Part shown: in pieces, positions 1 through 64,000 of the stretch
How the letters are laid out: every line of letters begins with the position of its first letter
Numbering within the stretch: the stretch's first letter is position 1
From: Candidatus Zixiibacteriota bacterium
GTDB taxonomy: Bacteria > Zixibacteria > MSB-5A5 > GN15 > FEB-12
Reading direction: 5' to 3'
Length of the DNA: 64,000 bases
Assembly: GCA_022571985.1 (NCBI GenBank)
Contig: JACZWU010000001.1
Location: 529,501-593,500, forward strand
Translations under genes and position numbers: made by a program
The notes under the pieces: model-generated
Told to the model about the DNA's origin: nothing
The model's input: the letters and a program-made list of their open reading frames with translations, nothing else
Databases searched by the model: none

Positions 1-163
1 TGGCAGAGAATCCGGCAGACGCCGAAGTACCTGAAGAAATTACTTCAAACTTTCCCGGACATTCTTTTTCCAGCAAAACTCGCAATGCCCCTTCGGCCAT
101 TGGAGAACGGCAGGTATTGCCGGTGCAAACAAACATTATGACATATTTACCGTCTTTTTTCAT
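1..163 (-). CDS. Low-molecular-weight protein tyrosine phosphatase (3' end outside window)
   Basis: The reading frame starts with ATG at 163-161 and runs off the left edge, giving about 54 residues. Near the N-terminus it carries the phosphate-binding loop CTGNTCRS, the C-x4-x-C-R-S signature of low-molecular-weight phosphotyrosine phosphatases and arsenate reductases. The following SPMAEG is also typical of the family. The start codon overlaps the stop of the Sua5-like gene (ATGA), so the two are probably translationally coupled. In many bacteria this phosphatase lies directly beside Sua5/YrdC. Substrate cannot be told from the fragment: tyrosine-phosphorylated exopolysaccharide enzymes are the usual targets, and an arsenate reductase role is possible. 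Confidence 0.85.
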   Translation of the reverse strand, partial: MKKDGKYVIMFVCTGNTCRSPMAEGALRVLLEKECPGKFEVISSGTSASAGFSA

Positions 164-807
164 CTGATTGCCGCCAGAATATCTTTCTTGCTTATGGCTC
201 CCTCTCGGAGGAAGTTGATTTTATCATCAATAACTTCAACCACTGTTGAGGCTGGGTTGTTCAACCGTCCACCATCCAGATAAACCGCTATTTCACTGCC
301 AAATTCCTCTTTGATACTCATGGCCGATTCCTCGGACGGTGCACCCGAGAAATTCGCCGAAGTGGCAGTAACCGGAATTTCTATTTTGTCCAGAATCATC
401 TGAATTAAAAGGTTCGCTGACAGGCGAAATCCGGTTTTACCTTTCCTGGTAATCAGCTTCCCAAAGTCTTTTTTCGATCTGAGGACCAATGTCAGAGGAC
501 CGGGCAGAAATTTACCGGCGATTGCTTCAGACAGCGGACACATTTCTGCATAATCATTCAGCTGGCTGATTTTATTAATGAAAACTGACACCGGTTTATT
601 TTTGTCACGTCCCTTTAGTGCAAAAAGCTTTTCTAAAGCGGCCGAATTATCTGAGCTGGCCAGAATTCCGTACTGTGTTTCAGTTGGCGCCACCACTAAC
701 TCCCCGTTATTTAGTGCCTGGCAGGCTAAGTCCACAGCTTTAGGGTCCGGGGCGGATGATTCAATTTTCAGCAAGGGTGAGTCTGACATCATAGTAACTT
801 CAGTCAT
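160..807 (-). CDS. Sua5/YciO/YrdC family L-threonylcarbamoyladenylate synthase
   Basis: This enzyme makes threonylcarbamoyl-AMP from threonine, bicarbonate and ATP, the first step of the t6A modification of tRNAs that read ANN codons. The YrdC fold fills the protein: an early VAPTETQYG (family motif PTET-YG), then FALKGRDKNKPVSVFI, and SANFSGAPS in the second half (family SAN-SG). The reading frame extends further upstream, but I chose the ATG at 807-805 because AGAGG precedes it and it overlaps the SPOR gene stop by only 8 nt; an ATG at 792 is also possible. The protein is the short YrdC type without the extra Sua5 C-terminal domain. It sits in a tightly overlapping minus-strand operon. Confidence 0.88.
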   Translation of the reverse strand: MTEVTMMSDSPLLKIESSAPDPKAVDLACQALNNGELVVAPTETQYGILASSDNSAALEKLFALKGRDKNKPVSVFINKISQLNDYAEMCPLSEAIAGKFLPGPLTLVLRSKKDFGKLITRKGKTGFRLSANLLIQMILDKIEIPVTATSANFSGAPSEESAMSIKEEFGSEIAVYLDGGRLNNPASTVVEVIDDKINFLREGAISKKDILAAIR

Positions 808-1426
808 TTTCGGCCTCTGAAGATTCATCAAAGTCGAGCAAGCGCGTTTCATCATAAAGGGGTGCAATCTCTTTAACGGCAACACGAACCGTTACTACCC
901 AGGCAGTCTTATAGCCGGCCATTTTAGCTTTCCTTAAATATTGTTCGGCGCTTCTCCTGTCTGCAAACGAACCTACTCTTAACTTATAGTAAGGAACTTC
1001 GTAATCAAGATAGACCGGCTGATCAAAAACTTCCTCGGCAATTTGTTTTTCTCTACGGGCGTCGCCGAATAGTTCAGTAGCGCCTATCTGAATGCGGAAA
1101 GTCTGATTGTTAAGTCTGTCTATGCCCAAATTCAAAGGACGCTCTACAATTGCGGGTTTATCTGCGGTCAAAGTGATACTGTCGGCGTTGGCAGTATCCG
1201 CTGAGTTTGTTGAAAAAATCGGTGCTGTTTTGGGGTGAAGCCTGGGGATTATTTCTTTATCCTGAGGCAGGTCAAAAGGATTAAAACGCGCAGTTTGCTC
1301 TGTTGGTTCTGTTTCAATCTGACGCACTTCTTCAGCCGGACCGGCCTTGCCGGAGCAGCCCGCCGTAAAAACAACCACCAATAACACCACGGCAATTTCA
1401 CTAAAGAAGATTTTTGTTTTTTTCAT
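800..1426 (-). CDS. SPOR-domain lipoprotein
   Basis: The 208-residue product has a lipoprotein signal peptide: MKK, a hydrophobic run, then the lipobox FTAGC, so it should be lipid-anchored at the envelope. A long low-complexity linker follows. Residues about 108-188 form a SPOR repeat (FRIQIGA, then YKLRVGSFADRRSAEQYLRK and a final WVVTVRV strand), the domain that binds denuded peptidoglycan at division sites. The start lies inside the end of the upstream guanylyltransferase gene (26-nt overlap), and its stop overlaps the Sua5 start, so it is part of one operon. A role in cell-wall remodelling or septation is inferred from the domain only. Confidence 0.82.
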   Translation of the reverse strand: MKKTKIFFSEIAVVLLVVVFTAGCSGKAGPAEEVRQIETEPTEQTARFNPFDLPQDKEIIPRLHPKTAPIFSTNSADTANADSITLTADKPAIVERPLNLGIDRLNNQTFRIQIGATELFGDARREKQIAEEVFDQPVYLDYEVPYYKLRVGSFADRRSAEQYLRKAKMAGYKTAWVVTVRVAVKEIAPLYDETRLLDFDESSEAEND

Positions 1427-2486
1427 CCTGCTCTAACATTGAAAGAAGTTCTTTGATTTGATCTGTCTGGGTTTTATGAACCACCAATGTAACCTCATCG
1501 GTCCTGACCACAACCAAATCAGAGACACCCAGACAGGCTATCAGACCAGCTGTTGTATTATACATAGTGGTTTCGTAACTGCCCATGCTAATGGTGTTGC
1601 CTACTGCAATATTGTTGTCAGAGTCGTGCTCTTTGTAGCGGTCAAGAGAATTCCAGCTGCCGATGTCATCCCAGACAATATCTGCCTTTATTGACAGCAC
1701 ATTTTTAGCATTTTCTAAAACAGCCACATCAATAGAAATTGATACAGCTTCCTTGTATAATTTCTCTCGCGCCTTTTTTTCATCTTTTGTACCGATGGAG
1801 CGCTCATATTCTGTCAGCAGTTCAGACAAGTCCGGCTGACAGCCCTTGATCGCTTTCAATATTGATTTGGACGACCAGATAAACATGCCACTGTTCCAAA
1901 GATAGCCGCCGCTAAAATAATACTCGTGCGCCACCTCGGCTCTGGGCTTTTCAGTAAAGGCCAAAACTTCAAAAACAGACTTACTCTCCCCGTTCTTATA
2001 CATTTCACCCAGCCGAACGTAGCCGTAAGCTGTTTCGGGCCGGGTAGGCACTATTCCCATCGTAATCAGCTTGTCTTCTTTGGAGGCTATGTCTATTCCG
2101 GTCTGCAACAGCTCCCTGAGTCTTTCGGGCGGACGGATCAAATGGTCCGCTGACAGTACCACCAAAACTGAGTCAGCGTCTTCTTTTTGAAGATGTATTG
2201 CCGCCAGGCCAATCGCCAGACAGGTGTTACGCCCGGCAGGTTCACCAAGCACATGCTCTGGTCCTATGCCCTCGATTGAATTGACTATCAAGTCTGCCAT
2301 CGAATCCGATGTTACAATACGAAAGTTTTCTCTGGGGATAATTGGCAGCACCCGATCGATGGTTTCTTCCAGCATCATTTTGTCAGAAATAAGTCTTAAA
2401 AATTGCTTTGGTCGTTTGCTGGTAGAAAGCGGCCAGAACCTTTCTCCTTTACCGCCTGCCAGAACAACACCGTAAACTGAACTCAT
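1401..2486 (-). CDS. manC: Mannose-1-phosphate guanylyltransferase
   Basis: It transfers GMP from GTP to mannose-1-phosphate to make GDP-mannose, the donor for mannosylated or fucosylated envelope sugars. The N-terminus shows the nucleotidyltransferase signature GGKGERFWPLSTSKRPKQFL, followed by an LSADHLI block and later FTEKP and WNSGMFIW, all typical of ManC-type enzymes. At 361 residues it is the single-domain form, without the phosphomannose isomerase half of bifunctional ManC. The start follows a short spacer from the methyltransferase; the 3' end overlaps the SPOR lipoprotein start by 26 nt. No other GDP-sugar gene is in view. Confidence 0.9.
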   Translation of the reverse strand: MSSVYGVVLAGGKGERFWPLSTSKRPKQFLRLISDKMMLEETIDRVLPIIPRENFRIVTSDSMADLIVNSIEGIGPEHVLGEPAGRNTCLAIGLAAIHLQKEDADSVLVVLSADHLIRPPERLRELLQTGIDIASKEDKLITMGIVPTRPETAYGYVRLGEMYKNGESKSVFEVLAFTEKPRAEVAHEYYFSGGYLWNSGMFIWSSKSILKAIKGCQPDLSELLTEYERSIGTKDEKKAREKLYKEAVSISIDVAVLENAKNVLSIKADIVWDDIGSWNSLDRYKEHDSDNNIAVGNTISMGSYETTMYNTTAGLIACLGVSDLVVVRTDEVTLVVHKTQTDQIKELLSMLEQDEKNKNLL

Positions 2487-2558
2487 AAAATCTCCGTAAG
2501 TCCTTGTTATTCAGGGATAATAGCCGGGTTATAGCATACAGTCAAGAAAAAGACCAAT

Positions 2559-3380
2559 TTAATTGGCTTTTCTTAGCTCTACCAGAAAATGGCTGGCCAG
2601 AAATCTTGAGAATTTTGAGATGGACGCTGCTTCCAGATCCTGCTTCAAGCTCTGGCGCAAAATATCTTTTATTCCTTCCTGACTTTTGGTGGTTAACGAA
2701 TCAACACTATTGCTTAGTATATAATGCATGGCTGCATAATTTGGATTTGCCGACAAAACTTTAACTTTCATTCTCTGTTTTTCGCAAATCTTCTCTAACC
2801 AGTCGAGTCCGACCAGACTAACGAAATAGCCATTTCGCTGCTGCTCTTTCATAGGGTAGGAATTTTTGAGAAAAATACTGCCGGAATTGTTAATTACTGC
2901 CAGCATCTTACCTGTCGGTTTTAACAGACGGAAGGCTTCTAATATGGTTTTTCTGCGGACAGCAGCAGGCAAATGCTCCAGTAAGCCAAAACAGGTAACC
3001 ATGTCGAACAAATTGTCGTTAAAAGGCAGCTTATCGGCCGATGATTCGATAGTGATTATTTTTGAAGCTACCTTTCTCTTTCGAGCTTCAAAATTCAGAT
3101 GCTTAAGCATTGCTGCAGACAGGTCTACGCAGGTGACATTAGCTCCGAGTTTGGCCAGTGTCAGGCTGATTCTGCCTGTTCCGCAGCCGATATCCAGCGC
3201 TTTTTTGCCAACTAAACCAGGCGAAAGTGCCTTTTTGAGGCTTTCTCGTTCCCATTTGTCATAGGATTCATTTAGAATTTTAGGTGCATTATATGTCAAT
3301 ACAGCCGCCAGGGGATCAGTAGATTTAAGCCTTCTCGACCAAAACCCGGCAGCTGCTTCTTTACTGTACTTAGCCGACAA
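2559..3380 (-). CDS. Class I SAM-dependent methyltransferase
   Basis: The 273-residue protein has a Rossmann-type methyltransferase core. Motif I is ALDIGCGTGRISL near residue 64, the acidic end of strand 2 is CVDLSAAML, and motif IV is FDMVTCFGLLEHL. This arrangement resembles UbiE/Coq5 and glycopeptide methyltransferases, but the substrate cannot be inferred. It is the first gene of a minus-strand set with the GDP-mannose enzyme, so methylation of a sugar or lipid of the envelope is one possibility. It is divergent from the Rrf2/SUF operon across a spacer of about 220 bp. Confidence 0.78.
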   Translation of the reverse strand: MSAKYSKEAAAGFWSRRLKSTDPLAAVLTYNAPKILNESYDKWERESLKKALSPGLVGKKALDIGCGTGRISLTLAKLGANVTCVDLSAAMLKHLNFEARKRKVASKIITIESSADKLPFNDNLFDMVTCFGLLEHLPAAVRRKTILEAFRLLKPTGKMLAVINNSGSIFLKNSYPMKEQQRNGYFVSLVGLDWLEKICEKQRMKVKVLSANPNYAAMHYILSNSVDSLTTKSQEGIKDILRQSLKQDLEAASISKFSRFLASHFLVELRKAN

Positions 3381-3604
3381 TCCTTAACCCCTTACACCAA
3401 AGCCGCTTAGGCTCAAACAAGTAACCAACATAAGCTTAGCCTGATTATTATTAGTCTAATTTGATGAATTTAAGTGCTTTTCTTCACAAAGTACAGGAAC
3501 TTTGATTAATCACGATATGTTTAAAGATTATACTTTACAAGAAAGTGTTGTTTTTTTATATTTTATGAGAATGATGAAAGAAAAAGATATTTGAGAACCA
3601 AGTT
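3381..3604. promoter_or_regulatory. Divergent intergenic region upstream of the SUF operon
   Basis: This AT-rich spacer separates the divergent methyltransferase and Rrf2 genes and must hold both promoters. On the plus strand TTAATC (3506-3511) and TATACT (3529-3534) lie 17 nt apart and could be the -35 and -10 of the Rrf2/suf promoter. Rrf2 regulators normally bind their own promoter, so an operator should be here, but I cannot point to a convincing dyad. Confidence 0.35.
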
Positions 3605-4114
3605 ATGAGAATTACTGCTCTGGATGAATATGGACTGCGCTGCCTTTTGGCAATAGCCGTCAAGGGACCTGGGGCTCAGCTTTCCATTCCGGAAATAGCG
3701 GAGTTGGAAGGCATATCAGAGTCTTATGTAGGTAAGCTATTGTCACTACTAAAGAAGGGCAAGCTGATTAGCGCTGTGCGTGGCCGAGCGGGGGGCTTCA
3801 GCCTCGCCCGCTTTCCAGAAGATATCACATTGCTTGAGGCGGTAACCACACTTGGCGGCCCGTTGCTGGACACCGATCACTGCAACCGTTATACTGGCCT
3901 TCTGGAAAAGTGTGTGCATTTTGAATGTTGTTCGGTTCGATATATACTTGGTGGCCTGGCTGAGTCAGTTGCTGAGTTTTTGTCACAGACAACCCTGAAG
4001 GACATAATCGAAGCTGATGACTTAAACAATAAAGATTGGCAGGAAGGTATTTCCAGAACCAACAATTTGCTGCCTGAGAAAAAACGTGCAAAACAAACTG
4101 TATTTAAAATATAA
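3605..4114 (+). CDS. Rrf2-family Fe-S-sensing transcriptional regulator of the SUF operon
   Basis: The 169-residue protein starts MRITALDEYGLRCLLAIA, the standard opening of Rrf2 winged-helix regulators such as IscR, SufR and NsrR. The recognition helix falls in ISESYVGKLLSLLKKGKLI, and a wing RGRAGGFSLAR follows. A cysteine cluster (C93, C103, C108, C109) lies where IscR and relatives bind an iron-sulfur cluster, so it likely senses Fe-S status. It is the first gene before sufC on the same strand, with a gap of about 33 nt to the chosen sufC start. By analogy it would repress the suf operon when holding a cluster. The C-terminal tail after residue 140 is basic and not family-typical. Confidence 0.87.
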   Translation: MRITALDEYGLRCLLAIAVKGPGAQLSIPEIAELEGISESYVGKLLSLLKKGKLISAVRGRAGGFSLARFPEDITLLEAVTTLGGPLLDTDHCNRYTGLLEKCVHFECCSVRYILGGLAESVAEFLSQTTLKDIIEADDLNNKDWQEGISRTNNLLPEKKRAKQTVFKI

Positions 4115-4147
4115 GCATCTTTGATAGCTGAAAGGAACTATTCAGGA

Positions 4148-4918
4148 ATGACCGAAAGAAAACCGCTATTTGAATTTAAGAATGTCCATGTAAAAGTGGA
4201 TGAGACCGAAGTTGTCAACGGGGTCTCTCTAAAAATATATCCCGGCGAAACCCATGCAATAATGGGACCAAACGGTTCCGGGAAATCATCGCTGGCAAAT
4301 GCGCTAATGGGCAACCCCAGCTATACCATTACCAAGGGCGAAGTATACCTTGACGGCGAAAACATGCTTGAGATGGAACCGGACAAACGCTCTTTAGCTG
4401 GATTGTTCCTGGCCTTTCAGTATCCCCTGCCAATACCGGGTGTGACCGTGGCCAACTTCCTGCGCTCGGCAGTTAAAGCCCGCCGCGCCAAAGATGACGA
4501 CATGTCCGATTTTAGAAAAACACTCAAAGCCGAGATGGATGGACTGTCGATTGACCATCCTTTTGCCGCTCGTTATTTAAACGACGGCTTCTCCGGCGGT
4601 GAAAAGAAACGAATTGAAATCCTGCAGCTGGCCATGCTGAAACCAAAAATGGCGCTGCTTGATGAAACCGATTCCGGTCTTGATATTGATGCTCTCAAGA
4701 TTGTGGCCCAGGGTATTAACCGTTTCCACTCGGACAAAAACGGCATACTTTTGATAACTCACTATCAGCGGATGCTGAACTATGTTAAGCCGGATTTTGT
4801 ACACGTTATGATGCGCGGCAAGTTTGTTAAAGAAGGCGGCCCGGGTCTGGCGATGGAACTTGAAGAAAAAGGCTACGAATGGGTTGAACAAGAAACAGCC
4901 CAGAAAGTCGAGGTTTAA
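4148..4918 (+). CDS. sufC: Fe-S cluster assembly ATPase SufC
   Basis: SufC is the ABC-type ATPase that drives conformational change of the SufBCD scaffold during Fe-S cluster assembly in the cytoplasm. Walker A is MGPNGSGKSS, the ABC signature is FSGGEKKR, and Walker B is ALLDETDSGLDID; FLAFQYPLPIPGV is a SufC-type Q-loop region. The open frame could begin at a TTG at 4121, but the ATG at 4148 is preceded by CAGGA and gives 256 residues, the usual SufC length. It is followed after 3 nt by sufB. Confidence 0.95.
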   Translation: MTERKPLFEFKNVHVKVDETEVVNGVSLKIYPGETHAIMGPNGSGKSSLANALMGNPSYTITKGEVYLDGENMLEMEPDKRSLAGLFLAFQYPLPIPGVTVANFLRSAVKARRAKDDDMSDFRKTLKAEMDGLSIDHPFAARYLNDGFSGGEKKRIEILQLAMLKPKMALLDETDSGLDIDALKIVAQGINRFHSDKNGILLITHYQRMLNYVKPDFVHVMMRGKFVKEGGPGLAMELEEKGYEWVEQETAQKVEV

Positions 4919-4921
4919 ATA

Positions 4922-6355
4922 ATGTCCGAACAAGTAAGAACCCAAAATGAAGAACTGAACCTTATCGGTCAGGATTATGAATCCCGTTATGGATTCCATG
5001 ACCCGGTAGAGTATTTCCATAAGGGCGCCAAAGGTATTAATCACGAAGTTGTCGAGATGATTTCTAAAATGAAGAAAGAACCTCGCTGGATGACCGAACG
5101 CCGTCACGAGGCGCTTGACATCTTTTTCGAAAAACCAATGCCGCGCTGGGGCAACACCAAATTATTGAATGAAATTGATTTCGATAATATCTACTACTAC
5201 ATGAAACCGATTGAAGATCAGAAAGACAACTGGGACGATGTCCCCGAATATATTAAGAAAACTTTCGACAGACTTGGAATTCCCGAAGCTGAGAAGAAAT
5301 TCCTGGGAGGCGTCTCGGCACAGTATGAATCTGAAGTAGTCTACCATTCTTTGCAGAAAGATCTCGAAGATATGGGTGTAATCTTTCTGGATATGGACTC
5401 CGGCTTAAGAGAATACGAGGATATTGTCAAACAATATTTTGGTACAATAATTCCGTCCAACGATAACAAGTTTGCCGCTCTAAATTCGGCTGTCTGGTCG
5501 GGAGGCACTTTCATCTATATACCACCCGGACTTGATGTCAAAGCTCCTCTTCAGGCATACTTTCGTATAAATGCAGAAAATATGGGACAGTTCGAGAGAA
5601 CACTAATCATAGTCGACAAAGGCTCACGAGTACACTACATAGAGGGTTGCACCGCGCCTGTTTATTCAACCAACTCGCTCCACACAGCAGTTGTCGAAAT
5701 GATCGCCCTGGAAGATTCATACATACGTTACACTACTATTCAAAACTGGTCGCGTAATATTTATAACCTCGTCACCAAACGTGCCAACGTCTACAAGAAT
5801 GCAACGGTAGAGTGGGTCGACGGCAACCTTGGCTCGCGTCTGACCATGAAATACCCCTGCATTCAGCTTTTGGGAGAAGGCGCCAAAGGAGAGATTCTTT
5901 CGGTCGCATTTGCCGGAATTGACCAGCATCAGGATGCCGGCGCCAAAGTCATTCATTTTGCATCGAATACATCCTCAAGGATTACATCAAAATCCATTTC
6001 GAAAGATAATGGACGCGCTTCGTACCGGGGCTTGGTCAAAGTCCACAAAAATGCTAAGAACTGCAAAGTATCAGTTGAATGCGATGCTCTGTTGATTGGC
6101 GAAGATGCCCGCTCGGACACCTACCCGACTATGGAAATCGACAATGACCAGGTAAAGATTGAGCATGAAGCCAGAGTCTCCAAAGTAGCGGAAGAGCAGT
6201 TGTTCTATCTGACCAGCCGGGGGCTTTCTGAAGACGAAGCCAGACTGCTGATTGTCAATGGCTTCATGGAGCCATTCACCAAAGAACTGCCAATGGAATA
6301 CGCCGTGGAACTCAACCGGCTAATTGAACTTGAGATGGAAGGATCCATAGGATAA
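4922..6355 (+). CDS. sufB: Fe-S cluster scaffold subunit SufB
   Basis: SufB is the main scaffold of the SufBC2D complex, on which nascent Fe-S clusters form. The 477-residue product has the family blocks [28 protein letters not shown] and HAAVV-like [10 protein letters not shown], a long beta-helix core, and the conserved [18 protein letters not shown] with the cysteine equivalent to the essential SufB cysteine. The C-terminus [21 protein letters not shown] is diagnostic of the SufB/SufD superfamily. It is close-packed between sufC and sufD. Confidence 0.96.
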
Positions 6356-6357
6356 CT

Positions 6358-7692
6358 ATGAGTGTAGAGCAACTGAAAGACAAATCCGAAACGGATTACA
6401 ACATCGAAGAACTTGCAGAGGAGCTGACCAACGGTCCCGACTGGCTGACAGACCAGCGCCGTAATTCGCAGAAAGTTTTTAACGATACGCCTGTGCCCCG
6501 CCGGGGATTGCACCTCTGGCGATATACCGACCCCTACCAGTTTCTGTTTAACCGGGAAAAAATGACAGAGACAGAAGTCAGTGCCAATCACGCCAGCGTT
6601 GAAAAAACAGCCGTTAGTCAGTTCAAGGAAAATAATACTTCCTGCCTGGCCATAGATTTAAGCGGCCGTGAAATCAAGATTTCTGGCGCTGAGAATTTCC
6701 AAAAAGATGGTCTGGTAGTGTCCTCCCTTAGCCGGGCAGTAACATCGCACCCGGAATTGGTGGAAAAGTACCTCTACCAGCTGGTTGGTAACAAGACCGG
6801 TAAATTCGAGGCAATGAACGGCGCTCTATGGCATGATGGAGTCTTTATATATCTCCCGGACGGCAAACAGCTGGAAAAACCGCTGCACATCCTTCACGAT
6901 GCCGGCAGAGAAAATTCATCTTCGTTTCCTCGTGTCTTAATAGTAGTCGGAAAAAACTCCGAGCTGACTGTCATAGATGAATATTCAGGAGGCAGTACAG
7001 ATTCAGAAAAAGGGATCAGTTATTCCAACGGCGTAGTTGAGATTTTTGGTGAGCAGGATAGCCGCACCCGCTATGTATTCTTGCAAAGGCAGGCCTCGGC
7101 GATAAAATCGTACTACACCTACCGCTCCCAAATTGAACGGGGTGCCAGCATGCTGACTATTGCGCTATCTTTTGGCGGTGCCTTGACGAAGCAGAATTTT
7201 GGCATAACGCTTAACGGTCCCGGCGCAGAAAGCACTATCTACGGACTTTTGTTTGGGACAGACCGCCAGCATTTCGACAATCATACAATCCACCAGCATT
7301 CAGCGGGTCAGACCAGATCGGACATTAAATTCAAAGTTGTCTTGAGAGACAAGTCAGTTTCGGCTTACACCGGGCTTATCAGGATAGAACACGATGCCAA
7401 GACTTGCGAGGCCTATCAGGAAAATAGAAACCTGCTTTTGAATAAGGGAACTCGTGCCGAAACAATACCGGAGCTTGAGATTCTAAATGAAGACGTTTCC
7501 TGTTCACACGGAGCGACAATCGGACCAATAGATCCTGATATGGTCTTTTATCTGACATCAAGAGGACTCAGTAAATCAGAAGCTGTCCGCACTATTGTCA
7601 GCGGCTTTGTAGCTGACATATTGAAACTTCTGCCCGACGACCTCAAACAGCGCATTTCTGGTTTCGTAGAACAGCGGCTTGAAAATATATAG
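6358..7692 (+). CDS. sufD: Fe-S cluster assembly protein SufD
   Basis: SufD is the paralogous partner of SufB in the SufBC2D scaffold and is needed for iron acquisition by the complex. The 444-residue protein has the N-terminal helical segment (DWLTDQRRNSQKVF), a beta-helix core, and the C-terminal [21 protein letters not shown]. In place of the SufB cysteine region it has AYQENRNLLLNKGTRAETIP, which fits SufD. An H in the SCSHGATIGPID block is also family-typical. It starts 3 nt after the sufB stop. Confidence 0.94.
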   Translation: MSVEQLKDKSETDYNIEELAEELTNGPDWLTDQRRNSQKVFNDTPVPRRGLHLWRYTDPYQFLFNREKMTETEVSANHASVEKTAVSQFKENNTSCLAIDLSGREIKISGAENFQKDGLVVSSLSRAVTSHPELVEKYLYQLVGNKTGKFEAMNGALWHDGVFIYLPDGKQLEKPLHILHDAGRENSSSFPRVLIVVGKNSELTVIDEYSGGSTDSEKGISYSNGVVEIFGEQDSRTRYVFLQRQASAIKSYYTYRSQIERGASMLTIALSFGGALTKQNFGITLNGPGAESTIYGLLFGTDRQHFDNHTIHQHSAGQTRSDIKFKVVLRDKSVSAYTGLIRIEHDAKTCEAYQENRNLLLNKGTRAETIPELEILNEDVSCSHGATIGPIDPDMVFYLTSRGLSKSEAVRTIVSGFVADILKLLPDDLKQRISGFVEQRLENI

Positions 7693-7697
7693 GTTTG

Positions 7698-8009
7698 ATG
7701 GCGGAGTTTAAGAAAGTCGCCCGGACAGATGATATCCCCGTCGGTAAAGTCAGAGGTTTCGAAATTGGTCCTGACAGAATTGTCATCTGCAACACCGGCC
7801 AGGGATTTTATGCCATGATTGATGAATGCTCACACGAGTCACTCCCACTTTCAAAAGGCAGATTAAAAGGCAACGTACTTACCTGCCCGCATCACGGCGC
7901 CAGATTTGACGTTACCACCGGAGAAGTGACACATCCGCCTGCCATCGTTGAGATTGATACTTATGAAGTTAAAATAGAAAACGGCGAACTTTTTGTGAAA
8001 CTGGATTAA
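7698..8009 (+). CDS. Rieske [2Fe-2S] ferredoxin-like protein in the SUF operon
   Basis: The 103-residue soluble protein binds a Rieske cluster: C44-S-H46 and C63-P-H-H66 give the C-x-H and C-x2-H ligand pairs. It resembles the small ferredoxins of dioxygenases and NirD. The frame is open from a TTG at 7695, but the adjacent ATG at 7698 is the better start. Position between sufD and sufS, with 1- to 6-nt spacings, suggests a role as electron donor in cluster assembly or as a client checked in cis. No transmembrane segment is present, so it is not a bc1-type Rieske protein. Confidence 0.88.
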   Translation: MAEFKKVARTDDIPVGKVRGFEIGPDRIVICNTGQGFYAMIDECSHESLPLSKGRLKGNVLTCPHHGARFDVTTGEVTHPPAIVEIDTYEVKIENGELFVKLD

Positions 8010-8010
8010 T

Positions 8011-9285
8011 ATGCACACCAGACCTGAAGATATTGTTATAACGTCAGATAATTCATCAAGATTATGCGCCCGCACAATCAAAGCCGACTTCCCTGTTTTG
8101 TCTCAGGATATAAACGGTCACAAACTGGTTTATCTCGATAACGCTGCCAGTTCCCAGAAACCACAATCTGTTATAGACGAACTTTCCCGGTTTTACTCAG
8201 AAGATAACGCCAATATCCATCGCGGCCTGCACACTCTGGCCGAGCGCTCCACCAACGCCTATGAGAGCACGCGCAAACGGGTGGCAAAGTTTATCGGCTG
8301 CCAGAACCCCGATGAAGTCATCTTAAACAGCGGCACAACGGCTGGCATTAATTTGATTGCCTATAGCTGGGGTGAGGAACATATTAACGAAGGTGATGAA
8401 ATTGTCATCACCGAAATGGAGCACCACGCCAATCTGATACCCTGGGTAATTCTGGCAAAACGTAAAAAAGCTGTTCTAAAAAGAATCCCGATAACCTCAG
8501 ACGGCCGGCTTAACCTTGACGACATTGAAAACATAATTACTGACAGAACTAAAATCTTAGCGCTCTCTCATATGTCCAACGTGCTGGGAACTATCAACCC
8601 GGTTACAGAGATCGCAGAAATCGCGCATAAACATGGTGCAATAGTAGTTGCTGATGGCGCGCAGGCCGTGCCGCATATGCCGGTCGATGTCAGCACTCTT
8701 GGGGTAGACTTCTATACCTTTTCAGCCCACAAGATGCTCGGCCCTACCGGAGTCGGTGTGCTCTGGGGTAAGAAAGAATTGCTTGATAAAATGCAGCCAT
8801 TTATGACCGGCGGTGAAATGATTCGCGAAGTTCATTTTGATAAAGTAACCTGGGCGGAAATCCCCCACAGGTTTGAACCCGGCACACCCAATATCGCCGG
8901 TGTGGTTGGCTTCGCAGCGGCTATTGATTACTTAGAAAATATTGGCATGGACAAAATTCGGCAGCACGAAATCGAAATCACCAGATATGCCTTAGAGAAA
9001 CTTAGTAAAATAGATAAGCTCGACATCCAGGGGCCAACAGAACCAGACATCCGAGGCGCAGCAATTTCCTTTACCGACCACAACGTCCACCCCCATGACA
9101 TCAGTACGTTTTTGGACTCCAAAGGCATAGCTATCCGTGCCGGTCATCATTGCGCCCAGCCGCTACTCAGAATTTTAGGAAAGGTTGCCACAGCCCGGGC
9201 TTCGTTTTATATTTATAACGACGAGGCCGATGTTGATGCGCTCGTACAAGCGATTATTGAAATGAAAAAATATTTTGGAGTATAG
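8011..9285 (+). CDS. sufS: Cysteine desulfurase SufS
   Basis: This PLP enzyme removes sulfur from L-cysteine as a persulfide and passes it to SufU. PLP-binding lysine is K241 in FSAHKMLGPTGVG; the catalytic cysteine is C381 in RAGHHCAQP. VYLDNAASSQKP and ANIHRGLHTLAERST mark the group II (SufS/CsdA) type. The chosen ATG lies 1 nt after the Rieske stop; it gives 424 residues, about 15 more than usual at the N-terminus, so an internal start is possible. Confidence 0.95.
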   Translation: MHTRPEDIVITSDNSSRLCARTIKADFPVLSQDINGHKLVYLDNAASSQKPQSVIDELSRFYSEDNANIHRGLHTLAERSTNAYESTRKRVAKFIGCQNPDEVILNSGTTAGINLIAYSWGEEHINEGDEIVITEMEHHANLIPWVILAKRKKAVLKRIPITSDGRLNLDDIENIITDRTKILALSHMSNVLGTINPVTEIAEIAHKHGAIVVADGAQAVPHMPVDVSTLGVDFYTFSAHKMLGPTGVGVLWGKKELLDKMQPFMTGGEMIREVHFDKVTWAEIPHRFEPGTPNIAGVVGFAAAIDYLENIGMDKIRQHEIEITRYALEKLSKIDKLDIQGPTEPDIRGAAISFTDHNVHPHDISTFLDSKGIAIRAGHHCAQPLLRILGKVATARASFYIYNDEADVDALVQAIIEMKKYFGV

Positions 9286-9287
9286 CC

Positions 9288-9764
9288 GTGCTGCTTGATG
9301 ACATGTACCGTGATGTAATCCTCGACCACTACCGTTACCCCCGTGGCCGAAAACCTATCGAGAAAAAGGATTTCTCATCGATAGGACACAACCCTGCCTG
9401 CGGCGATGATATCACCATTCAAATTGCTTTAGAGAATGGAAATATCAGTGAAATCTTTGCTGATTGCAAAGGCTGTGCTATCTCCACCGCTTCCGGCTCT
9501 ATAATGGCCGAATATATAAAAGGAAAAGCGGTAGACGAAGTTAAACATATTGCTCAAAACGTCCGCCAGATGCTAAAAGGTGAACCCTGCGAGCTTCCTG
9601 ACGATATGGGTGATATAGACGCCCTCGAAGGCGTCAAAAACTTTCCGGTCAGAATAAAATGTGCGCTGCTGGCCTGGATAACTCTCATTGAAGGCATTGG
9701 AAACTATGAGTCGGGGCACGCTGATGAGATCGTAGTAGTATCTACCGAACAAGGAGAAGACTGA
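9288..9764 (+). CDS. sufU: SufU-type sulfur carrier / scaffold
   Basis: SufU is the Zn-dependent sulfurtransferase that accepts persulfide from SufS. The ligands C38, D40, C63 and C125 occur at exactly the spacing seen in Bacillus subtilis SufU (41, 43, 66, 128), with context NPACGDD, KGCAISTASGS and IKCALLAW. The GTG start is supported by TTGGAG about 9 nt upstream; 158 residues is normal for SufU, which has an insertion relative to IscU. It is close-packed after sufS and before sufT. Confidence 0.92.
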   Translation: MLLDDMYRDVILDHYRYPRGRKPIEKKDFSSIGHNPACGDDITIQIALENGNISEIFADCKGCAISTASGSIMAEYIKGKAVDEVKHIAQNVRQMLKGEPCELPDDMGDIDALEGVKNFPVRIKCALLAWITLIEGIGNYESGHADEIVVVSTEQGED

Positions 9765-9767
9765 CAA

Positions 9768-10079
9768 ATGGCGTTACCAACTAAAGAAGAAGTTTTTGAA
9801 GCTCTAAGACCGGTTCAGGACCCGGAGATTAGAATCGGTATCGTAGACCTCGGTTTGATCTATGATGCAGATATCAGCGAAAACGGAAAAGTTACAGTTA
9901 AAATGACTCTCACCACTCCTGCCTGTCCCTATGGCGAAATGTTAGTGGCCATGGTTCACCGCGCCGCTGAAGATCTGGATGAGGTCACCGAAGTTGAAGT
10001 TGTACTGGTCTGGGAACCGACCTGGGACCCGGTCGAAATGGCCTCCGACGTCGCCAAAGACTTACTTGGTATTTGGTAG
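9768..10079 (+). CDS. sufT: SufT/MIP18-family (DUF59) Fe-S maturation protein
   Basis: The 103-residue protein is a stand-alone MIP18 (DUF59) domain, with VQDPEIRIGIVDLGLIYD, then TTPACPYGEMLV where the conserved cysteine sits, and a C-terminal VWEPTWDPVEMAS. Proteins of this type help deliver clusters or mature Fe-S targets. It is the last gene of the SUF operon, 3 nt after sufU. The exact subgroup (SufT versus PaaD-like) is judged from the operon context. Confidence 0.87.
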   Translation: MALPTKEEVFEALRPVQDPEIRIGIVDLGLIYDADISENGKVTVKMTLTTPACPYGEMLVAMVHRAAEDLDEVTEVEVVLVWEPTWDPVEMASDVAKDLLGIW

Positions 10080-10492
10080 GAGGTTTTCTAAACCCATAAG
10101 CGTGTTTTCGTGGGCGGCCGGCCTATGGCGTGTCCCATCTGCCCCTTATTCTAGTTATGCATGCTATCCTTCGACTCCGCTCAGGATGACTAGTAGAAGC
10201 CCTGTGTTTTTCTAGTTATTGCTCTTCCCGTCTGCCTTTCCAGCGTAGGCTGGAATCCATCTTTTGTATGCTTAGATCCCACCCCGCGACTACTCGGGAC
10301 TATGCCGCAAGCGGTGGGCGACCCGGCCTAAAGTTCGTCATCCCGGACTTGTTCCGGGATCCAGCCGGTCATACGAGCAGTAAATTTTGTGTGTGGCAGA
10401 TGGGGGAATCTGCCACTTGATTCAAAAAATCAAACATTTCTGATCGGCTCTACGAGCCAAACGTCAGATGAGGAAATCTGACGTGCACGGAA
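10080..10492. repeat. Repeat-dense intergenic region with at least seven hairpins
   Basis: No gene is seen in these 413 bp. They hold a chain of different palindromes: ATCCT/AGGAT around TCGACTCCGCTC (10166-10187); TTCCAGC/GCTGGAA (10238-10255); a CCCACC...GGTGGG stem (about 10279-10317) with TACTCGGGACTATG in its loop; ATCCCGGA/TCCGGGAT (10340-10360); GTGGCAGAT/ATCTGCCAC (10393-10416); GGCTC/GAGCC (10446-10458); and ACGTCAGAT/ATCTGACGT (10461-10484). The first, second and fourth look like the short interspersed palindromes seen between genes in many unrelated bacteria. Some of the hairpins could also end SUF transcription. Confidence 0.8.
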
Positions 10493-10984
10493 CTAATCAC
10501 GCATATGCTCGACAATTTGAAGCATTCTGAAAAACGGATTTCCAGTATCATGGGTAATTGATTTAGCTTCGGCTCTCAACTTACCAATACATTTTTTATA
10601 TTTCCCATTAATAATAAGTTCTAGTCCATCTATTTTACGCAGACCTTCTGTTAATATCCCAACTGGAACAACTGGAGACCAAAACGAGTATTGTATATTT
10701 GAAAATGTCTTCAAGTACTTCTTGGCATAGTCCTTTTGTACACGGTGTTTCTTTGCTATCCGAATCAAGGTTTCTTTATTGGTAACATACAATAACCCTC
10801 TTATATGAGTCGTCACTTCACACAAGTATGCAGTGCTTTCCTTGAAGTCCAACCCAATCACATCAAGTTCTTGCAAACCCTTCAGACCACCGCCTGGCGG
10901 CCGAACGTTATAGTCAATAAAATCACATTTCAGAATTAGTTTGAGATAAGCTCCTACGATATACTCACCTATTTCAGTAATCAT
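10493..10984 (-). CDS. Unknown protein, possible PD-(D/E)XK nuclease-like fold
   Basis: I do not recognise a named family. The 163-residue protein begins with a helix (ITEIGEYIVGAYLKLIL), then ELDVIGLDFKESTAYLCEVTTH, which places an Asp and, on the next strand, E-x-T where restriction-like nucleases have D and E-x-K. The missing lysine weakens the case, and it may be inactive or different. An AGGGGGAG ribosome-binding site sits 8 nt before the ATG, so it is probably expressed. It is more AT-rich than its neighbours and lies beside the repeat-dense spacer, which suggests recent acquisition. Confidence 0.6.
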   Translation of the reverse strand: MITEIGEYIVGAYLKLILKCDFIDYNVRPPGGGLKGLQELDVIGLDFKESTAYLCEVTTHIRGLLYVTNKETLIRIAKKHRVQKDYAKKYLKTFSNIQYSFWSPVVPVGILTEGLRKIDGLELIINGKYKKCIGKLRAEAKSITHDTGNPFFRMLQIVEHMRD

Positions 10985-11034
10985 TGTATCTCCCCCTTCT
11001 ATTTAATATTTCGAGCTACCTTACTGCTACCCCG

Positions 11035-11781
11035 CTACGTCAGTCTGAAGCCGCCGTCGGCGAGAATCGTCTGGCCGGTAACCCAGCTCGACTCCTGACT
11101 GGCCAAAAAGGCCACGACATTGGCGATTTCCTGAGGTGTGCCGACACGTTTATGCGGCGTTCGCTTACTGGCTTCTTTGAGCATATATTCGAAATTTGGA
11201 AATATCTTTAATGAATCGGTAGCGATAAACCCGCCCGAAACACAGTTGACATTTATTTTTTTCGGAGCCAGTTCCACCGCTGCATACATCATGATATTTT
11301 CAATGGCAGCTTTGGAAACGCCAATAGAAGCATAACCCGGAATGTACGACGACGAACCAATCGATGTCAGCGCCACAATGCGGCTGTTTTCGGGCATTAT
11401 CGGCACCGCCAGTTGTATACAGGTCAAAAAAGCGCGAGCATTGGTGTCCATTGCTATTTGCCAGGCTTTGTCATCTACTTCCAGCAAACTTGAGTAAGTA
11501 CCGAGCGCGGCGTTTGAAATAAGAATATCGAGTTTACCGAATTTCTTTTTTATTTTATCAAAAATTGGCGCCAGTTGATCATACTTGCCCATGTTGGCCC
11601 GGTGCGCATAGCATTCGGTACCGTGGCTTTTGATCTTTTCTATAGCTTCATCAGCAGAGTTGCGACTGCGGAAAAAATTAATGACTACATTCGCCCCGCC
11701 TTTGGCCAGCGTTTCTGCTATTGCCAGTCCGATACCTCGCGTGCCGCCGCTTACAAAAGCGGTCTTACCCTTAAAATCCAT
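11035..11781 (-). CDS. fabL: Enoyl-ACP reductase III (FabL-like short-chain dehydrogenase)
   Basis: It would reduce the enoyl-ACP double bond with NAD(P)H in the last step of fatty acid elongation. The cofactor motif is SGGTRGIG (residues 11-18). The catalytic pair is Y150 and K157, a Y-x6-K spacing typical of enoyl reductases rather than the Y-x3-K of ordinary SDRs. Residues 150-200 (GVSKAAIE, AVELAPKKINVNCVSGG, DSLKIFPN) closely match my memory of Bacillus subtilis FabL. It follows lipB on the same strand (36-nt gap), so fatty acid and lipoate synthesis may be co-regulated. An unrelated SDR function is less likely. Confidence 0.83.
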   Translation of the reverse strand: MDFKGKTAFVSGGTRGIGLAIAETLAKGGANVVINFFRSRNSADEAIEKIKSHGTECYAHRANMGKYDQLAPIFDKIKKKFGKLDILISNAALGTYSSLLEVDDKAWQIAMDTNARAFLTCIQLAVPIMPENSRIVALTSIGSSSYIPGYASIGVSKAAIENIMMYAAVELAPKKINVNCVSGGFIATDSLKIFPNFEYMLKEASKRTPHKRVGTPQEIANVVAFLASQESSWVTGQTILADGGFRLT

Positions 11782-11817
11782 TTAATATCCTTCCATCATA
11801 TTCAAACAAATACTTTT

Positions 11818-12519
11818 TTAGATTACGTCGCTGCCTCTTTGAGATTCAATCTCTTCGGCCAATTCATCAAGTTTTATGTTTTCAAAAGTCGTGTCAAATA
11901 AGCGGTCGTAATTTTTGAGCAGCTTTTCGCCGAATTTATCAAGACTTACTTTCTGGCCGGTCTCTTTTAGCACAGAGGTCATGATAGTCGCGCTCAAGCC
12001 GCAAGGGTTAATCTGCTCGAATTCTGCAAGATTCGTATTCAGATTGATCGCCACCCCGTGAAATGTAATCCAGTTCTTGACTGCGATTCCAATTGAAGCG
12101 ATCTTATGCTCGCCTACCCAGATTCCGGTATGTTCATTACCGCGCTTAGCGCTGATATTGTACTCTTTCAAAGTGTCAATAACACCGGTCTGGATATTGG
12201 TCATAAATTTGCGCAGGTTTTTGCCTCGTCTTGAGAGATTGAAAATAAAATAGGCCACCAGCTGCCCCGGCCCGTGATAAGTGACGTCTCCCCCGCGCTC
12301 GATAAAAACCGGCTGTGCAGATAGACCTTCAAAGTTTTCCTTGTGAGCGCTGCGGCCGACAGTCACCACTGGCGGATGTTCCACCAACATTATAATGTCG
12401 CGGCTGAGTCCCTCGCGGCGCATTTTGACTAAACCCCGCTGCCAGCTAAGGGCCCGGTCATAGTCTATACGCCCGAGATTCATAGCCCAACCGAAAGGGC
12501 TGTGCTGTAAACCAATCAT
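11818..12519 (-). CDS. lipB: Octanoyl-ACP:protein octanoyltransferase LipB
   Basis: LipB moves octanoate from acyl-carrier protein to the lipoyl lysine of E2 and H proteins. Signature blocks are RGGDVTYHGPGQLVAYFI, a lysine at K139 (EHKIASIGIAV) and the catalytic C173 in NPCGL. The start at 12519 has TTAGGT just upstream; an internal Met at residue 13 is the alternative. It lies 5 nt after the E2 gene, its natural acceptor substrate, which supports a single operon. LipA, needed for sulfur insertion, is not in the window. Confidence 0.93.
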   Translation of the reverse strand: MIGLQHSPFGWAMNLGRIDYDRALSWQRGLVKMRREGLSRDIIMLVEHPPVVTVGRSAHKENFEGLSAQPVFIERGGDVTYHGPGQLVAYFIFNLSRRGKNLRKFMTNIQTGVIDTLKEYNISAKRGNEHTGIWVGEHKIASIGIAVKNWITFHGVAINLNTNLAEFEQINPCGLSATIMTSVLKETGQKVSLDKFGEKLLKNYDRLFDTTFENIKLDELAEEIESQRGSDVI

Positions 12520-12524
12520 AGGAC

Positions 12525-13916
12525 CTAACGAAGCTGAAGCACTAATTTTTTGGGGTCTGCTAAATATTCATGTACGCGATGCAAAAATTGGACCGCAATG
12601 TGGCCGTCTATAAGTCGATGGTCAAAGGAGACACCGAATGTCGAAACGTCCCTGATAACTATTTCGCCGTTGACCACCCAGGGTCTTTTGGTAATGGCGT
12701 GCACACCCATAATCGCCACCTGCGGCTGATTGATAATCGGAGTCGAGGCGGTGGCCCCGAACATTCCGGCATTGGTCACCGTAAAGGTGCCGCCGCTGAC
12801 ATCATCCGGCATCAATTTATTCGTGCGCGCCTTGTGCCCCAGCTGGTTTATCTCAACCGCTAGCTCAACAATCGTTTTTCTGTCGGCGTCTTTGATTACC
12901 GGAACTATCAAGCCATCTTCACGCGCGACGGCGATGCCGACATTGTAATAATTTTTGACGATTATTTCTTTGTCGGTCAGTGAAGCATTCATTAAAGGAA
13001 ACTCTTTCATGGCTGTGGTGGCGGCCTTAATAATAAACGGCATAAAAGTAATGTTGGCGCCGTAGGTCGCTTTGAAATCAGCTTTGATAGAGTTGCGGTA
13101 AGTGGCCAGTTCAGTGAAATCTATATCTTCGAAAGTCGTCACATGGGGCGAGGTCCGTTTGGACATGACCATATGGTCGGCAATCATTTTGCGTGCACCC
13201 TGAAGCGGCGTGCGGGTTTCTCTCTGCTCAGCAGGTAGTGGCTGAAAAACAGGAATCTGCACTTCGATTTTTGGCTTTTGCGGCTCTGCTGCCGGAGCGG
13301 CTGCGGCCATCCTGCCCTCCCCTGCAGAAAACGGCGTCGGAGGTGCCGGAGCTGCTATCGGCCCGGCTGTAAAGCCTTTCCCCTGTGAGCGGGTTTCGAC
13401 CGCCCGGGTGACATCGTCGACAACTATCAGTCCATCTTTGCCGGTCGGAGTAATAACCAGCGGGTCGAGCGAATACTCACGAATCATCATGCGGACTTTG
13501 GGGGACATTTTGCCCTTTCCGATAGCGGCGGTCGCATTTACAGTAACAGGCGGAGCGATAGTGGCTGCCACTACGCCTCCGCCGGAACCTGCGGCGGCTG
13601 CCGGTGCCGCTGCGGCAGCTTGGGCCGGCTGAACTTTAGATTCGGCCGTGCTGCTTGCTCCCTTAATAGCATCGCCGCTGCCGTCGTCTATGATCGCTAT
13701 GCGGGCCCCTACCGGTACTACCTCACCCTCTTTGACCAGTATCTCTTTTAAAATACCGTTCACTTCGGACGGGATTTCGATATTGACCTTGTCAGTCATC
13801 AACTCAACTAAGGGCTGATTTAGTTCGATTCTATCGCCTATTTTTACTTTCCATTCCAGAATCGTGCCTTCCAGAACAGATTCACCCATTTGTGGGACTA
13901 CTACTTCAACAGCCAT
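12525..13916 (-). CDS. 2-oxo acid dehydrogenase complex E2 (dihydrolipoamide acyltransferase)
   Basis: Three E2 parts are visible in the 463 residues. The lipoyl domain (1-75) has the lipoyl lysine in ELMTDKVNIEIPS. After an Ala/Pro-rich linker comes the peripheral subunit-binding domain near 140-175 (KMSPKVRMMIREY). The catalytic acyltransferase domain ends in FGVSFDHRLIDGHIAVQFL with the His and Asp of the active site. The acyl specificity (pyruvate, branched-chain or 2-oxoglutarate) cannot be decided. E1 and E3 genes are not adjacent, so this E2 is orphaned next to lipB. Confidence 0.9.
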   Translation of the reverse strand: MAVEVVVPQMGESVLEGTILEWKVKIGDRIELNQPLVELMTDKVNIEIPSEVNGILKEILVKEGEVVPVGARIAIIDDGSGDAIKGASSTAESKVQPAQAAAAAPAAAAGSGGGVVAATIAPPVTVNATAAIGKGKMSPKVRMMIREYSLDPLVITPTGKDGLIVVDDVTRAVETRSQGKGFTAGPIAAPAPPTPFSAGEGRMAAAAPAAEPQKPKIEVQIPVFQPLPAEQRETRTPLQGARKMIADHMVMSKRTSPHVTTFEDIDFTELATYRNSIKADFKATYGANITFMPFIIKAATTAMKEFPLMNASLTDKEIIVKNYYNVGIAVAREDGLIVPVIKDADRKTIVELAVEINQLGHKARTNKLMPDDVSGGTFTVTNAGMFGATASTPIINQPQVAIMGVHAITKRPWVVNGEIVIRDVSTFGVSFDHRLIDGHIAVQFLHRVHEYLADPKKLVLQLR

Positions 13917-13939
13917 ATTTTTAACCTCTCGGCTTTGTC

Positions 13940-14028
13940 ATTCCCGCTTCAGTCCCTGTTTGGGGGCGTAGGCGGGAATCCACCTTCATATTTTCAATTA
14001 GTAGGGGCTGAATATATTCAGCCCCTAC
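13940..14028. repeat. Two intergenic palindromes between E2 and DinB-like genes
   Basis: The first, 13940-13979, has stem ATTCCCGC/GCGGGAAT with the loop filled by TTCAGTCCCTG and more; it belongs to the widespread TTCCCGC...GCGGGAA type. The second, 14001-14028, is a perfect 28-bp palindrome whose left arm is GTAGGGGCTGAATA. Either could terminate convergent or read-through transcripts; no gene is seen in 13917-14117. Confidence 0.85.
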
Positions 14029-14117
14029 GCCGGAACAATAAACAAAAATCGATTTATCTAGTCAAGCTTGAGGATTTGGGGAGAAAGCAAGCCAAATATG
14101 AGTTACCCAGGGGGATA

Positions 14118-14597
14118 TTATTCGGCCATTTTCAGCAGAAATCTTTCGATTTGCCTCCGGTGTCTCAAAATATGGACAATGGCGTGCTCTAACAGCTGTT
14201 CCAGATCATAAGTCACGCCCCAGCTGACTTTCATCGAAACGGCCTGAATTTCCTCGTCAGACATCTGCCACTTACCTTCCAGAGTTTGGGCAGTATAGAC
14301 AAGCATGGCCTCGATTTTTTCGGCTGCTTCCTGACACCCAACCGGTACACTTTCCGGCCTTGCCGACGGCATACCAAAGGCGTCTCGAAAATAGTCGGCA
14401 TAGCCGTAGCCGGCCCGCACCACATGATAGATTATGGTCTGAATCGAGCGGCAGTCATCATCTTTTGTTTCGGCGTCAATGATGCGGTTGAAATCATCTT
14501 CGGGTATATGCTCTATAACGCTTTTGAGTGTTTCAGCGGCGCGCTCATATTCATCCATCATAGCGCCCACTCCGCCTTTACGGTATTCCTTTTTCAT
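14118..14597 (-). CDS. DinB-family putative metal-binding protein
   Basis: The 159-residue protein is predicted to be a four-helix bundle of the DinB/YfiT superfamily. Histidines lie in IIYHVVRAGYGYADYF and in LLEHAIVHILRHRRQIERF, the usual metal-ligand positions. Members act as thiol-dependent transferases or have unknown roles, so no substrate is proposed. The neighbours do not help: repeats lie on both sides and the HD-GHKL gene is divergent. Start at 14597 gives MKKEYRKGG; the Met at residue 13 or 14 is also possible. Confidence 0.68.
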   Translation of the reverse strand: MKKEYRKGGVGAMMDEYERAAETLKSVIEHIPEDDFNRIIDAETKDDDCRSIQTIIYHVVRAGYGYADYFRDAFGMPSARPESVPVGCQEAAEKIEAMLVYTAQTLEGKWQMSDEEIQAVSMKVSWGVTYDLEQLLEHAIVHILRHRRQIERFLLKMAE

Positions 14598-14962
14598 ATA
14601 TGTCAGGATAACATCTTGCGGTTATAGAGTCAATGCCGATAAAAGGCGTCACCCTGAGCCTGTCGAAGGGTAAATGGCTTCGTTTTGTTATATTTTACTT
14701 TTCGGGTGTAGTGGTCTTGTATGTTTTTTGATACTTGGCATAATAGAGGTCGGTTTATATTGGGGCGGGATTGGGCATTTTAGCTTTATTTTCTAGGGAA
14801 TGTGAGAAGTCATTTAGGACCAATTGGCGAACAAACTTGACTATGTAGCGAAAGTTTGTATTATTCTATATATCCTATTATTTCCTTTTTGAACATTTGA
14901 TTGTGAGTTTAAAAAAGTAAAAATAGGACATATTAAATAGAACTTGATGGCCTTTTTCACAA
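14598..14962. other. Intergenic region with one hairpin repeat
   Basis: No gene is seen in these 365 bp. A copy of the ACCCT...AGGGT repeat (GAGCCTGTCGA in the loop) is at 14651-14671. The rest is AT-rich and probably contains the promoter for the HD-GHKL gene; I see no clear operator or ribosome-binding site. Confidence 0.6.
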
Positions 14963-17881
14963 ATGTACAAGGAACCAATAATACAGATCCCACCCCGACT
15001 TAAAGATGTCTTATCTAAAAACGCAGACTTGTCAGGACCTATTGAAAAAAACTTGAACGACTTCGGCCGACTTTTTCAGCACAGTAAAGCGGTTTTCTTC
15101 CCAGAATATACAGACCACGGCCCACAACACGTACAGGATGTGTTAACAACCGCATCATCACTGATCCGAGACGAGGCGTGGGAAATCGTTACTCCAGAAG
15201 ACGTGGCTACCCTTATAGTTGCAACCATATTGCATGATTGCGGACTTCACTTGGGCAAAGAGGGCTTCTTGGCATTAATTGATGAAGAGAACACAATACA
15301 ACTCATGGACTGGTGTGGCGACAAACCGTGGTATGAAGTTTGGCAAGATTTTTTGTCCGAGGCCAGCCGCTTTGATGGCCAAAAGTTACTTGAATTATTT
15401 GGAACCTCAAGACAATTTCAAAGGCCTTTAAGCGATTCATCACGATGGACAGCGCTTGATCATTTGCTTATTGGTGAATTTCTAAGGAGAAACCATGCCC
15501 GATTGGCACACGAGATAGCCATAAATGGAATGCCTGGACCTGAAAAGGAGAAGCTAAAATTCGAAAATGTATCAACCGAAATGCTTGAATTGAGTGGATT
15601 AGTTGCTCGCAGTCACGGCATTTCGCTTAGATATAGTGTAGATTTGCTTGACGCTCGTTACAACGAAATTAGGGAATATCAAGGCACCCATCCAATATTC
15701 TTAATGACTTTACTTAGAGTTGCAGATTTTCTTCAAATTCAGTCTGAAAGAGCGCCGAAACAAATGTTAAAAATCCAAACACTCAAGAGTCCCCTATCAC
15801 AGCGAGAATGGAATCTGCATCATGCAGTAATGGATGTTAGATACTCTCACATAGATCCCGAGGCTGTTTTCATTGAAGCCAGGCCGACGCAAGTTAAGAC
15901 ATACTTAAAATTAAAAAAACTCTTAGACGAATTTCAGAAGGAACTTGATTCCTGCTGGGCAGTCCTTGGTGAAGTTTATGGTCGTTGGAAAAATCCAAAC
16001 CTTGACCAATTAGGTTTGACTATTAGGCGTGTCCGCTCAAATCTAGATAATGACAAAGTGTTTTCACAAAGTGTTGACTATATACCTTGCCTCGCAAATT
16101 TTCAAGCAGCGGACGCAGATCTACTAAAACTTCTAATACACCCACTCTATGGCGCATCTCCAGAATTCGGCGTTCGTGAGTTGCTGCAAAATGCCATAGA
16201 TGCCGTTAGGGAACTCAATGAATACAAACGAACATTGCCAAATGCTCAAACATATGATTTAGAGCATCAAGAAGCCGATGTTGTTGTATCGTTGGAAAAG
16301 GAAACTGATGACGATTGGTTTCTTACGGTTAGTGACCGAGGTATGGGCATGACTGTTGACACTGTTCGAAATTACTTTTTGAAAGCTGGCGCTTCATTTC
16401 GAAGAAGCGACCATTGGAGAAAGATGTTTGAGACCGACGGTAAAAGTCGTGTACTACGGGCAGGGCGATTCGGCATTGGAATTCTATCCTCGTTTTTGAT
16501 CGGGAACGAAATTGAAGTCATTACAAGATATGTAGATGAACCCAGAGAAAATGGAATACGATTCGATGCGACTATCGAAAGTTCAGTAATTGAATTAATG
16601 CGTGTATCTGCACCTATCGGTACTTCCATTAAGATAAAGCTCGGACCTGGTCCATTGAGCGAGCTAAAAAAACCTAAGAAAAGGAGTGATGTCTTTGGTG
16701 AGTACGGCAAAAATGACAATTGGTTTGTTCGATCAAAATGGTATTGTCTAGATAAGCCATCAGTATTATTTAAATCAAGTGAAATGAAAAAGAAAAGAGG
16801 CTCTGTTGCTTTGGTTCCAGCACCCAAGGTTAGACTACCTTTCAACTGGAGACGAATACGGCACCCGAAATTTGAAGATATACAATATACTTATTTGGAT
16901 AATATCCCAGCATTGATCTGTAATGGATTAGTAATCAGTAATAAGAAGAGATTCAACTGGAGTTTCGATCGAACTTGGTACTTTGACTTTGACTTTGAAC
17001 CACCTAAATTATCTGTATTCGATCCAAACGGGGAATTACCCATAAACCTTATAAGGGATCGACTTATAGCTGACAATGTTCCCTTCGAGTTCGAACTTTT
17101 AGAAGACATAAAAAAAGATTTCGCAGCCTATTATCTCGTAAATGCTCCATCTTCCTTAGAATCATTTCGAGACACGCCTTCTAAACTGAATTACCCTGGC
17201 CTTTCGAATGTTGGACTTTGGATGCCCAAAGGGAGGGGGTTACCTTCACATTTCTTTGTTCCCAATAAAGGGCTATCTCTTGCATCAGCTTGGAATGTGA
17301 AACATCTGAAGCTCAGGAATATATTAATGATAGAGTCATATGGTCTAGAAAGTGCTATGGACTTAGATCTAGTTAGTCATGATGCGATATATCCTATAGA
17401 CTTTGTAGCTGGTGCTCAAGATTATAATGGCCTTTTAAGGGAGTGTCTTTCAATGCATTTGTTAGGTAATACTGTAATAGGTGGCCGAATTCTGTTTCGT
17501 TCAAAGGAGAAGGAAAATATTGAATCAAGCAGGGCGATTAGTGAAGTATTCATCGGAAGACTAGAGACAGAATTAGAGATGGATCAATTTGTCGTACAGA
17601 AATTTGGTAATCCTAGATACAAGTCATTTGATTTTGAGAAATTTGTATTTGCAACTACAAGAGCCGGGTCACATAGCTCCGTCCCTTTTGTATGTGAATT
17701 TTCATTTATAGATTCGCGTGACATCAAAGTTGATTCGAGTAGCTATCCAACACAGGCGTGGATCGATTACATTAAATTAGCTTATATACCGTTTAATCTA
17801 AAGATGAGAGAGCAATTACTCGAAAAGTCTTTTAAAAAATTAAAACCGTACATTAAGAAATGGCAAAAGAACAAAAAGTGA
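14963..17881 (+). CDS. Large HD-domain plus GHKL (Hsp90-like) ATPase protein
   Basis: The 972-residue protein joins two recognisable parts. Residues about 45-250 look like a divergent HD metallo-phosphohydrolase: H52 and H56 in YTDHGPQHVQDV, then H91-D92 in ATILHDCG, and RSHG further on. Residues about 390-560 carry a GHKL ATP-binding fold: an N-box FGVRELLQNAIDAVRE near 402, D-x-G-x-G in VSDRGMGM near 456, and GRFGIGIL near 501. There is no histidine-kinase dimerisation domain. The last 400 residues are unrecognised. The gene is AT-rich, stands alone and lies beside the ORF6N/nadA repeat region, which suggests transfer. A role in stress response or phage defence is inference only. Confidence 0.75.
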   Translation: MYKEPIIQIPPRLKDVLSKNADLSGPIEKNLNDFGRLFQHSKAVFFPEYTDHGPQHVQDVLTTASSLIRDEAWEIVTPEDVATLIVATILHDCGLHLGKEGFLALIDEENTIQLMDWCGDKPWYEVWQDFLSEASRFDGQKLLELFGTSRQFQRPLSDSSRWTALDHLLIGEFLRRNHARLAHEIAINGMPGPEKEKLKFENVSTEMLELSGLVARSHGISLRYSVDLLDARYNEIREYQGTHPIFLMTLLRVADFLQIQSERAPKQMLKIQTLKSPLSQREWNLHHAVMDVRYSHIDPEAVFIEARPTQVKTYLKLKKLLDEFQKELDSCWAVLGEVYGRWKNPNLDQLGLTIRRVRSNLDNDKVFSQSVDYIPCLANFQAADADLLKLLIHPLYGASPEFGVRELLQNAIDAVRELNEYKRTLPNAQTYDLEHQEADVVVSLEKETDDDWFLTVSDRGMGMTVDTVRNYFLKAGASFRRSDHWRKMFETDGKSRVLRAGRFGIGILSSFLIGNEIEVITRYVDEPRENGIRFDATIESSVIELMRVSAPIGTSIKIKLGPGPLSELKKPKKRSDVFGEYGKNDNWFVRSKWYCLDKPSVLFKSSEMKKKRGSVALVPAPKVRLPFNWRRIRHPKFEDIQYTYLDNIPALICNGLVISNKKRFNWSFDRTWYFDFDFEPPKLSVFDPNGELPINLIRDRLIADNVPFEFELLEDIKKDFAAYYLVNAPSSLESFRDTPSKLNYPGLSNVGLWMPKGRGLPSHFFVPNKGLSLASAWNVKHLKLRNILMIESYGLESAMDLDLVSHDAIYPIDFVAGAQDYNGLLRECLSMHLLGNTVIGGRILFRSKEKENIESSRAISEVFIGRLETELEMDQFVVQKFGNPRYKSFDFEKFVFATTRAGSHSSVPFVCEFSFIDSRDIKVDSSSYPTQAWIDYIKLAYIPFNLKMREQLLEKSFKKLKPYIKKWQKNKK

Positions 17882-17913
17882 AAACCGTTCCACTCCACTA
17901 GCGAATCGTCCCC

Positions 17914-17940
17914 TCAACTAATCTCCAGCATTTTATCAAG
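17914..17940 (-). repeat. nadA 3'-end fragment, copy 1
   Basis: Read on the minus strand, these 27 bp encode LDKMLEIS and a stop, the same C-terminus as nadA (LDKMLEIT) at 18854. It is the outermost and shortest of three copies. Differences from the others are silent apart from the last residue. Confidence 0.8.
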
Positions 17941-17952
17941 CTTTATGCCCGT

Positions 17953-18021
17953 TCAACTGTGCAGTTGAAGCAACCCTGTTTGGCGTTGTGAACGTGGATA
18001 TACTTTATGTTTTGTTTTCAT
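17953..18021 (-). pseudogene. Short ORF behind an ORF6N-like leader
   Basis: A 22-codon frame (MKTKHKVYPRSQRQTG...) begins exactly 43 nt from palindrome A, the same distance as the ORF6N start from palindrome B. The flanking leader CATATAATCCCTRAATTTG is shared with the ORF6N gene. The body of the gene is missing, so this looks like a gutted cassette. A perfect 8-bp stem TTCAACTG/CAGTTGAA overlaps its stop. Confidence 0.5.
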
Positions 18022-18063
18022 ATAATCCCTGAATTTGGTTCACTTTAGTACTGACCCTACAAA

Positions 18064-18090
18064 CTTGATCTTCCAAATTGGAATATCAAG
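18064..18090. repeat. 27-bp palindrome A
   Basis: The left arm is CTTGATCTTCCAA and the right arm is TTGGAATATCAAG around a single A. Twelve of 13 pairs match. It shares length, termini (CTTGA/TCAAG) and centre (CAAATTG) with copies B and D nearby. Confidence 0.88.
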
Positions 18091-18112
18091 ATCCGTAAAA
18101 GATACCTTGAAG

Positions 18113-18184
18113 TCAACTAATCTCTAACATCTTATCAAGGGCTAAGCGGGCTTCGGAGCGTTTTGGTTCGGGGACGACTATCGA
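18113..18184 (-). repeat. nadA 3'-end fragment, copy 2
   Basis: On the minus strand this encodes IVVPEPKRSEARLALDKMLE, then I, S and a stop, against the real NadA end IVVTEPKRSEARLALDKMLE, I, T. Aligned without gaps to 18861-18924, about 58 of 64 bases match by my count. Most differences are silent, so it diverged while part of a working nadA. It lies just downstream of the ORF6N stop. Confidence 0.9.
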
Positions 18185-18193
18185 TTCGCCCAT

Positions 18194-18700
18194 TTATTTA
18201 TCGAATCCGATCTGTTTCTTTTTCGCAGCCGGTGGAGCCATTAGTTGTCTGATAGCATCAAACACGACTTTGAATCGGGTATCATATTTTCTTTCGAGTG
18301 CATTGAGCTTGCGTGCCAACTGAGCATTTGAGGCTAACATTTCTCTTAGCTTCACAAAGGTTCGCATAATTTCAATATTTACTTTTACAGCCCGTTTACT
18401 TTTTAATACGCTCGAGAGCATTGCAACTCCTTGTTCGGTAAAGACTCTTGGTAAGTACCTTCTTCCTCCCCATCTTGAGGTGCCAAATTGGCACCTCAAG
18501 TTTTCAAATTCTTTCTCAGTAAGAACGAACATAAAATCCCTGGGAAACCTGTCTATATTTCTAGTCACTTGGCGACTAAGGTATTTGGTCTCAACCTTAT
18601 ACAGGTCAGCCAAGTCTTTATCCAACATTACGTTATGACCTCTAACCCTAACAATGAGGTTTTCGACTTTGGCACTTGAAACTAGCGATTTCGATTTCAT
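18194..18700 (-). CDS. ORF6N-domain putative DNA-binding protein
   Basis: The 168-residue protein has the ORF6N domain in its first 110 residues: IVRVRGHNVMLDKDLADLY, then RNIDRFPRDFMFVLTEKEF, WGGRRYLPRVFTEQGVAML and a final VNIEIMRTFVKLRE. ORF6N is a KilA-N-associated DNA-binding domain found in phages and many bacterial genomes. The C-terminal part is helical and basic. The gene is bracketed by duplicated nadA ends (18113-18184 and 18854 onward) and by 27-bp palindromes, one of which lies inside its coding sequence. Autoregulation through these palindromes, or mobility using them, is an inference. The leader from the ATG to palindrome B is 42 nt. Confidence 0.88.
   Translation of the reverse strand: MKSKSLVSSAKVENLIVRVRGHNVMLDKDLADLYKVETKYLSRQVTRNIDRFPRDFMFVLTEKEFENLRCQFGTSRWGGRRYLPRVFTEQGVAMLSSVLKSKRAVKVNIEIMRTFVKLREMLASNAQLARKLNALERKYDTRFKVVFDAIRQLMAPPAAKKKQIGFDK
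18474..18500. repeat. 27-bp palindrome D inside the ORF6N gene
   Basis: This is a perfect palindrome: left arm CTTGAGGTGCCAA, right arm TTGGCACCTCAAG, one central A. It encodes LRCQFGTS of the ORF6N domain. Same length, ends and centre as palindrome A; B and C share the length and ends. Confidence 0.9.
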
Positions 18701-18742
18701 ATAATCCCTAAATTTGTCTGCTCTTCAATTTAGGCTCAGAAT

Positions 18743-18769
18743 CTTGATATTGCAAATTGTAATATCAAG
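18743..18769. promoter_or_regulatory. 27-bp palindrome B upstream of the ORF6N gene
   Basis: Arms CTTGATATTGCAA and TTGTAATATCAAG match in 12 of 13 pairs. It lies 42 nt upstream of the ORF6N ATG, in the expected promoter zone, so it is a candidate operator. Confidence 0.75.
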
Positions 18770-18831
18770 TTGATATCACATTTTGCTTCAAAGGATATTC
18801 TGCTTGTTAGAAATATGGCCGTTTGTGAAAT

Positions 18832-18858
18832 CTTGATATTCAAATTCGGAATATCAAG
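18832..18858. repeat. 27-bp palindrome C overlapping the nadA stop codon
   Basis: Arms CTTGATATTCAAA and TCGGAATATCAAG match in 11 of 13 pairs. Its right end covers the nadA stop (18854-18856) and stops 2 bases into the last sense codon. It could act as a nadA terminator or mark a cassette boundary. Confidence 0.8.
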
Positions 18859-19933
18859 TTATCTCAAGCATTTTATCAAGGGCCAAGCGGGCTTCGGAGC
18901 GTTTGGGTTCGGTGACGACTATCGGTTTGATGTCGGCTAAGTTTTCAAGTGTATAGGCCAGGTCGTTTATGGTGGTGCGGTACATATTGGCGCAGACCGG
19001 GCAGGTCTGGCCGGAGAGTGCGAAAATCTTTTTGTCGGGGTGGTCGTGGGCCATGCGGTTTATCAGGTTGATCTCGGTGCCGATGGCAATTGTCGCGCCC
19101 GCCGGAGCGCTTTCACAATACTCGACGATGAAACGGGTCGAGCCAACCCCATCGGCCAGTTTGACGACATTGTGCGGGGTTTCGGGATGGACGATTATTT
19201 TGACATCGGGGTATTTTTCGCGCACTTCGGTGACATGTTCGGGGAGGAAATTTGTATGGACGTGGCAGTGGCCTTTCCACAGGATAATTTTGGCGCGCTT
19301 TACTTCTTCAGCCGAGAGACCGCCATCGTCACGGGAGAAATCCCAGATGACCATTTCTTCTGGTTTGATGCCGTACTTGATGCCGGTGTTGTAACCAAGA
19401 TGCTGGTCGGGGAAAAAGAATACTTTTTCGCGCTGCTTGAAAGACCACTCCATAGCGGCAGCGGCGTTTGAGGAAGTACAGATAATCCCGCCATTCTTGC
19501 CAGTGAAAGCTTTGAGACCGGCGGCAGTATTCATATACGAGACAGGCGTGATATTTTCAGCGCCGCCGATTTCTTCAAGGTAGTCCCAGGCGGCTAAGAC
19601 ATCGGCCATCTCAGCCATGTCGGCCATGGGGCAGCCAGCCAAGGGATTGGGCAGATAGACCATTTTTGCCGGGTCAGTCAGGATATCGGCCGATTCGGCC
19701 ATAAAGTGCACACCGCAGAAAACTATCGACTCAACATCTGTATTTTCAGCGGCTATTTTTGACAGGCCGTAAGAATCGCCGATATGGTCGGCATACTGGA
19801 CAACTTCGAGCCGCTGATAGTGGTGCGCTAAAATGGTCAGTCTACTGCCGAGTTTTTCTCTGGCGGCCGTGATGCGGTTTATCAGGTCGTCCTGTGTTGC
19901 CTGGCGGTATTCTTGTGGTAGTGAAAAGTACAC
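18854..19933 (-). CDS. nadA: Quinolinate synthase NadA
   Basis: NadA condenses iminoaspartate with dihydroxyacetone phosphate to quinolinate for NAD synthesis and binds one [4Fe-4S] cluster. The 359-residue protein shows AHHYQRLEVVQYADHIGDS near the N-terminus, the cysteine blocks VFCGVHFMAE, IICTSSNA and QTCPVCANMY for the cluster, and VHPETPHNVV. NadB and NadC are not in the window. The 3' end is unusual: two further copies of it lie downstream around the ORF6N gene, so the present terminus may have been supplied by an inserted element. Confidence 0.96.
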   Translation of the reverse strand: MYFSLPQEYRQATQDDLINRITAAREKLGSRLTILAHHYQRLEVVQYADHIGDSYGLSKIAAENTDVESIVFCGVHFMAESADILTDPAKMVYLPNPLAGCPMADMAEMADVLAAWDYLEEIGGAENITPVSYMNTAAGLKAFTGKNGGIICTSSNAAAAMEWSFKQREKVFFFPDQHLGYNTGIKYGIKPEEMVIWDFSRDDGGLSAEEVKRAKIILWKGHCHVHTNFLPEHVTEVREKYPDVKIIVHPETPHNVVKLADGVGSTRFIVEYCESAPAGATIAIGTEINLINRMAHDHPDKKIFALSGQTCPVCANMYRTTINDLAYTLENLADIKPIVVTEPKRSEARLALDKMLEIT

Positions 19934-20000
19934 TAATTTTCCTCTTATTGTCGAAACTGCGCTCAGGAAGCGAGTTTCGACCTACTCAATCTAAGCATTA

Positions 20001-20112
20001 GTCACCCTGAGCCTGCTTTAGTCCCAAGTCCGGTTCGCCGGACGCAGGTCGAAGGGTGGTTGACCCAAGACTGAGATTGCTTCGTCCCGAAGGAATCGGG
20101 ACTCGCAATGAC
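20001..20112. repeat. Composite intergenic hairpins between FNR and nadA
   Basis: Two different palindromes lie in tandem. The first pairs CACCCTGAGCCTGC with the GCAGGTCGAAGGGTG side and has TTTAGTCCCAAG plus a nested GTCCGG/CCGGAC hairpin in its loop (20001-20064). The second has GAGATTGC...GCAATGAC ends with a nested GTCCCGA/TCGGGAC in its loop (20073-20112). No gene is seen in 19934-20200. Confidence 0.8.
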
Positions 20113-20200
20113 AGGTTGAGAGCGCTTCGATGCTTCGACACCCGCGATTAAGTTCGGAACTTTGTCCGCTCAGCATCACTAAATGAGCCATCATGTCTTA

Positions 20201-21268
20201 CTAAGTCTTAGCGACTTCATCCTCTTTTTGTTTCTGCTTGGCGATTTTCCTGAGTGCCAGCACATGTTTATCGGTCGAATGCCCCGGGCTGATTTTGGCC
20301 TTGGGATCAATATCATGCTTAGCATTATTGACCGCAATAGCCACTTCGCCGCAACCTAAAGAAATAAGTTTCAGTTTGCCGTCATAGGCCACGATATCCC
20401 CGGCCGCAAATACGCCCTTGACATTGGTGCGCATTCTACTATCTACAACAATGGTATCTTTTTCGAGTTCCAGGCCCCACTCGGTTATTGGTCCCAGATC
20501 GGTGATAAAGCCGATACTCAAGACTATTGCTTCAATATCGAGCGTTAGTTCTTCGTCGGTTTTGGTCTGGTGCAAAGTGACTTTTTCAACGCCGCCGTTG
20601 CCCGTAATCGCCTTGATCTCCCAGAACGGGAATTTCATGGTGACCGAGGAGTTCTTTACTAATTCGATGGTATGCTCATGGGCGGTGAACATGCTGTTTC
20701 TGTGTATGTGCGTAACAGATTTTGCCACCGGCTCAAGCATCATTGAGTAATCGAAGGCAGCGTCGCCGCCGCCGACTATCAGCACGTTTTTGTTTATGAA
20801 ATTGTCAATCGGATTGACGAAATAATAGACGCCGTTACCCTCGTACTTTTCAAGATTCTCAATATCAAATTTGCGCGGTGTGTACGAACCAAGTCCGGCG
20901 CAAATTACTACTGTTTTGGTCCAGTGAGCGCCCTTGTTGGAAGTTATTCTTATGGTGCCATCATCGAGATGCTCTAAGCCGGTGACTTTCTCTTCCATGC
21001 AAAACGTCTGCGGATATAAACAGGCCTGCTCGTACATCACTTTGACTAAGTCTTTGGCCGTAATTTTAGGGAAACCGGCCATATCATAAATATATTTTTC
21101 CGGATAAAGCGCAGTCAGCCCGCCGCCGACATCGCCCAGCATATCGATTACTTTTGATTTCATCAGACGGAGTCCGGCGTAATAGGCACCATACAGTGCG
21201 ACCGGCCCGGCGCCTATAAAAGTTATATCGTAGAGATCTTTTTCTGCTGCTGCTGTCATTGTGCTCAA
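20201..21268 (-). CDS. Ferredoxin/flavodoxin-NADP+ reductase, thioredoxin-reductase-like type
   Basis: This flavoenzyme exchanges electrons between NADPH and ferredoxin. The FAD motif is FIGAGPVALYGAYYAG near residue 18, the NAD(P) motif VLIVGGGDAAFDYSMML lies near the middle, and the C-terminal FAD block is VFAAGDIVAY. There is no CxxC redox pair of true thioredoxin reductases, which indicates the YumC-like FNR type. The length of 355 residues is normal. It is separated from nadA by repeats and from the peroxiredoxin gene by about 90 bp; a functional link with either is possible but unproven. Confidence 0.88.
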   Translation of the reverse strand: MSTMTAAAEKDLYDITFIGAGPVALYGAYYAGLRLMKSKVIDMLGDVGGGLTALYPEKYIYDMAGFPKITAKDLVKVMYEQACLYPQTFCMEEKVTGLEHLDDGTIRITSNKGAHWTKTVVICAGLGSYTPRKFDIENLEKYEGNGVYYFVNPIDNFINKNVLIVGGGDAAFDYSMMLEPVAKSVTHIHRNSMFTAHEHTIELVKNSSVTMKFPFWEIKAITGNGGVEKVTLHQTKTDEELTLDIEAIVLSIGFITDLGPITEWGLELEKDTIVVDSRMRTNVKGVFAAGDIVAYDGKLKLISLGCGEVAIAVNNAKHDIDPKAKISPGHSTDKHVLALRKIAKQKQKEDEVAKT

Positions 21269-21360
21269 TTTATCACCTAATTTCAGAAATTAACAATTTA
21301 AATTCTTGCTTAAATTTTGGGTGGAATCAGGCCGGCAGGAGTCTGCCGGAATTTAGCTTT

Positions 21361-21870
21361 TTAGTCGTGACCCGCTCTAGTCTGGCTGTTAAGCTTAGCC
21401 ATCTGGCCAAATAGGTCGATTGTTTCAGGTATTTCTTCAGTGCCATATCGGTCAATAAAACGAATTATGCCGTTAATATCAATCAGGAAAACTGACCTTT
21501 CTGCATAGCCTCTTTCTGAAAGCACTCCGTATCTTTTGGAAACCTGGCCATGTGGAAAATAGTCAGACATCAAAGGAAAACTAAAATCTCCGCACGACCT
21601 TGCCCAGGCCATGTGACAGGGAATTGAGTCTACTGAGACGCACAAGAGCTGGCAGTTGCAGTCGTTAAAAAATTCGATGTTCTTCTGATAGCCGGGAATT
21701 TGAACAGAACAAGCCGGGGTCCAGTCGCCTGGGTAAAAGACCAGCACAACATTATGGCGGCCACGATACCAGCCCAGGTTCAGTTCGCCTTCGTTGTGAG
21801 TCGGCAGGGTAAAATCGGGAGCTTCGTCGCCTACTTGCAACTTGCGCTTATTTTCAGAAGTTTTGGTCAT
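21361..21870 (-). CDS. Peroxiredoxin (AhpC/TSA family)
   Basis: It reduces hydrogen peroxide and organic peroxides through a reactive cysteine. The active-site motif P-x3-T-x2-C is present with P47, T51 and C54 (FYPGDWTPACSVQIPG). Further cysteines (NDCNCQLLC, PCHMAWARSCG) could supply a resolving residue. The 169-residue length and RSVFLIDINGIIRF are typical of the BCP/AhpE-like branch. It lies 27 nt downstream of gltX on the same strand, and its electron donor is unknown. Confidence 0.88.
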   Translation of the reverse strand: MTKTSENKRKLQVGDEAPDFTLPTHNEGELNLGWYRGRHNVVLVFYPGDWTPACSVQIPGYQKNIEFFNDCNCQLLCVSVDSIPCHMAWARSCGDFSFPLMSDYFPHGQVSKRYGVLSERGYAERSVFLIDINGIIRFIDRYGTEEIPETIDLFGQMAKLNSQTRAGHD

Positions 21871-21897
21871 AACTAAAAGCTTAGAGTTGACTGTAAA

Positions 21898-23343
21898 CTA
21901 CATATTTGAATTTATAAAATCAACAGCTTTGCGTAATCGGGCTACCACCCGCTTTTGTCCGACCAGCTCAAGCAGTTTGAACAACCCCGGGCCGACCGAC
22001 ATCCCGGAAACAGCCAGTCTGGTGGGGTGTATTAATTTTCCACGTTTGACATCTTTTTCATCGGCAAGTTTGCTTAACTCTGCTTCTACTGTTTCTTTGC
22101 TGAAATCAGAAAGTTTTTCAAAGCGCTCGGCCAGTTCGGCCAGAATCAGAGCGTTTTCGGAATTGAATTGTTTTTCGGCAGCCTTCTCGTCGTAGTCAAA
22201 TTCGTCTTTGAAAAAATAAGTGCCTAATGAAACAAAATCCGTCAGCTTTCTGACCCGCTCTTTTAATGAATCTATAACGCGCAGGAAATATTCTGAATCC
22301 GCTGCCATGCTGCCGTTATCCAGGCCCAGCTCGGCTTTAAATAGCTCAGATACAACCGGCGCTAACTCCGCCGTTGGTTTCATCATTATGTGCTGTTTGT
22401 TAAAGGCTATTAGTTTTTCTTCATCGAAGATAGCGTTGGCAGAATTAAAATTGGCCGAATCAAAAATATCTATGAGTTCTTTGACCGTATAAATTTCACG
22501 CTCTGTTTTCGATGACCAGCCCAATGTGCAGAGATAGTTGAACATCGCTTCGGGGAGAATGCCCTCGTCTAAGTATTCGGCGACATCTTTATCACCCAGT
22601 CGCTTTGATATTTTTTTCTTATCAGGCCTGAGTAGCAGCGGCACATGACCGAATTGCGGCTGCTCGTAGCCCAGGGCCTGGTAAATATGAATCTGCTTAA
22701 AAGTATTGGTGATATGGTCATTGCCGCGTATGACGTGACTGATTTCCATCTGGTGGTCATCAATCACTACTGCCAGATTATAGGTAGCGCTGCCATCGGA
22801 ACGGGCGATTATAAAATCCTCTATCTCTGTGTTCTGCCGTGTCAGCTCACCCGCGACCATATCGTTGTAGGTTGTTTGTCCATCGGGTATGCGTATCCTG
22901 ATTGTATACAGCAGGCCCTTCGCTATCTTGCTGGCACATTCTTCTTCAGACAGTTTCAAGCAGCGGCGGTCGTATCGGGGCGGACGTTTTTCGGCCCGGG
23001 CTTTCTCTCTGGAAGCTTCAAGTTGTTCCTGAGTGCAAAAACAGCAGTAGCCGTGCCCGCTTTCAAGAATTTGATGAGCTACTGCGCTGTAGATATCCTT
23101 GCGCTGCGATTGCATAATTATCTCTTCGTCGCTAACCATGCCTAACTTATCAAGCGCTTCAAGAATATTATAAACTAAAGCCGGGTCAGAGCGCTCGACA
23201 TCGGTGTCTTCAATGCGGACTAAAAACTTGCCGCCATGATGACGGGCATATAGAAAATTAAAAATAGCGGTACGGGCGGTGCCGACATGAAGATATCCCG
23301 ACGGCGACGGCGCAATGCGCACTCTTACTTTTGAATCGGACAT
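21898..23343 (-). CDS. gltX: Glutamyl-tRNA synthetase
   Basis: The class I synthetase charges tRNA with glutamate. The HIGH motif appears as YLHVGT within RIAPSPSGYLHVGTARTAIF, followed by RIEDTDVERS; the KMSKS motif appears as KKISKRLG. At 481 residues the length is standard. CFCTQEQLE upstream of the anticodon part is a zinc-site remnant. It could be discriminating or non-discriminating; no GatCAB genes are in view to decide. It overlaps none of its neighbours. Confidence 0.96.
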   Translation of the reverse strand: MSDSKVRVRIAPSPSGYLHVGTARTAIFNFLYARHHGGKFLVRIEDTDVERSDPALVYNILEALDKLGMVSDEEIIMQSQRKDIYSAVAHQILESGHGYCCFCTQEQLEASREKARAEKRPPRYDRRCLKLSEEECASKIAKGLLYTIRIRIPDGQTTYNDMVAGELTRQNTEIEDFIIARSDGSATYNLAVVIDDHQMEISHVIRGNDHITNTFKQIHIYQALGYEQPQFGHVPLLLRPDKKKISKRLGDKDVAEYLDEGILPEAMFNYLCTLGWSSKTEREIYTVKELIDIFDSANFNSANAIFDEEKLIAFNKQHIMMKPTAELAPVVSELFKAELGLDNGSMAADSEYFLRVIDSLKERVRKLTDFVSLGTYFFKDEFDYDEKAAEKQFNSENALILAELAERFEKLSDFSKETVEAELSKLADEKDVKRGKLIHPTRLAVSGMSVGPGLFKLLELVGQKRVVARLRKAVDFINSNM

Positions 23344-23363
23344 AATTAAATTCGCCTAATAGA

Positions 23364-23903
23364 TTACTCGTTGCTCATATAATCGGGTGGTTTGAATCTG
23401 TCGTTGTCTTTCTCTGTTTCTTTTGGGGCAGGCGGCGGCTCCGGAGCTGCCGGAGATGCGGACAAAGGTGGAGATGAAGATTGGGGCGGAGGAGGTGGCG
23501 GCGGGACTACATATTTCGGTTTTAACGGCTCAGCAACCACTGATTGCTGACCTGGCGCGGCTGCTTGAATATTTCCCAGCGGTTGTAATACAAATTCCAA
23601 GCCGCCTGTCATTCTGACTATCAGATTATAAAAACCCACAATAATTGCTCCGAATAAAGTTCCGAATACGGCATTCCCTAAAGAGAACATGATGCCCATT
23701 GCAAAAATATAAATGACTATGGGAAATCCTGACTCGACATCGATTGCATCTTCTGAAAAAAACATCAGCCCGGCAGCTATTGACATGAAAGCTCCGCTGA
23801 AAATTCCTGCAAAAATCCCCAGTACGAAGCCTACTATCAGGTTCACGAAAAACATGACCTTTATATAAGACCAGCTGCTTATTGATTTTAGCTCATACCG
23901 CAT
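23364..23903 (-). CDS. DUF3566-like membrane protein with proline-rich tail
   Basis: The 179-residue protein has two or three transmembrane segments: FFVNLIVGFVLGIFAGIFSG, then IVIYIFAMGIMFSLGN and TLFGAIIVGFYNLIVRMTGG. The pattern of SWSYIKV, a long helix and GFYNLIVRMTGGLEF recalls DUF3566 proteins. After residue 115 the sequence turns into a Pro/Ser/Ala-rich tail with a run of seven prolines. Function is unknown. It is 20 nt upstream of gltX, so they may be co-transcribed. Confidence 0.62.
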   Translation of the reverse strand: MRYELKSISSWSYIKVMFFVNLIVGFVLGIFAGIFSGAFMSIAAGLMFFSEDAIDVESGFPIVIYIFAMGIMFSLGNAVFGTLFGAIIVGFYNLIVRMTGGLEFVLQPLGNIQAAAPGQQSVVAEPLKPKYVVPPPPPPPQSSSPPLSASPAAPEPPPAPKETEKDNDRFKPPDYMSNE

Positions 23904-23991
23904 AGATACGCTCCTGTCTTTGGGCCATCGCTAATAGATTTAGTCTAAGAAGTAACTTGAACATGGTCAACATATATAACAGCAAATTGTA

Positions 23992-26097
23992 CTAAACGTT
24001 AAGTATGAAGCGGGCGTCGACAGCTTTACAATTGTGTATGTTCGGGCTGGCAATAAAAGGGTTTATATCTATTTCTTTGAAGCAGTCAAAATCTCTGACA
24101 AGCTGTGACAAACGGAGCAAAACTTCTTCAATAGTCGCTATTTGCACCGGTTTTGATCCTCTGAAACCCGTCAAAAGAGGATAAGAGCGCAGCGACCTGA
24201 TCATCTCTTTGGCATCCTGAGTAGACAGCGGATTTATCCGAAAAGAAACATCTTTCATAATCTCGACATAGATACCGCCCAGCCCGAACATTAATAATGG
24301 TCCGAACTGCGGGTCGGTGGTCATGCCGATTACTGTCTCCACCCCATGCTTGACCATTTTTTGAATTGCTACCGAAAATTTTTCTCCCCTTTTGAGCTTA
24401 TCTATTTTGGAGCGAAGTTTTTCAAACGATTGTTTGATTTCATCGGCGTTGCGCAAATCAACAAGTACTCCACCTACTTCGGTTTTGTGCAGCAGCAGCG
24501 GTGTGTTGATTTTCATAACCACCGGATAACCGATCTTTTTTGCGGCCGTTACTGCTTCCTCCGGAGTCCAGGCATACTTGTAGCCTGCCGCCGGAATGCC
24601 ATAAGCTTTTAGTATCTCTATGGCCTCTTCGCTAACTATCGCTTTCTGCTTTTGCTCTTTAGCCTGGGCAATTATCTGCGCCACTTTTTCGCTATCTACT
24701 TTAAATTTCCTGAACTTTCCTTTAGGTCTTTTAAGCCAGCGGCTGTAATTATTGATAGAAGCCAGAGCTAAGGCAATCGACTCAGGATATTTATAGACCG
24801 GAATGCTTTTGCTTTTTAAGTACTCGGTAGCTTTGGAGCTTTCACCAACTCCCATGAAACAGGCCAGTATGCTTTTGTCTGAATCTTTAACTGATTCATA
24901 AATACTTTCTGCAACCTGCATCTGGTCGATGGTAACAGGTGGCACTACGATAGGTACGATGGTATCATAGCGTTTGTCTTTTTTTATGGCATCAAGTGTA
25001 ATCTTAAACTCTCTGGGACCTGCCCCGGCGACCATGTCCATCGGGTTTGAAAAAGAGGCTTCGGCCGAAATTGATTGTTTGAGCTTTTTTACCGTCGCCG
25101 GTGACATAGCCGGCATCTGCATACCGTTTTTTATCAAAGCATCTGTAGCCAGAATGCCCGGGCCGCCGGCATTGGTCACTACCATTACCCGGTTTCCTTT
25201 GGGGATCGGCTGTAAAGAGAGCGCCGCTGCCACATCGAATAACTCCTGCACCGTATCGACTCTGATAACGCCGGTCTGGTTAAAGAGGGCGTCGACGCCG
25301 ACATCGAGTCCGGCCAGAGCCCCGGTATGCGAAGAAGCCGCTTTGGCGCCTAAACTTGTCCGGCCGGATTTAACCGCCACAATAGGTTTTGTGAGAGATA
25401 CCTGGTGGGCAATGCGAATAAAATTACCAGGATTTCCGAAATTTTCGAGATACATCAAAATTATATCCGTGTCCGGGTCGTCTTGTAGATAATCAAGAAT
25501 ATCATTCGAAGAAATATCGGCCTTATTGCCAATCGAGGCGACGATCGAAAATCCGATACCCAGCTCATTGGCATGATTCATTATGGCTTCACCCATAGCG
25601 CCGGACTGAGTAATAAAACCTACTCGGCCCCTTTTGGGGAATATCTTGCCAAAGGTAGCGTTAAGACTGATTTTGGGATCGGTATTGACGACTCCAAAGC
25701 AGTTCGGCCCTATCATGCGCATGCCATAGCGATGAACTTCTTTAAGAACCGCTAATTCTTTCTTCTTGCCTTCTTTACCAACCTCAGAAAACCCTGCCGA
25801 GATAATAACTACTCCCTTGACACCCTTTTCGCCGCATTGCCGGACTACTCCGGCAACAGCATCTTTGGGTACTATGATAATAGCCAGATCGACGGCGTCG
25901 GGCACATCGAGAACGGTTGAATACGCTTTGATCGATTGAATTACGCTGGCTTTGGGATTGACCGGAAAAACTTTGCCGCAAAATTCGGCCATCAGGATAT
26001 TATGCATTGTCTCCCGGCCTATTGTTCCTTTGCGGGCAGAAGCTCCGATGACGGCTACTGACGAGGGCCTGAAGATGCCTTCTAACTGATGTCTCAT
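23992..26097 (-). CDS. Acetate/acyl-CoA ligase, ADP-forming, fused alpha-beta
   Basis: These enzymes make ATP from acyl-CoA, ADP and phosphate, releasing the acid, or run in reverse. The 701 residues show the alpha part first: a CoA-binding domain (FRPSSVAVIGASARKGTIG), a ligase domain with the phosphohistidine region AASSHTGALAGLD, then the ATP-grasp beta part after residue 480 (EEAIEILKAYGIPAAGYKYA, KTEVGGVLVDL, INPF). Together with ppdK just upstream it suggests substrate-level energy conservation from pyruvate or amino acid breakdown. Acyl preference cannot be told; the family also contains protein acetyltransferases, but no GNAT domain is present here. Confidence 0.88.
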   Translation of the reverse strand: MRHQLEGIFRPSSVAVIGASARKGTIGRETMHNILMAEFCGKVFPVNPKASVIQSIKAYSTVLDVPDAVDLAIIIVPKDAVAGVVRQCGEKGVKGVVIISAGFSEVGKEGKKKELAVLKEVHRYGMRMIGPNCFGVVNTDPKISLNATFGKIFPKRGRVGFITQSGAMGEAIMNHANELGIGFSIVASIGNKADISSNDILDYLQDDPDTDIILMYLENFGNPGNFIRIAHQVSLTKPIVAVKSGRTSLGAKAASSHTGALAGLDVGVDALFNQTGVIRVDTVQELFDVAAALSLQPIPKGNRVMVVTNAGGPGILATDALIKNGMQMPAMSPATVKKLKQSISAEASFSNPMDMVAGAGPREFKITLDAIKKDKRYDTIVPIVVPPVTIDQMQVAESIYESVKDSDKSILACFMGVGESSKATEYLKSKSIPVYKYPESIALALASINNYSRWLKRPKGKFRKFKVDSEKVAQIIAQAKEQKQKAIVSEEAIEILKAYGIPAAGYKYAWTPEEAVTAAKKIGYPVVMKINTPLLLHKTEVGGVLVDLRNADEIKQSFEKLRSKIDKLKRGEKFSVAIQKMVKHGVETVIGMTTDPQFGPLLMFGLGGIYVEIMKDVSFRINPLSTQDAKEMIRSLRSYPLLTGFRGSKPVQIATIEEVLLRLSQLVRDFDCFKEIDINPFIASPNIHNCKAVDARFILNV

Positions 26098-26191
26098 TTG
26101 TTCCGCACAGTTCTGTTTAAATTGCAGGGAATTATAGCCACGCTGTGTTTCACAAGTTTATCTGCCCTTTGCAAAAAAAGAAGCTATTTGA

Positions 26192-29062
26192 TCACTTTTC
26201 TTTTTTTGTTTTTTTTACAGCTTTTTTTACAGCTTTTTTCTTTCCGCCAGAACCGTTGAACTTAAGTGTCGCCTGGGCTGCTGAAAGTCGCGCTATCGGA
26301 ATCCGATAGGGCGAACAGGAAACGTAATCCAAGCCGATTTTGTGACAAAACTCTATTGAGCTGGGGTCACCGCCATGTTCACCACAAATACCGATTTTGA
26401 GCTCAGGATTAGTGGCTCTTCCCTTTTCAAAACCCATCTTAATAAGCTGGCCCACGCCTGCCTCGTCTATCGAAACAAACGGATCAGTTTCTAAAATACC
26501 ATTTTCAAGATAGAACTGCAGGAACTTGCCGGCGTCATCCCGTGAGAAGCCCATGGCCATCTGAGTTAAATCATTGGTACCAAAACTAAAGAACTGCGCC
26601 TCAGTTGCAATTTCGTCAGCTGTCAGGGCGGCGCGGGGAATTTCAATCATAGTTCCCACCAGATATTCCAGATTGCGAACTTTGTATTTGGCTATTACTT
26701 CGATGGCAATTCGGTCTATTATTTCTTTTTGGTGTTTGAATTCGTTGACATGCCCCACCAGCGGCACCATAATTTCAGGAAAGATCTTTTTTCTGTCTTT
26801 GGTAAGTTCGCAGGCGGCTTCTAAGATAGCCCGGACCTGCATCTCGGTGATTTCCGGAAATACGATACCCAGCCGGCAGCCGCGATGGCCGAGCATAGGG
26901 TTTAACTCGGTAAGTTCGTCAATCCTGCGAACCAGCCGGGTTAAGTCTTCAAAATCCTCTTCGTAGTGGTCTGATTTTTTGTCCAGTTCTTCCAGTTTTA
27001 ATTCTATCGTTTCTTTTTTTGGAAGAAATTCATGCAGCGGCGGATCCAGAGTTCTTATTGTGACCGGCAGCCCGTTCATTGCTGAAAAAATTGCTTTGAA
27101 GTCTTTCTTTTGCATTGGCAAAAGTTTATCCAGCGCCTCCTGACGTTCCTCGGCAGTTTCGGCAACTATCATCTGCTGCACTATCGGAATGCGGGCCTCG
27201 GCGAAAAACATATGTTCGGTCCGGCATAGACCGATACCTTCAGCGCCAAACTTCAGGGCTTTAACCGCATCGGCCGGAGTATCGGCGTTGGTACGAACTT
27301 TAAGTGTGCGCACTTCGTCTGCCCAGCTCATGAACTCGGTATATTCTGCAGAAAGCTCCGGCTCTACCGTAGCTACTTCACCTGTTATAACCTCACCGGT
27401 CGAACCGTTCAGGGTAATAATTTCGCCTTCTCTGATAGTCAGCTTGCCTACCTGAAAACGTTTCTTAGCGGCGTTTACACGAACCGCCTCGGCACCGCAG
27501 ACACAGCACTTGCCCATGCCACGGGCTACTACTGCCGCATGCGAGGTCATACCGCCGCGAGAAGTAAGTATTCCGACTGCGGAATGCATGCCTTCTATAT
27601 CATCAGGGTTGGTTTCTTCGCGAACTAAGATGCCTTTAACCTTGGCGCCAAGAGCAGTTATGTCTTCGGAGGTGAAATAGACTTTGCCGGATACCGCCCC
27701 CGGCGAAGCCGCCAGGCCGGTAGTAATAACTTCATACTTGGCATTGGGGTCAATGGTCGGGTGCAGCAGCTGGTCAAGATCCATCGGCTTAATACGCATC
27801 AGGGCATCTTCTTTGGAAATCAATTTCTCTTTGACCATATCCACCGCAATTTTTATAGCTGCCTGGGTAGTGCGTTTGCCCGAGCGGGTCTGCAGCATGT
27901 ACAACTTTTCGTTTTCTACGGTGAATTCAAAATCCTGCATATCCCGGTAGTGCTTCTCAAGACTGTTCGCAATTGTACTGAGCTGTTTATAAACGGCAGG
28001 CATCACTTTTTTTAGATTCTTAATATCTTCGGGCGTGCGAATTCCGGCAACGATATCCTCGCCCTGAGCATTTACCAGAAATTCACCGAAGAATTCTTTT
28101 TCGCCAGTCGAGGGATTGCGGGTAAAGCCTACTCCGGTACAGGACTTTTTGCCCATATTACCGAACACCATCGCCTGGATATTGATGGCCGTACCGGGCA
28201 GAGGCGGAATGTTATTTAGCCGGCGGTATGATATTGCTCGGGGATTATTCCAGCTGCGAAATACGGCATCGCGTGCCAAACGCAGCTGCTGCCAGGGGTC
28301 TTCGGGGAATGGTTCACCGGTCTTGCGTTTTACAATCTGCTTGTATCGTTTTATGATATCGCCCAGGTCACTAACCTGCAGAGAACTGTCATGTTTTACT
28401 CGTCTTTCAACTTTCTTCTTCTGTATGACTGCTTCAAAAGCGTCTCTTTCTATACCCAGGACAACATCTCCAAACATCTGGATAAAGCGGCGGTAGTTGT
28501 CTAAAGCAAAGCGCATGTTGCCTGACTTGCCGGCAATGCCTTCCAGGGTTTCATCATTCATGCCCAGATTCAATATAGTGTCCATCATGCCTGGCATTGA
28601 GAATTTTGCTCCGGAGCGAACTGACAGCAGCAGTGGATTGGTGCTGTCGCCAAATTTTTTCTTGGTCTCCTTTTCAATCATGCTTACATATTTTTCAAGC
28701 AGGGCATCAATCTCTATTGGAAGTACCAGGTCATTTTCGTAATAAAGTTTGCAGGCACTGGTTGCTATGGTGAATCCGGGAGGAACAGCTATTTTGGCTA
28801 AGGCCATTTCGGCCAGATTAGCGCCTTTGCCGCCCAGTTCATCCGGCATCTGGGCGTTGCCATCGGCTTTGCCGGGTGAGAAAAAATAGTAGTAGCTGGA
28901 AGGATTATCGATTTTCAAGACTTTTTTTACCTCTGTTATGGTTTTTTTCAATTTCAATTTTATGACAGTGCCCTTTTTGGGCGTTTTATTGCTGGTTTTG
29001 GAGGCTGAGGCTGTTTTTGACGGCCTTCCTCTATTCTTGGCGCCTGCACTCACTTGAGGCAT
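26192..29062 (-). CDS. ppdK: Pyruvate, phosphate dikinase
   Basis: PPDK interconverts pyruvate, ATP and Pi with PEP, AMP and PPi. The core begins at YYFFSPGKADG (about residue 58) with the ATP-grasp domain, has the phosphohistidine loop GGMTSHAAVVARGMGKCCVC, and the C-terminal PEP barrel ending in GICGEHGGDP. At 956 residues it is longer than usual because of two basic tails: about 55 residues at the N-terminus containing RGRPSK and many lysines, and about 20 at the C-terminus rich in KK. The N-tail might be an artefact of start choice, but the ATG used has the frame open without alternative ATG before residue 100. Confidence 0.93.
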   Translation of the reverse strand: MPQVSAGAKNRGRPSKTASASKTSNKTPKKGTVIKLKLKKTITEVKKVLKIDNPSSYYYFFSPGKADGNAQMPDELGGKGANLAEMALAKIAVPPGFTIATSACKLYYENDLVLPIEIDALLEKYVSMIEKETKKKFGDSTNPLLLSVRSGAKFSMPGMMDTILNLGMNDETLEGIAGKSGNMRFALDNYRRFIQMFGDVVLGIERDAFEAVIQKKKVERRVKHDSSLQVSDLGDIIKRYKQIVKRKTGEPFPEDPWQQLRLARDAVFRSWNNPRAISYRRLNNIPPLPGTAINIQAMVFGNMGKKSCTGVGFTRNPSTGEKEFFGEFLVNAQGEDIVAGIRTPEDIKNLKKVMPAVYKQLSTIANSLEKHYRDMQDFEFTVENEKLYMLQTRSGKRTTQAAIKIAVDMVKEKLISKEDALMRIKPMDLDQLLHPTIDPNAKYEVITTGLAASPGAVSGKVYFTSEDITALGAKVKGILVREETNPDDIEGMHSAVGILTSRGGMTSHAAVVARGMGKCCVCGAEAVRVNAAKKRFQVGKLTIREGEIITLNGSTGEVITGEVATVEPELSAEYTEFMSWADEVRTLKVRTNADTPADAVKALKFGAEGIGLCRTEHMFFAEARIPIVQQMIVAETAEERQEALDKLLPMQKKDFKAIFSAMNGLPVTIRTLDPPLHEFLPKKETIELKLEELDKKSDHYEEDFEDLTRLVRRIDELTELNPMLGHRGCRLGIVFPEITEMQVRAILEAACELTKDRKKIFPEIMVPLVGHVNEFKHQKEIIDRIAIEVIAKYKVRNLEYLVGTMIEIPRAALTADEIATEAQFFSFGTNDLTQMAMGFSRDDAGKFLQFYLENGILETDPFVSIDEAGVGQLIKMGFEKGRATNPELKIGICGEHGGDPSSIEFCHKIGLDYVSCSPYRIPIARLSAAQATLKFNGSGGKKKAVKKAVKKTKKEK

Positions 29063-29140
29063 AATTTTTTTCCTCTCAGTTGCTTTTTTGCACTTTATCG
29101 AAGCTTGAAGTTATCAAAATTATCCGGCTTGAGCAAACTA

Positions 29141-29178
29141 AAAGGCGACTGAGAGCTAAATTCTCACAGTCGCCTTCA
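29141..29178 (-). terminator. Rho-independent terminator
   Basis: The stem AAGGCGACTG/CAGTCGCCTT extends through GAGA/TCTC with a loop of about 7 nt. On the minus strand TTTT follows. It lies 30 nt after the end of the small basic protein gene and should stop its transcript before ppdK. Confidence 0.85.
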
Positions 29179-29206
29179 CCTATTTTACAGCAGTTAGACT
29201 CTAAAG

Positions 29207-29551
29207 CTACATCGTAAAGAAGCGCTCGCCGCTGATTATCTTTTCAAGCATCCGCAGTGTTTTCTCAACCGGTGAATGCATCAAATCCGTTGTGTTAAAT
29301 GTTGTACGAATCACTTCGCGGGGAGCATCGGAGCCTTTACCGCGGCCAATCCGCGCCTTTTTCTTGTGCGTCAAATTATATTGACGCTGGTATTCTTTCG
29401 CCTTTTCCTTGTGCATCTGATAGTAGCGACGTTGATACTCCCGGCGCGCTTCGGCATTCGAGAGGTTTCCAGACACTACAATCTTGGGGGACTTCCTGGA
29501 CTCCTGGTTATCTACCGTTCCCACCGGTTCGGTTTGATCTTTACGAGTCAT
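29207..29551 (-). CDS. Small basic protein of unknown function
   Basis: I do not recognise this 114-residue protein. Residues about 35-66 hold two copies of a tyrosine- and lysine-rich motif (YQRRYYQMHKEKAKE, then YQRQYNLTHKKKA), likely one long helix. The N-terminal 30 residues look disordered, and the C-terminus PVEKTLRMLEKIISGE is helical. The net charge is positive, so nucleic acid binding is possible. A strong terminator follows it, which supports a real transcript. It stands alone between ppdK and the duplicated membrane module. Confidence 0.6.
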   Translation of the reverse strand: MTRKDQTEPVGTVDNQESRKSPKIVVSGNLSNAEARREYQRRYYQMHKEKAKEYQRQYNLTHKKKARIGRGKGSDAPREVIRTTFNTTDLMHSPVEKTLRMLEKIISGERFFTM

Positions 29552-30014
29552 TCCCTACCTCGCTTTCCCTGAGGATTGGCTACCCTCTTTCACTTCTTTC
29601 TCTGTATCAGCCACAGGCGCTGATTCGTTCCTCCAACAGGGACTGTAGGAAATCTATTCCTATATGTCAAGTAATTTTTAGAAATATTTCAAATTTAATT
29701 GTGGTAACTATAAGAGTAGCTACACACTATGTTACTTCAAATTTCCTCCTTTCATAACTAATTGAACATCAAGCATATATAGCGCCTAATTCCTTGCGGC
29801 ACTTTCAACTTCAAGATTTTCAAACTAATACCTTGATAGATATAACTTTACAATCTTCTACTATATTTAGCAAAGACGAGTAAAATTTTGCTACCGCTAT
29901 CTGCTTGTCGTTAAGCGTATATTTAGTCATACGCGATTACAATAGTTTTGATGCTAAACTAATCAACAAAAAAACTAATTAAATTTTTTTGTTTTTAGAA
30001 AAGAGTGCTAAAGT
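29552..30014. other. Gene-free AT-rich region
   Basis: These 463 bp contain no gene that I can support. At 29606-29624 there is a weak ATCAGC/GCTGAT stem. Near 29966-29993 AACAAAAAAA and TTTTTTTGTT could pair on either strand and might terminate the membrane-module operon. The region should also hold the promoter of the small basic protein gene. Confidence 0.45.
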
Positions 30015-30845
30015 TTAAGCTTGAGTGCTTTCGGGCTGAGACGGCTTGTCTTTGCTGTTCAGATATTTTTTGAACTCAAAGACAGCGTAGACTAAAAAGA
30101 TTAACCAGACCGCCCAGAACAGAGCCTGAAATCCGGCGTGGTAATTTTCATTGGCAGTACCAGAAGCATCGAAAGCCGCCTGCCCCCAGTTAATATCGAG
30201 AAATTGAATGCGGTTTATGAAAAGAGAAATTCGAGCCATAACAGTAAATCCAAAAGAGGCTCCAAAGCCGAGCATTAGCGTCCAGATACCAAATTTTGCA
30301 ACCGCTCCAAAAGCTCCGGTATGGGCTTTGGAGAAAAAGAAATAGACTAAAGCTGCAATCGTACCGACAAAAATTAACAATTCTGAATAGCCCGAGCCAA
30401 TATCTAAATACCTTTCACCCCAGAAACTGCTCCAGTTGATTGGCTCCATCATGGCCCAGAGCTGCCGGTTTACACGGTTGGCCATTTCCAGAGGGATAGC
30501 CAGTCCGGTCGAGATACCAATATACATGGCCAGCGGCCAGCGCGATATCCACGAGGATTTTTTGAAAAAACGAGCAAACATCATCACGCCCAGAATGAAA
30601 GGAACAAAATACCACCATTCTGAGGCGTTTAGCCATAGCAGATACCAGTCACCGTCGGCCAGTTTCTTGAAAAGATTCGGAACCAGCGCGCCATGCCAGA
30701 GAATTATTACAAAGTATCCGGCCGATACCCCGACGAACAGATGCTCTGCAAACTTGTACATAGGGTTGTCTTTATATAGAAACGAAAAGACAGCCAGAGT
30801 CAGAAAAGCTGCAAATGTTGTCCAGAGAAAAGTAGTGAATTCCAT
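30015..30845 (-). CDS. Membrane module subunit D, second copy
   Basis: The 276-residue protein has about six transmembrane segments. It is a paralogue of the protein at 34175-34819: both share FSFLYKDNP-YK, the LFVGVSA-Y block, VYFFFSK-H-GAFGA and the FGASFG-TVM-R-SL ending. This copy has a longer C-terminal tail (KKYLNSKDKPSQPESTQA). No known family is recognised. It is the last gene of the second A-B-C-D set, 10 nt after subunit C. It probably forms the membrane core of a complex with A-C. Confidence 0.72.
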   Translation of the reverse strand: MEFTTFLWTTFAAFLTLAVFSFLYKDNPMYKFAEHLFVGVSAGYFVIILWHGALVPNLFKKLADGDWYLLWLNASEWWYFVPFILGVMMFARFFKKSSWISRWPLAMYIGISTGLAIPLEMANRVNRQLWAMMEPINWSSFWGERYLDIGSGYSELLIFVGTIAALVYFFFSKAHTGAFGAVAKFGIWTLMLGFGASFGFTVMARISLFINRIQFLDINWGQAAFDASGTANENYHAGFQALFWAVWLIFLVYAVFEFKKYLNSKDKPSQPESTQA

Positions 30846-30855
30846 AATTTATTTC

Positions 30856-31725
30856 TTAAATTTTCCGTTCTCTATATCGAGTTACCAGATAGCCGACGTT
30901 ACCAATTATAATAAACAAAATTATCAAAAGGTGAGCCGGCAGCTGCACCCGCATACCGTCTTTGGCCAGACCGGGATTATCAGCCAGATGTTCATATTGA
31001 GCTGCTCCCAGCAGCCCGCCCATCAGACCCATTATCTGCTTTGATTGTAAGAAGGGATAATACTGAGCCGTCATAACTCCGGTCAGTCCCAGCGCCAGTG
31101 GGAAATCGAATTTCCCCTGACCGTAAGAAATCCAGGCATCGGTAATAGATCCGCTGGAGATATCTACGAGCAACGAAATATCATCATAGTTGTGGACCCT
31201 TTTCATCATCGGAATAGAATCCAGCGGTGTGCCATAATAATCACTTGGGAAAAGAATGCGATAGTCCTGACCCATGGCCGTTATGACGATGGCATAATAT
31301 GGCTTGTATCCCAGAAACGTGTAATCAACTCCGTTGACTATCTCTTTACCTTCATAGAATATGCCGTTATAAGTTTTGGGGAGCTTGAGCGAGTCGGTAA
31401 GGTCTCGTAAGGCCTGGTCAACCATACCCGGGCCATTCTGCGATAGCGCTGTGAAAATAACTTTTAGATCTTTGCGGAAAGCGTGTTCCACTAAAGCATA
31501 GGTCATGGGATGCAGTTCAGCCTGACTGGAGGGATCGTAGTCAACAGCCACGAAAATAATTTCACCCGGCTCTAATGCTTCGATAAAATCATAAATTGCT
31601 TTGGTTTCGTTTTCAACTATAGTCGGCACGGTAAAGTCGGCATAATAGGCTGACAGACAAACAATAACCAGCAGCAAATAAACCCAGCGACGATCAAGTT
31701 GCATTAGCTTACTAAAAAAATTCAT
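30856..31725 (-). CDS. Membrane module subunit C, second copy
   Basis: The 289-residue protein has one N-terminal transmembrane helix, a soluble domain of about 200 residues and a C-terminal helix (LLIILFIIIGNVGYLV). The soluble part alternates strands and helices: EIIFVAVDYDPSSQAELHPM, then ALVEHAFRKDLKVIFTAL and ITAMGQDYRILFP, and may be Rossmann-like. The paralogue at 34844-35758 shares FDYDPPSAPELQPM and the MG-EF--MFP motif. The conserved D-Y-D-P could be an active or ligand site. Function is unknown. Confidence 0.7.
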   Translation of the reverse strand: MNFFSKLMQLDRRWVYLLLVIVCLSAYYADFTVPTIVENETKAIYDFIEALEPGEIIFVAVDYDPSSQAELHPMTYALVEHAFRKDLKVIFTALSQNGPGMVDQALRDLTDSLKLPKTYNGIFYEGKEIVNGVDYTFLGYKPYYAIVITAMGQDYRILFPSDYYGTPLDSIPMMKRVHNYDDISLLVDISSGSITDAWISYGQGKFDFPLALGLTGVMTAQYYPFLQSKQIMGLMGGLLGAAQYEHLADNPGLAKDGMRVQLPAHLLIILFIIIGNVGYLVTRYRERKI

Positions 31726-31736
31726 AATCTTCCCTA

Positions 31737-32549
31737 TTATCCTTTACCCATATAGCCGCGCTCTATACCAAGAATCACTTTCAGTGCTGTAGCCACAATC
31801 CCTAAGCCAATACCGATTACAATTGCCCTCTGGGCGGCCAGGTTGGGCACATTCATTACCCAGGCCGAAGTTTTGGCCAGATATTCTCCCCAGGGACCGG
31901 GTGTGAATCTTAGCATGACGATCAGAGCCGCAATCAGCAGCAAAGTTGCCAGCAGGTTTCTGGCCCGAAAGGCCCGGTATGATGCCGAGGTGATAAAAAA
32001 GGCCAGTAAAGCAAACATGGTAGCTTGAAGGGGTATCATAATATAATCAAAAAAGTGGACAAACATTTGGTTGGTCAGGCCTTCAGCAGTATAGAATTTG
32101 AATTCCCAGGAGCTGTCAAAGATTGCCAGCAGTGAAAAAACAATCAAAAGACCGAGACCGCTTAATAACTTCATGTTTCTATTAGCCGCCTGGCCCATGA
32201 AGCCCTGCAGAAACATCCACAAAGCAATCAGGAAAACTGTTATCGCCAGAAAATAGCTCCAGAGCGAAGCGCCCTCGGTGATAGCAGTAAACCCAAAAAA
32301 CATCATCATTACCAGACTTGCCAGAGTAACCAGCGGATATTCCCAATTTTCTTTGCGGCTGTTAATTTTAGCTACAGAGACTTGAACTAATGACCAGAGC
32401 CCAAGCGCCAGCGCAAAAATTCCAATAATGACAATCCAGTCGAGCAAGAAGCCCTTGACAGTTTCAGAATTTTCGTGTGGTACGAAATACTGGATGACCA
32501 TCAGCGTGCCAAAAACAAAAACGAGTATGAGTGGTAACTGTCTTTTCAT
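31737..32549 (-). CDS. Membrane module subunit B, second copy
   Basis: This 270-residue integral membrane protein has six or seven helices. It pairs with the shorter paralogue at 35755-36435: both begin M(K/R)RQ-P---, have YF(V/I)PH and DW near helix 2, share SASYRAFRARN in the middle, and end QRAI-IGI-LGI-----ILGIER. The conserved arginine-rich loop SYRAFRARN probably faces the cytoplasm. It starts 12 nt after subunit A. No transporter signature was recognised. Confidence 0.72.
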   Translation of the reverse strand: MKRQLPLILVFVFGTLMVIQYFVPHENSETVKGFLLDWIVIIGIFALALGLWSLVQVSVAKINSRKENWEYPLVTLASLVMMMFFGFTAITEGASLWSYFLAITVFLIALWMFLQGFMGQAANRNMKLLSGLGLLIVFSLLAIFDSSWEFKFYTAEGLTNQMFVHFFDYIMIPLQATMFALLAFFITSASYRAFRARNLLATLLLIAALIVMLRFTPGPWGEYLAKTSAWVMNVPNLAAQRAIVIGIGLGIVATALKVILGIERGYMGKG

Positions 32550-32561
32550 AATTATTCCAGT

Positions 32562-34175
32562 TTAGTCAATAACCTCAAACCAGCTTTTAAACGTTTCACC
32601 ATATTCAGGGAAAATATTTATCAAAAGAATACCGATAATCGCGCTGGCCAGCAAGACCGCCTTGGCATAGTCCTGAGCTTTAAGAGAGCCTAATAATTCC
32701 GGTTCGCGCCCGAGATAAGCCGAGGCTGCAAACAGTTCTTCTCCAATTAAAGTGTAGTCACAGGCGACAAAGAAAAACGGAATCTGCGGGATTTCATCTG
32801 TTCCCGCTATCTGTATTGAGCCTGCGACTGCGCCGGTTTCGGCAAGTATCAGCGACTCAGCAAAAAACTTACCCATATATACGTTTGTAGCCGGCAGGTC
32901 ACGCATGATGATACCGTTAACCGCGCCTACATAAGCGAACTGGGAATTTGTTATGAAGTGTACTATGTCATCTTTATAGGCTTCGGGACGACCGGCATCA
33001 ATAAAGGCTGATTTGACAACTTCTTGTGCGACGGCCATTACAATCGGGTCGTAGCAGGGAACATTTAACTCAGTCTGATACTCAGCAACTTTTTTTGCTA
33101 CTCGTCCTAAAATTGTAAATGAGGCAATAGTAGCAATATCAGCAGCCGAGCCCAGTCCCAAGACGTACAGAATAGGCCTGCCCATTTCGGTAGCGCGACC
33201 GATTGCTTCATCGACAGCTTCGATTCCTGCCAGAGGCCGAACATATAAGTCCATTCCCTTTTTGGCGAGTTGTACAAAAATCATGGTAAGAATAGTAAAA
33301 ACTAAAATAGCGATAAGAACAGGTACCAAACCGCTATTAAACCACTGGCCAGAACTTTGCACCGGGCCGACGATTTCCGAAGTTGTTCTGATGTTCGGAT
33401 CACTTGTTTGTACATCAATTCTATAGTAGTAATCAATAAAGTCAGGTATGAAACCGGGTGATCGACTATCTACAGCACTGGAGTTTTCATGTGAAGTTAC
33501 TCCGGAGACTGCCGTACCCACGGAATCAAATCTTCCAATTGTCGCGTCAGGATACTTACCGTACTCTTTTGGGAGCAAGATAAGCAAACTGTCAAACCGG
33601 GCAGGAAGTAGTGGGGCACGAACCTTTAGAACTGGCAAGTCACGTTTCATAGCTGCTATAGTATCTCGCAGCGTTTTATCTACGTATTCCGAAGTTAAAA
33701 CAAAAGAAGTGTCTTTTTCGTCATATGCGACCAGGAAAGAAAGCGAATCCAGAAACGGTTGCCCTGTTAGTACTTCATCAAGTGATTCTTCAGCCAGAGG
33801 AATCTCTTTTTCGAACTTATTGATCCTTGCTTGCACCCAGCCGAGTGAGTCACGTGCAGCCATGACGCTGTCTCTGACAAACGGCTCCCAACGCATTATC
33901 TCATAGCTGATAACGCTCTTAGCGCCGGCGCCATCATCAGCCGAAAGCGTCCATTCGATGGTTATTGAATGGCCATGGTCGTTGTCGGTGTCAAAAGCTT
34001 TTAGGTCGGTTACCTGAGCGGGGGCAGCTATGGCCGGAATCGAATCAGCCGGAGTGTCAGTGTCGCTGTCTGTTTGTGCCAACAGAGAAGTCGAAAACGA
34101 AACCAATAGTAATGAGCATACTAAAACTAATAGCAGTACTCTTGATGCTTTCATTTTTTCCAAGTAGCTTCTCAT
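32562..34175 (-). CDS. Membrane module subunit A, second copy (FN3-like plus DUF6754-type domain)
   Basis: The 537-residue protein has an N-terminal signal sequence, a fibronectin type III-like region (VTDLKAFDTDNDHGHSITIE to SYEIMRWEP), then about 110 extra residues absent from its paralogue, a strand YYYRIDV closing the FN3 fold, and GPVQSSGQWFN. A transmembrane helix near 280 leads to a conserved domain with EAVDEAIGRATEMGRPI, MGKFFAESLILAETG and ACDYTLIGEELFAASAYLGRE. The C-terminus has another helix. I believe this domain is listed as DUF6754, with no known function. It is the first gene of the second set, its ATG sharing one base with the stop of D1. Confidence 0.75.
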   Translation of the reverse strand: MRSYLEKMKASRVLLLVLVCSLLLVSFSTSLLAQTDSDTDTPADSIPAIAAPAQVTDLKAFDTDNDHGHSITIEWTLSADDGAGAKSVISYEIMRWEPFVRDSVMAARDSLGWVQARINKFEKEIPLAEESLDEVLTGQPFLDSLSFLVAYDEKDTSFVLTSEYVDKTLRDTIAAMKRDLPVLKVRAPLLPARFDSLLILLPKEYGKYPDATIGRFDSVGTAVSGVTSHENSSAVDSRSPGFIPDFIDYYYRIDVQTSDPNIRTTSEIVGPVQSSGQWFNSGLVPVLIAILVFTILTMIFVQLAKKGMDLYVRPLAGIEAVDEAIGRATEMGRPILYVLGLGSAADIATIASFTILGRVAKKVAEYQTELNVPCYDPIVMAVAQEVVKSAFIDAGRPEAYKDDIVHFITNSQFAYVGAVNGIIMRDLPATNVYMGKFFAESLILAETGAVAGSIQIAGTDEIPQIPFFFVACDYTLIGEELFAASAYLGREPELLGSLKAQDYAKAVLLASAIIGILLINIFPEYGETFKSWFEVID

Positions 34176-34819
34176 TATCTTAAAATATGCAACCAGTCAC
34201 CCAGCAGAAAATCAACGCGTCCGATTAATAGCGACATCCGACTCATGACAGTGTAACCAAACGAGGCACCGAAAGTAACCATTAAAAACCAGGTGCCGAC
34301 TTTGGCCGTTGCCCCGAAAACTCCTTTGTGTTCTTTGGAAAAGAAAAAGTAAACAAGTCCTGAAAGAACACCAACCAGAATAACCAGAGTACCGAATGTT
34401 TCACCCCAGGCGATAAAGCCGGTGGCAGCATCGCGTACTATTATATTCGAAATAGTATTGCCGATTTGATTCATGGCGTTTGAAACAAAGTAGCCGACCA
34501 TCCACAGTCCGGCCGTAGCGCCGACAATAAGCGCCATCGGCCAACGGGAAACCCAGCCTATGTTCGGGATAAGCCTGGTCAGAAAGAGAAGACCAAGAAT
34601 CGCACCAATCCAGAGGAAGTAATCAGGTTCTTCGGCGGTAACTGCGCCTTCGTAGAATTTTTTATAAATGTTATCAAAATAAAATACAATCGCCCAGTAG
34701 GCAGCCGAAACACCGACGAACAAAGCCTCACAAGCCTTGTAAAGCGGATTGTCCTTATAGAGAAAGGAGAATATCCCCAGGGTCAAAATTGCCGCAATCC
34801 AGATACTTACTGTTTCCAT
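34175..34819 (-). CDS. Membrane module subunit D, first copy
   Basis: The 214-residue protein is predicted to span the membrane six times. It starts METVSIWIAAILTLGIFSFL and contains FLYKDNPLYKACEALFVG, then VYFFFSKEHKGVFGATAKVG and FGASFGYTVMSRMSLL, all shared with subunit D2. Its stop overlaps the start of A2 (TAATG), tying the two four-gene sets into one transcript. No known family is recognised. Confidence 0.73.
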   Translation of the reverse strand: METVSIWIAAILTLGIFSFLYKDNPLYKACEALFVGVSAAYWAIVFYFDNIYKKFYEGAVTAEEPDYFLWIGAILGLLFLTRLIPNIGWVSRWPMALIVGATAGLWMVGYFVSNAMNQIGNTISNIIVRDAATGFIAWGETFGTLVILVGVLSGLVYFFFSKEHKGVFGATAKVGTWFLMVTFGASFGYTVMSRMSLLIGRVDFLLGDWLHILR

Positions 34820-34843
34820 ACTATCTATACCACCCGGCTGTCA

Positions 34844-35758
34844 TTATGGTGTGCCTGCCATTTTCTTTTTTCTAGAACTGAAGTAGGCCAGATTTCCGAT
34901 AATTATAAATATGATTACTGTAGCGTGGGCAAAAGTCTGTGCCAGAAGAAAAGTGCTGGCTTTGCCTTTTTCGTCCAGGATTTTTTCAAATTCTGCGGCA
35001 CCGGTCATGCCGCCAAGAAGACCTTTTAGCTGTCCGGTGCGAAGATAGGGGTACATCATCGGCGCCTGCACGGCGGTATTGCCCGCTACCATATCGAATC
35101 CAAAGCGGTCAACTCCAAACTGTACCCATTCGGTAGTTCCGGGCTTGCCGGCGCTGAAATTAATTACAAAATCAACATTGCTGAAATTTACAACGTCCTG
35201 CAGCAGCGGAATATCTCCATAAGCAATATGCCGGTTATCTTTGGGAAACATCCGCTTAAATTCTGTCCCCATCGACTGAATAACAAACTCATTGCCGGAC
35301 TGAAAGCCAAGGTTGACCCAGTCTTCGCCCTGCACCAGATTTTTGCCTGCGATAATCGGGTCCAGCATTGCTTCTTCTATAGCCTGCTGAGCTTGCTGCG
35401 GACCCTGCGGCCATAGTCCCATAATTATAATTTTTAAATCTTTTTTGAAAGCGTATTTTAAGAATGCTACTGCCATTGGCTGCAGTTCCGGCGCCGAGGG
35501 CGGGTCATAATCAAAAGCACAGAGCACTTTGGAACCGGGCTGCAATTTTTCCAGCTGGTCATAAAGTTTTATAACATCTTTGGTGATAGGCAGCGGCAGC
35601 GTCTTATTCATCAGCAGCGGCAGGACGACAGCCAAGCCAATGTATATAAAGACAATTCTTCTTTCTACAGGATGTCCTTGAATCGTCCTGATCAATAAAT
35701 AGATTAGTGACAAGCCAACTATGGCGCTTAAAACCATGGCAATAGTACTTAACATCAA
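34844..35758 (-). CDS. Membrane module subunit C, first copy
   Basis: The 304-residue protein has two N-terminal helices, a soluble domain and a C-terminal helix (VIIFIIIGNLAYFS). The soluble domain starts LQPGSKVLCAFDYDPPSAPE and contains AFLKYAFKKDLKIIIMGLWP. It is the paralogue of C2. Its start overlaps the end of B1 by 4 nt (ATGA), which points to coupled translation and fixed stoichiometry. Function is unknown. Confidence 0.72.
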   Translation of the reverse strand: MMLSTIAMVLSAIVGLSLIYLLIRTIQGHPVERRIVFIYIGLAVVLPLLMNKTLPLPITKDVIKLYDQLEKLQPGSKVLCAFDYDPPSAPELQPMAVAFLKYAFKKDLKIIIMGLWPQGPQQAQQAIEEAMLDPIIAGKNLVQGEDWVNLGFQSGNEFVIQSMGTEFKRMFPKDNRHIAYGDIPLLQDVVNFSNVDFVINFSAGKPGTTEWVQFGVDRFGFDMVAGNTAVQAPMMYPYLRTGQLKGLLGGMTGAAEFEKILDEKGKASTFLLAQTFAHATVIIFIIIGNLAYFSSRKKKMAGTP

Positions 35759-36435
35759 CCGCTCCCTCCGCCGATATGAGAGCGCTCTATGCCCAGAATA
35801 ATTCTAAGCGAGCTGGACATTATACCAAGTGCGATGCCTATCATGATGGCACGCTGTCCGGCGGTGTTGGGGTAGGTCATTATCCAGTCGGCGAACCAGC
35901 TAAAGACAGGAAAATCAGTTATTGGAGAAATCATCATATCAAAAAGCGGAACTCTGCCACCCATCACGAAAAAGCCTGCTATCAGGAGTAAAGTCGCCTG
36001 CACATTACGGGCGCGGAAAGCACGGTATGAGGCCGAGGCCACGAAAAAGGCCAGCATCGAAAACATTGTCGCCGAAAGCGGCGTGTATATAAAACGATAG
36101 AGCCAGTCAAAATTTGTGCCCGGGTCACGGAAAGATACCTGCGGGTCCTGCGCCATGCCGGAGTAGCCATCGTAAAAGCCGATTGCCAGAGTTCCCATGA
36201 GTGAGACTACGATGATAGCAGCATAAGGCCAGTCGGCGGTTTTATTGCTGATTTTTTCAAATGAAATCTTAAGCAGATTAAGCGCTCCCAGCCAGACCGC
36301 AAAGGCCTGTACGATTGTAATCCAGTCGCCAAAGATTGATTCCGATTCCCCGAAGGGGTCATGGGGAATAAAATAACTGATTGCAAAGACCAGGCCTGCA
36401 ATAGTCGTAATTAATATTGGAATCTGTCTTCTCAT
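35755..36435 (-). CDS. Membrane module subunit B, first copy
   Basis: The 226-residue protein has about six transmembrane helices and starts MRRQIPILITTIAGLVFA. It shares SASYRAFRARN and the QRAIMIGIALGI ending with B2 but is about 44 residues shorter, mostly between helices 3 and 4. It lies 36 nt after A1. No recognised family. Confidence 0.73.
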   Translation of the reverse strand: MRRQIPILITTIAGLVFAISYFIPHDPFGESESIFGDWITIVQAFAVWLGALNLLKISFEKISNKTADWPYAAIIVVSLMGTLAIGFYDGYSGMAQDPQVSFRDPGTNFDWLYRFIYTPLSATMFSMLAFFVASASYRAFRARNVQATLLLIAGFFVMGGRVPLFDMMISPITDFPVFSWFADWIMTYPNTAGQRAIMIGIALGIMSSSLRIILGIERSHIGGGSG

Positions 36436-36471
36436 TTATGTTTCTATATTTCCGTTATTCCTGTTTTATCT

Positions 36472-37737
36472 CTATCGCGAAACAAAAATAACGCTCATGT
36501 CCCAGATATTAAGAGTTGCCAAAATGACGCCAACAATAATGCACAAAATAAACAGCCCCTTGCCCATGTCCTGTCCCTTGAGCGATCCCAACTGACGCGG
36601 TTCACGGGACAGATAGGCCGAGGCCGCAAATAATTCTTCACCGATGAGAGTGTAATCGCAGGCCGCTACAAAGAACGGCAGCTGGGCCGGCATGGCCGTG
36701 CCTGCAATTTGAATGGCGCCGACAGAGTTACCGGTTTCTGCCAAAATGAGAGATTCGGCAAAAAATGCCCCCATGTAAAAAATCGTAGCCGGTTTTTCAC
36801 GTACAATCATACCGTCGATTGCGGCGGCATAGCCAAACTGGTCATCGGTCAGATAATGTACCTGTGAATCCTGAAGTGCATCCGGGCGGCCAACTTTGGT
36901 GTAAGCTTCTTTCATCGCTTCACGGGCAGTCACCAATACCATCGATTTAGAAACCGGCACTTCCAGCCAGGTATCGTATTCGGCGGCCATCTGGGCTACA
37001 CGTCCAAGTATGGCGATGGAGGCTATCGTTTGCACATCGTTCATATCCTGAATACCGGGAATGTAGAAAATCTTTTTACCCATTTCGGTCGCACGGCCGA
37101 CTGCTTCATCGACAGCGTCAATACCGGCGATTTTACGAATGTATATTTCATCCCCTTTTTTGGCCTTTTCGATATAAAACATAATTGCTCCGGCCACAAA
37201 GAGCAGAAACAAGAGCACGTACAGGCGATTCATGTTAAACCATTGAGCAGATGATTGCACCGGGCCGGTCACAGTAGCTGCTGATGTTATCCGGACTTTT
37301 TCACCGGCAGCATCGAGATATTCTAAATAGGCCTCTACTTTATAGAAATAAATTTTGTCGTCATTAGTTTTATTGTCAGTAAATTTTGTGGCGCCACGGA
37401 CGGCCTTACCGGCTGTTTCAAAAGGGCCGTCTTTGGATTCTGAACGTTGAACCAGATAGCCGGATACTTTGCCGTTACCGTCGTCGTCAGGAGACAATTC
37501 CCAACTGATAAAAACTGCCCCGCCATTATCATTGGGCAGGTCTATCGCCTTTATATTAGAAGCAGGAAGTGGAGCTATATTGACTGAGTCTGCGGCTTGT
37601 TCGGGAGCGGCAGCGGTATCAACAGCTGTTTCTGCATCCTGTGCTGTCGAAACATTTAAACTGATTAATAAAAGAGATAGCGTGAATAAGGCGATTTTCA
37701 AGCAATTATGAGTCAGATTTGGAGAAGATAACCGCAA
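36472..37737 (-). CDS. Membrane module subunit A, first copy (FN3-like plus DUF6754-type domain)
   Basis: The 421-residue protein carries a signal peptide, then a single FN3-like domain (SNIKAIDLPNDNGGAVFISW to FYKVEAYLEYLD), GPVQSSAQWFN, one transmembrane helix near 175, and the conserved domain with IDAVDEAVGRATEMGKKIFY, FFAESLILAETG and ACDYTLIGEELFAASAYLSR. A last helix closes the protein. It is the compact version of A2. As the first gene of the eight, it should lie next to the operon promoter, in the spacer 37738-37855. An FN3 domain outside the cytoplasm suggests binding to a surface partner. Confidence 0.75.
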   Translation of the reverse strand: MRLSSPNLTHNCLKIALFTLSLLLISLNVSTAQDAETAVDTAAAPEQAADSVNIAPLPASNIKAIDLPNDNGGAVFISWELSPDDDGNGKVSGYLVQRSESKDGPFETAGKAVRGATKFTDNKTNDDKIYFYKVEAYLEYLDAAGEKVRITSAATVTGPVQSSAQWFNMNRLYVLLFLLFVAGAIMFYIEKAKKGDEIYIRKIAGIDAVDEAVGRATEMGKKIFYIPGIQDMNDVQTIASIAILGRVAQMAAEYDTWLEVPVSKSMVLVTAREAMKEAYTKVGRPDALQDSQVHYLTDDQFGYAAAIDGMIVREKPATIFYMGAFFAESLILAETGNSVGAIQIAGTAMPAQLPFFVAACDYTLIGEELFAASAYLSREPRQLGSLKGQDMGKGLFILCIIVGVILATLNIWDMSVIFVSR

Positions 37738-37855
37738 ATTCTCTTTCCTCTTAAGATTCCTAATATGTTTTGCTAATCATCAGCGGCCTTTTAACTTGAA
37801 CGAACCCTACCGCTGATCTGTCAAATATATCTTATTCTTTGCTTTCGCTTAATAC

Positions 37856-38074
37856 TTAAAAACGTAGTGCGGCTACTATAGTCTGTCTTCTGGCCGCTAA
37901 ATATAATTCGCCAATAAAGACCAGCCCCAAAATTAAGTCAAGGAAAAAGAAGCTCTGAAGATTGCTAATCTTGCCCAAGCGCACAGCCTGCTTGGCAACT
38001 AGTACTTTGCCGCAGGTATAAGTCGGATTAGACGGACAGTTAGCAAGCAGTCTGAGGATATCTGCCGCCTTCAA
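37856..38074 (-). CDS. Possible small protein with one membrane segment
   Basis: A 72-codon frame opens at a TTG and ends KAALRF-like, with a hydrophobic stretch FFFLDLILGLVFIGELYLA. No ribosome-binding site is convincing and no family is recognised. It may be a real small membrane protein downstream of the SNase-like gene, or chance. Confidence 0.25.
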   Translation of the reverse strand: MKAADILRLLANCPSNPTYTCGKVLVAKQAVRLGKISNLQSFFFLDLILGLVFIGELYLAARRQTIVAALRF

Positions 38075-38104
38075 AAGGTGAAAAGTGCCGTGCGGGGTTT
38101 TCTT

Positions 38105-38398
38105 CTATCGAATCAAGAGTGTCGTGATGTCTTTTCCTTCAATCATAACATCACAAATTAATTGCCCGTTGGTAGTAGTTGTCGGATTCCTAAGTTCGAC
38201 GTTTTTGCCTCGAATGATCTCAGATAAATCATTCATAGCTTCTTGAAATCCGGTTTGCCCTATTTTGGGGCCAGTATACCCGTTGATCTTGATAGTATCG
38301 CCTTCTTCTTTGTCTGTTGACTGCCAATGAGGTGCGACTCTGAAAGTTTCAGCGTCAATTACCTCCGTCACGGTAACTCTGGTTTTTGTAAGTTCCAT
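38105..38398 (-). CDS. Small SNase-like (staphylococcal nuclease fold) protein
   Basis: The 97-residue protein follows the order of the SNase OB-fold: VTEVIDAETFRV, then DTIKINGYTGPKIGQTGF (family: V-L-GIDAPE-G), LSEIIRGKNVEL and ICDVMIEGKDITTLLI. The catalytic Arg and Glu residues of active nucleases are not evident and the protein lacks the last helix region, so it is probably a binding module. A good ribosome-binding site (AGGAGGCT) stands before the ATG at 38398. The neighbours give no clue. Confidence 0.6.
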   Translation of the reverse strand: MELTKTRVTVTEVIDAETFRVAPHWQSTDKEEGDTIKINGYTGPKIGQTGFQEAMNDLSEIIRGKNVELRNPTTTTNGQLICDVMIEGKDITTLLIR

Positions 38399-38890
38399 GC
38401 GTAGCCTCCTTGTTTTTTATAAGGGATTGCCACGGCACTTCACCACCTTAGTTGTCTTAGGGACTATCCCTAATTCATTTACATATATCAGATTCTGGAT
38501 TTTGAAGTCAATATAAAAGACTTGTGACTCAATTCACCTGGCTTGGTCAAACCCGATTGTGGTATCCGAAACCCTATTGAAAACACCCCCAAAATGGAAA
38601 CGCTCATCCTTTATGGGGGTGAGCGTTCAGTTCAGAGATGCCAACTCAAAGGTGTAACATACTGTAACGTACTACAGATATCGGAGTTTACTTTCAATTT
38701 CTTTAATTGTTAAGAGTGTTGAAACTGCACCACTACCGAAATATATCCACCTATTAAAATCACTTCAAATTAGGACACAGCTCTTACCGCGGGCGCTTTA
38801 CAAGACGGGCAAGTTGTGTTATATAAGTCGTCTTTGGTTGAAATGGCGGGTTTAGCCTGCTTTTGAATATAATATTAGAGAAAGAGATTG
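38399..38890. other. Intergenic region with overlapping hairpins
   Basis: No gene is seen in about 490 bp. At 38584-38627 two stems compete: CACCCCC (38584) with GGGGGTG (38615), and AACGCTCA (38599) with TGAGCGTT (38620). The two use overlapping bases. It could be a terminator or a leader switch, but no T-run follows. The promoter for the MutL operon must be to its right. Confidence 0.45.
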
Positions 38891-40735
38891 ATGGCAAAGT
38901 TCGATAAACCTGAAGATATCAAAGTAATTGTAGCTACCGACTGCGGCTCCACTACCACCAAAGCTATATTAATAGAATTCACCAATGGTGAGTACCGCTT
39001 AGTTTCACGCGGCGAGGCACCTACTACCGTAGAAGCGCCATTTGAAGACGTTACCATGGGAGTACTAAACGCCGTGGCTGAGCTGGAAGAATTAACCGGC
39101 CGTAAGATTCTGGACGAAAACAGCAAATTCATCTCTCCTGCCAATGGCAAGACCGGCACAGATGTGTACATATCGACATCTTCAGCCGGAGGCGGGCTGC
39201 AGATGATGGTTGCCGGAGTTGTCCGGTCGATGACTGCCGAATCTGCCGAGCGGGCAGCATTGGGAGCCGGAGCAATCGTAATGGATGTGATAGCCTCAAA
39301 CGATAAACGGCTGCCGCATCAGCAGATAGAACGCATCAGGCATCTCAGGCCTGATATGATTTTACTCTCAGGCGGTATCGACGGCGGTACTACCACTCAC
39401 GTAGTAGAACTGGCTGAGCTTATAGCGGCTGCGGATCCACGTCCCAGACTGGGTTCGTCATATCAGCTTCCGGTTATTTACGCCGGCAATAAAGATGCAG
39501 CAGAGGCAGTCGCCGAAGTTCTCAAAGATAAAGTCGATTTGAAGACTGTGGATAATCTAAGGCCTGTTTTAGAAAGAGAAAATCTCGGACCGGCCCGTGA
39601 AGAAATTCATGAGCTTTTTATGGAGCACGTTATGGCTCAGGCACCGGGTTACAAAAAGCTGATGTCCTGGACCGACGCTCCCATCATGCCGACGCCGGGT
39701 GCGGTCGGACTTATTATTCAGACTATCGCCGACCAGTATAATATCGAAGCAATTGGTGTGGATATAGGCGGCGCCACCACCGATGTCTTCTCGGTCTTTC
39801 GTCCCGAAGGGGGCAAGCCGGTTTTCAACCGCACAGTCTCTGCGAACTTAGGCATGTCGTATTCGATTTCTAATGTTTTTGCCGAAGCAACGGTGCCGAT
39901 GGTTATGCGCTGGGTGCCCTTTGAAATGGATGAGCGCGATTTGCGCAACCGTGTCAAAAACAAAATGGTTCGTCCGACTACCATACCGCAGTCACTCGAA
40001 GAACTTATTTTCGAACAAGCGATTGCTAAAGAAGCTCTCAGACTGGCTTTTATCCAGCACAAAAGTTTTGCAACTACCCTAAAAGGCGTACAGCAGCAAA
40101 GAACAATTGCAGACGCCTTTGACCAGAAATCTTCGGGCGATTCGATCGTCAATATGCTGTCGCTGGATATGTTAATTGGTTCCGGCGGTGTGCTTTCGCA
40201 CGCGCCCCGCAGACAGCAGGCTGCTTTTATGATGATTGACGCTTTCCTGCCGGAGGGTATCACCCGGCTGGCAGTAGATTCAATTTTTATGATGCCGCAG
40301 CTGGGAGTTTTAGCAGAAGTTCAGCCTAAGGCTGCTACCGAAGTATTTGATAAAGACTGCCTGATTCATCTGGGCACCTGCATTTGCCCCTCGGGGAAAA
40401 GTAAAAAGGGCGGCCCGGTCATGAAATACAGTATTGAGCTGCCTGATGGCACCAAAAGCGGTACTTTAAATCATCTGGAAATGAAAAAATTTGAGTTAGG
40501 CCTTGGCGACGACGGCCTGCCGCTGAAAGCCAAGGCAGTATTAGAACCGGAAAAACATTTTGACCTTGGAGCCGGCAAAGGTGCAAAAGTCCAAGTTGAA
40601 CTAAACGGCGGCGTAGTCGGCATTATTCTTGATGGTCGCGGTCGGCCGTTTGACCTTTCTACACTGGCTGAAAAAGAAAGAGTCTCGTACTTAAAAGAGT
40701 GGATGAAGGAACTCGATATCTACCCCGGGATGTAA
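38891..40735 (+). CDS. MutL-family actin-fold ATPase (glutamate mutase MutL/GlmL type)
   Basis: The 614-residue protein has the ASKHA phosphate motif VIVATDCGSTTTKAILIEF at its start, a second IGVDIGGATTDVFSVF near residue 290, and LLSGGIDGGTTTHV. These belong to the MutL family found with glutamate mutase and other cobalamin mutases, not the DNA mismatch-repair protein. The ATG at 38891 is preferred over a TTG just before it. No mutase subunit is near. The next two genes are close-packed with it and unknown, so it likely acts in a different, unnamed pathway. Confidence 0.82.
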   Translation: MAKFDKPEDIKVIVATDCGSTTTKAILIEFTNGEYRLVSRGEAPTTVEAPFEDVTMGVLNAVAELEELTGRKILDENSKFISPANGKTGTDVYISTSSAGGGLQMMVAGVVRSMTAESAERAALGAGAIVMDVIASNDKRLPHQQIERIRHLRPDMILLSGGIDGGTTTHVVELAELIAAADPRPRLGSSYQLPVIYAGNKDAAEAVAEVLKDKVDLKTVDNLRPVLERENLGPAREEIHELFMEHVMAQAPGYKKLMSWTDAPIMPTPGAVGLIIQTIADQYNIEAIGVDIGGATTDVFSVFRPEGGKPVFNRTVSANLGMSYSISNVFAEATVPMVMRWVPFEMDERDLRNRVKNKMVRPTTIPQSLEELIFEQAIAKEALRLAFIQHKSFATTLKGVQQQRTIADAFDQKSSGDSIVNMLSLDMLIGSGGVLSHAPRRQQAAFMMIDAFLPEGITRLAVDSIFMMPQLGVLAEVQPKAATEVFDKDCLIHLGTCICPSGKSKKGGPVMKYSIELPDGTKSGTLNHLEMKKFELGLGDDGLPLKAKAVLEPEKHFDLGAGKGAKVQVELNGGVVGIILDGRGRPFDLSTLAEKERVSYLKEWMKELDIYPGM

Positions 40736-40737
40736 AT

Positions 40738-41469
40738 ATGAAAAAAATTGTCATTGCAATCTTGTTTTTGGCGTCGGTAAATCTATCCGCCGAAACATAT
40801 GTAAGTTTTAAAGGCGGCTTTTATTTTGAATATCCCGAAAACTGGATTCAAATTGATTTTAATACCGCCGACCTGTTTTTAAGCCGCTCGGCCACAGACA
40901 TTTCTTCAATGGAGTACGAAGCAGTGTTCGCCCCGGCTGAATCTTCACCATTTTTTGCCGGCGAATATCTTATTCTAAAACTCGACACTTTTGAATGGCT
41001 CTATGAATATAAAGAAGACTCTATTGTTGAAGCGGTTGAGGCAAATCTCGGCCAGAAACTTCTGAGAACATCAGCCTGGGACCAGCTGGCGGATACTAAC
41101 TCAATGGTTCCGGTTTATGACACAGAAAATAAGATAATTTTCATTCAGAGCGACCTTACTCAAGGCATTGAAATTATTAAGCGCAGCGTTTTTATTAAAA
41201 AGATGTACGATAAAGGTGTGGCCGAATTTTACTTTTTTGCTCAGCATGAAACTTTTGAATCGAGCAAGGAAGTTATCAAGAATATCGTCAGCTCATTTTC
41301 AACAGAAAACGTTGAGGAGGCTCTGCCGACCGAAGAATTAAAAGTCGCCGACTTAGATGACGACACGGATTTTTCCAGCACCATCATGATTACCGCAGCA
41401 GCTGCGTTACTGATTATTATTGCCATAATAGTGCGCATGAAAATGGCTGCCGGAAGAAAAGAAGAATAA
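40738..41469 (+). CDS. Membrane-anchored protein of unknown function, MutL neighbour
   Basis: The 243-residue protein has a signal peptide (MKKIVIAILFLASVNLSA), an extracytoplasmic domain starting TYVSFKGGFYFEYPENWIQI, and a C-terminal membrane helix (TIMITAAAALLIIIAIIVRM) with a short basic tail. The domain recalls PsbP/YfkJ-like folds (an early F-YP-NW) but I am not sure. It starts 2 nt after the MutL stop, so the two are co-expressed. Confidence 0.7.
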   Translation: MKKIVIAILFLASVNLSAETYVSFKGGFYFEYPENWIQIDFNTADLFLSRSATDISSMEYEAVFAPAESSPFFAGEYLILKLDTFEWLYEYKEDSIVEAVEANLGQKLLRTSAWDQLADTNSMVPVYDTENKIIFIQSDLTQGIEIIKRSVFIKKMYDKGVAEFYFFAQHETFESSKEVIKNIVSSFSTENVEEALPTEELKVADLDDDTDFSSTIMITAAAALLIIIAIIVRMKMAAGRKEE

Positions 41470-41496
41470 CTAAAAAGATTACCAGAGGACATAAAA

Positions 41497-42621
41497 TTGG
41501 GTCACGCCTATACACCAGGTTTAAAAGTAACCAGTAATTATCTTATCAAGAAAGACCGAATCCTGCCGCTTAAGGGCGAAGTCAAAGTCAAAGTTGGCGA
41601 CAAAGTCCAGCCCGATGATGTCGTCGCTGAAACGCATCTGCCGGGCAACGTGGTGCCTTTAAACGTGGCCAATATTCTGGGGCTGCCTCCGGAAGATCTG
41701 GAAATGGCCATGACCAAGAAAGAGGGCGAAGCCATAACCGAAGGGGAGCAGATAGCGCTTAAGACTTCTTTTATAAAGTTTTTTAACAAAGCCTGCAACG
41801 CTACCATCGATGGTACCATAGAATCAATTTCACACATTACCGGTCAGGTATTGCAGCGGGGCAAACCTAATCCTGTTCAGGTCAGAGCATATTTGAGTGG
41901 TGAGGTTGTTGAGGTCTTTCCGGGAGAAGGTGTGGTGGTGGCCTGTCATGGTGCTTTTGTTCAGGGCATATTTGGTATTGGCGGTGAGACCTACGGCAAT
42001 CTGCGAATTGCAGTTTCAGATAACTCTGCCGTCTTGACCGATGATTTAATTACAGATGATATGGCCGGGCAGGTTATTGTCGGTGGCTCGCTGGTGACCG
42101 CTTCTGCTCTCGAAAAAGCAATTAAGGTAAAGGCTAAAGGAATCGTCGTCGGCGGCTTTGATGATAAAGATTTACGCGACTTTTTGGGTTACGATATTGG
42201 TGTAGCCATTACCGGCTCTGAAGATAAAGGCATAACTCTGGTTGTTTCCGAAGGCTTTGGAAAAATCGATATGGCCGGTAAAACTTTTGACCTCTTAAAA
42301 AGTCACGAAGGTCAGATGGCCTGTATCAACGGCGCTACTCAGATCAGAGCCGGAGTGATACGCCCCGAAGTTGTCATCCCCCGTGCCGAGCAGGGTCATG
42401 TTGAGGTTACAGGTCCTACCGAAGTTATGGGACTTGCCATAGGCTCGCCAATTCGCGTCATACGCCATCCTTATTTTGGCAGACTTGGCCAGGTAACAGA
42501 CCTGCCGTCACCGCTACACACGCTGGAATCAGAATCCAAAGCACGCGTTTTGGAAGTTGAGTTCGAAGACGGCACCAAAGCTATCGTCCCCAGAGCCAAT
42601 GTCGAAATGATTGAAGATTAG
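41497..42621 (+). CDS. Conserved protein of unknown function with lipoyl-like start and KOW-like end
   Basis: The 374-residue protein opens at a TTG with AGAGG about 9 nt upstream. Residues 20-60 (GEVKVKVGDKVQPDDVVAET) resemble a biotinyl/lipoyl barrel without the modified lysine, and it repeats in SGEVVEVFPGEGVVV. The middle has IVGGSLVTASALEKAIKVKA and VVGGFDDKDLRDFLGYDIGV. The end (HPYFGRLGQVTDLPS, VLEVEFEDG) looks like a KOW-type SH3 barrel. It closes the MutL operon, and a terminator follows. Function is unknown. Confidence 0.72.
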   Translation: MGHAYTPGLKVTSNYLIKKDRILPLKGEVKVKVGDKVQPDDVVAETHLPGNVVPLNVANILGLPPEDLEMAMTKKEGEAITEGEQIALKTSFIKFFNKACNATIDGTIESISHITGQVLQRGKPNPVQVRAYLSGEVVEVFPGEGVVVACHGAFVQGIFGIGGETYGNLRIAVSDNSAVLTDDLITDDMAGQVIVGGSLVTASALEKAIKVKAKGIVVGGFDDKDLRDFLGYDIGVAITGSEDKGITLVVSEGFGKIDMAGKTFDLLKSHEGQMACINGATQIRAGVIRPEVVIPRAEQGHVEVTGPTEVMGLAIGSPIRVIRHPYFGRLGQVTDLPSPLHTLESESKARVLEVEFEDGTKAIVPRANVEMIED

Positions 42622-42644
42622 ATTTAACAAAAATAATCGATATA

Positions 42645-42682
42645 AAAAAGCCTCCCCGATATTTAATCGGTGAGGCTTTTTT
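42645..42682. terminator. Bidirectional rho-independent terminator
   Basis: The stem AAAAAGCCTC/GAGGCTTTTT continues through CCGAT/ATCGG with a 5-nt loop. T-runs flank it on both strands, so it can end both the MutL operon and the opposing lipoprotein gene. Confidence 0.92.
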
Positions 42683-42709
42683 GTGTCAATTACAGAGTTG
42701 TTTACTCGC

Positions 42710-42937
42710 CTATTCGCCGCCGCCTTCGGCTTCAGCTTCGGCTTCATCTGCAGCATCATCTGTCCCGGCCTCTTCGGCAGGCGCCGCAGAATCCATAGCA
42801 GTTGTATCCTGAGCTTCAGCTTCCTGAGTTGCGGCCGGTTCTTTGGTAGTATCGTCTTTGGTACCTTCCTTCGAACAGCCAAATACCAGCATTGAGATAA
42901 ATAACAGGGCAAAAGTAGTTGCCAGTAGTTTCTTCAT
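42710..42937 (-). CDS. Small acidic lipoprotein
   Basis: The 75-residue product has a signal peptide and lipobox LVFGC, so the mature part is lipidated. The rest is low-complexity and very acidic (Glu, Asp, Ala, Thr), ending EAEAEGGGE. No family is recognised. AGGGAGG precedes the ATG. The strong ribosome-binding site and shared terminator suggest good expression. Confidence 0.75.
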   Translation of the reverse strand: MKKLLATTFALLFISMLVFGCSKEGTKDDTTKEPAATQEAEAQDTTAMDSAAPAEEAGTDDAADEAEAEAEGGGE

Positions 42938-43179
42938 AAAATCCCTCCTTCAAGATTATTATTAGAAAATGCTATTTACGTTTCTGGTAAGCAAAAGTCT
43001 AACAGAAACTGCTAAAGGTCAAGTTTTATCTGGAAACTTCCTCTTTTGACCGTTTTCCCCTGTTTTAGTTGATTGTCTGGCTATGCCAGGGTAGCTTGGC
43101 TCCCTTTATAAAAGGAATTTGGTGAGAGTTTTTAAAAAGCTTAATTGTAACTAAAACCGAAGGATATTGTAAAACTGAT

Positions 43180-43896
43180 ATGACAAATTTGATACTGCCG
43201 GCGATATTTTCAGGGTCATTATGGGAAATAGTCGCTACTACGTCCGGGTTCGGGCTGTTTATTTTGCTGGTGCTTGTATTTATGTCCATGGCCTCCTGGG
43301 CTATAATTTTCAATAAGTGGAAGCAGTTCAAGAAAGTAGAGCATCAGAGCCGACAATTTTTAGCCTATTTTAAGCGCTCTAAAAAAATATCGGAATCAAT
43401 AGGACAGGCAAAGACTTACGGCGATGCTCCGGTTGCCAATATTTACAGCGCCGGAATCAAAGAACTGGCTGAGCTGAGCCAGAATAAAAATCAAGGCGGC
43501 GAACTGCAGAAATCTTTGCATCCTCTGGAAGAACGAGAATATGAGATTGTAGAAATGGCGATGGAAAGAGCTATGAGTGAAGAACTTGGCAAGCTTGAAC
43601 AGCAGATTATCTTTTTAGCTACCACCGGCAACACTGCCCCTTTTATGGGACTACTGGGAACTGTTGTGGGAATTATGGATTCGTTTTGGGCGATTGGAGA
43701 AAGAGGTTCGGCCTCGCTGGCTGTAGTGGCACCAGGAATTGCTGAGGCATTACTTGCCACGATTGTTGGCCTGGGTGCTGCCATACCGGCTGTGATTGGC
43801 TTTAACTGGGCCAATAATAAAATGAAATATCTAAACGATGACTGCACCAACTTCATACTTTTGTTTATCAGCCGCGCTAAAAAGGAAAACATTTAG
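43180..43896 (+). CDS. tolQ: TolQ-type proton channel subunit
   Basis: TolQ forms, with TolR, the proton-driven motor of the Tol-Pal system. The 238 residues show a first transmembrane helix near 25-45 (GLFILLVLVFMSMASWAIIF), a cytoplasmic loop, then the diagnostic TAPFMGLLGTVVGIMDSF and EALLATIVGLGAAIPAVIG helices. It is first in a standard Tol-Pal order. The family also includes ExbB and MotA; operon context decides for TolQ. Confidence 0.9.
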   Translation: MTNLILPAIFSGSLWEIVATTSGFGLFILLVLVFMSMASWAIIFNKWKQFKKVEHQSRQFLAYFKRSKKISESIGQAKTYGDAPVANIYSAGIKELAELSQNKNQGGELQKSLHPLEEREYEIVEMAMERAMSEELGKLEQQIIFLATTGNTAPFMGLLGTVVGIMDSFWAIGERGSASLAVVAPGIAEALLATIVGLGAAIPAVIGFNWANNKMKYLNDDCTNFILLFISRAKKENI

Positions 43897-44324
43897 TGCG
43901 CCGCCCGAAAAAAAGAACCTACGGCGCTATGGCCGATATCAATATCGCCAACTTAGTCGATGTGGTGCTGGTACTTCTCATAATATTTATGATTTCTGCG
44001 CCGCTTTTGCAATCCGGAATCGAAGTAGAACTTCCTAAAACACGGGCGGCCGTTATCGAAGAAGAAGTTGAAGGAATTGTAATTACAATTGATGCCAAGG
44101 GAGGCATTTACATTAACGATGTTTGGTCGCGCCTTGAAAATTTTGAAGCCGATCTGGAAGAAGCGATGAGTATCAAAGGTACCTCTACCGTATATCTTCG
44201 CGGCGATTCAGCAGTATCATATGGAACCGCGATCGGCGTAATTGGCCGACTAAAGGAAATGGGCATCGAAGAAATCGGCCTGGTTACCGCAAAAATTGAA
44301 GAATCTTCAAAATACAAGAAATAG
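43896..44324 (+). CDS. tolR: TolR-type motor subunit
   Basis: The 142-residue ExbD/TolR protein has one transmembrane helix with the essential aspartate (DINIANLVDVVLVLLIIFMI) and a periplasmic domain from residue 40. The GTG start shares one base with the tolQ stop (TAGTG), suggesting coupled translation. Confidence 0.9.
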   Translation: MRRPKKRTYGAMADINIANLVDVVLVLLIIFMISAPLLQSGIEVELPKTRAAVIEEEVEGIVITIDAKGGIYINDVWSRLENFEADLEEAMSIKGTSTVYLRGDSAVSYGTAIGVIGRLKEMGIEEIGLVTAKIEESSKYKK

Positions 44325-44330
44325 ATTCTA

Positions 44331-45029
44331 ATGTCCAAAGGAATCTTATACTCGGTCATTTTACATGTCATGTTTTTTGGTGGAGCCTTGATAACCTCAC
44401 CGTTTGACTTTAACAAAAAATTGGATGACAGCGATATCATAAGGGTAACTATCAGATCAATGCCTGAGTTCAAAGTCAAAGAGCCTGAACCTATTAAGCC
44501 TCCGGAAACTCCGCCGGCAATCACTGTCGAAGAACTTCCTGATATTCCGCTGTCGGATCCGCGCACTATTGAAGACAAAAAAGAACTAAAAGAAAAACCG
44601 AAACCAAAGCCTCCCAAAACAAAAAAGCCTGAAACCAAAACCCAGCCACAACCATCTGTAGCCGAAGAAGCGCCTGAAAAAGAAATTGAATCAAAAACTA
44701 CTGAATCTGGTTCGATGTTTGCCGGTGCAACAGTTGATAACAAAGCGTTTGACTACCCTTACTGGTTTGACGTTACCTTCAGCAAGGTTCATTCCAACTA
44801 TCGAAACCCAGTGTCATCGGATGCGCCAATAGTGGCGGTGGTTTATTTTGAAATAATTCAGTCTGGCAGAGTTGTAATAGTTAAAATTGTAGAATCATCC
44901 GGCATCGGGCGATTCGATGATGCCTGTGTCAGGGCAATAGAGAACTCAAGCCCATTTCCTCCGTTACCGCGAAGTTTCCAGGATGAGGTTATCGGAATAA
45001 CCCTGCCGTTCCAATATAAACCCCATTAA
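44331..45029 (+). CDS. TolA/TonB-family energy transducer
   Basis: The 232-residue protein has a short N-terminal membrane helix, a Pro/Lys/Glu-rich spacer (about 45-130; EKPKPKPPKTKKPE) and a C-terminal TonB-like domain from about 150 (DVTFSKVHSNYRNPV, VVIVKIVESSGIGRFDDACV, PFPPLPRSF). In this place of the operon it should do the work of TolA, linking the motor to TolB/Pal. The C-terminal domain is TonB-type, as common outside Proteobacteria. Confidence 0.85.
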   Translation: MSKGILYSVILHVMFFGGALITSPFDFNKKLDDSDIIRVTIRSMPEFKVKEPEPIKPPETPPAITVEELPDIPLSDPRTIEDKKELKEKPKPKPPKTKKPETKTQPQPSVAEEAPEKEIESKTTESGSMFAGATVDNKAFDYPYWFDVTFSKVHSNYRNPVSSDAPIVAVVYFEIIQSGRVVIVKIVESSGIGRFDDACVRAIENSSPFPPLPRSFQDEVIGITLPFQYKPH

Positions 45030-45042
45030 ACAGATTGTGAGT

Positions 45043-46368
45043 ATGACAAAAAGTAAATTTTCGTTTTTCGTTTTAATTCTACTACTAACTTCACCAACGT
45101 TTTCATTCGCTCAAAGCGATGATGTCCGTAATATTCATTTTGATACGATAACAACAGGTTATGTCGAACCGACTCCGATCGGCGTGGACGAAATGAAATA
45201 TGTCGGTAACGAGTATATTGACAAGACAGATTCTTCGCTGATGCGTTACGTCACCCGTATCGTTCAGCGGGATATCGATTTTTACGCCGATTTTGACTTG
45301 GTTCCGATAGACAGTTTCTTTATCAAGACTTACGAGATTCTGGAACTGGACCTGCGCGGCTGGAAAAGACTGGGGGCGGATTATGTTCTAAAGCTCGAGG
45401 CCGAATTCCCCGGCAGGAGAAATATGAGAGTTTACTGGAAACTGTACTATACTTTTAATTATCGCCGGATTGACAAAGGTCGTTTCGAAGTGCACCGCGA
45501 CGAGTGGCGCTATATGGCGCACCGCATTTCGAATGAAATAGTCCGTACCTTAACCGGCGAAAAAGGGATTTTCCTGACCAAGGTCGCTTATGTCAAGAAA
45601 ATAGGGAAAGCCAAGGAAATAGCTATCGCCGATTACGACGGCGCCAACGAAAGACTTTTGACCAAGAACGGCTCAATCAACCTCTCCCCCACATTTTCAC
45701 CGAACGGCAAAGAAATTTTCTTTACCAGCTATTTGGAAACCGACCCGAAACTGTTCAAGGTCAACATAGCCAGCGGCCGCCTCACCAAATTAACTGATTT
45801 TCCGGGATTAGCTGCAGCTCCTTCGGTTTCCCCTAACGGCAAAAGACTGGCCTGTGTGCTGTCGAAGGACGGCAATTCGGAAATATATGTGCTGGACATG
45901 AAAGGCCGGATAAAGCGACGGCTGACCAATAACCGCTCTATTGATACCGCCCCTTCCTGGTCGCCGAATGGCAAATATATTACTTTCACCTCAGACCGTT
46001 CCGGCCGGCCGCAAGTTTATATGATGGATTCAGATGGCCACCGCCAGAGGCGACTTACCTACGAAGGCAAATACAACGACTCTCCCTCCTGGTCGACCAG
46101 AGGTGACCGGGTAATTTTTGTCAGCCGCTCCAAAAGAGGCAGGTTTGATATAGCTTCGATTGACACCAGCGGCATTGATTATCACATAATGACCGAGGTC
46201 GGCATGAACGAAAACCCCCATTTTTCCCCGGATGGCAAACATTTGGTCTTTACTTCGACTAGATTGGGCAAACCGGACATTTTCACTATGGATGTCACCG
46301 GCCGACACCAGCGCCGGCTGACCCGCACAGGCAACTGCACTAATCCGGTCTGGGGACCAATTGATTAG
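45043..46368 (+). CDS. tolB: Tol-Pal system protein TolB
   Basis: The periplasmic beta-propeller protein has a signal peptide (residues 1-24), an N-terminal TolB domain, and a row of PD40 blades: LSPTFSPNGKEIFFTS, APSVSPNGKRLACVL, TAPSWSPNGKYITFTSDRSG and ENPHFSPDGKHLVFTSTRLG. The frame is open from a GTG at 45037; I prefer the ATG at 45043. TolB bridges Pal and TolA during outer-membrane constriction. Confidence 0.92.
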   Translation: MTKSKFSFFVLILLLTSPTFSFAQSDDVRNIHFDTITTGYVEPTPIGVDEMKYVGNEYIDKTDSSLMRYVTRIVQRDIDFYADFDLVPIDSFFIKTYEILELDLRGWKRLGADYVLKLEAEFPGRRNMRVYWKLYYTFNYRRIDKGRFEVHRDEWRYMAHRISNEIVRTLTGEKGIFLTKVAYVKKIGKAKEIAIADYDGANERLLTKNGSINLSPTFSPNGKEIFFTSYLETDPKLFKVNIASGRLTKLTDFPGLAAAPSVSPNGKRLACVLSKDGNSEIYVLDMKGRIKRRLTNNRSIDTAPSWSPNGKYITFTSDRSGRPQVYMMDSDGHRQRRLTYEGKYNDSPSWSTRGDRVIFVSRSKRGRFDIASIDTSGIDYHIMTEVGMNENPHFSPDGKHLVFTSTRLGKPDIFTMDVTGRHQRRLTRTGNCTNPVWGPID

Positions 46369-46482
46369 AAACCGCAAAAATAGTAGATTTAGGCCGTTTT
46401 ATTATTGACCTTTTAGGGTTAACAGTAGATTATTCAAAAGATTTGAGAGAATAAATAATTATGTATGGAGGCATATAGATAA

Positions 46483-47001
46483 ATGAAAAGATTCAATGTA
46501 TTAATGACACTGGCTTTGCTTTTCGCATTTATGATGTTAGCTGCTTGCCCACCCCCAACCCCAGAGATTGAACCAGAAGCAACCTCAATCGATACAACTA
46601 CCGCAATCCCCGAAGATACGGTTACTGAAGAAGAACCAGAAGCGCCGCCGGAGATTATCAAAGAGTCACAGTTTGCAACTGTCTATTTTGACTTTGACAA
46701 ATCTAATCTGCGCTCCGATTCCAAATCCGGTCTGGACGCCAACTATGACCTGCTGATGCAGTTCCCCGATGTGATGGTCAAGATAGAAGGGCATTGTGAT
46801 GAGCGTGGCACAGTTGAGTACAACCTTTCTCTGGGCGAAAAGCGGGCCACATCGTGCAAAGATTATCTGGTTGGACTGGGCATTGATGCTTCCAGGATTT
46901 CAACAATCAGCTACGGCAAGGAAAAACCGGTGGATGCCGGTCACAACGAAGCTGCCTGGGACAAAAACAGGCGATGTGAATTTAAAATCGTCAGCCAGTA
47001 A
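46483..47001 (+). CDS. pal: Peptidoglycan-associated lipoprotein Pal
   Basis: The 172-residue lipoprotein has the lipobox LAAC, a Pro/Glu/Thr linker, and an OmpA-like domain from about 67: VYFDFDKSNLRSDS, then IEGHCDERGTVEYNLSLGEK with the diaminopimelate-binding Asp and Arg, ending NRRCEFKI. GGAGG lies 11 nt before the ATG. It follows tolB after a 114-bp spacer that may hold its own promoter. Confidence 0.95.
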   Translation: MKRFNVLMTLALLFAFMMLAACPPPTPEIEPEATSIDTTTAIPEDTVTEEEPEAPPEIIKESQFATVYFDFDKSNLRSDSKSGLDANYDLLMQFPDVMVKIEGHCDERGTVEYNLSLGEKRATSCKDYLVGLGIDASRISTISYGKEKPVDAGHNEAAWDKNRRCEFKIVSQ

Positions 47002-47021
47002 CAATCACGGGTATAAAGAAT

Positions 47022-47813
47022 ATGAAAACCCGCAAAGCTAAAACTGAAACCGCCATTTTTATAATGGCGGTTCTGTTTATAGGAATTGTAGCCGGTTCCT
47101 GTGTTACGCCCCACCAGATTGAAGAAATCCGTGCTGATATCACTCAGCTTAGCGATGAAAATCAGAAAACCCAAACGATGATCAGACGGGTAGATTCTCT
47201 GATGGTCAAACTTGACCGCGAGAATAAAAAATTCCGTAACGATATCTCCTATACTACCGAAGAACTTCAGCGCCAGATAGCCTTGCTTCTGGAAAATTAT
47301 AATGAGATGATGACCCTGTTAACAAAGGTCAGCGCTCAGGGCAAAGTTACTCATGTCATCAGATCTTCTCCCGGAACAGACGAGCAGACTGCAGATACGA
47401 TAGTCACCGGCCAGAGTACCATGCCTGCCAAACCGCAAATAGATTGCCAGAACGCCTATGATGAAGCCTTTATTCTGGTGCGTCAGGGTGAATACGAGAA
47501 TTCTATCAGCGAATTTGAAAAATTCTTAGAAGATTGCAAAGGTCATCCCTCGGAAGAAAATGCCCACTACTGGATTGGCGAATGCTACTACTCTCTGGGG
47601 AAATTTGTCGATGCGGTTGACTGGTTCCAGACGATGATTGACAGTTTTAAGGGTTCTGCCAATAGCGGTCGGGCTTTGTACAAATTAGGACGCTGCCATC
47701 AGGAACTGGGCAAGATGGATAAAGCCAAAAAAGCTTTCAAACAGGTCATTGATGACTATCCCCAGACGCTGGAAGCGGAACAGTCCAAAGAACGCTTAAA
47801 AGACATAGGTTAG
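47022..47813 (+). CDS. cpoB: Tol-Pal accessory protein CpoB/YbgF
   Basis: The 263-residue protein has an N-terminal signal with a possible lipobox (VAGSC), a coiled coil (about 33-95; IEEIRADITQLSDENQKTQT) and TPR repeats from 145 on (AYDEAFILVRQGEYENSISE, AHYWIGECYYSLGKFVDAV, ALYKLGRCHQELGKMDKAKK). This order is the CpoB pattern. CpoB coordinates cell wall synthesis with outer-membrane constriction. It starts 20 nt after pal. Confidence 0.88.
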   Translation: MKTRKAKTETAIFIMAVLFIGIVAGSCVTPHQIEEIRADITQLSDENQKTQTMIRRVDSLMVKLDRENKKFRNDISYTTEELQRQIALLLENYNEMMTLLTKVSAQGKVTHVIRSSPGTDEQTADTIVTGQSTMPAKPQIDCQNAYDEAFILVRQGEYENSISEFEKFLEDCKGHPSEENAHYWIGECYYSLGKFVDAVDWFQTMIDSFKGSANSGRALYKLGRCHQELGKMDKAKKAFKQVIDDYPQTLEAEQSKERLKDIG

Positions 47814-50424
<2,611 letters not shown>

Positions 50425-50602
50425 TCTCAGCAAACGCTCAGGTCTATCACAGTAATATTTTACTTGCTCAGAAATCGTAACTAATGTATGTTTTTATAAC
50501 GGTATTGCAATTAGGTAGCCCTGCTGTAAATTGACGGGGTTTCTATTCTAAAAAATAATTATTCGCTTTTTTCTCAAACTCGCTTGATGGGAGAACTCCA
50601 GC
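50425..50602. other. Short gene-free spacer
   Basis: These 178 bp are AT-rich and hold no gene. TTGATGGGAGAACTCC near 50583 places GGGAG about 15 nt before the dockerin start. Confidence 0.4.
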
Positions 50603-51748
50603 GTGAAACATGCAGAAATTTCAGTCTTGGCAATTCTAGTAATCTTCATTTTCTCACCAGTAACTATTGCACAAGTGTGCGGTGATGCAAATAACAACGG
50701 TGAATTTGGCATTTCAGACTTTACAACAACACTCGACTATATGAGAGGAGGAACTCCAGCCTCATTTGATTCTGCAAATGCTGATTGCGATGGAATTCCT
50801 GGAATCTCAATCTCTGACGTAGAAAGAATGGCTGAATATATATTTCAGAGTGGTAGCCTGAATTGTACGCTTTCGGGTTCCTACAGCTTTTCATCGACTT
50901 CTATCGATACAATTTTTCTGCCCAGATTATTTAATGTCCCTGACAGCGTTACAGGTGCAGGATTGCTTGTAGTTAGTGCTTTTCACAGCACTGTTGATGG
51001 ATTCTATGTGCCTCTGTTGAGTAAAGGAACCGGAAGCAGCAGCCATTTTGATCTGAGTTCCACTTTCCACAATACTGGCATTCAAATAGTTATGTCATCG
51101 ACGTTCGATCCCGACACGAATATTGTGTTGGGCGTTGATCTCGTTGGTTCAGGAGTCTTTATCGGCAGCCCGAAGAACGTGCTCTTACTAAATTATACCC
51201 GACAGACGACTGGGACAGCGGATATTGTACCCGAAGAATTTGACTTTACTTCACCGCTTCTATTCGCGGTCAATATACTCGGCAACTTACACGTTCCTGT
51301 CGTTCAATATTACGACGCATATCAACCATATCCATTTATTATTTCATCCAGAGATATATTTCTCAACGCTGTTGGAAATGAATTGTCTTCGAACTCTACT
51401 ACAATAAGTCTTGAGTTCCCTATCACCGGAGTTCAATACAAACTTGTGCCATCAGAATCATGGATTGTATTGAGTGCAACTACTGGAAATTCTCTTTCCA
51501 TGATAAATGTCTCAGGCGATGCCACCGGTCTTTCTGCAGGCACCTACGCCGGAACTATTGCGGTTCAGTATGAAGGAATTGGCACCAATGTTGATCTGAT
51601 CAATGTAGAAATGGCAGTAGATACTTCTTTTGTGATAATATTTCCGCCGGGTGATGCTAATTGCGATGGCGCCTATAATATTTTGGATTTGACATTTGCT
51701 GTTGACTTCATATTCCGCGGCGGGCCAGCTCCTGTTGCGTGCGAGTAA
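50603..51748 (+). CDS. Secreted protein with dockerin-like ends
   Basis: The 381-residue protein has a signal peptide (up to about residue 24), then at the mature N-terminus a Ca-binding dockerin-like pair: CGDANNNGEFGISDF and ADCDGIPGISISDVERM. The middle is a beta-rich region with SWIVLSATTGNSLSMINVSG, similar to BACON/Ig-type domains. The last 30 residues form another dockerin half: GDANCDGAYNILDLTFAVDF ending in a Gly-Gly-Pro-Ala-Pro tail. This architecture is common in FCB candidate phyla. No catalytic domain is evident; an adhesion or scaffold role is inference. Confidence 0.82.
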   Translation: MKHAEISVLAILVIFIFSPVTIAQVCGDANNNGEFGISDFTTTLDYMRGGTPASFDSANADCDGIPGISISDVERMAEYIFQSGSLNCTLSGSYSFSSTSIDTIFLPRLFNVPDSVTGAGLLVVSAFHSTVDGFYVPLLSKGTGSSSHFDLSSTFHNTGIQIVMSSTFDPDTNIVLGVDLVGSGVFIGSPKNVLLLNYTRQTTGTADIVPEEFDFTSPLLFAVNILGNLHVPVVQYYDAYQPYPFIISSRDIFLNAVGNELSSNSTTISLEFPITGVQYKLVPSESWIVLSATTGNSLSMINVSGDATGLSAGTYAGTIAVQYEGIGTNVDLINVEMAVDTSFVIIFPPGDANCDGAYNILDLTFAVDFIFRGGPAPVACE

Positions 51749-52043
51749 ATATTACAGAACTCGAGTTAAAAAGCTGAAGGCTGAAGTGATCAGCGAGGAT
51801 AAACTTTTCAATCTAATTTGATCGTCAGCCATTCCGGTAACGTTCTTTACTTCACAGACTTAAGGGAAACATGACCACATTTAGTTAAAAAAACACTTGA
51901 CGTAATTCTAAATTTTCTATATTTTTTTTAGTACATTTGAGGAAGTGGCTGTAAGCATCCTTAATTTCATTAAGATTACAAGTCGTATCGTGAATAGATT
52001 GATAGTGTCTTTCCCTTAAATCCCTCATAGGGAGGAATTACAG
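51749..52043. other. Intergenic spacer between dockerin paralogues
   Basis: No gene is seen in these 295 bp. It contains the putative promoter at 51897-51925 and ends with GGGAGG before the second dockerin ATG. Confidence 0.5.
51897..51925 (+). promoter_or_regulatory. Putative sigma-70-like promoter of the second dockerin gene
   Basis: TTGACG and TATTTT are separated by 17 nt, in an AT-rich stretch about 118 nt before the start codon. This follows the general consensus; FCB bacteria may use a different -7/-33 consensus. Confidence 0.35.
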
Positions 52044-53192
52044 ATGAAATCTCTCAAATTAACAGCTGTGTCGCTTTTGGCGATGTCTCTAATTACCGGA
52101 AGTTCATTCTCATCAACGCTTTGCGGAGATGCTAACGATGACGATGTTATCAATATCATCGACATAATTACATTAATTGATTTTACATCGGGCAGGCCGG
52201 TTTCGCCTTTCAATCCCGCCAATGCTGACTGTGATGGAATTTCTGGCATAACTCTTTCTGACGTGGTCGCATTGACAAGAAACTTTTCCCTGCTGGAAAC
52301 CTTGGACTGTTCAGTTTCAGGTTCGTACAGCTACGCGGCAGCAAGTAATGACACAATTTACCTTCCCCGCCTACTGGACGTGCCGGAAGATGTTGATAAT
52401 GTAAGTCTCTTAGTATTCGGCAGTTTTGACCAGGATGCCGGAGGTTTCTATCTGCCTATTCTGGAGCAGGGTGCGGGCAGCAATTCTGTTTTCGAATTGA
52501 CTGGAACGATCCTTTCAAATCTTGGTATTGGAAGTGGCACAGAGATAGGTACCGGTACAACTCTCCTTCTTCTACTTGATTTTTATCAGAGAACAGATTT
52601 CCTGAATGACAATGAAAACCTGATGATATTGAACTATACCAGAGTTTCGGCAGGAGCAGGGAATATTGCCCCGGAAGCTATTGATCTGGCCACTCCTCTG
52701 GACTTGGTTCTTGAAAGAGGAAATGACTTGTTCATACCGGTAATTGCCTATTATGACGCCACCGCCGGAGCAGGGGGATTTGAGCTGTCTACTAAAAGCC
52801 TTACTTTCAATGCTTTCGCGGATTCGCCGGCTATTGAAACTCGTATGCTGGGAATAGGTCACAATGGCCTGGCTGTGGGATACGAACTGGTAACTACAGA
52901 ATCATGGTTAGATGTCAATATAGAAAGCGGCGTAGCTCCTAGTATGATAACGGTAACAGCCGATGCCACCGGCTTAGGTCCGCTGGACTACACCGCATAT
53001 ATTAGGATTGGCTACGATAATTTATGGCAGCCGGTTGATTCTATTCTGGTAACTATGTCAGTACATCCAACAGGCAGCATAACTTTCCCGGCCGGAGACT
53101 TAAACTGTGACGGCGGCTTCAATATTTTGGATTTGACTTATATAGTCGACTTTCTCTTCAGAGGTGGCCCGAACGCGTTTCCGTGTGAGTAG
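52044..53192 (+). CDS. Secreted protein with dockerin-like ends, paralogue
   Basis: The 382-residue protein repeats the plan of its neighbour: signal peptide, CGDANDDDVINIIDIITLID with ADCDGISGITLSDVVAL, a beta-rich middle (LPRLLDVPEDVDNVSLLVFG, then ESWLDVNIESGVAPSMITV), and the C-terminal GDLNCDGGFNILDLTYIVDF followed by an FRGGP tail. GGGAGG stands 11 nt before the ATG. It must come from a tandem duplication because the order of blocks and lengths coincide. Confidence 0.82.
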   Translation: MKSLKLTAVSLLAMSLITGSSFSSTLCGDANDDDVINIIDIITLIDFTSGRPVSPFNPANADCDGISGITLSDVVALTRNFSLLETLDCSVSGSYSYAAASNDTIYLPRLLDVPEDVDNVSLLVFGSFDQDAGGFYLPILEQGAGSNSVFELTGTILSNLGIGSGTEIGTGTTLLLLLDFYQRTDFLNDNENLMILNYTRVSAGAGNIAPEAIDLATPLDLVLERGNDLFIPVIAYYDATAGAGGFELSTKSLTFNAFADSPAIETRMLGIGHNGLAVGYELVTTESWLDVNIESGVAPSMITVTADATGLGPLDYTAYIRIGYDNLWQPVDSILVTMSVHPTGSITFPAGDLNCDGGFNILDLTYIVDFLFRGGPNAFPCE

Positions 53193-53309
53193 TGGTGCTC
53201 AAAAAAATAAAATAGTCCTGGATTATTGAGTTAGTATAGTTGCGTTGGGTCTTGCTGAGGCGATTTTATTGGCCGAAGTGTGACCCGACTTTTTTTTGTA
53301 TTATCAATT

Positions 53310-53747
53310 ATGATAAGCGCCTCATTTAACGAACTAGAACGTGCTATTCTTGAACACATAGCTAAAGATTACAGTATTGATAGCCTTACTAGGCAAATAC
53401 ACTTGACTACTCTTAAAAAAAGGGACTACACGGGAGTCGGTTTCTTTGTAGATTTTAATATCCCCAAGACACTCCCAAAAATAGAACCAAATGAATTAGG
53501 AGATGAAAAAGTAATTCATGGGCCGTTCATTAATTCAAAAGGAGTTGATATTGGAGGCGGGTGTCTTATATTTCTTCAAGACGGGTATATTGATTGCCTT
53601 GAAATGTATGCATACGGCGACAGATTCAATGAACATATTTCAGAATTTGAACTATCCGGGAGCCATAAACGACCAACTTGGATAAAACGATTCTGGGGCC
53701 GGCTAGTTTACTCCTACAGAGTCATCACTGGGAAATGGCCAACTTAG
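53310..53747 (+). CDS. Small AT-rich protein of unknown function
   Basis: The 145-residue protein starts at an ATG inside a longer open frame that begins with GTG at 53280. It has FNELERAILEHIAKD at the N-terminus, then RDYTGVGFFVDFNIP and GGGCLIFLQDGYIDCLEMYA. The pattern recalls small immunity or antitoxin-like proteins with a GVGFF motif, but I cannot name a family. It lies convergent to the PhaR-like gene and is AT-rich. Confidence 0.55.
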   Translation: MISASFNELERAILEHIAKDYSIDSLTRQIHLTTLKKRDYTGVGFFVDFNIPKTLPKIEPNELGDEKVIHGPFINSKGVDIGGGCLIFLQDGYIDCLEMYAYGDRFNEHISEFELSGSHKRPTWIKRFWGRLVYSYRVITGKWPT

Positions 53748-53750
53748 TTA

Positions 53751-54347
53751 CTAACTTAGTTTAGCCAACGCAGATTCTATTTTCTTGAGCTGCTTGCCGA
53801 TCTTATCAACTTTTGCTTCAAGTCTCTTAAAATCGCTCTGCTTGGACAGTTTCATGTCATTAACAAATGCAGAAACGTCTTTCTGAACTTTTGCTGCCTC
53901 TGTTGAAACTTTCTTTCTGAAATCAGCTGTAGACTTATCAGCTTTTTTCAGAAGCTCCATTATTGCTTTTTTGCGCTCAGATCTATCAAGCTCACCTCTT
54001 TTGATGAGCTCATCGATAATCTTGGTAGCTTTTTCTTTGGTCACCTGCAGGGCGCCCAAAGAGGCCAGAATAGTGTTTTTTAGTATCGACATCTGGTATT
54101 TTCCTCCTGTTAATATTATTGCCTTAAATAACTCTTGTGATCCCTTATGGTCGCTCCAGTGGGCAGCTTCAAAGAGCATCAGCCTGCCCAATACAGGAAC
54201 AGTTATATCTTTGCCAGTTTGCGAATCAATTACTTTTAATTCCAAGCCTTCTTTTACCATTTTAGAAAGGTCTGACTGGGTAATCGTTCGGCTGCTTTCG
54301 TTGTCATAAAGCCGCCGGTTTGAATATCTTTTAATTACTCTAATCAT
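53751..54347 (-). CDS. PhaR-type polyhydroxyalkanoate regulator-like protein
   Basis: The 198-residue protein starts MIRVIKRYSNRRLYDNESSR, the PHB_acc_N DNA-binding domain of PhaR-type regulators, which control polyhydroxyalkanoate storage granules. The tail from about 110 is a phasin-like coiled coil (ADFRKKVSTEAAKVQKDVSA, then KVDKIGKQLKKIESALAKL). The frame is open 13 codons further upstream but the internal ATG fits the family. No PHA synthase or granule gene is near, so a different helical role is possible. Confidence 0.75.
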   Translation of the reverse strand: MIRVIKRYSNRRLYDNESSRTITQSDLSKMVKEGLELKVIDSQTGKDITVPVLGRLMLFEAAHWSDHKGSQELFKAIILTGGKYQMSILKNTILASLGALQVTKEKATKIIDELIKRGELDRSERKKAIMELLKKADKSTADFRKKVSTEAAKVQKDVSAFVNDMKLSKQSDFKRLEAKVDKIGKQLKKIESALAKLS

Positions 54348-54411
54348 ATACCATAATATAGTGCACTGCACTATAATTTGCAACAAAAAAAAGGCCGGCT
54401 GCCGCTCTCCT

Positions 54412-54807
54412 TTAGCTGATAGACATCAGCACAATATTAACGATCTCCAAAAGCCGTTCACAGGAAAAGGGCTTTTTGATATACATGTCACCGCCGGACT
54501 GAAACGATCTGCCCTGGTCATCTTCGCGGTCTTTGCCGGTCAGGAAAATTATGGGAGTGTCGGCAAAATCGGGGTCCTGCTTGAGTTCCTTGCAGACGGC
54601 GTAACCGTCGCTACCGGGCATCATAATATCCAGCAAAACAACATCGGGTTTGAACTCTTTGGCCTTGCTGACCGCATTAAGAGGTGAGTTTTCTACAGCA
54701 ACGATGTAACCGGCCTCAGTCAGAAAAGTTTCTACGATTTCAGTGATTTCCGGTTCATCGTCAATAATCAGAATTTTGGCAGAACTGGTTTTTATTTTAT
54801 AAGACAT
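54412..54807 (-). CDS. Single-domain response regulator (CheY-like)
   Basis: The 131-residue protein has only a receiver domain: acidic pair ILIIDDEPE near 13-19, phosphoacceptor D60 in VVLLDIMMPG, threonine in IIFLTGKD and lysine in YIKKPFS. Without an output domain it must act by protein interaction. No histidine kinase is near. It lies 64 nt beyond the PhaR-like gene start on the same strand. Confidence 0.9.
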   Translation of the reverse strand: MSYKIKTSSAKILIIDDEPEITEIVETFLTEAGYIVAVENSPLNAVSKAKEFKPDVVLLDIMMPGSDGYAVCKELKQDPDFADTPIIFLTGKDREDDQGRSFQSGGDMYIKKPFSCERLLEIVNIVLMSIS

Positions 54808-54982
54808 CTATAACCTTTTGTGATTGTTTAGAGGCCTGTCCAAATACTTACACCCTTAATCTTTTTATCGGTAGATTCGGCCGAAAAGATTAGCAGCCAG
54901 ACAGCCCGCAGAACAGTCATATCAGCCCTCTGCAGACTCTTTTTAATTGCGGCTTTTTGGGGCAGTCTATATTCTGCTATTG

Positions 54983-55444
54983 ATGGCTCTGAATAATAAA
55001 ATACGCTACGTGGTCAGAAATCGCAAAGCCCGCCATGATTACACAATCGAGGACACCATCGAAGCCGGTATTGAGCTTCGGGGCTGTGAGGTCAAATCCT
55101 TAAGAGCGGGGAAAGTCAACATTTCCGATGCTTATGCGGTGATAGAAAATGCACAGTTATTCTTAAAAAAACTGCATATTTCACCTTATAAGATGGCACA
55201 GGAAGAAATCGACCCGCTCCGAACCAGAAGGCTTCTTATGCATAAGAAAGAAATCAGAAAACTTACCGCTGAAATCGATCAGAAAGGCAAAACGCTTATT
55301 CCGCTCTCTATTTACTTCAAAGGAAATATCGCAAAAATCGAACTTGCCCTGGCAGTCGGACGTAGAAAGTATGATAAACGGGAGGCGATCTCAAAACAGG
55401 AGTCCGACAGACGTATTCGCAGGGCCATAAGAAAAGATATCTAA
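54983..55444 (+). CDS. smpB: SsrA-binding protein SmpB
   Basis: SmpB partners tmRNA in ribosome rescue. The 153 residues contain RKARHDYTIEDTIEAGIELR, then GCEVKSLRAGKVNISDAYAV and the basic C-terminus with GRRKYDKREAIS. The frame is open to a Met at 54947, but the ATG at 54983 matches the family length. The tmRNA gene is not in the window. Confidence 0.95.
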   Translation: MALNNKIRYVVRNRKARHDYTIEDTIEAGIELRGCEVKSLRAGKVNISDAYAVIENAQLFLKKLHISPYKMAQEEIDPLRTRRLLMHKKEIRKLTAEIDQKGKTLIPLSIYFKGNIAKIELALAVGRRKYDKREAISKQESDRRIRRAIRKDI

Positions 55445-55454
55445 CAGAGGTCAG

Positions 55455-56954
55455 ATGAAAATATATATGAGAAAAATGATATTTCTGCTGCTTTTGGCTT
55501 CTTTTTTCACAGCTCCAGTACTGGCCGGCAAAGTCAGCGTGGCGATTTCCGGTGATGACGAGGAAATTCAGTCTTATAAGAAAAAAAGAGTTACTTACAT
55601 ATCTTTTTCAGAACTTGTAGAAATTCTTGGCGGTCAGATCGACTGGGACGAAGTCGGCCATCTGGTTTCTTACAAAATCGACACTTCGGTTTTCAAATTC
55701 TTACTGGAATCCGCATATTTCAAACTGGGAGATTCAATTTTTAATATGACCTATCCGGCTGAGCTAAAAGAGGGACAGCTTTACCTGCCGGTCAAGACTT
55801 TTGCTCCCTTTTTGGACCGGGTAATATCAGACAAAGTAACCTGGGACCAAAACAAGAAACTGATAAGAATTTCATCGGATTACTTTAATGTAGCCGACCT
55901 GAGCGTTGTCAAAAAAGCAAACGGCCTTTTGATAGAAGTTTTTCTGACAGCGTCTCTGGCCTATGATGTTTTCGTAACCGAGGGCAACTGGGTAAACATT
56001 TCAATAAGAGGCGGCCGCATAAACAGAACCAGAGTTTTGTCCAGGCTTGATCGTAAGCTGATGTACAATCTCAAAGTTCATCAGCTGGCAGAATCTGGAC
56101 AGGTTTCATTGCGGATGCGCCACAAAATTACCAACTGGCACCATAAACTGGCTGATAACCCGCCGCGCATCCAGATTTCGATAGCGGACTCGGATTTTGA
56201 AATCGAAGAAAAGCCGCGCATAACTCCGATCGGTCCGGATGCAAAGATTGACGTCATAGTTATTGACCCTGGACATGGCGGACAGGACTATGGTGCCATA
56301 GGCAAAAAAGGTGCTCGCGAGAAAGATATCTGTCTGGATATCGCCAAAGAGCTGGCCAAAATTATCCGCAAAGACAAGCAGTTCAAAGTTGTCATGACCC
56401 GCGACCGCGACAAGACAATAACTCTGCAGGACAGAGCCAGAATCGCCAATGAATCAGCTGCCGACCTGTTTATATCTATTCATGCCAATGCATCCCTAAA
56501 GGACCATGTCCGGGGCTGGAACGTCTTCTTCTTGGCGCCGGCCAAAAATGACTCGGCCCGGGCGGTCGCCCAGTTTGAAAATAGCGTTTTTTTAAGAGAG
56601 CATGAGTCGTTAAATGAACTCGAGGAAGATATATTTTCTAAATACTATAATGATCAGATTTTGAGTATCTTAAACGAAATGATTCTGACAGAATTCCAGG
56701 AAGAGTCGCATGATTTCGCCCTGATGATTGACCGGGAATTCAGACGGAAGCTGAATATTCCCGCCCGCGGTGTTGACCAGGCCGGATTTTATGTTCTTAA
56801 TTCTGTTTATACGCCTTCGGTTCTAATAGAGGCCGGCTTTATTACTAACAGGAAAGAAGAAAAAATCATTGCTTCCAAATCATATCGGAAGAAGATTGCT
56901 AAAGCAATTTATGGAGCTATTAAAAGGTTCAAAGATAAGTATGAAAGCAATTAA
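55455..56954 (+). CDS. N-acetylmuramoyl-L-alanine amidase
   Basis: This Zn amidase cleaves the bond between MurNAc and the peptide stem, usually at septa. The 499 residues have a signal peptide, a copper-amine-oxidase N-like domain (about 28-140, with VSYKIDTSVFKFLLE), an AMIN-like domain (about 150-250), and the amidase_3 domain from 270: VIDPGHGGQDYGA with the first Zn His, GAREKDI with Glu, SIHANA with the second His and SVLIEAGFITN. It lies 10 nt after smpB. Confidence 0.93.
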   Translation: MKIYMRKMIFLLLLASFFTAPVLAGKVSVAISGDDEEIQSYKKKRVTYISFSELVEILGGQIDWDEVGHLVSYKIDTSVFKFLLESAYFKLGDSIFNMTYPAELKEGQLYLPVKTFAPFLDRVISDKVTWDQNKKLIRISSDYFNVADLSVVKKANGLLIEVFLTASLAYDVFVTEGNWVNISIRGGRINRTRVLSRLDRKLMYNLKVHQLAESGQVSLRMRHKITNWHHKLADNPPRIQISIADSDFEIEEKPRITPIGPDAKIDVIVIDPGHGGQDYGAIGKKGAREKDICLDIAKELAKIIRKDKQFKVVMTRDRDKTITLQDRARIANESAADLFISIHANASLKDHVRGWNVFFLAPAKNDSARAVAQFENSVFLREHESLNELEEDIFSKYYNDQILSILNEMILTEFQEESHDFALMIDREFRRKLNIPARGVDQAGFYVLNSVYTPSVLIEAGFITNRKEEKIIASKSYRKKIAKAIYGAIKRFKDKYESN

Positions 56955-56974
56955 AGATTCAGGAAAAGCCTGGT

Positions 56975-57799
56975 ATGGCAGATAACAGAGCGATAGGCAT
57001 TTTTGATTCAGGTGTGGGCGGCCTGACTGTCGCACGAGAAATTATCAGACTCCTGCCACAGGAAAATGTCGTTTATTTCGGCGATGTCGGCCGTACTCCC
57101 TATGGCGGCCGCTCCAGAGAGATCATCACTCATTTCACCCGCCAGGATATTACTTTTCTAATGGAACAAAATGTAAAATTTATTATCTGTGCCTGCAATA
57201 CGGCTTCGGCGGTGGCGCTTGAAGAAATATCTCAGGATTACTCCACCCCCATGACCGGCGTAATAAAGCCGGGTGCAAAAGCTGCTGTTGCGAAAACAAA
57301 AAATGGAAATATCGGCGTTATCGGAACTCTGGCTACTATCAACTCAAACGCCTACGCCAAGCAGATTCATAACATTGACCCCCAGCTAAAAGTCTATTCG
57401 CTGGCCTGTCCGCTGTTTGTACCTATGGTAGAGGAAGGCTACACCGACAAAGAGGCCACTTTCTTAATCGCCCGCGACTATCTGCACACCATGCATGATG
57501 TTGAAATCGATACCTTAGTGCTCGGCTGCACCCACTACTCTTTGCTCAAAGATGTAATCAGCGATGCTATGGGGGATAAGATTCAGCTGGTTGAAAGCGG
57601 TGTAGAAATTTCGAAATCAGTCTATCAGTATCTGGCAGATAACAATATGATGAACAGCCAGACCTCGCAAAAACCCGGTCCAGCCGGCGAACGCAAGTTT
57701 TTTGTATCCGACGTTCCTGATAAATTCACCAATTTAGCTTCGCGCTTTTTAGGAACAGAAGTCGAAAACGCCACCCGGGTTGATATAAGTGAGTACTGA
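56975..57799 (+). CDS. murI: Glutamate racemase
   Basis: MurI supplies D-glutamate for peptidoglycan. The 274 residues include GIFDSGVGGLTVAREI, the first catalytic cysteine in ACNTASAVAL and the second in VLGCTHYSLL. It follows the amidase by 20 nt, so both are cell-wall genes of one operon. Confidence 0.95.
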   Translation: MADNRAIGIFDSGVGGLTVAREIIRLLPQENVVYFGDVGRTPYGGRSREIITHFTRQDITFLMEQNVKFIICACNTASAVALEEISQDYSTPMTGVIKPGAKAAVAKTKNGNIGVIGTLATINSNAYAKQIHNIDPQLKVYSLACPLFVPMVEEGYTDKEATFLIARDYLHTMHDVEIDTLVLGCTHYSLLKDVISDAMGDKIQLVESGVEISKSVYQYLADNNMMNSQTSQKPGPAGERKFFVSDVPDKFTNLASRFLGTEVENATRVDISEY

Positions 57800-57810
57800 T
57801 CGCAATCGCT

Positions 57811-58689
57811 GTGAAAATACAAGAATACAAAGATAAATTTAAAAATGAGTTATTGGATATTGTTGACTCTATAAGTGAACAAGTCCAATCTTACAAATTT
57901 GACAATAACAATCAAGAAGCTACATGTGTCGTTTGTAGACCTATTCTAATATCAATATTTTCAATGGTCGAATCTATCTACATTCTAATGCAATACAGAA
58001 AAAAGATCGAAATCGATATTCTGAAAAGAAGCCTTATCGAATATCTTCTGGATCTTACCTTTTTGATCGCAAATGATGACACACGCCTAAACCGAAATTT
58101 CATAAACTACCATAAGCTGTTGCTCTATTGGTCGTCGAAAAACTTTTCATCTCAAGAGGCCAAAGAACATATACCCAGAATAGCACAGGAATATCGTGAT
58201 TACGTTTTGAGTGCTTTTCCAGAGATAGCAGAACAATACCATATCGACACTGGCTATGAATGGCAAAAGTTTGATAAGAAAATTAGAGATAAGTACAAAA
58301 AAAGTTGGTCTGGGAAAAACACAACAGAGCGTATCAATAAAGTGATGTCGACTTCTGAACACATGGCAATCTTGGATCAAATATTCTATGGTTTCCAATT
58401 TTATTCAAACAGAACACATCCTACGCCTTACGGACTCCCAAATTTTGATCCCAAAAGTGGAACTTTTTCTTTCGGATTATTCGTTGCTGACAGTAGCCTT
58501 TATAAAGACGAACAATTTGTTTACAGCGTGTCTGATATTGCAATTGCAGTGTTTTCCGAAACTTTAGAAAAGAAGCAACGGGATGCATTAGTAGAAAGAT
58601 TCAATGACTTAGTAGCAATTAGTCATAAATTAAAGACAGCCCTATTGGCATTAAGTAGAAAAACGCATGAATCTCGTTCTGGCCACTAA
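57811..58689 (+). CDS. DUF5677-like protein of unknown function
   Basis: The 292-residue protein is mostly helical. It has RPILISIFSMVESIYILMQ, then ILKRSLIEYLLDLTFLI and FYGFQFYSNRTHPTPYGLP, which resembles DUF5677 proteins. It begins with GTG, has no clear ribosome-binding site, is AT-rich compared with neighbours, and its end overlaps rdgB by 23 bp. A foreign gene inserted in a housekeeping operon is likely. Role unknown; DUF5677 proteins sometimes occur near defence genes, which is weak evidence. Confidence 0.6.
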   Translation: MKIQEYKDKFKNELLDIVDSISEQVQSYKFDNNNQEATCVVCRPILISIFSMVESIYILMQYRKKIEIDILKRSLIEYLLDLTFLIANDDTRLNRNFINYHKLLLYWSSKNFSSQEAKEHIPRIAQEYRDYVLSAFPEIAEQYHIDTGYEWQKFDKKIRDKYKKSWSGKNTTERINKVMSTSEHMAILDQIFYGFQFYSNRTHPTPYGLPNFDPKSGTFSFGLFVADSSLYKDEQFVYSVSDIAIAVFSETLEKKQRDALVERFNDLVAISHKLKTALLALSRKTHESRSGH

Positions 58690-59287
58690 CAACGACGATA
58701 AAATCAAAGAGATAAAATATCTGCTCGAAGACCTGCCGGTTACGATCTTTTCCCGTGACGATTTTTTGGAGTTTCCCGATGTCGAAGAAACAGGTCAGAC
58801 CTTAAAAGAAAACGCCCTCTTAAAAGCCAAAACAATAGCCGAGTTCTGCGACATGCCGGCTCTGGCCGACGACACCGGCCTTGAAGTAGACGCGCTTGAC
58901 GGCGCTCCCGGAATTTATTCCGCGCGCTATGCCGGTGACAACGTCAGCTATGCCGACAATGTCAATAAGCTCATAAAAGAGATGAAAGACGTGCCCAAAG
59001 AAAAGCGCACTGCCCGTTTCCGCTGTGTTATCGCCATAGACTGGAACGACGGTAATACTGAAACTGTCGAGGGTGTCTGCGAGGGCTTTATAACTGAAGA
59101 TATTCAGGGCGACAAGGGCTTTGGCTATGACCCGGTTTTCTACTACCCTCCAAAAGATAAACGATTTTCTCAAATGACAATTGAAGAAAAGAATATGGTC
59201 TCACACCGTGGTCTGGCTCTTCAGAATATGGTTGATTTAATAATGGAAAAAGCAAATAAACTAAGGGCAGCCCAAAGCGGCGATTAG
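58667..59287 (+). CDS. rdgB: dITP/XTP pyrophosphatase (RdgB/HAM1)
   Basis: The enzyme removes deaminated purine nucleotides. The 206 residues show LVLATNNDDKIKEI, ADDTGLEVDALDGAPGIYSA and KGFGYDPVFYYPP, all family signatures. The start lies inside the end of the preceding DUF5677-like gene. Confidence 0.95.
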   Translation: MNLVLATNNDDKIKEIKYLLEDLPVTIFSRDDFLEFPDVEETGQTLKENALLKAKTIAEFCDMPALADDTGLEVDALDGAPGIYSARYAGDNVSYADNVNKLIKEMKDVPKEKRTARFRCVIAIDWNDGNTETVEGVCEGFITEDIQGDKGFGYDPVFYYPPKDKRFSQMTIEEKNMVSHRGLALQNMVDLIMEKANKLRAAQSGD

Positions 59288-59293
59288 GGTTAC

Positions 59294-59338
59294 GTCACCC
59301 TTCGACCCCGGTCGGGACTGACGCAGGCTCAGGGTGAC
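59294..59338. repeat. Intergenic hairpin with inserted loop
   Basis: Arms GTCACCCTTCGAC and GCAGGCTCAGGGTGAC flank a loop with GGTCGGGACTGAC. It is the same family as those at 14651 and 20001, but in the opposite orientation to both, and its loop carries an insertion as at 20001. Confidence 0.85.
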
Positions 59339-59386
59339 ATCCATATTGGAGAGACATCCTCTCAGCATGACGGCCTGATTCTTCGG

Positions 59387-59899
59387 TCAACCCCTTTCGT
59401 CTGCTAAATCCAGTTCCATATATTCAGCGCCTTCGACCGGATTATAGCGGTATGCTGAGATTGATTTAAAACCAAGCGAAACATACAATTTTATGGCTGT
59501 GGTCATACTGTCAATCGTATCAAGTTTCATTCTGGAATATCCAATTATTTTAGCCTGCTCGATTACAGATTCTGCCAGCTTTCGTCCAATTCTCCGGCCG
59601 CGAAATTCGGGACGTACCCAGAGCCGCTTCATCTCGCAAACTTCTTTATTTACTTTCCAGAGACCGACACAGCCGGCTATTTTTTGGTCGTAGAGCGCCA
59701 GCAGCAGGCGGCCTGCGGGTGCTGCATACTTGCCAGGCAGCGCTTCTAATTCTTTGTCGAAGTCTTGAAAACAGAGATCAAAATTTAATGATTTGGCGTA
59801 TTCCGAAAAGAGCAGGCGGATTGTTTCTAACTGTTCAATTGACTCAGCGCTTAATATTTCCAGGGCCTGGCTATGCCAGTCATTTGTCTGCATACTCAT
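59387..59899 (-). CDS. GNAT-family N-acetyltransferase
   Basis: The protein has the acetyl-CoA-binding signature VCEMKRLWVRPEFRGRRIGR followed by KLAESVIEQAKIIG, and SLGFKSISAYRYNP. The frame is open well upstream, but that part runs into the peptidase gene. The start (ATG at 59899, 20-nt overlap) is uncertain; ATGs at 59893 and 59929 are options. Substrate unknown. Confidence 0.78.
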   Translation of the reverse strand: MSMQTNDWHSQALEILSAESIEQLETIRLLFSEYAKSLNFDLCFQDFDKELEALPGKYAAPAGRLLLALYDQKIAGCVGLWKVNKEVCEMKRLWVRPEFRGRRIGRKLAESVIEQAKIIGYSRMKLDTIDSMTTAIKLYVSLGFKSISAYRYNPVEGAEYMELDLADERG

Positions 59900-61154
59900 T
59901 CGTTTTTTGTCTGATAGCTCTTGTGACATCCTGCTTATTAATACCAAGTACCCGTTCGATAGTCTTATAAAGCTCAGCGTCTGAAACCCCCGAAGAAAGC
60001 AATTCTTTGACTTTTTCTGCTTTCCCCTCCTGATAGGCCATCTTGCAGAGCACGGCTCCAACTGTATAGTAGGTAACAGTACTGCCTTCCAGATAGGGGC
60101 TGTCAAGAATCTGCTGAAAGGTAATAGTGTCGTTGCTATAAAAAAACTGGTCTAAGTCAACAGCTAAGCTGTCGAACGGCCGGTTCATCGAGCCGCCTAA
60201 ATAGGTGGCAATTCCTTCATTGAGGATAAAATGCGGCTTAAAATCTCTGAAGAGAACATGCGTAATCTCATGAGGGTACCACTCGCTGGCCAGCGAGCTG
60301 AACACTTGCGCGTTAGGAGTGTTAGACCTGCCTGAAGACGGCCCTAACATAAATCCTAGCCCCGCGGCGGCGGCTATTTCATCCTGATGGCGCGTGATGT
60401 AAAACTCTATCGGTGACACTTTGGGCAGCTTATATTTTTTGCGGACAGTTTTGATAAACTTGGTCATGCGCAGACCGACTGCTCGATCAAAGAAAAAATC
60501 ATGCGGAAAATGATAGTCGATCGGACCCATCCGCCTTTTGTCCCAGTTATCGGTGATAATATGCAGCGGGTCGTAAAGCCGGTACTCGGTCGAGTCTCTT
60601 TTCTTTCTCAGACTATCCGGCATTTGCGATTGGTAACCTACTCGCTTGCCCTGAGGTAAAGTATCAATCTTTTTTTCTTTATCATCTTTCTTAATTTTAA
60701 TCTTAACTTTTTTGGCGTACATCGTCTGCAAAGCCCAGGGGTTCGAGCCTTTATACGGTTCTTCTAAGCCCTCGCTGTAATACAGGGTTCGTATGGCGTA
60801 GAACTTCCCCTCTTTTTCTATACTGAGTAGCAGCGGCGGAAAAGATTTTATGATACGCTCGCTGTTATAAATCCAGCTGCGGGCTGCATAGGGGTCGCTG
60901 TAACGTTTCAGTTCTTTTTGATTCCAAAGAGAGCTGTCGATCGCGCTGTCAGGATTTGAACTTAGGAATTTCCGCCAGAGGTCATAAACCGCTTTGATAT
61001 CAGCATCAGTCGTATCTACCCGGACAGTTATGGGCAGGTCAATAAGTTCGACATAGCCGGGCGGATGTTCGGCTGCAAAAAGATTACAAATAGAAATAAG
61101 AAAAATTGTGACAGTTATTGAAACTCGCTGCATTAAAAACAGAAGACTGTTCAT
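59880..61154 (-). CDS. Secreted gluzincin-type metallopeptidase
   Basis: The 424-residue protein has a signal peptide (up to about 28) and a zinc-binding HEITH motif (H295, E296, H299), with the third ligand E313 in LNEGIATYLGG. This H-E-x2-H plus N-E-x layout fits the peptidase MA clan (M1/M61-like). The N-terminal half is unknown and contains a basic patch KKVKIKIKKDDKEKK. It lies 5 nt after the PorV-like gene, so the envelope genes may be co-expressed. Confidence 0.78.
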   Translation of the reverse strand: MNSLLFLMQRVSITVTIFLISICNLFAAEHPPGYVELIDLPITVRVDTTDADIKAVYDLWRKFLSSNPDSAIDSSLWNQKELKRYSDPYAARSWIYNSERIIKSFPPLLLSIEKEGKFYAIRTLYYSEGLEEPYKGSNPWALQTMYAKKVKIKIKKDDKEKKIDTLPQGKRVGYQSQMPDSLRKKRDSTEYRLYDPLHIITDNWDKRRMGPIDYHFPHDFFFDRAVGLRMTKFIKTVRKKYKLPKVSPIEFYITRHQDEIAAAAGLGFMLGPSSGRSNTPNAQVFSSLASEWYPHEITHVLFRDFKPHFILNEGIATYLGGSMNRPFDSLAVDLDQFFYSNDTITFQQILDSPYLEGSTVTYYTVGAVLCKMAYQEGKAEKVKELLSSGVSDAELYKTIERVLGINKQDVTRAIRQKTNEYADK

Positions 61155-61159
61155 ATCGA

Positions 61160-62065
61160 TTATAAACTAAAATTCAGATTAAACAGATGCGAAGTGCCCA
61201 AATTATTTGAAAACGGGATAAAGGCATAGTCGACCGACATATTTCTTTTGGTGAATGTCGCGCCGGCTGTAAAATTCTTGCTGTCGTAATTTAACATATA
61301 TCCGCTGCGGATGCTGAAAATTTCGTTGACTACAGCCTCCGCTCCCAGATGCAGATGCGCTTCGTCATCTAGATAAACCAGTTCGGCGGCGCCATTGTAG
61401 CGTTCGTTATACTCGTAGGCAGCCCCAAAGCGATAGCTTGTCGGCAGTGAAATATCAGCCGAACCTATCAGGCCAGCCTGCTCTAAGCGGAAACTCGAGC
61501 CCAGTGATATGGCCGAGCCGGCCAGTTCAATCTTTGGAGTCGCCTGATAGCGCGCACCGATATCGACATTGAATGACGAGCCGCGATAGCTGCCAATCTT
61601 TTCAATTATCCAGCCGGCGCCTAGGCCTATATCGAGCTTTGGATTGATTCGATAGGCAAAGCCGCCTTTGAATGAAACATCGTGCGCCTCAAAACTATCT
61701 ATCGGAACAGCGCTAGGGAAAAGCCTGTTTTCGATCCCATCGACTGCTGCAAATCTTATTCCGGCATGAATAAACAGTTTCGGAGTTAGTCCGGCTGCGA
61801 TGAAACCAGACTCCAGCCGGATATTTTCCCAGTACTCGGTATGACCAAACGATGCTGTGAATTTTTCAAAACCTGCCGCCGCTGCCGGATTAAAAACGAC
61901 AGCGTTGGGGTCGTTGCTGCTTCCGGGAAATGTCGAGCCCATTCCGGCCAAGCGCGCACCATGGTCGATTTTGAGTAGCGCCACCCCATCTTGAGCCTGC
62001 GGCAGGCTGAACAGGCATACGACTGTCAAAATCGTCAGGCTTATTATTGCAAACAGGTTTTTCAT
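61160..62065 (-). CDS. PorV/PorQ-family outer-membrane beta-barrel protein
   Basis: The 301-residue protein has a signal peptide, then DHGARLAGMGSTFPGSSNDP and VVFNPAAAAGFEKF near the mature N-terminus, as in PorV/PorQ proteins. Alternating hydrophobic strands follow and it ends in FNLNFSL with an aromatic-rich C-terminus suitable for beta-barrel insertion. It is a paralogue of the next gene upstream. Type IX secretion genes are not seen here. Confidence 0.78.
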   Translation of the reverse strand: MKNLFAIISLTILTVVCLFSLPQAQDGVALLKIDHGARLAGMGSTFPGSSNDPNAVVFNPAAAAGFEKFTASFGHTEYWENIRLESGFIAAGLTPKLFIHAGIRFAAVDGIENRLFPSAVPIDSFEAHDVSFKGGFAYRINPKLDIGLGAGWIIEKIGSYRGSSFNVDIGARYQATPKIELAGSAISLGSSFRLEQAGLIGSADISLPTSYRFGAAYEYNERYNGAAELVYLDDEAHLHLGAEAVVNEIFSIRSGYMLNYDSKNFTAGATFTKRNMSVDYAFIPFSNNLGTSHLFNLNFSL

Positions 62066-62077
62066 TTATACTTAACT

Positions 62078-63067
62078 TTAAAAAAGAATGTCGAATGAGA
62101 AAATATGCTCTTCCCCTTCGCCGGCTTTGTCAGTTGAAAAAGCATAATCAATAGCCAGGGTATTACCGCCCAGCTTAAATAGATAGCCGGTACCGGCAGT
62201 GAAACTTCCGTCCGAAAGTCCGGCTCTTATTGCAAATTTTTGTTCAACCAGATATTCGGCGCCGGTGTAAAATCGGACAGTTGATTTGTTATGCTTTAGG
62301 ATATCAACCGCCAGATTAAGAGTCTTGTGTAAGAAACTTGCTGCGCCGCCTATGGCGAACTCGGTGGGAACGTTATCTACCTGTTCGCTGGCCGGTGTAT
62401 TACCCCCGAAATATCTTCTGACATATTCGCTGTTGCTCCAGACAAACCTGGCGCCTATATTTTTGACAGCAACACCGAGCTGAATATTTTGAACCGGCAT
62501 CAGGTCGCGTTTTTCGCGGTCGACAAGCTGGTCAAAGTAAATCATAATGCCGAAATCTATGCCGACAGTACCGCTGTTTATCTCCGTAAAATTTGACTGG
62601 AAATAATTTATCTTAAGTCCTGCCGAAAGATAGTTCTCAAAACGCTTGGCAAATAAAATTCCAATATCGTGGCTGTTGAAGCTTACGTCGTGACCTGCTA
62701 ATTGCCCCAGACTGTTCCTTGCTTCTACCGAGCCGGAACCGGCATAAAGCCAGTTGATGCCCAGTACAGAATTACCCTGGGTTGGAAACAATATTGAAAT
62801 ATAAGTCAGCGAGCGGTCAAGTTTCATGGCCCGGTAGGAAGTTGTAAACAGCTTTTTTTTCATGTTGGCCAGACCGGCCGGATTATACAAAAGACCAGCG
62901 CCATCATCGGAAATCCCCATGTAGGCTCCGCCCATAGCTGCAGCTCTGGCGCCGATAGGAATTTCTAAGAAGCTGGCGGCATAGCCAGCGCCTTCATCAC
63001 CTGCAGATGCAGAACCTATTGTAGTTAAGAAGATGAGTCCGGACAGTAATATAGTTTTTCTAATCAT
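62078..63067 (-). CDS. PorV/PorQ-family outer-membrane beta-barrel protein
   Basis: The 329-residue protein has a signal peptide, the block FLEIPIGARAAAMGGAYMGI and LLYNPAGLANM, the PorV hallmark, then beta strands to FSFDILF. It follows the surface protein gene by 11 nt and is next to its paralogue. PorV-type proteins carry substrates to the surface in T9SS bacteria; in other phyla the role is unclear. Confidence 0.8.
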   Translation of the reverse strand: MIRKTILLSGLIFLTTIGSASAGDEGAGYAASFLEIPIGARAAAMGGAYMGISDDGAGLLYNPAGLANMKKKLFTTSYRAMKLDRSLTYISILFPTQGNSVLGINWLYAGSGSVEARNSLGQLAGHDVSFNSHDIGILFAKRFENYLSAGLKINYFQSNFTEINSGTVGIDFGIMIYFDQLVDREKRDLMPVQNIQLGVAVKNIGARFVWSNSEYVRRYFGGNTPASEQVDNVPTEFAIGGAASFLHKTLNLAVDILKHNKSTVRFYTGAEYLVEQKFAIRAGLSDGSFTAGTGYLFKLGGNTLAIDYAFSTDKAGEGEEHIFSFDILF

Positions 63068-63078
63068 TAAATTTTTAC

Positions 63079-64000
63079 CTATGGTATAATTGCCAGTTTT
63101 CCCCAGCGGGTTTCGCCGGTCGAAAATACAACTTTGAAATAATACATACCCACCGCTAACTCATCGCCCTGCCCGTTTAGAGCATCCCAGTCTACTCGAG
63201 CCGTAAGATTGGGATAGAAATTGGCTGCAAAAAACTTATTATCAATAACTCGACGAACAAGATTCATAGCGAAATCATAAACTTCGATTGTTACCGAAGC
63301 ATCCTGCTTTAAGGCAAACCGGAAAGTAATATCGCCTCCGCTGTGCTGAACATTGCTGTACGGCACCGGGAAAGCATAAACCTCTTCGACCGCAGTTGCG
63401 GTATCAACTACATAAAATCCCTGTGAGACTGAACTGGCCAAATCAACTACCAAGACTCTGTCTTCGCCCCCAACCCAGAGATTACCGTCAATTACCTCTA
63501 CCCCAAAAACAGGGCGGGAGGCATCATATATTTCTTCTCCTGCAAAATCATTAAACTGCATCGTATCCCAGCTAAAACCGGTGTCTGACGAAAAAATCAA
63601 ACCATTGTTAGTTGCCGCAAATACAGTATCACCGTTAAAAGCAAAGTTCCAGGCAAAGTCGTTATATACCGAAACCCAGAGACGCTCAAAAATAAATGAC
63701 GAATCCGGCAGCAACACCGGCACCACCGCCCCGGCGGCGATTCCGTTAGTCTCTCCGCTTCCGACAGGACGGCATGAAGCCCAGACAATGGCCGGGTCAG
63801 CGCCGCGGTACTGAATTTCCATGGCCGGCACAAAATTTCCGGTTACTCCGGCCACAAAAGGATTGGCAATGTTATATTGAAACTGCACCACCGCGTTAGC
63901 CACTAAAGTATCAGTATTTATTCTGGTAATTTTAAATTTTGGAGGCTGGGCGGAGTCGCGCGCGTTTGAGATGGCAAAGCCATTTTTAGTGCCAATAAAG
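63079..64000 (-). CDS. Large secreted or surface protein, 5' part outside window
   Basis: The frame stays open to the right edge with no start needed there; a GTG at 63903 is only an internal codon. The visible 307 residues include beta-propeller-like text (NTDTLVANAVVQFQYNIANP, DTVFAATNNGLIFSSDTGFS) and a FlgD-like Ig domain at the C-terminus: VTIEVYDFAMNLVRRV, WDALNGQGDELAVGMYYFKV and GETRWGKLAIIP. Such C-terminal domains occur in exported proteins of FCB bacteria. The gene leads a minus-strand operon with two PorV-like proteins and the peptidase. Confidence 0.8.
   Translation of the reverse strand, partial: FIGTKNGFAISNARDSAQPPKFKITRINTDTLVANAVVQFQYNIANPFVAGVTGNFVPAMEIQYRGADPAIVWASCRPVGSGETNGIAAGAVVPVLLPDSSFIFERLWVSVYNDFAWNFAFNGDTVFAATNNGLIFSSDTGFSWDTMQFNDFAGEEIYDASRPVFGVEVIDGNLWVGGEDRVLVVDLASSVSQGFYVVDTATAVEEVYAFPVPYSNVQHSGGDITFRFALKQDASVTIEVYDFAMNLVRRVIDNKFFAANFYPNLTARVDWDALNGQGDELAVGMYYFKVVFSTGETRWGKLAIIP

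Follow-up and report, generated by a model that had tools for sequence, protein, structure and literature searches.

Ancient paralogues of a four-gene membrane module in Zixibacteria and other phyla, and a linked MutL-family ATPase

What do eight consecutive genes in a Zixibacteria genome (2.93 Mb, 17 contigs) encode, and how did they come to stand as two similar sets of four? In the window, that is, the whole 64,000-nucleotide stretch of contig JACZWU010000001.1 that was analysed, the ORF list places them contiguously on the minus strand, from 30015 to 37737, in the order A1-B1-C1-D1-A2-B2-C2-D2. A first-pass annotation made from the sequence alone had described this arrangement, with all eight ORFs where we find them, as a tandem duplication of a module with no assigned function. 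The intergenic spacing of −1 to about 36 bases is consistent with its proposal that the array is likely a single transcript. Two overlaps had been taken as signs of coupling. The first stands, as A2 (32562..34175) overlaps the stop of D1 (34175..34819) by one base. The second had been read as ATGA; the junction of B1 (35755..36435) and C1 (34844..35755) is in fact TTGATG, so that C1 probably starts at the ATG at 35755, with a one-base overlap with the B1 stop. The ORF finder starts C1 at the TTG at 35758, and its TTG starts for both A1 (36472..37737) and C1 are uncertain.

The two copies of each gene are paralogous, as had been recognized, with pairwise identities of 45% for A, 41% for B, 32% for C, and 40% for D. 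The origin by tandem duplication is not upheld. The host genome carries two further full ABCD sets (L010:8609-11617 and L011:11903-8839), four in total, and relatives often have a triple array, ABCDABCDABCD, or the start of one, at this locus. In FastTree phylogenies of A, B, C, and D, the copies cluster by array position and not by genome: the position label changes 6, 5, 4, and 4 times by parsimony, versus 20–26, 16–25, 11–17, and 7–16 times in 40 label shuffles, with a few exceptions, which are expected as contigs broken off can shift the labels. In the trees of A, B, and C, module 1 of the window joins position 1 and module 2 joins position 3. For D, the tree has few copies labelled position 3, and the labelled one nearest to module 2 is again at position 3. 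As the position-specific clades extend across the phylum, the window pair corresponds to two of three ancient paralogue types and not to a local duplication. Judged from these trees, A1 and its neighbours are of type 1, whereas A2, B2 (31737..32549), C2 (30856..31725), and D2 (30015..30845) are of type 3; the middle type of the ancestral triple array is missing from the window array, and neither of its two copies has the other as its closest relative.

Subunit A is the only one of the four with a named domain. A1 (E 2.6e-122, 407 bits) and A2 (E 2.6e-112, 375 bits) match PF20539 (DUF6754), whose curated cut-off is 27, across the whole domain and are clear members, an assignment that the first-pass annotation had overlooked. 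PF20539 describes a single uncharacterised domain and covers neither B, C, and D nor the linked genes presented below. A1 has a signal peptide, and its AlphaFold model (pLDDT 90) comprises an N-terminal helix, an FN3 domain, a transmembrane (TM) segment at 169–193, an alpha/beta domain, and a helix with a TM segment at 380–408. The charge bias (positive-inside) places the alpha/beta domain, which is the DUF6754 domain, in the cytoplasm. A2 has the same TM-DUF6754-TM arrangement with a longer outside region. The FN3-like domain previously proposed outside the membrane is borne out by a profile match to titin (E 2e-26) and by Foldseek (E 6e-6). Among the Foldseek matches listed for the A model, almost all are to this FN3 part, which leaves the DUF6754 fold itself unplaced. 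Across homologues, the outer part is highly variable, ranging from no FN3, as in the A protein at L010:8609-9484, to more than 800 aa ahead of DUF6754, whereas the cytoplasmic domain is strongly conserved. Its invariant residues include R215, E218, E328, Q343, D361, E367, and E368, and the invariant polar ones sit at strand ends. C360, in a cysteine column conserved at 97%, is the only near-invariant cysteine of ABCD; the best cysteine columns reach 8% in B, 37% in D, and 49% in C.

The other three subunits have no convincing match in Pfam, NCBIfam, or the PDB. Scanning 63–71 homologues of each singly gave scattered weak matches only, the commonest of which, TMD0_ABC in 8 of 71 B proteins (best 2e-6), we regard as generic TM similarity; PDB profile searches returned nothing even at E 10. 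According to the charge bias, B has both termini inside and about six TM segments, with about eight hydrophobic ones in B2, D has about six with its N terminus outside, and C carries a domain on the outside between two TM helices. The model of C2 (pLDDT 96.4, pTM 0.91) shows a TM segment at 12–28, a Rossmann-like alpha/beta domain, and a TM helix at 253–288; we extend this fold to C1. It agrees with the soluble Rossmann-like domain suggested earlier. Foldseek found no structure below E 1e-3 for this model, with a TM-score of at most 0.35 among the matches listed. Between the two TM helices of each model, A and C have their helices and strands in the same order; their profile-profile comparison finds nothing (probability 5%), and homology is therefore not claimed. 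The same comparison revealed no homology between B and D. In the last TM helix of C, H265 and N276 are invariant and Q261 is near-invariant (C2 numbering), and D has invariant D23, N24, E31, R92, H164, and R194. Together with the strand-end residues of A, these polar positions suggest a putative role in ligand or ion handling. We found no homology of any subunit to a known transporter or secretion complex. Our literature searches retrieved no mention of DUF6754, in agreement with the absence of an assigned function, nor of PF13941, and the main text of PMC10849945, which catalogues new families from uncultivated taxa, makes no reference to Zixibacteria.

DUF6754 was found in all 132 Zixibacteria genomes searched, mostly in four to six copies, and in none of 14 control genomes; module copies do co-occur. 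In the samples taken from other phyla, it is present in 74 of 80 WOR-3, 41 of 149 Planctomycetota, and 3 of 119 Acidobacteriota genomes. ABCD loci were also identified in Fermentibacterota, Latescibacterota, Cloacimonadota, Coatesbacteria, Eisenbacteria, Stahlbacteria, Gemmatimonadota, Calditrichota, Marinimicrobia (Fidelibacterota), and one myxococcal contig. The module thus occurs in at least ten phyla besides Zixibacteria, according to taxon names from public records, in which some labels of metagenome-assembled genomes may be wrong (e.g., L073, labelled Caldithrix abyssi). Some single-contig planctomycete genomes harbor one simple copy. Across more than ten phyla the gene order is nearly invariant, with overlaps or near-zero gaps: same-strand neighbours are AB in 115 cases, BC in 99, CD in 92, and DA in 43, versus five for any other pairing, and the conservation of the A-B-C-D order is far above chance. 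Downstream of the module in WOR-3 and Stahlbacteria come DUF4388 and more small uncharacterised genes. ExbB/ExbD/TonB-like genes near 10 to 15 loci were discounted, as they are common genes lying kilobases away.

The strongest recurrent neighbours of ABCD loci are two genes, M and E, which the first-pass annotation had passed over together with a third, P. In the window, the three lie on the plus strand, divergent from A1. M (38888..40735) matches PF13941 over profile positions 1–450 of 450 (E 1.6e-131, 440 bits) and has the full domain of the GlmL/MutL reactivase-like ASKHA (actin-fold) ATPases. Its motifs DCGSTTTK and DIGGATTD correspond to the phosphate-binding motifs DxGSTTTK and DIGGATTD kept in 29–30 of 30 homologues. 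M scores below the NCBIfam equivalog cut-offs for GlmL (244 vs. 475 bits) and Or-4 (231 vs. 600 bits), is about 600 aa long and not 460 aa like GlmL, and is linked or fused to E and a membrane module; neither of its direct neighbours in the window, P or E, encodes a subunit of a B12 mutase. We assign M to the MutL family as a putative ATPase, by its motifs, and not as a GlmL or Or-4 equivalog. P (40699..41469) is an extra gene of the Zixibacteria type, found between M and E in eight syntenic loci; it is predicted to be secreted or membrane-anchored and has only a weak match to PsbP (E 0.008). E (41497..42621) is a soluble protein with a barrel-sandwich domain (RnfC_N/Biotin_lipoyl-like) and a C-terminal KOW-like part. 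Among 24 E homologues, RnfC_N was matched in nine (at best with E 1.2e-6 and for the domain only; the E of the window is not among them), Biotin_lipoyl in ten, KOW in three, and NQRA_N in two. No lipoyl or biotin lysine motif was seen in E.

Several phyla have one (Y)-(S)-M-E-A-B-C-D cluster. In Fermentibacterota and Planctomycetota this order lies on one strand, and M-E-A-B-C-D is collinear in these phyla and in some Zixibacteria. On fragments from Latescibacterota and Acidobacteriota, E lies immediately ahead of ABCD; several other Zixibacteria resemble the window in that M-P-E runs divergently from A1; and in a Marinimicrobia (Fidelibacterota) locus M and E are fused as one 1006-aa protein. 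For 46 loci, the sequence available upstream spans 4 kb or more; M or E lies there in 24 of them and neither is nearby in 22. E is still present where it is unlinked to A. When counted with a profile that was derived from loci close to ABCD, E is present in 36 of 41 Planctomycetota genomes with A versus 2 of 108 without A (Fisher 1e-26, a value that overstates independence because these genomes are related to one another), in 123 of 132 Zixibacteria genomes (77 of 78 good ones), in 75 of 80 WOR-3 genomes (A in 74 of 80), and in each of another 17 ABCD genomes, a sample from other phyla. The co-occurrence of E and A is thus repeated in separate phyla. E is absent from five planctomycete genomes that have DUF6754; it may be dispensable there or may have been overlooked where a genome is incomplete. 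Most genomes have a single copy of E whereas ABCD is multi-copy, and one M/E, as in most cases, beside several ABCD types suggests a common engine serving specialised membrane parts.

These data lead us to propose that A–D are four subunits of one inner-membrane complex, with B and D as the membrane core, the alpha/beta domain of A on the cytoplasmic face, often with an FN3 domain outside, and the Rossmann-like domain of C outside. E would be a barrel-sandwich adaptor docking M on the cytoplasmic A domains, and M/E would couple ATP to a conformational cycle, driving or gating the complex from the cytoplasm. Usually one M/E unit per genome would be common to the specialised ABCD versions (types 1, 2, 3, and others), and the machine would move or assemble something across or in the cell envelope. 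The parts of this proposal differ in strength. That A–D form a physical complex is quite probable, and so, to the same degree, is a partnership of M/E with ABCD; for ATP coupling between them the balance is even, and a role in envelope transport or assembly is possible though rather doubtful. As a whole, this is our best explanation, at a likelihood not far short of even. It is supported by the conserved ABCD order, the linkage and co-occurrence of M/E, the motifs of M, the confident two-anchor models of A and C, and the polar residues. Against it, there is no clue to a substrate or pathway, the flanking genes otherwise differ between phyla, and M/E is not near 22 of the 46 loci, nor E present in the five planctomycetes. 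MutL-family ATPases of known role are, moreover, thought to be chaperone-like reactivases and not membrane motors.

This last point is the basis of the main rival, which we consider fairly unlikely. GlmL is thought to be a reactivase for glutamate mutase; similarly, M/E would be a reactivase or assembly chaperone spending ATP for maintenance only, and ABCD a membrane enzyme or cofactor-dependent complex. The membership of M in the MutL family, with GlmL and Or-4 accessory proteins as closest named relatives, the service of one M/E to several ABCD copies, and the alpha/beta or Rossmann-like domains of A and C with their invariant polar residues would all fit such a caretaker. However, none of the cluster genes was found to encode a mutase subunit, and ABCD has no cofactor motif, its sole near-invariant cysteine being C360 of A.

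PilM/PilN/PilO and FtsA are systems in which an actin-like ATPase works with a membrane complex, and ABCD with M would resemble them as an envelope complex of several subunits with an actin-fold ATPase on its cytoplasmic side, though the ATPase family is a different one and the membrane subunits are not homologous. ABCD might be a sensory or structural envelope scaffold, whose FN3 and Rossmann-like domains bind a ligand or the cell wall while the A domain signals to M/E, with the actin-like ATPase forming or directing an intracellular structure. The contrast between the variable outer part and the conserved cytoplasmic domain of A, the actin fold of M, and the DUF4388 and small genes following the module in WOR-3 and Stahlbacteria are in line with this idea. 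We judge it improbable, as a scaffold would hardly need two multi-TM subunits that carry invariant charged residues, and as M belongs to the MutL and not the FtsA, PilM, or MreB family.

An ion-translocating complex of the Rnf/Nqr type is less probable still. E would then be the RnfC/NqrA-like peripheral subunit, B and D the pair of 6-TM proteins of opposite orientation, and C would contribute its outside domain. The RnfC_N and NQRA_N matches of E are weak and recurrent, B (N-in) and D (N-out) do have opposite charge biases, and C and D offer an invariant histidine in TM2 and charged residues, respectively. Yet barrel-sandwich folds are common, no B or D member matches the Rnf-Nqr membrane family in Pfam, the lack of a conserved cysteine set leaves no visible electron path, and M has no counterpart in Rnf/Nqr. 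An anti-phage defence or other accessory island spread by tandem duplication, to which multi-copy membrane genes of no known function might point, is extremely unlikely given the presence of the module in every searched genome of the phylum, the ancient positional orthology of its copies, and the absence of a PADLOC match at E 0.01 among ten proteins.

Returning to the proposed inner-membrane complex served by M/E, A is a named domain and M a member of a named family. The system is rated new because its membrane subunits are common to no known system of described function. We tentatively suggest, slightly less firmly than the proposal itself, that ABCD and M/E may form a new class of ATP-powered envelope machine, with a MutL-type actin-fold engine common to several membrane complexes, core to Zixibacteria and WOR-3 and scattered in Planctomycetota, Fermentibacterota, Latescibacterota, and others. 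An uncharacterised branch of MutL/GlmL ATPases, proteins usually read as mutase reactivases, is now linked to a membrane complex. A gene set present in all searched genomes of one phylum and nearly all of another points to something close to a core cell function, and three of its four subunits have no described family despite this near-core distribution. ABCD looks like a basic envelope part of these cells, so far unstudied, and with the single simple copy in some planctomycetes its function may be open to experiment in culture.

A full triple tandem array, ABCDABCDABCD, immediately follows E in two loci from other genomes or contigs, L038 and L040. A varies greatly in its outer part. Some A proteins reach ~935–1108 aa, with a very long stretch N-terminal to the DUF6754 domain (L105:5652-8504, L106:8024-10831, and L113:2-3328, numbered within each locus), and these long regions have nearly no Pfam matches.

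Two small minus-strand genes flank the array in the window. The gene at 29207-29551 encodes a small basic protein with repeated EYQRxY or KEKAKEYQRQY-type stretches and no Pfam match; several Zixibacteria conserve it at this position, immediately past the downstream end of the ABCD array. The other, a 97-aa ORF (38105-38398) located between A1 and M, matched no family above the cut-off.

A conserved gene run comes after ABCD in WOR-3 and Stahlbacteria (L048:11165-14010 and corresponding sites in L052, L056, L057, L060, and L072). It encodes a DUF4388 protein, a pair of uncharacterized soluble proteins, one of which looks roadblock-like by eye, and a pair of small membrane proteins, and is itself followed by ExbB/ExbD/TonB-like genes. 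In Fermentibacterota and Aegiribacteria (L066, L068-L070, L076, and L086), a protein that by eye resembles a TonB receptor, with a carboxypeptidase-regulatory-like start, is encoded ~180–320 bases downstream of D.

M-like and E-like parts are also joined in stand-alone single genes of ~930–980 aa (L121:7965-10808, L122:8006-10825, L123:7563-10358, and in L125, L127, and L128). These fusions are distant paralogues located away from ABCD, and may represent a second use of the M/E ATPase unit.
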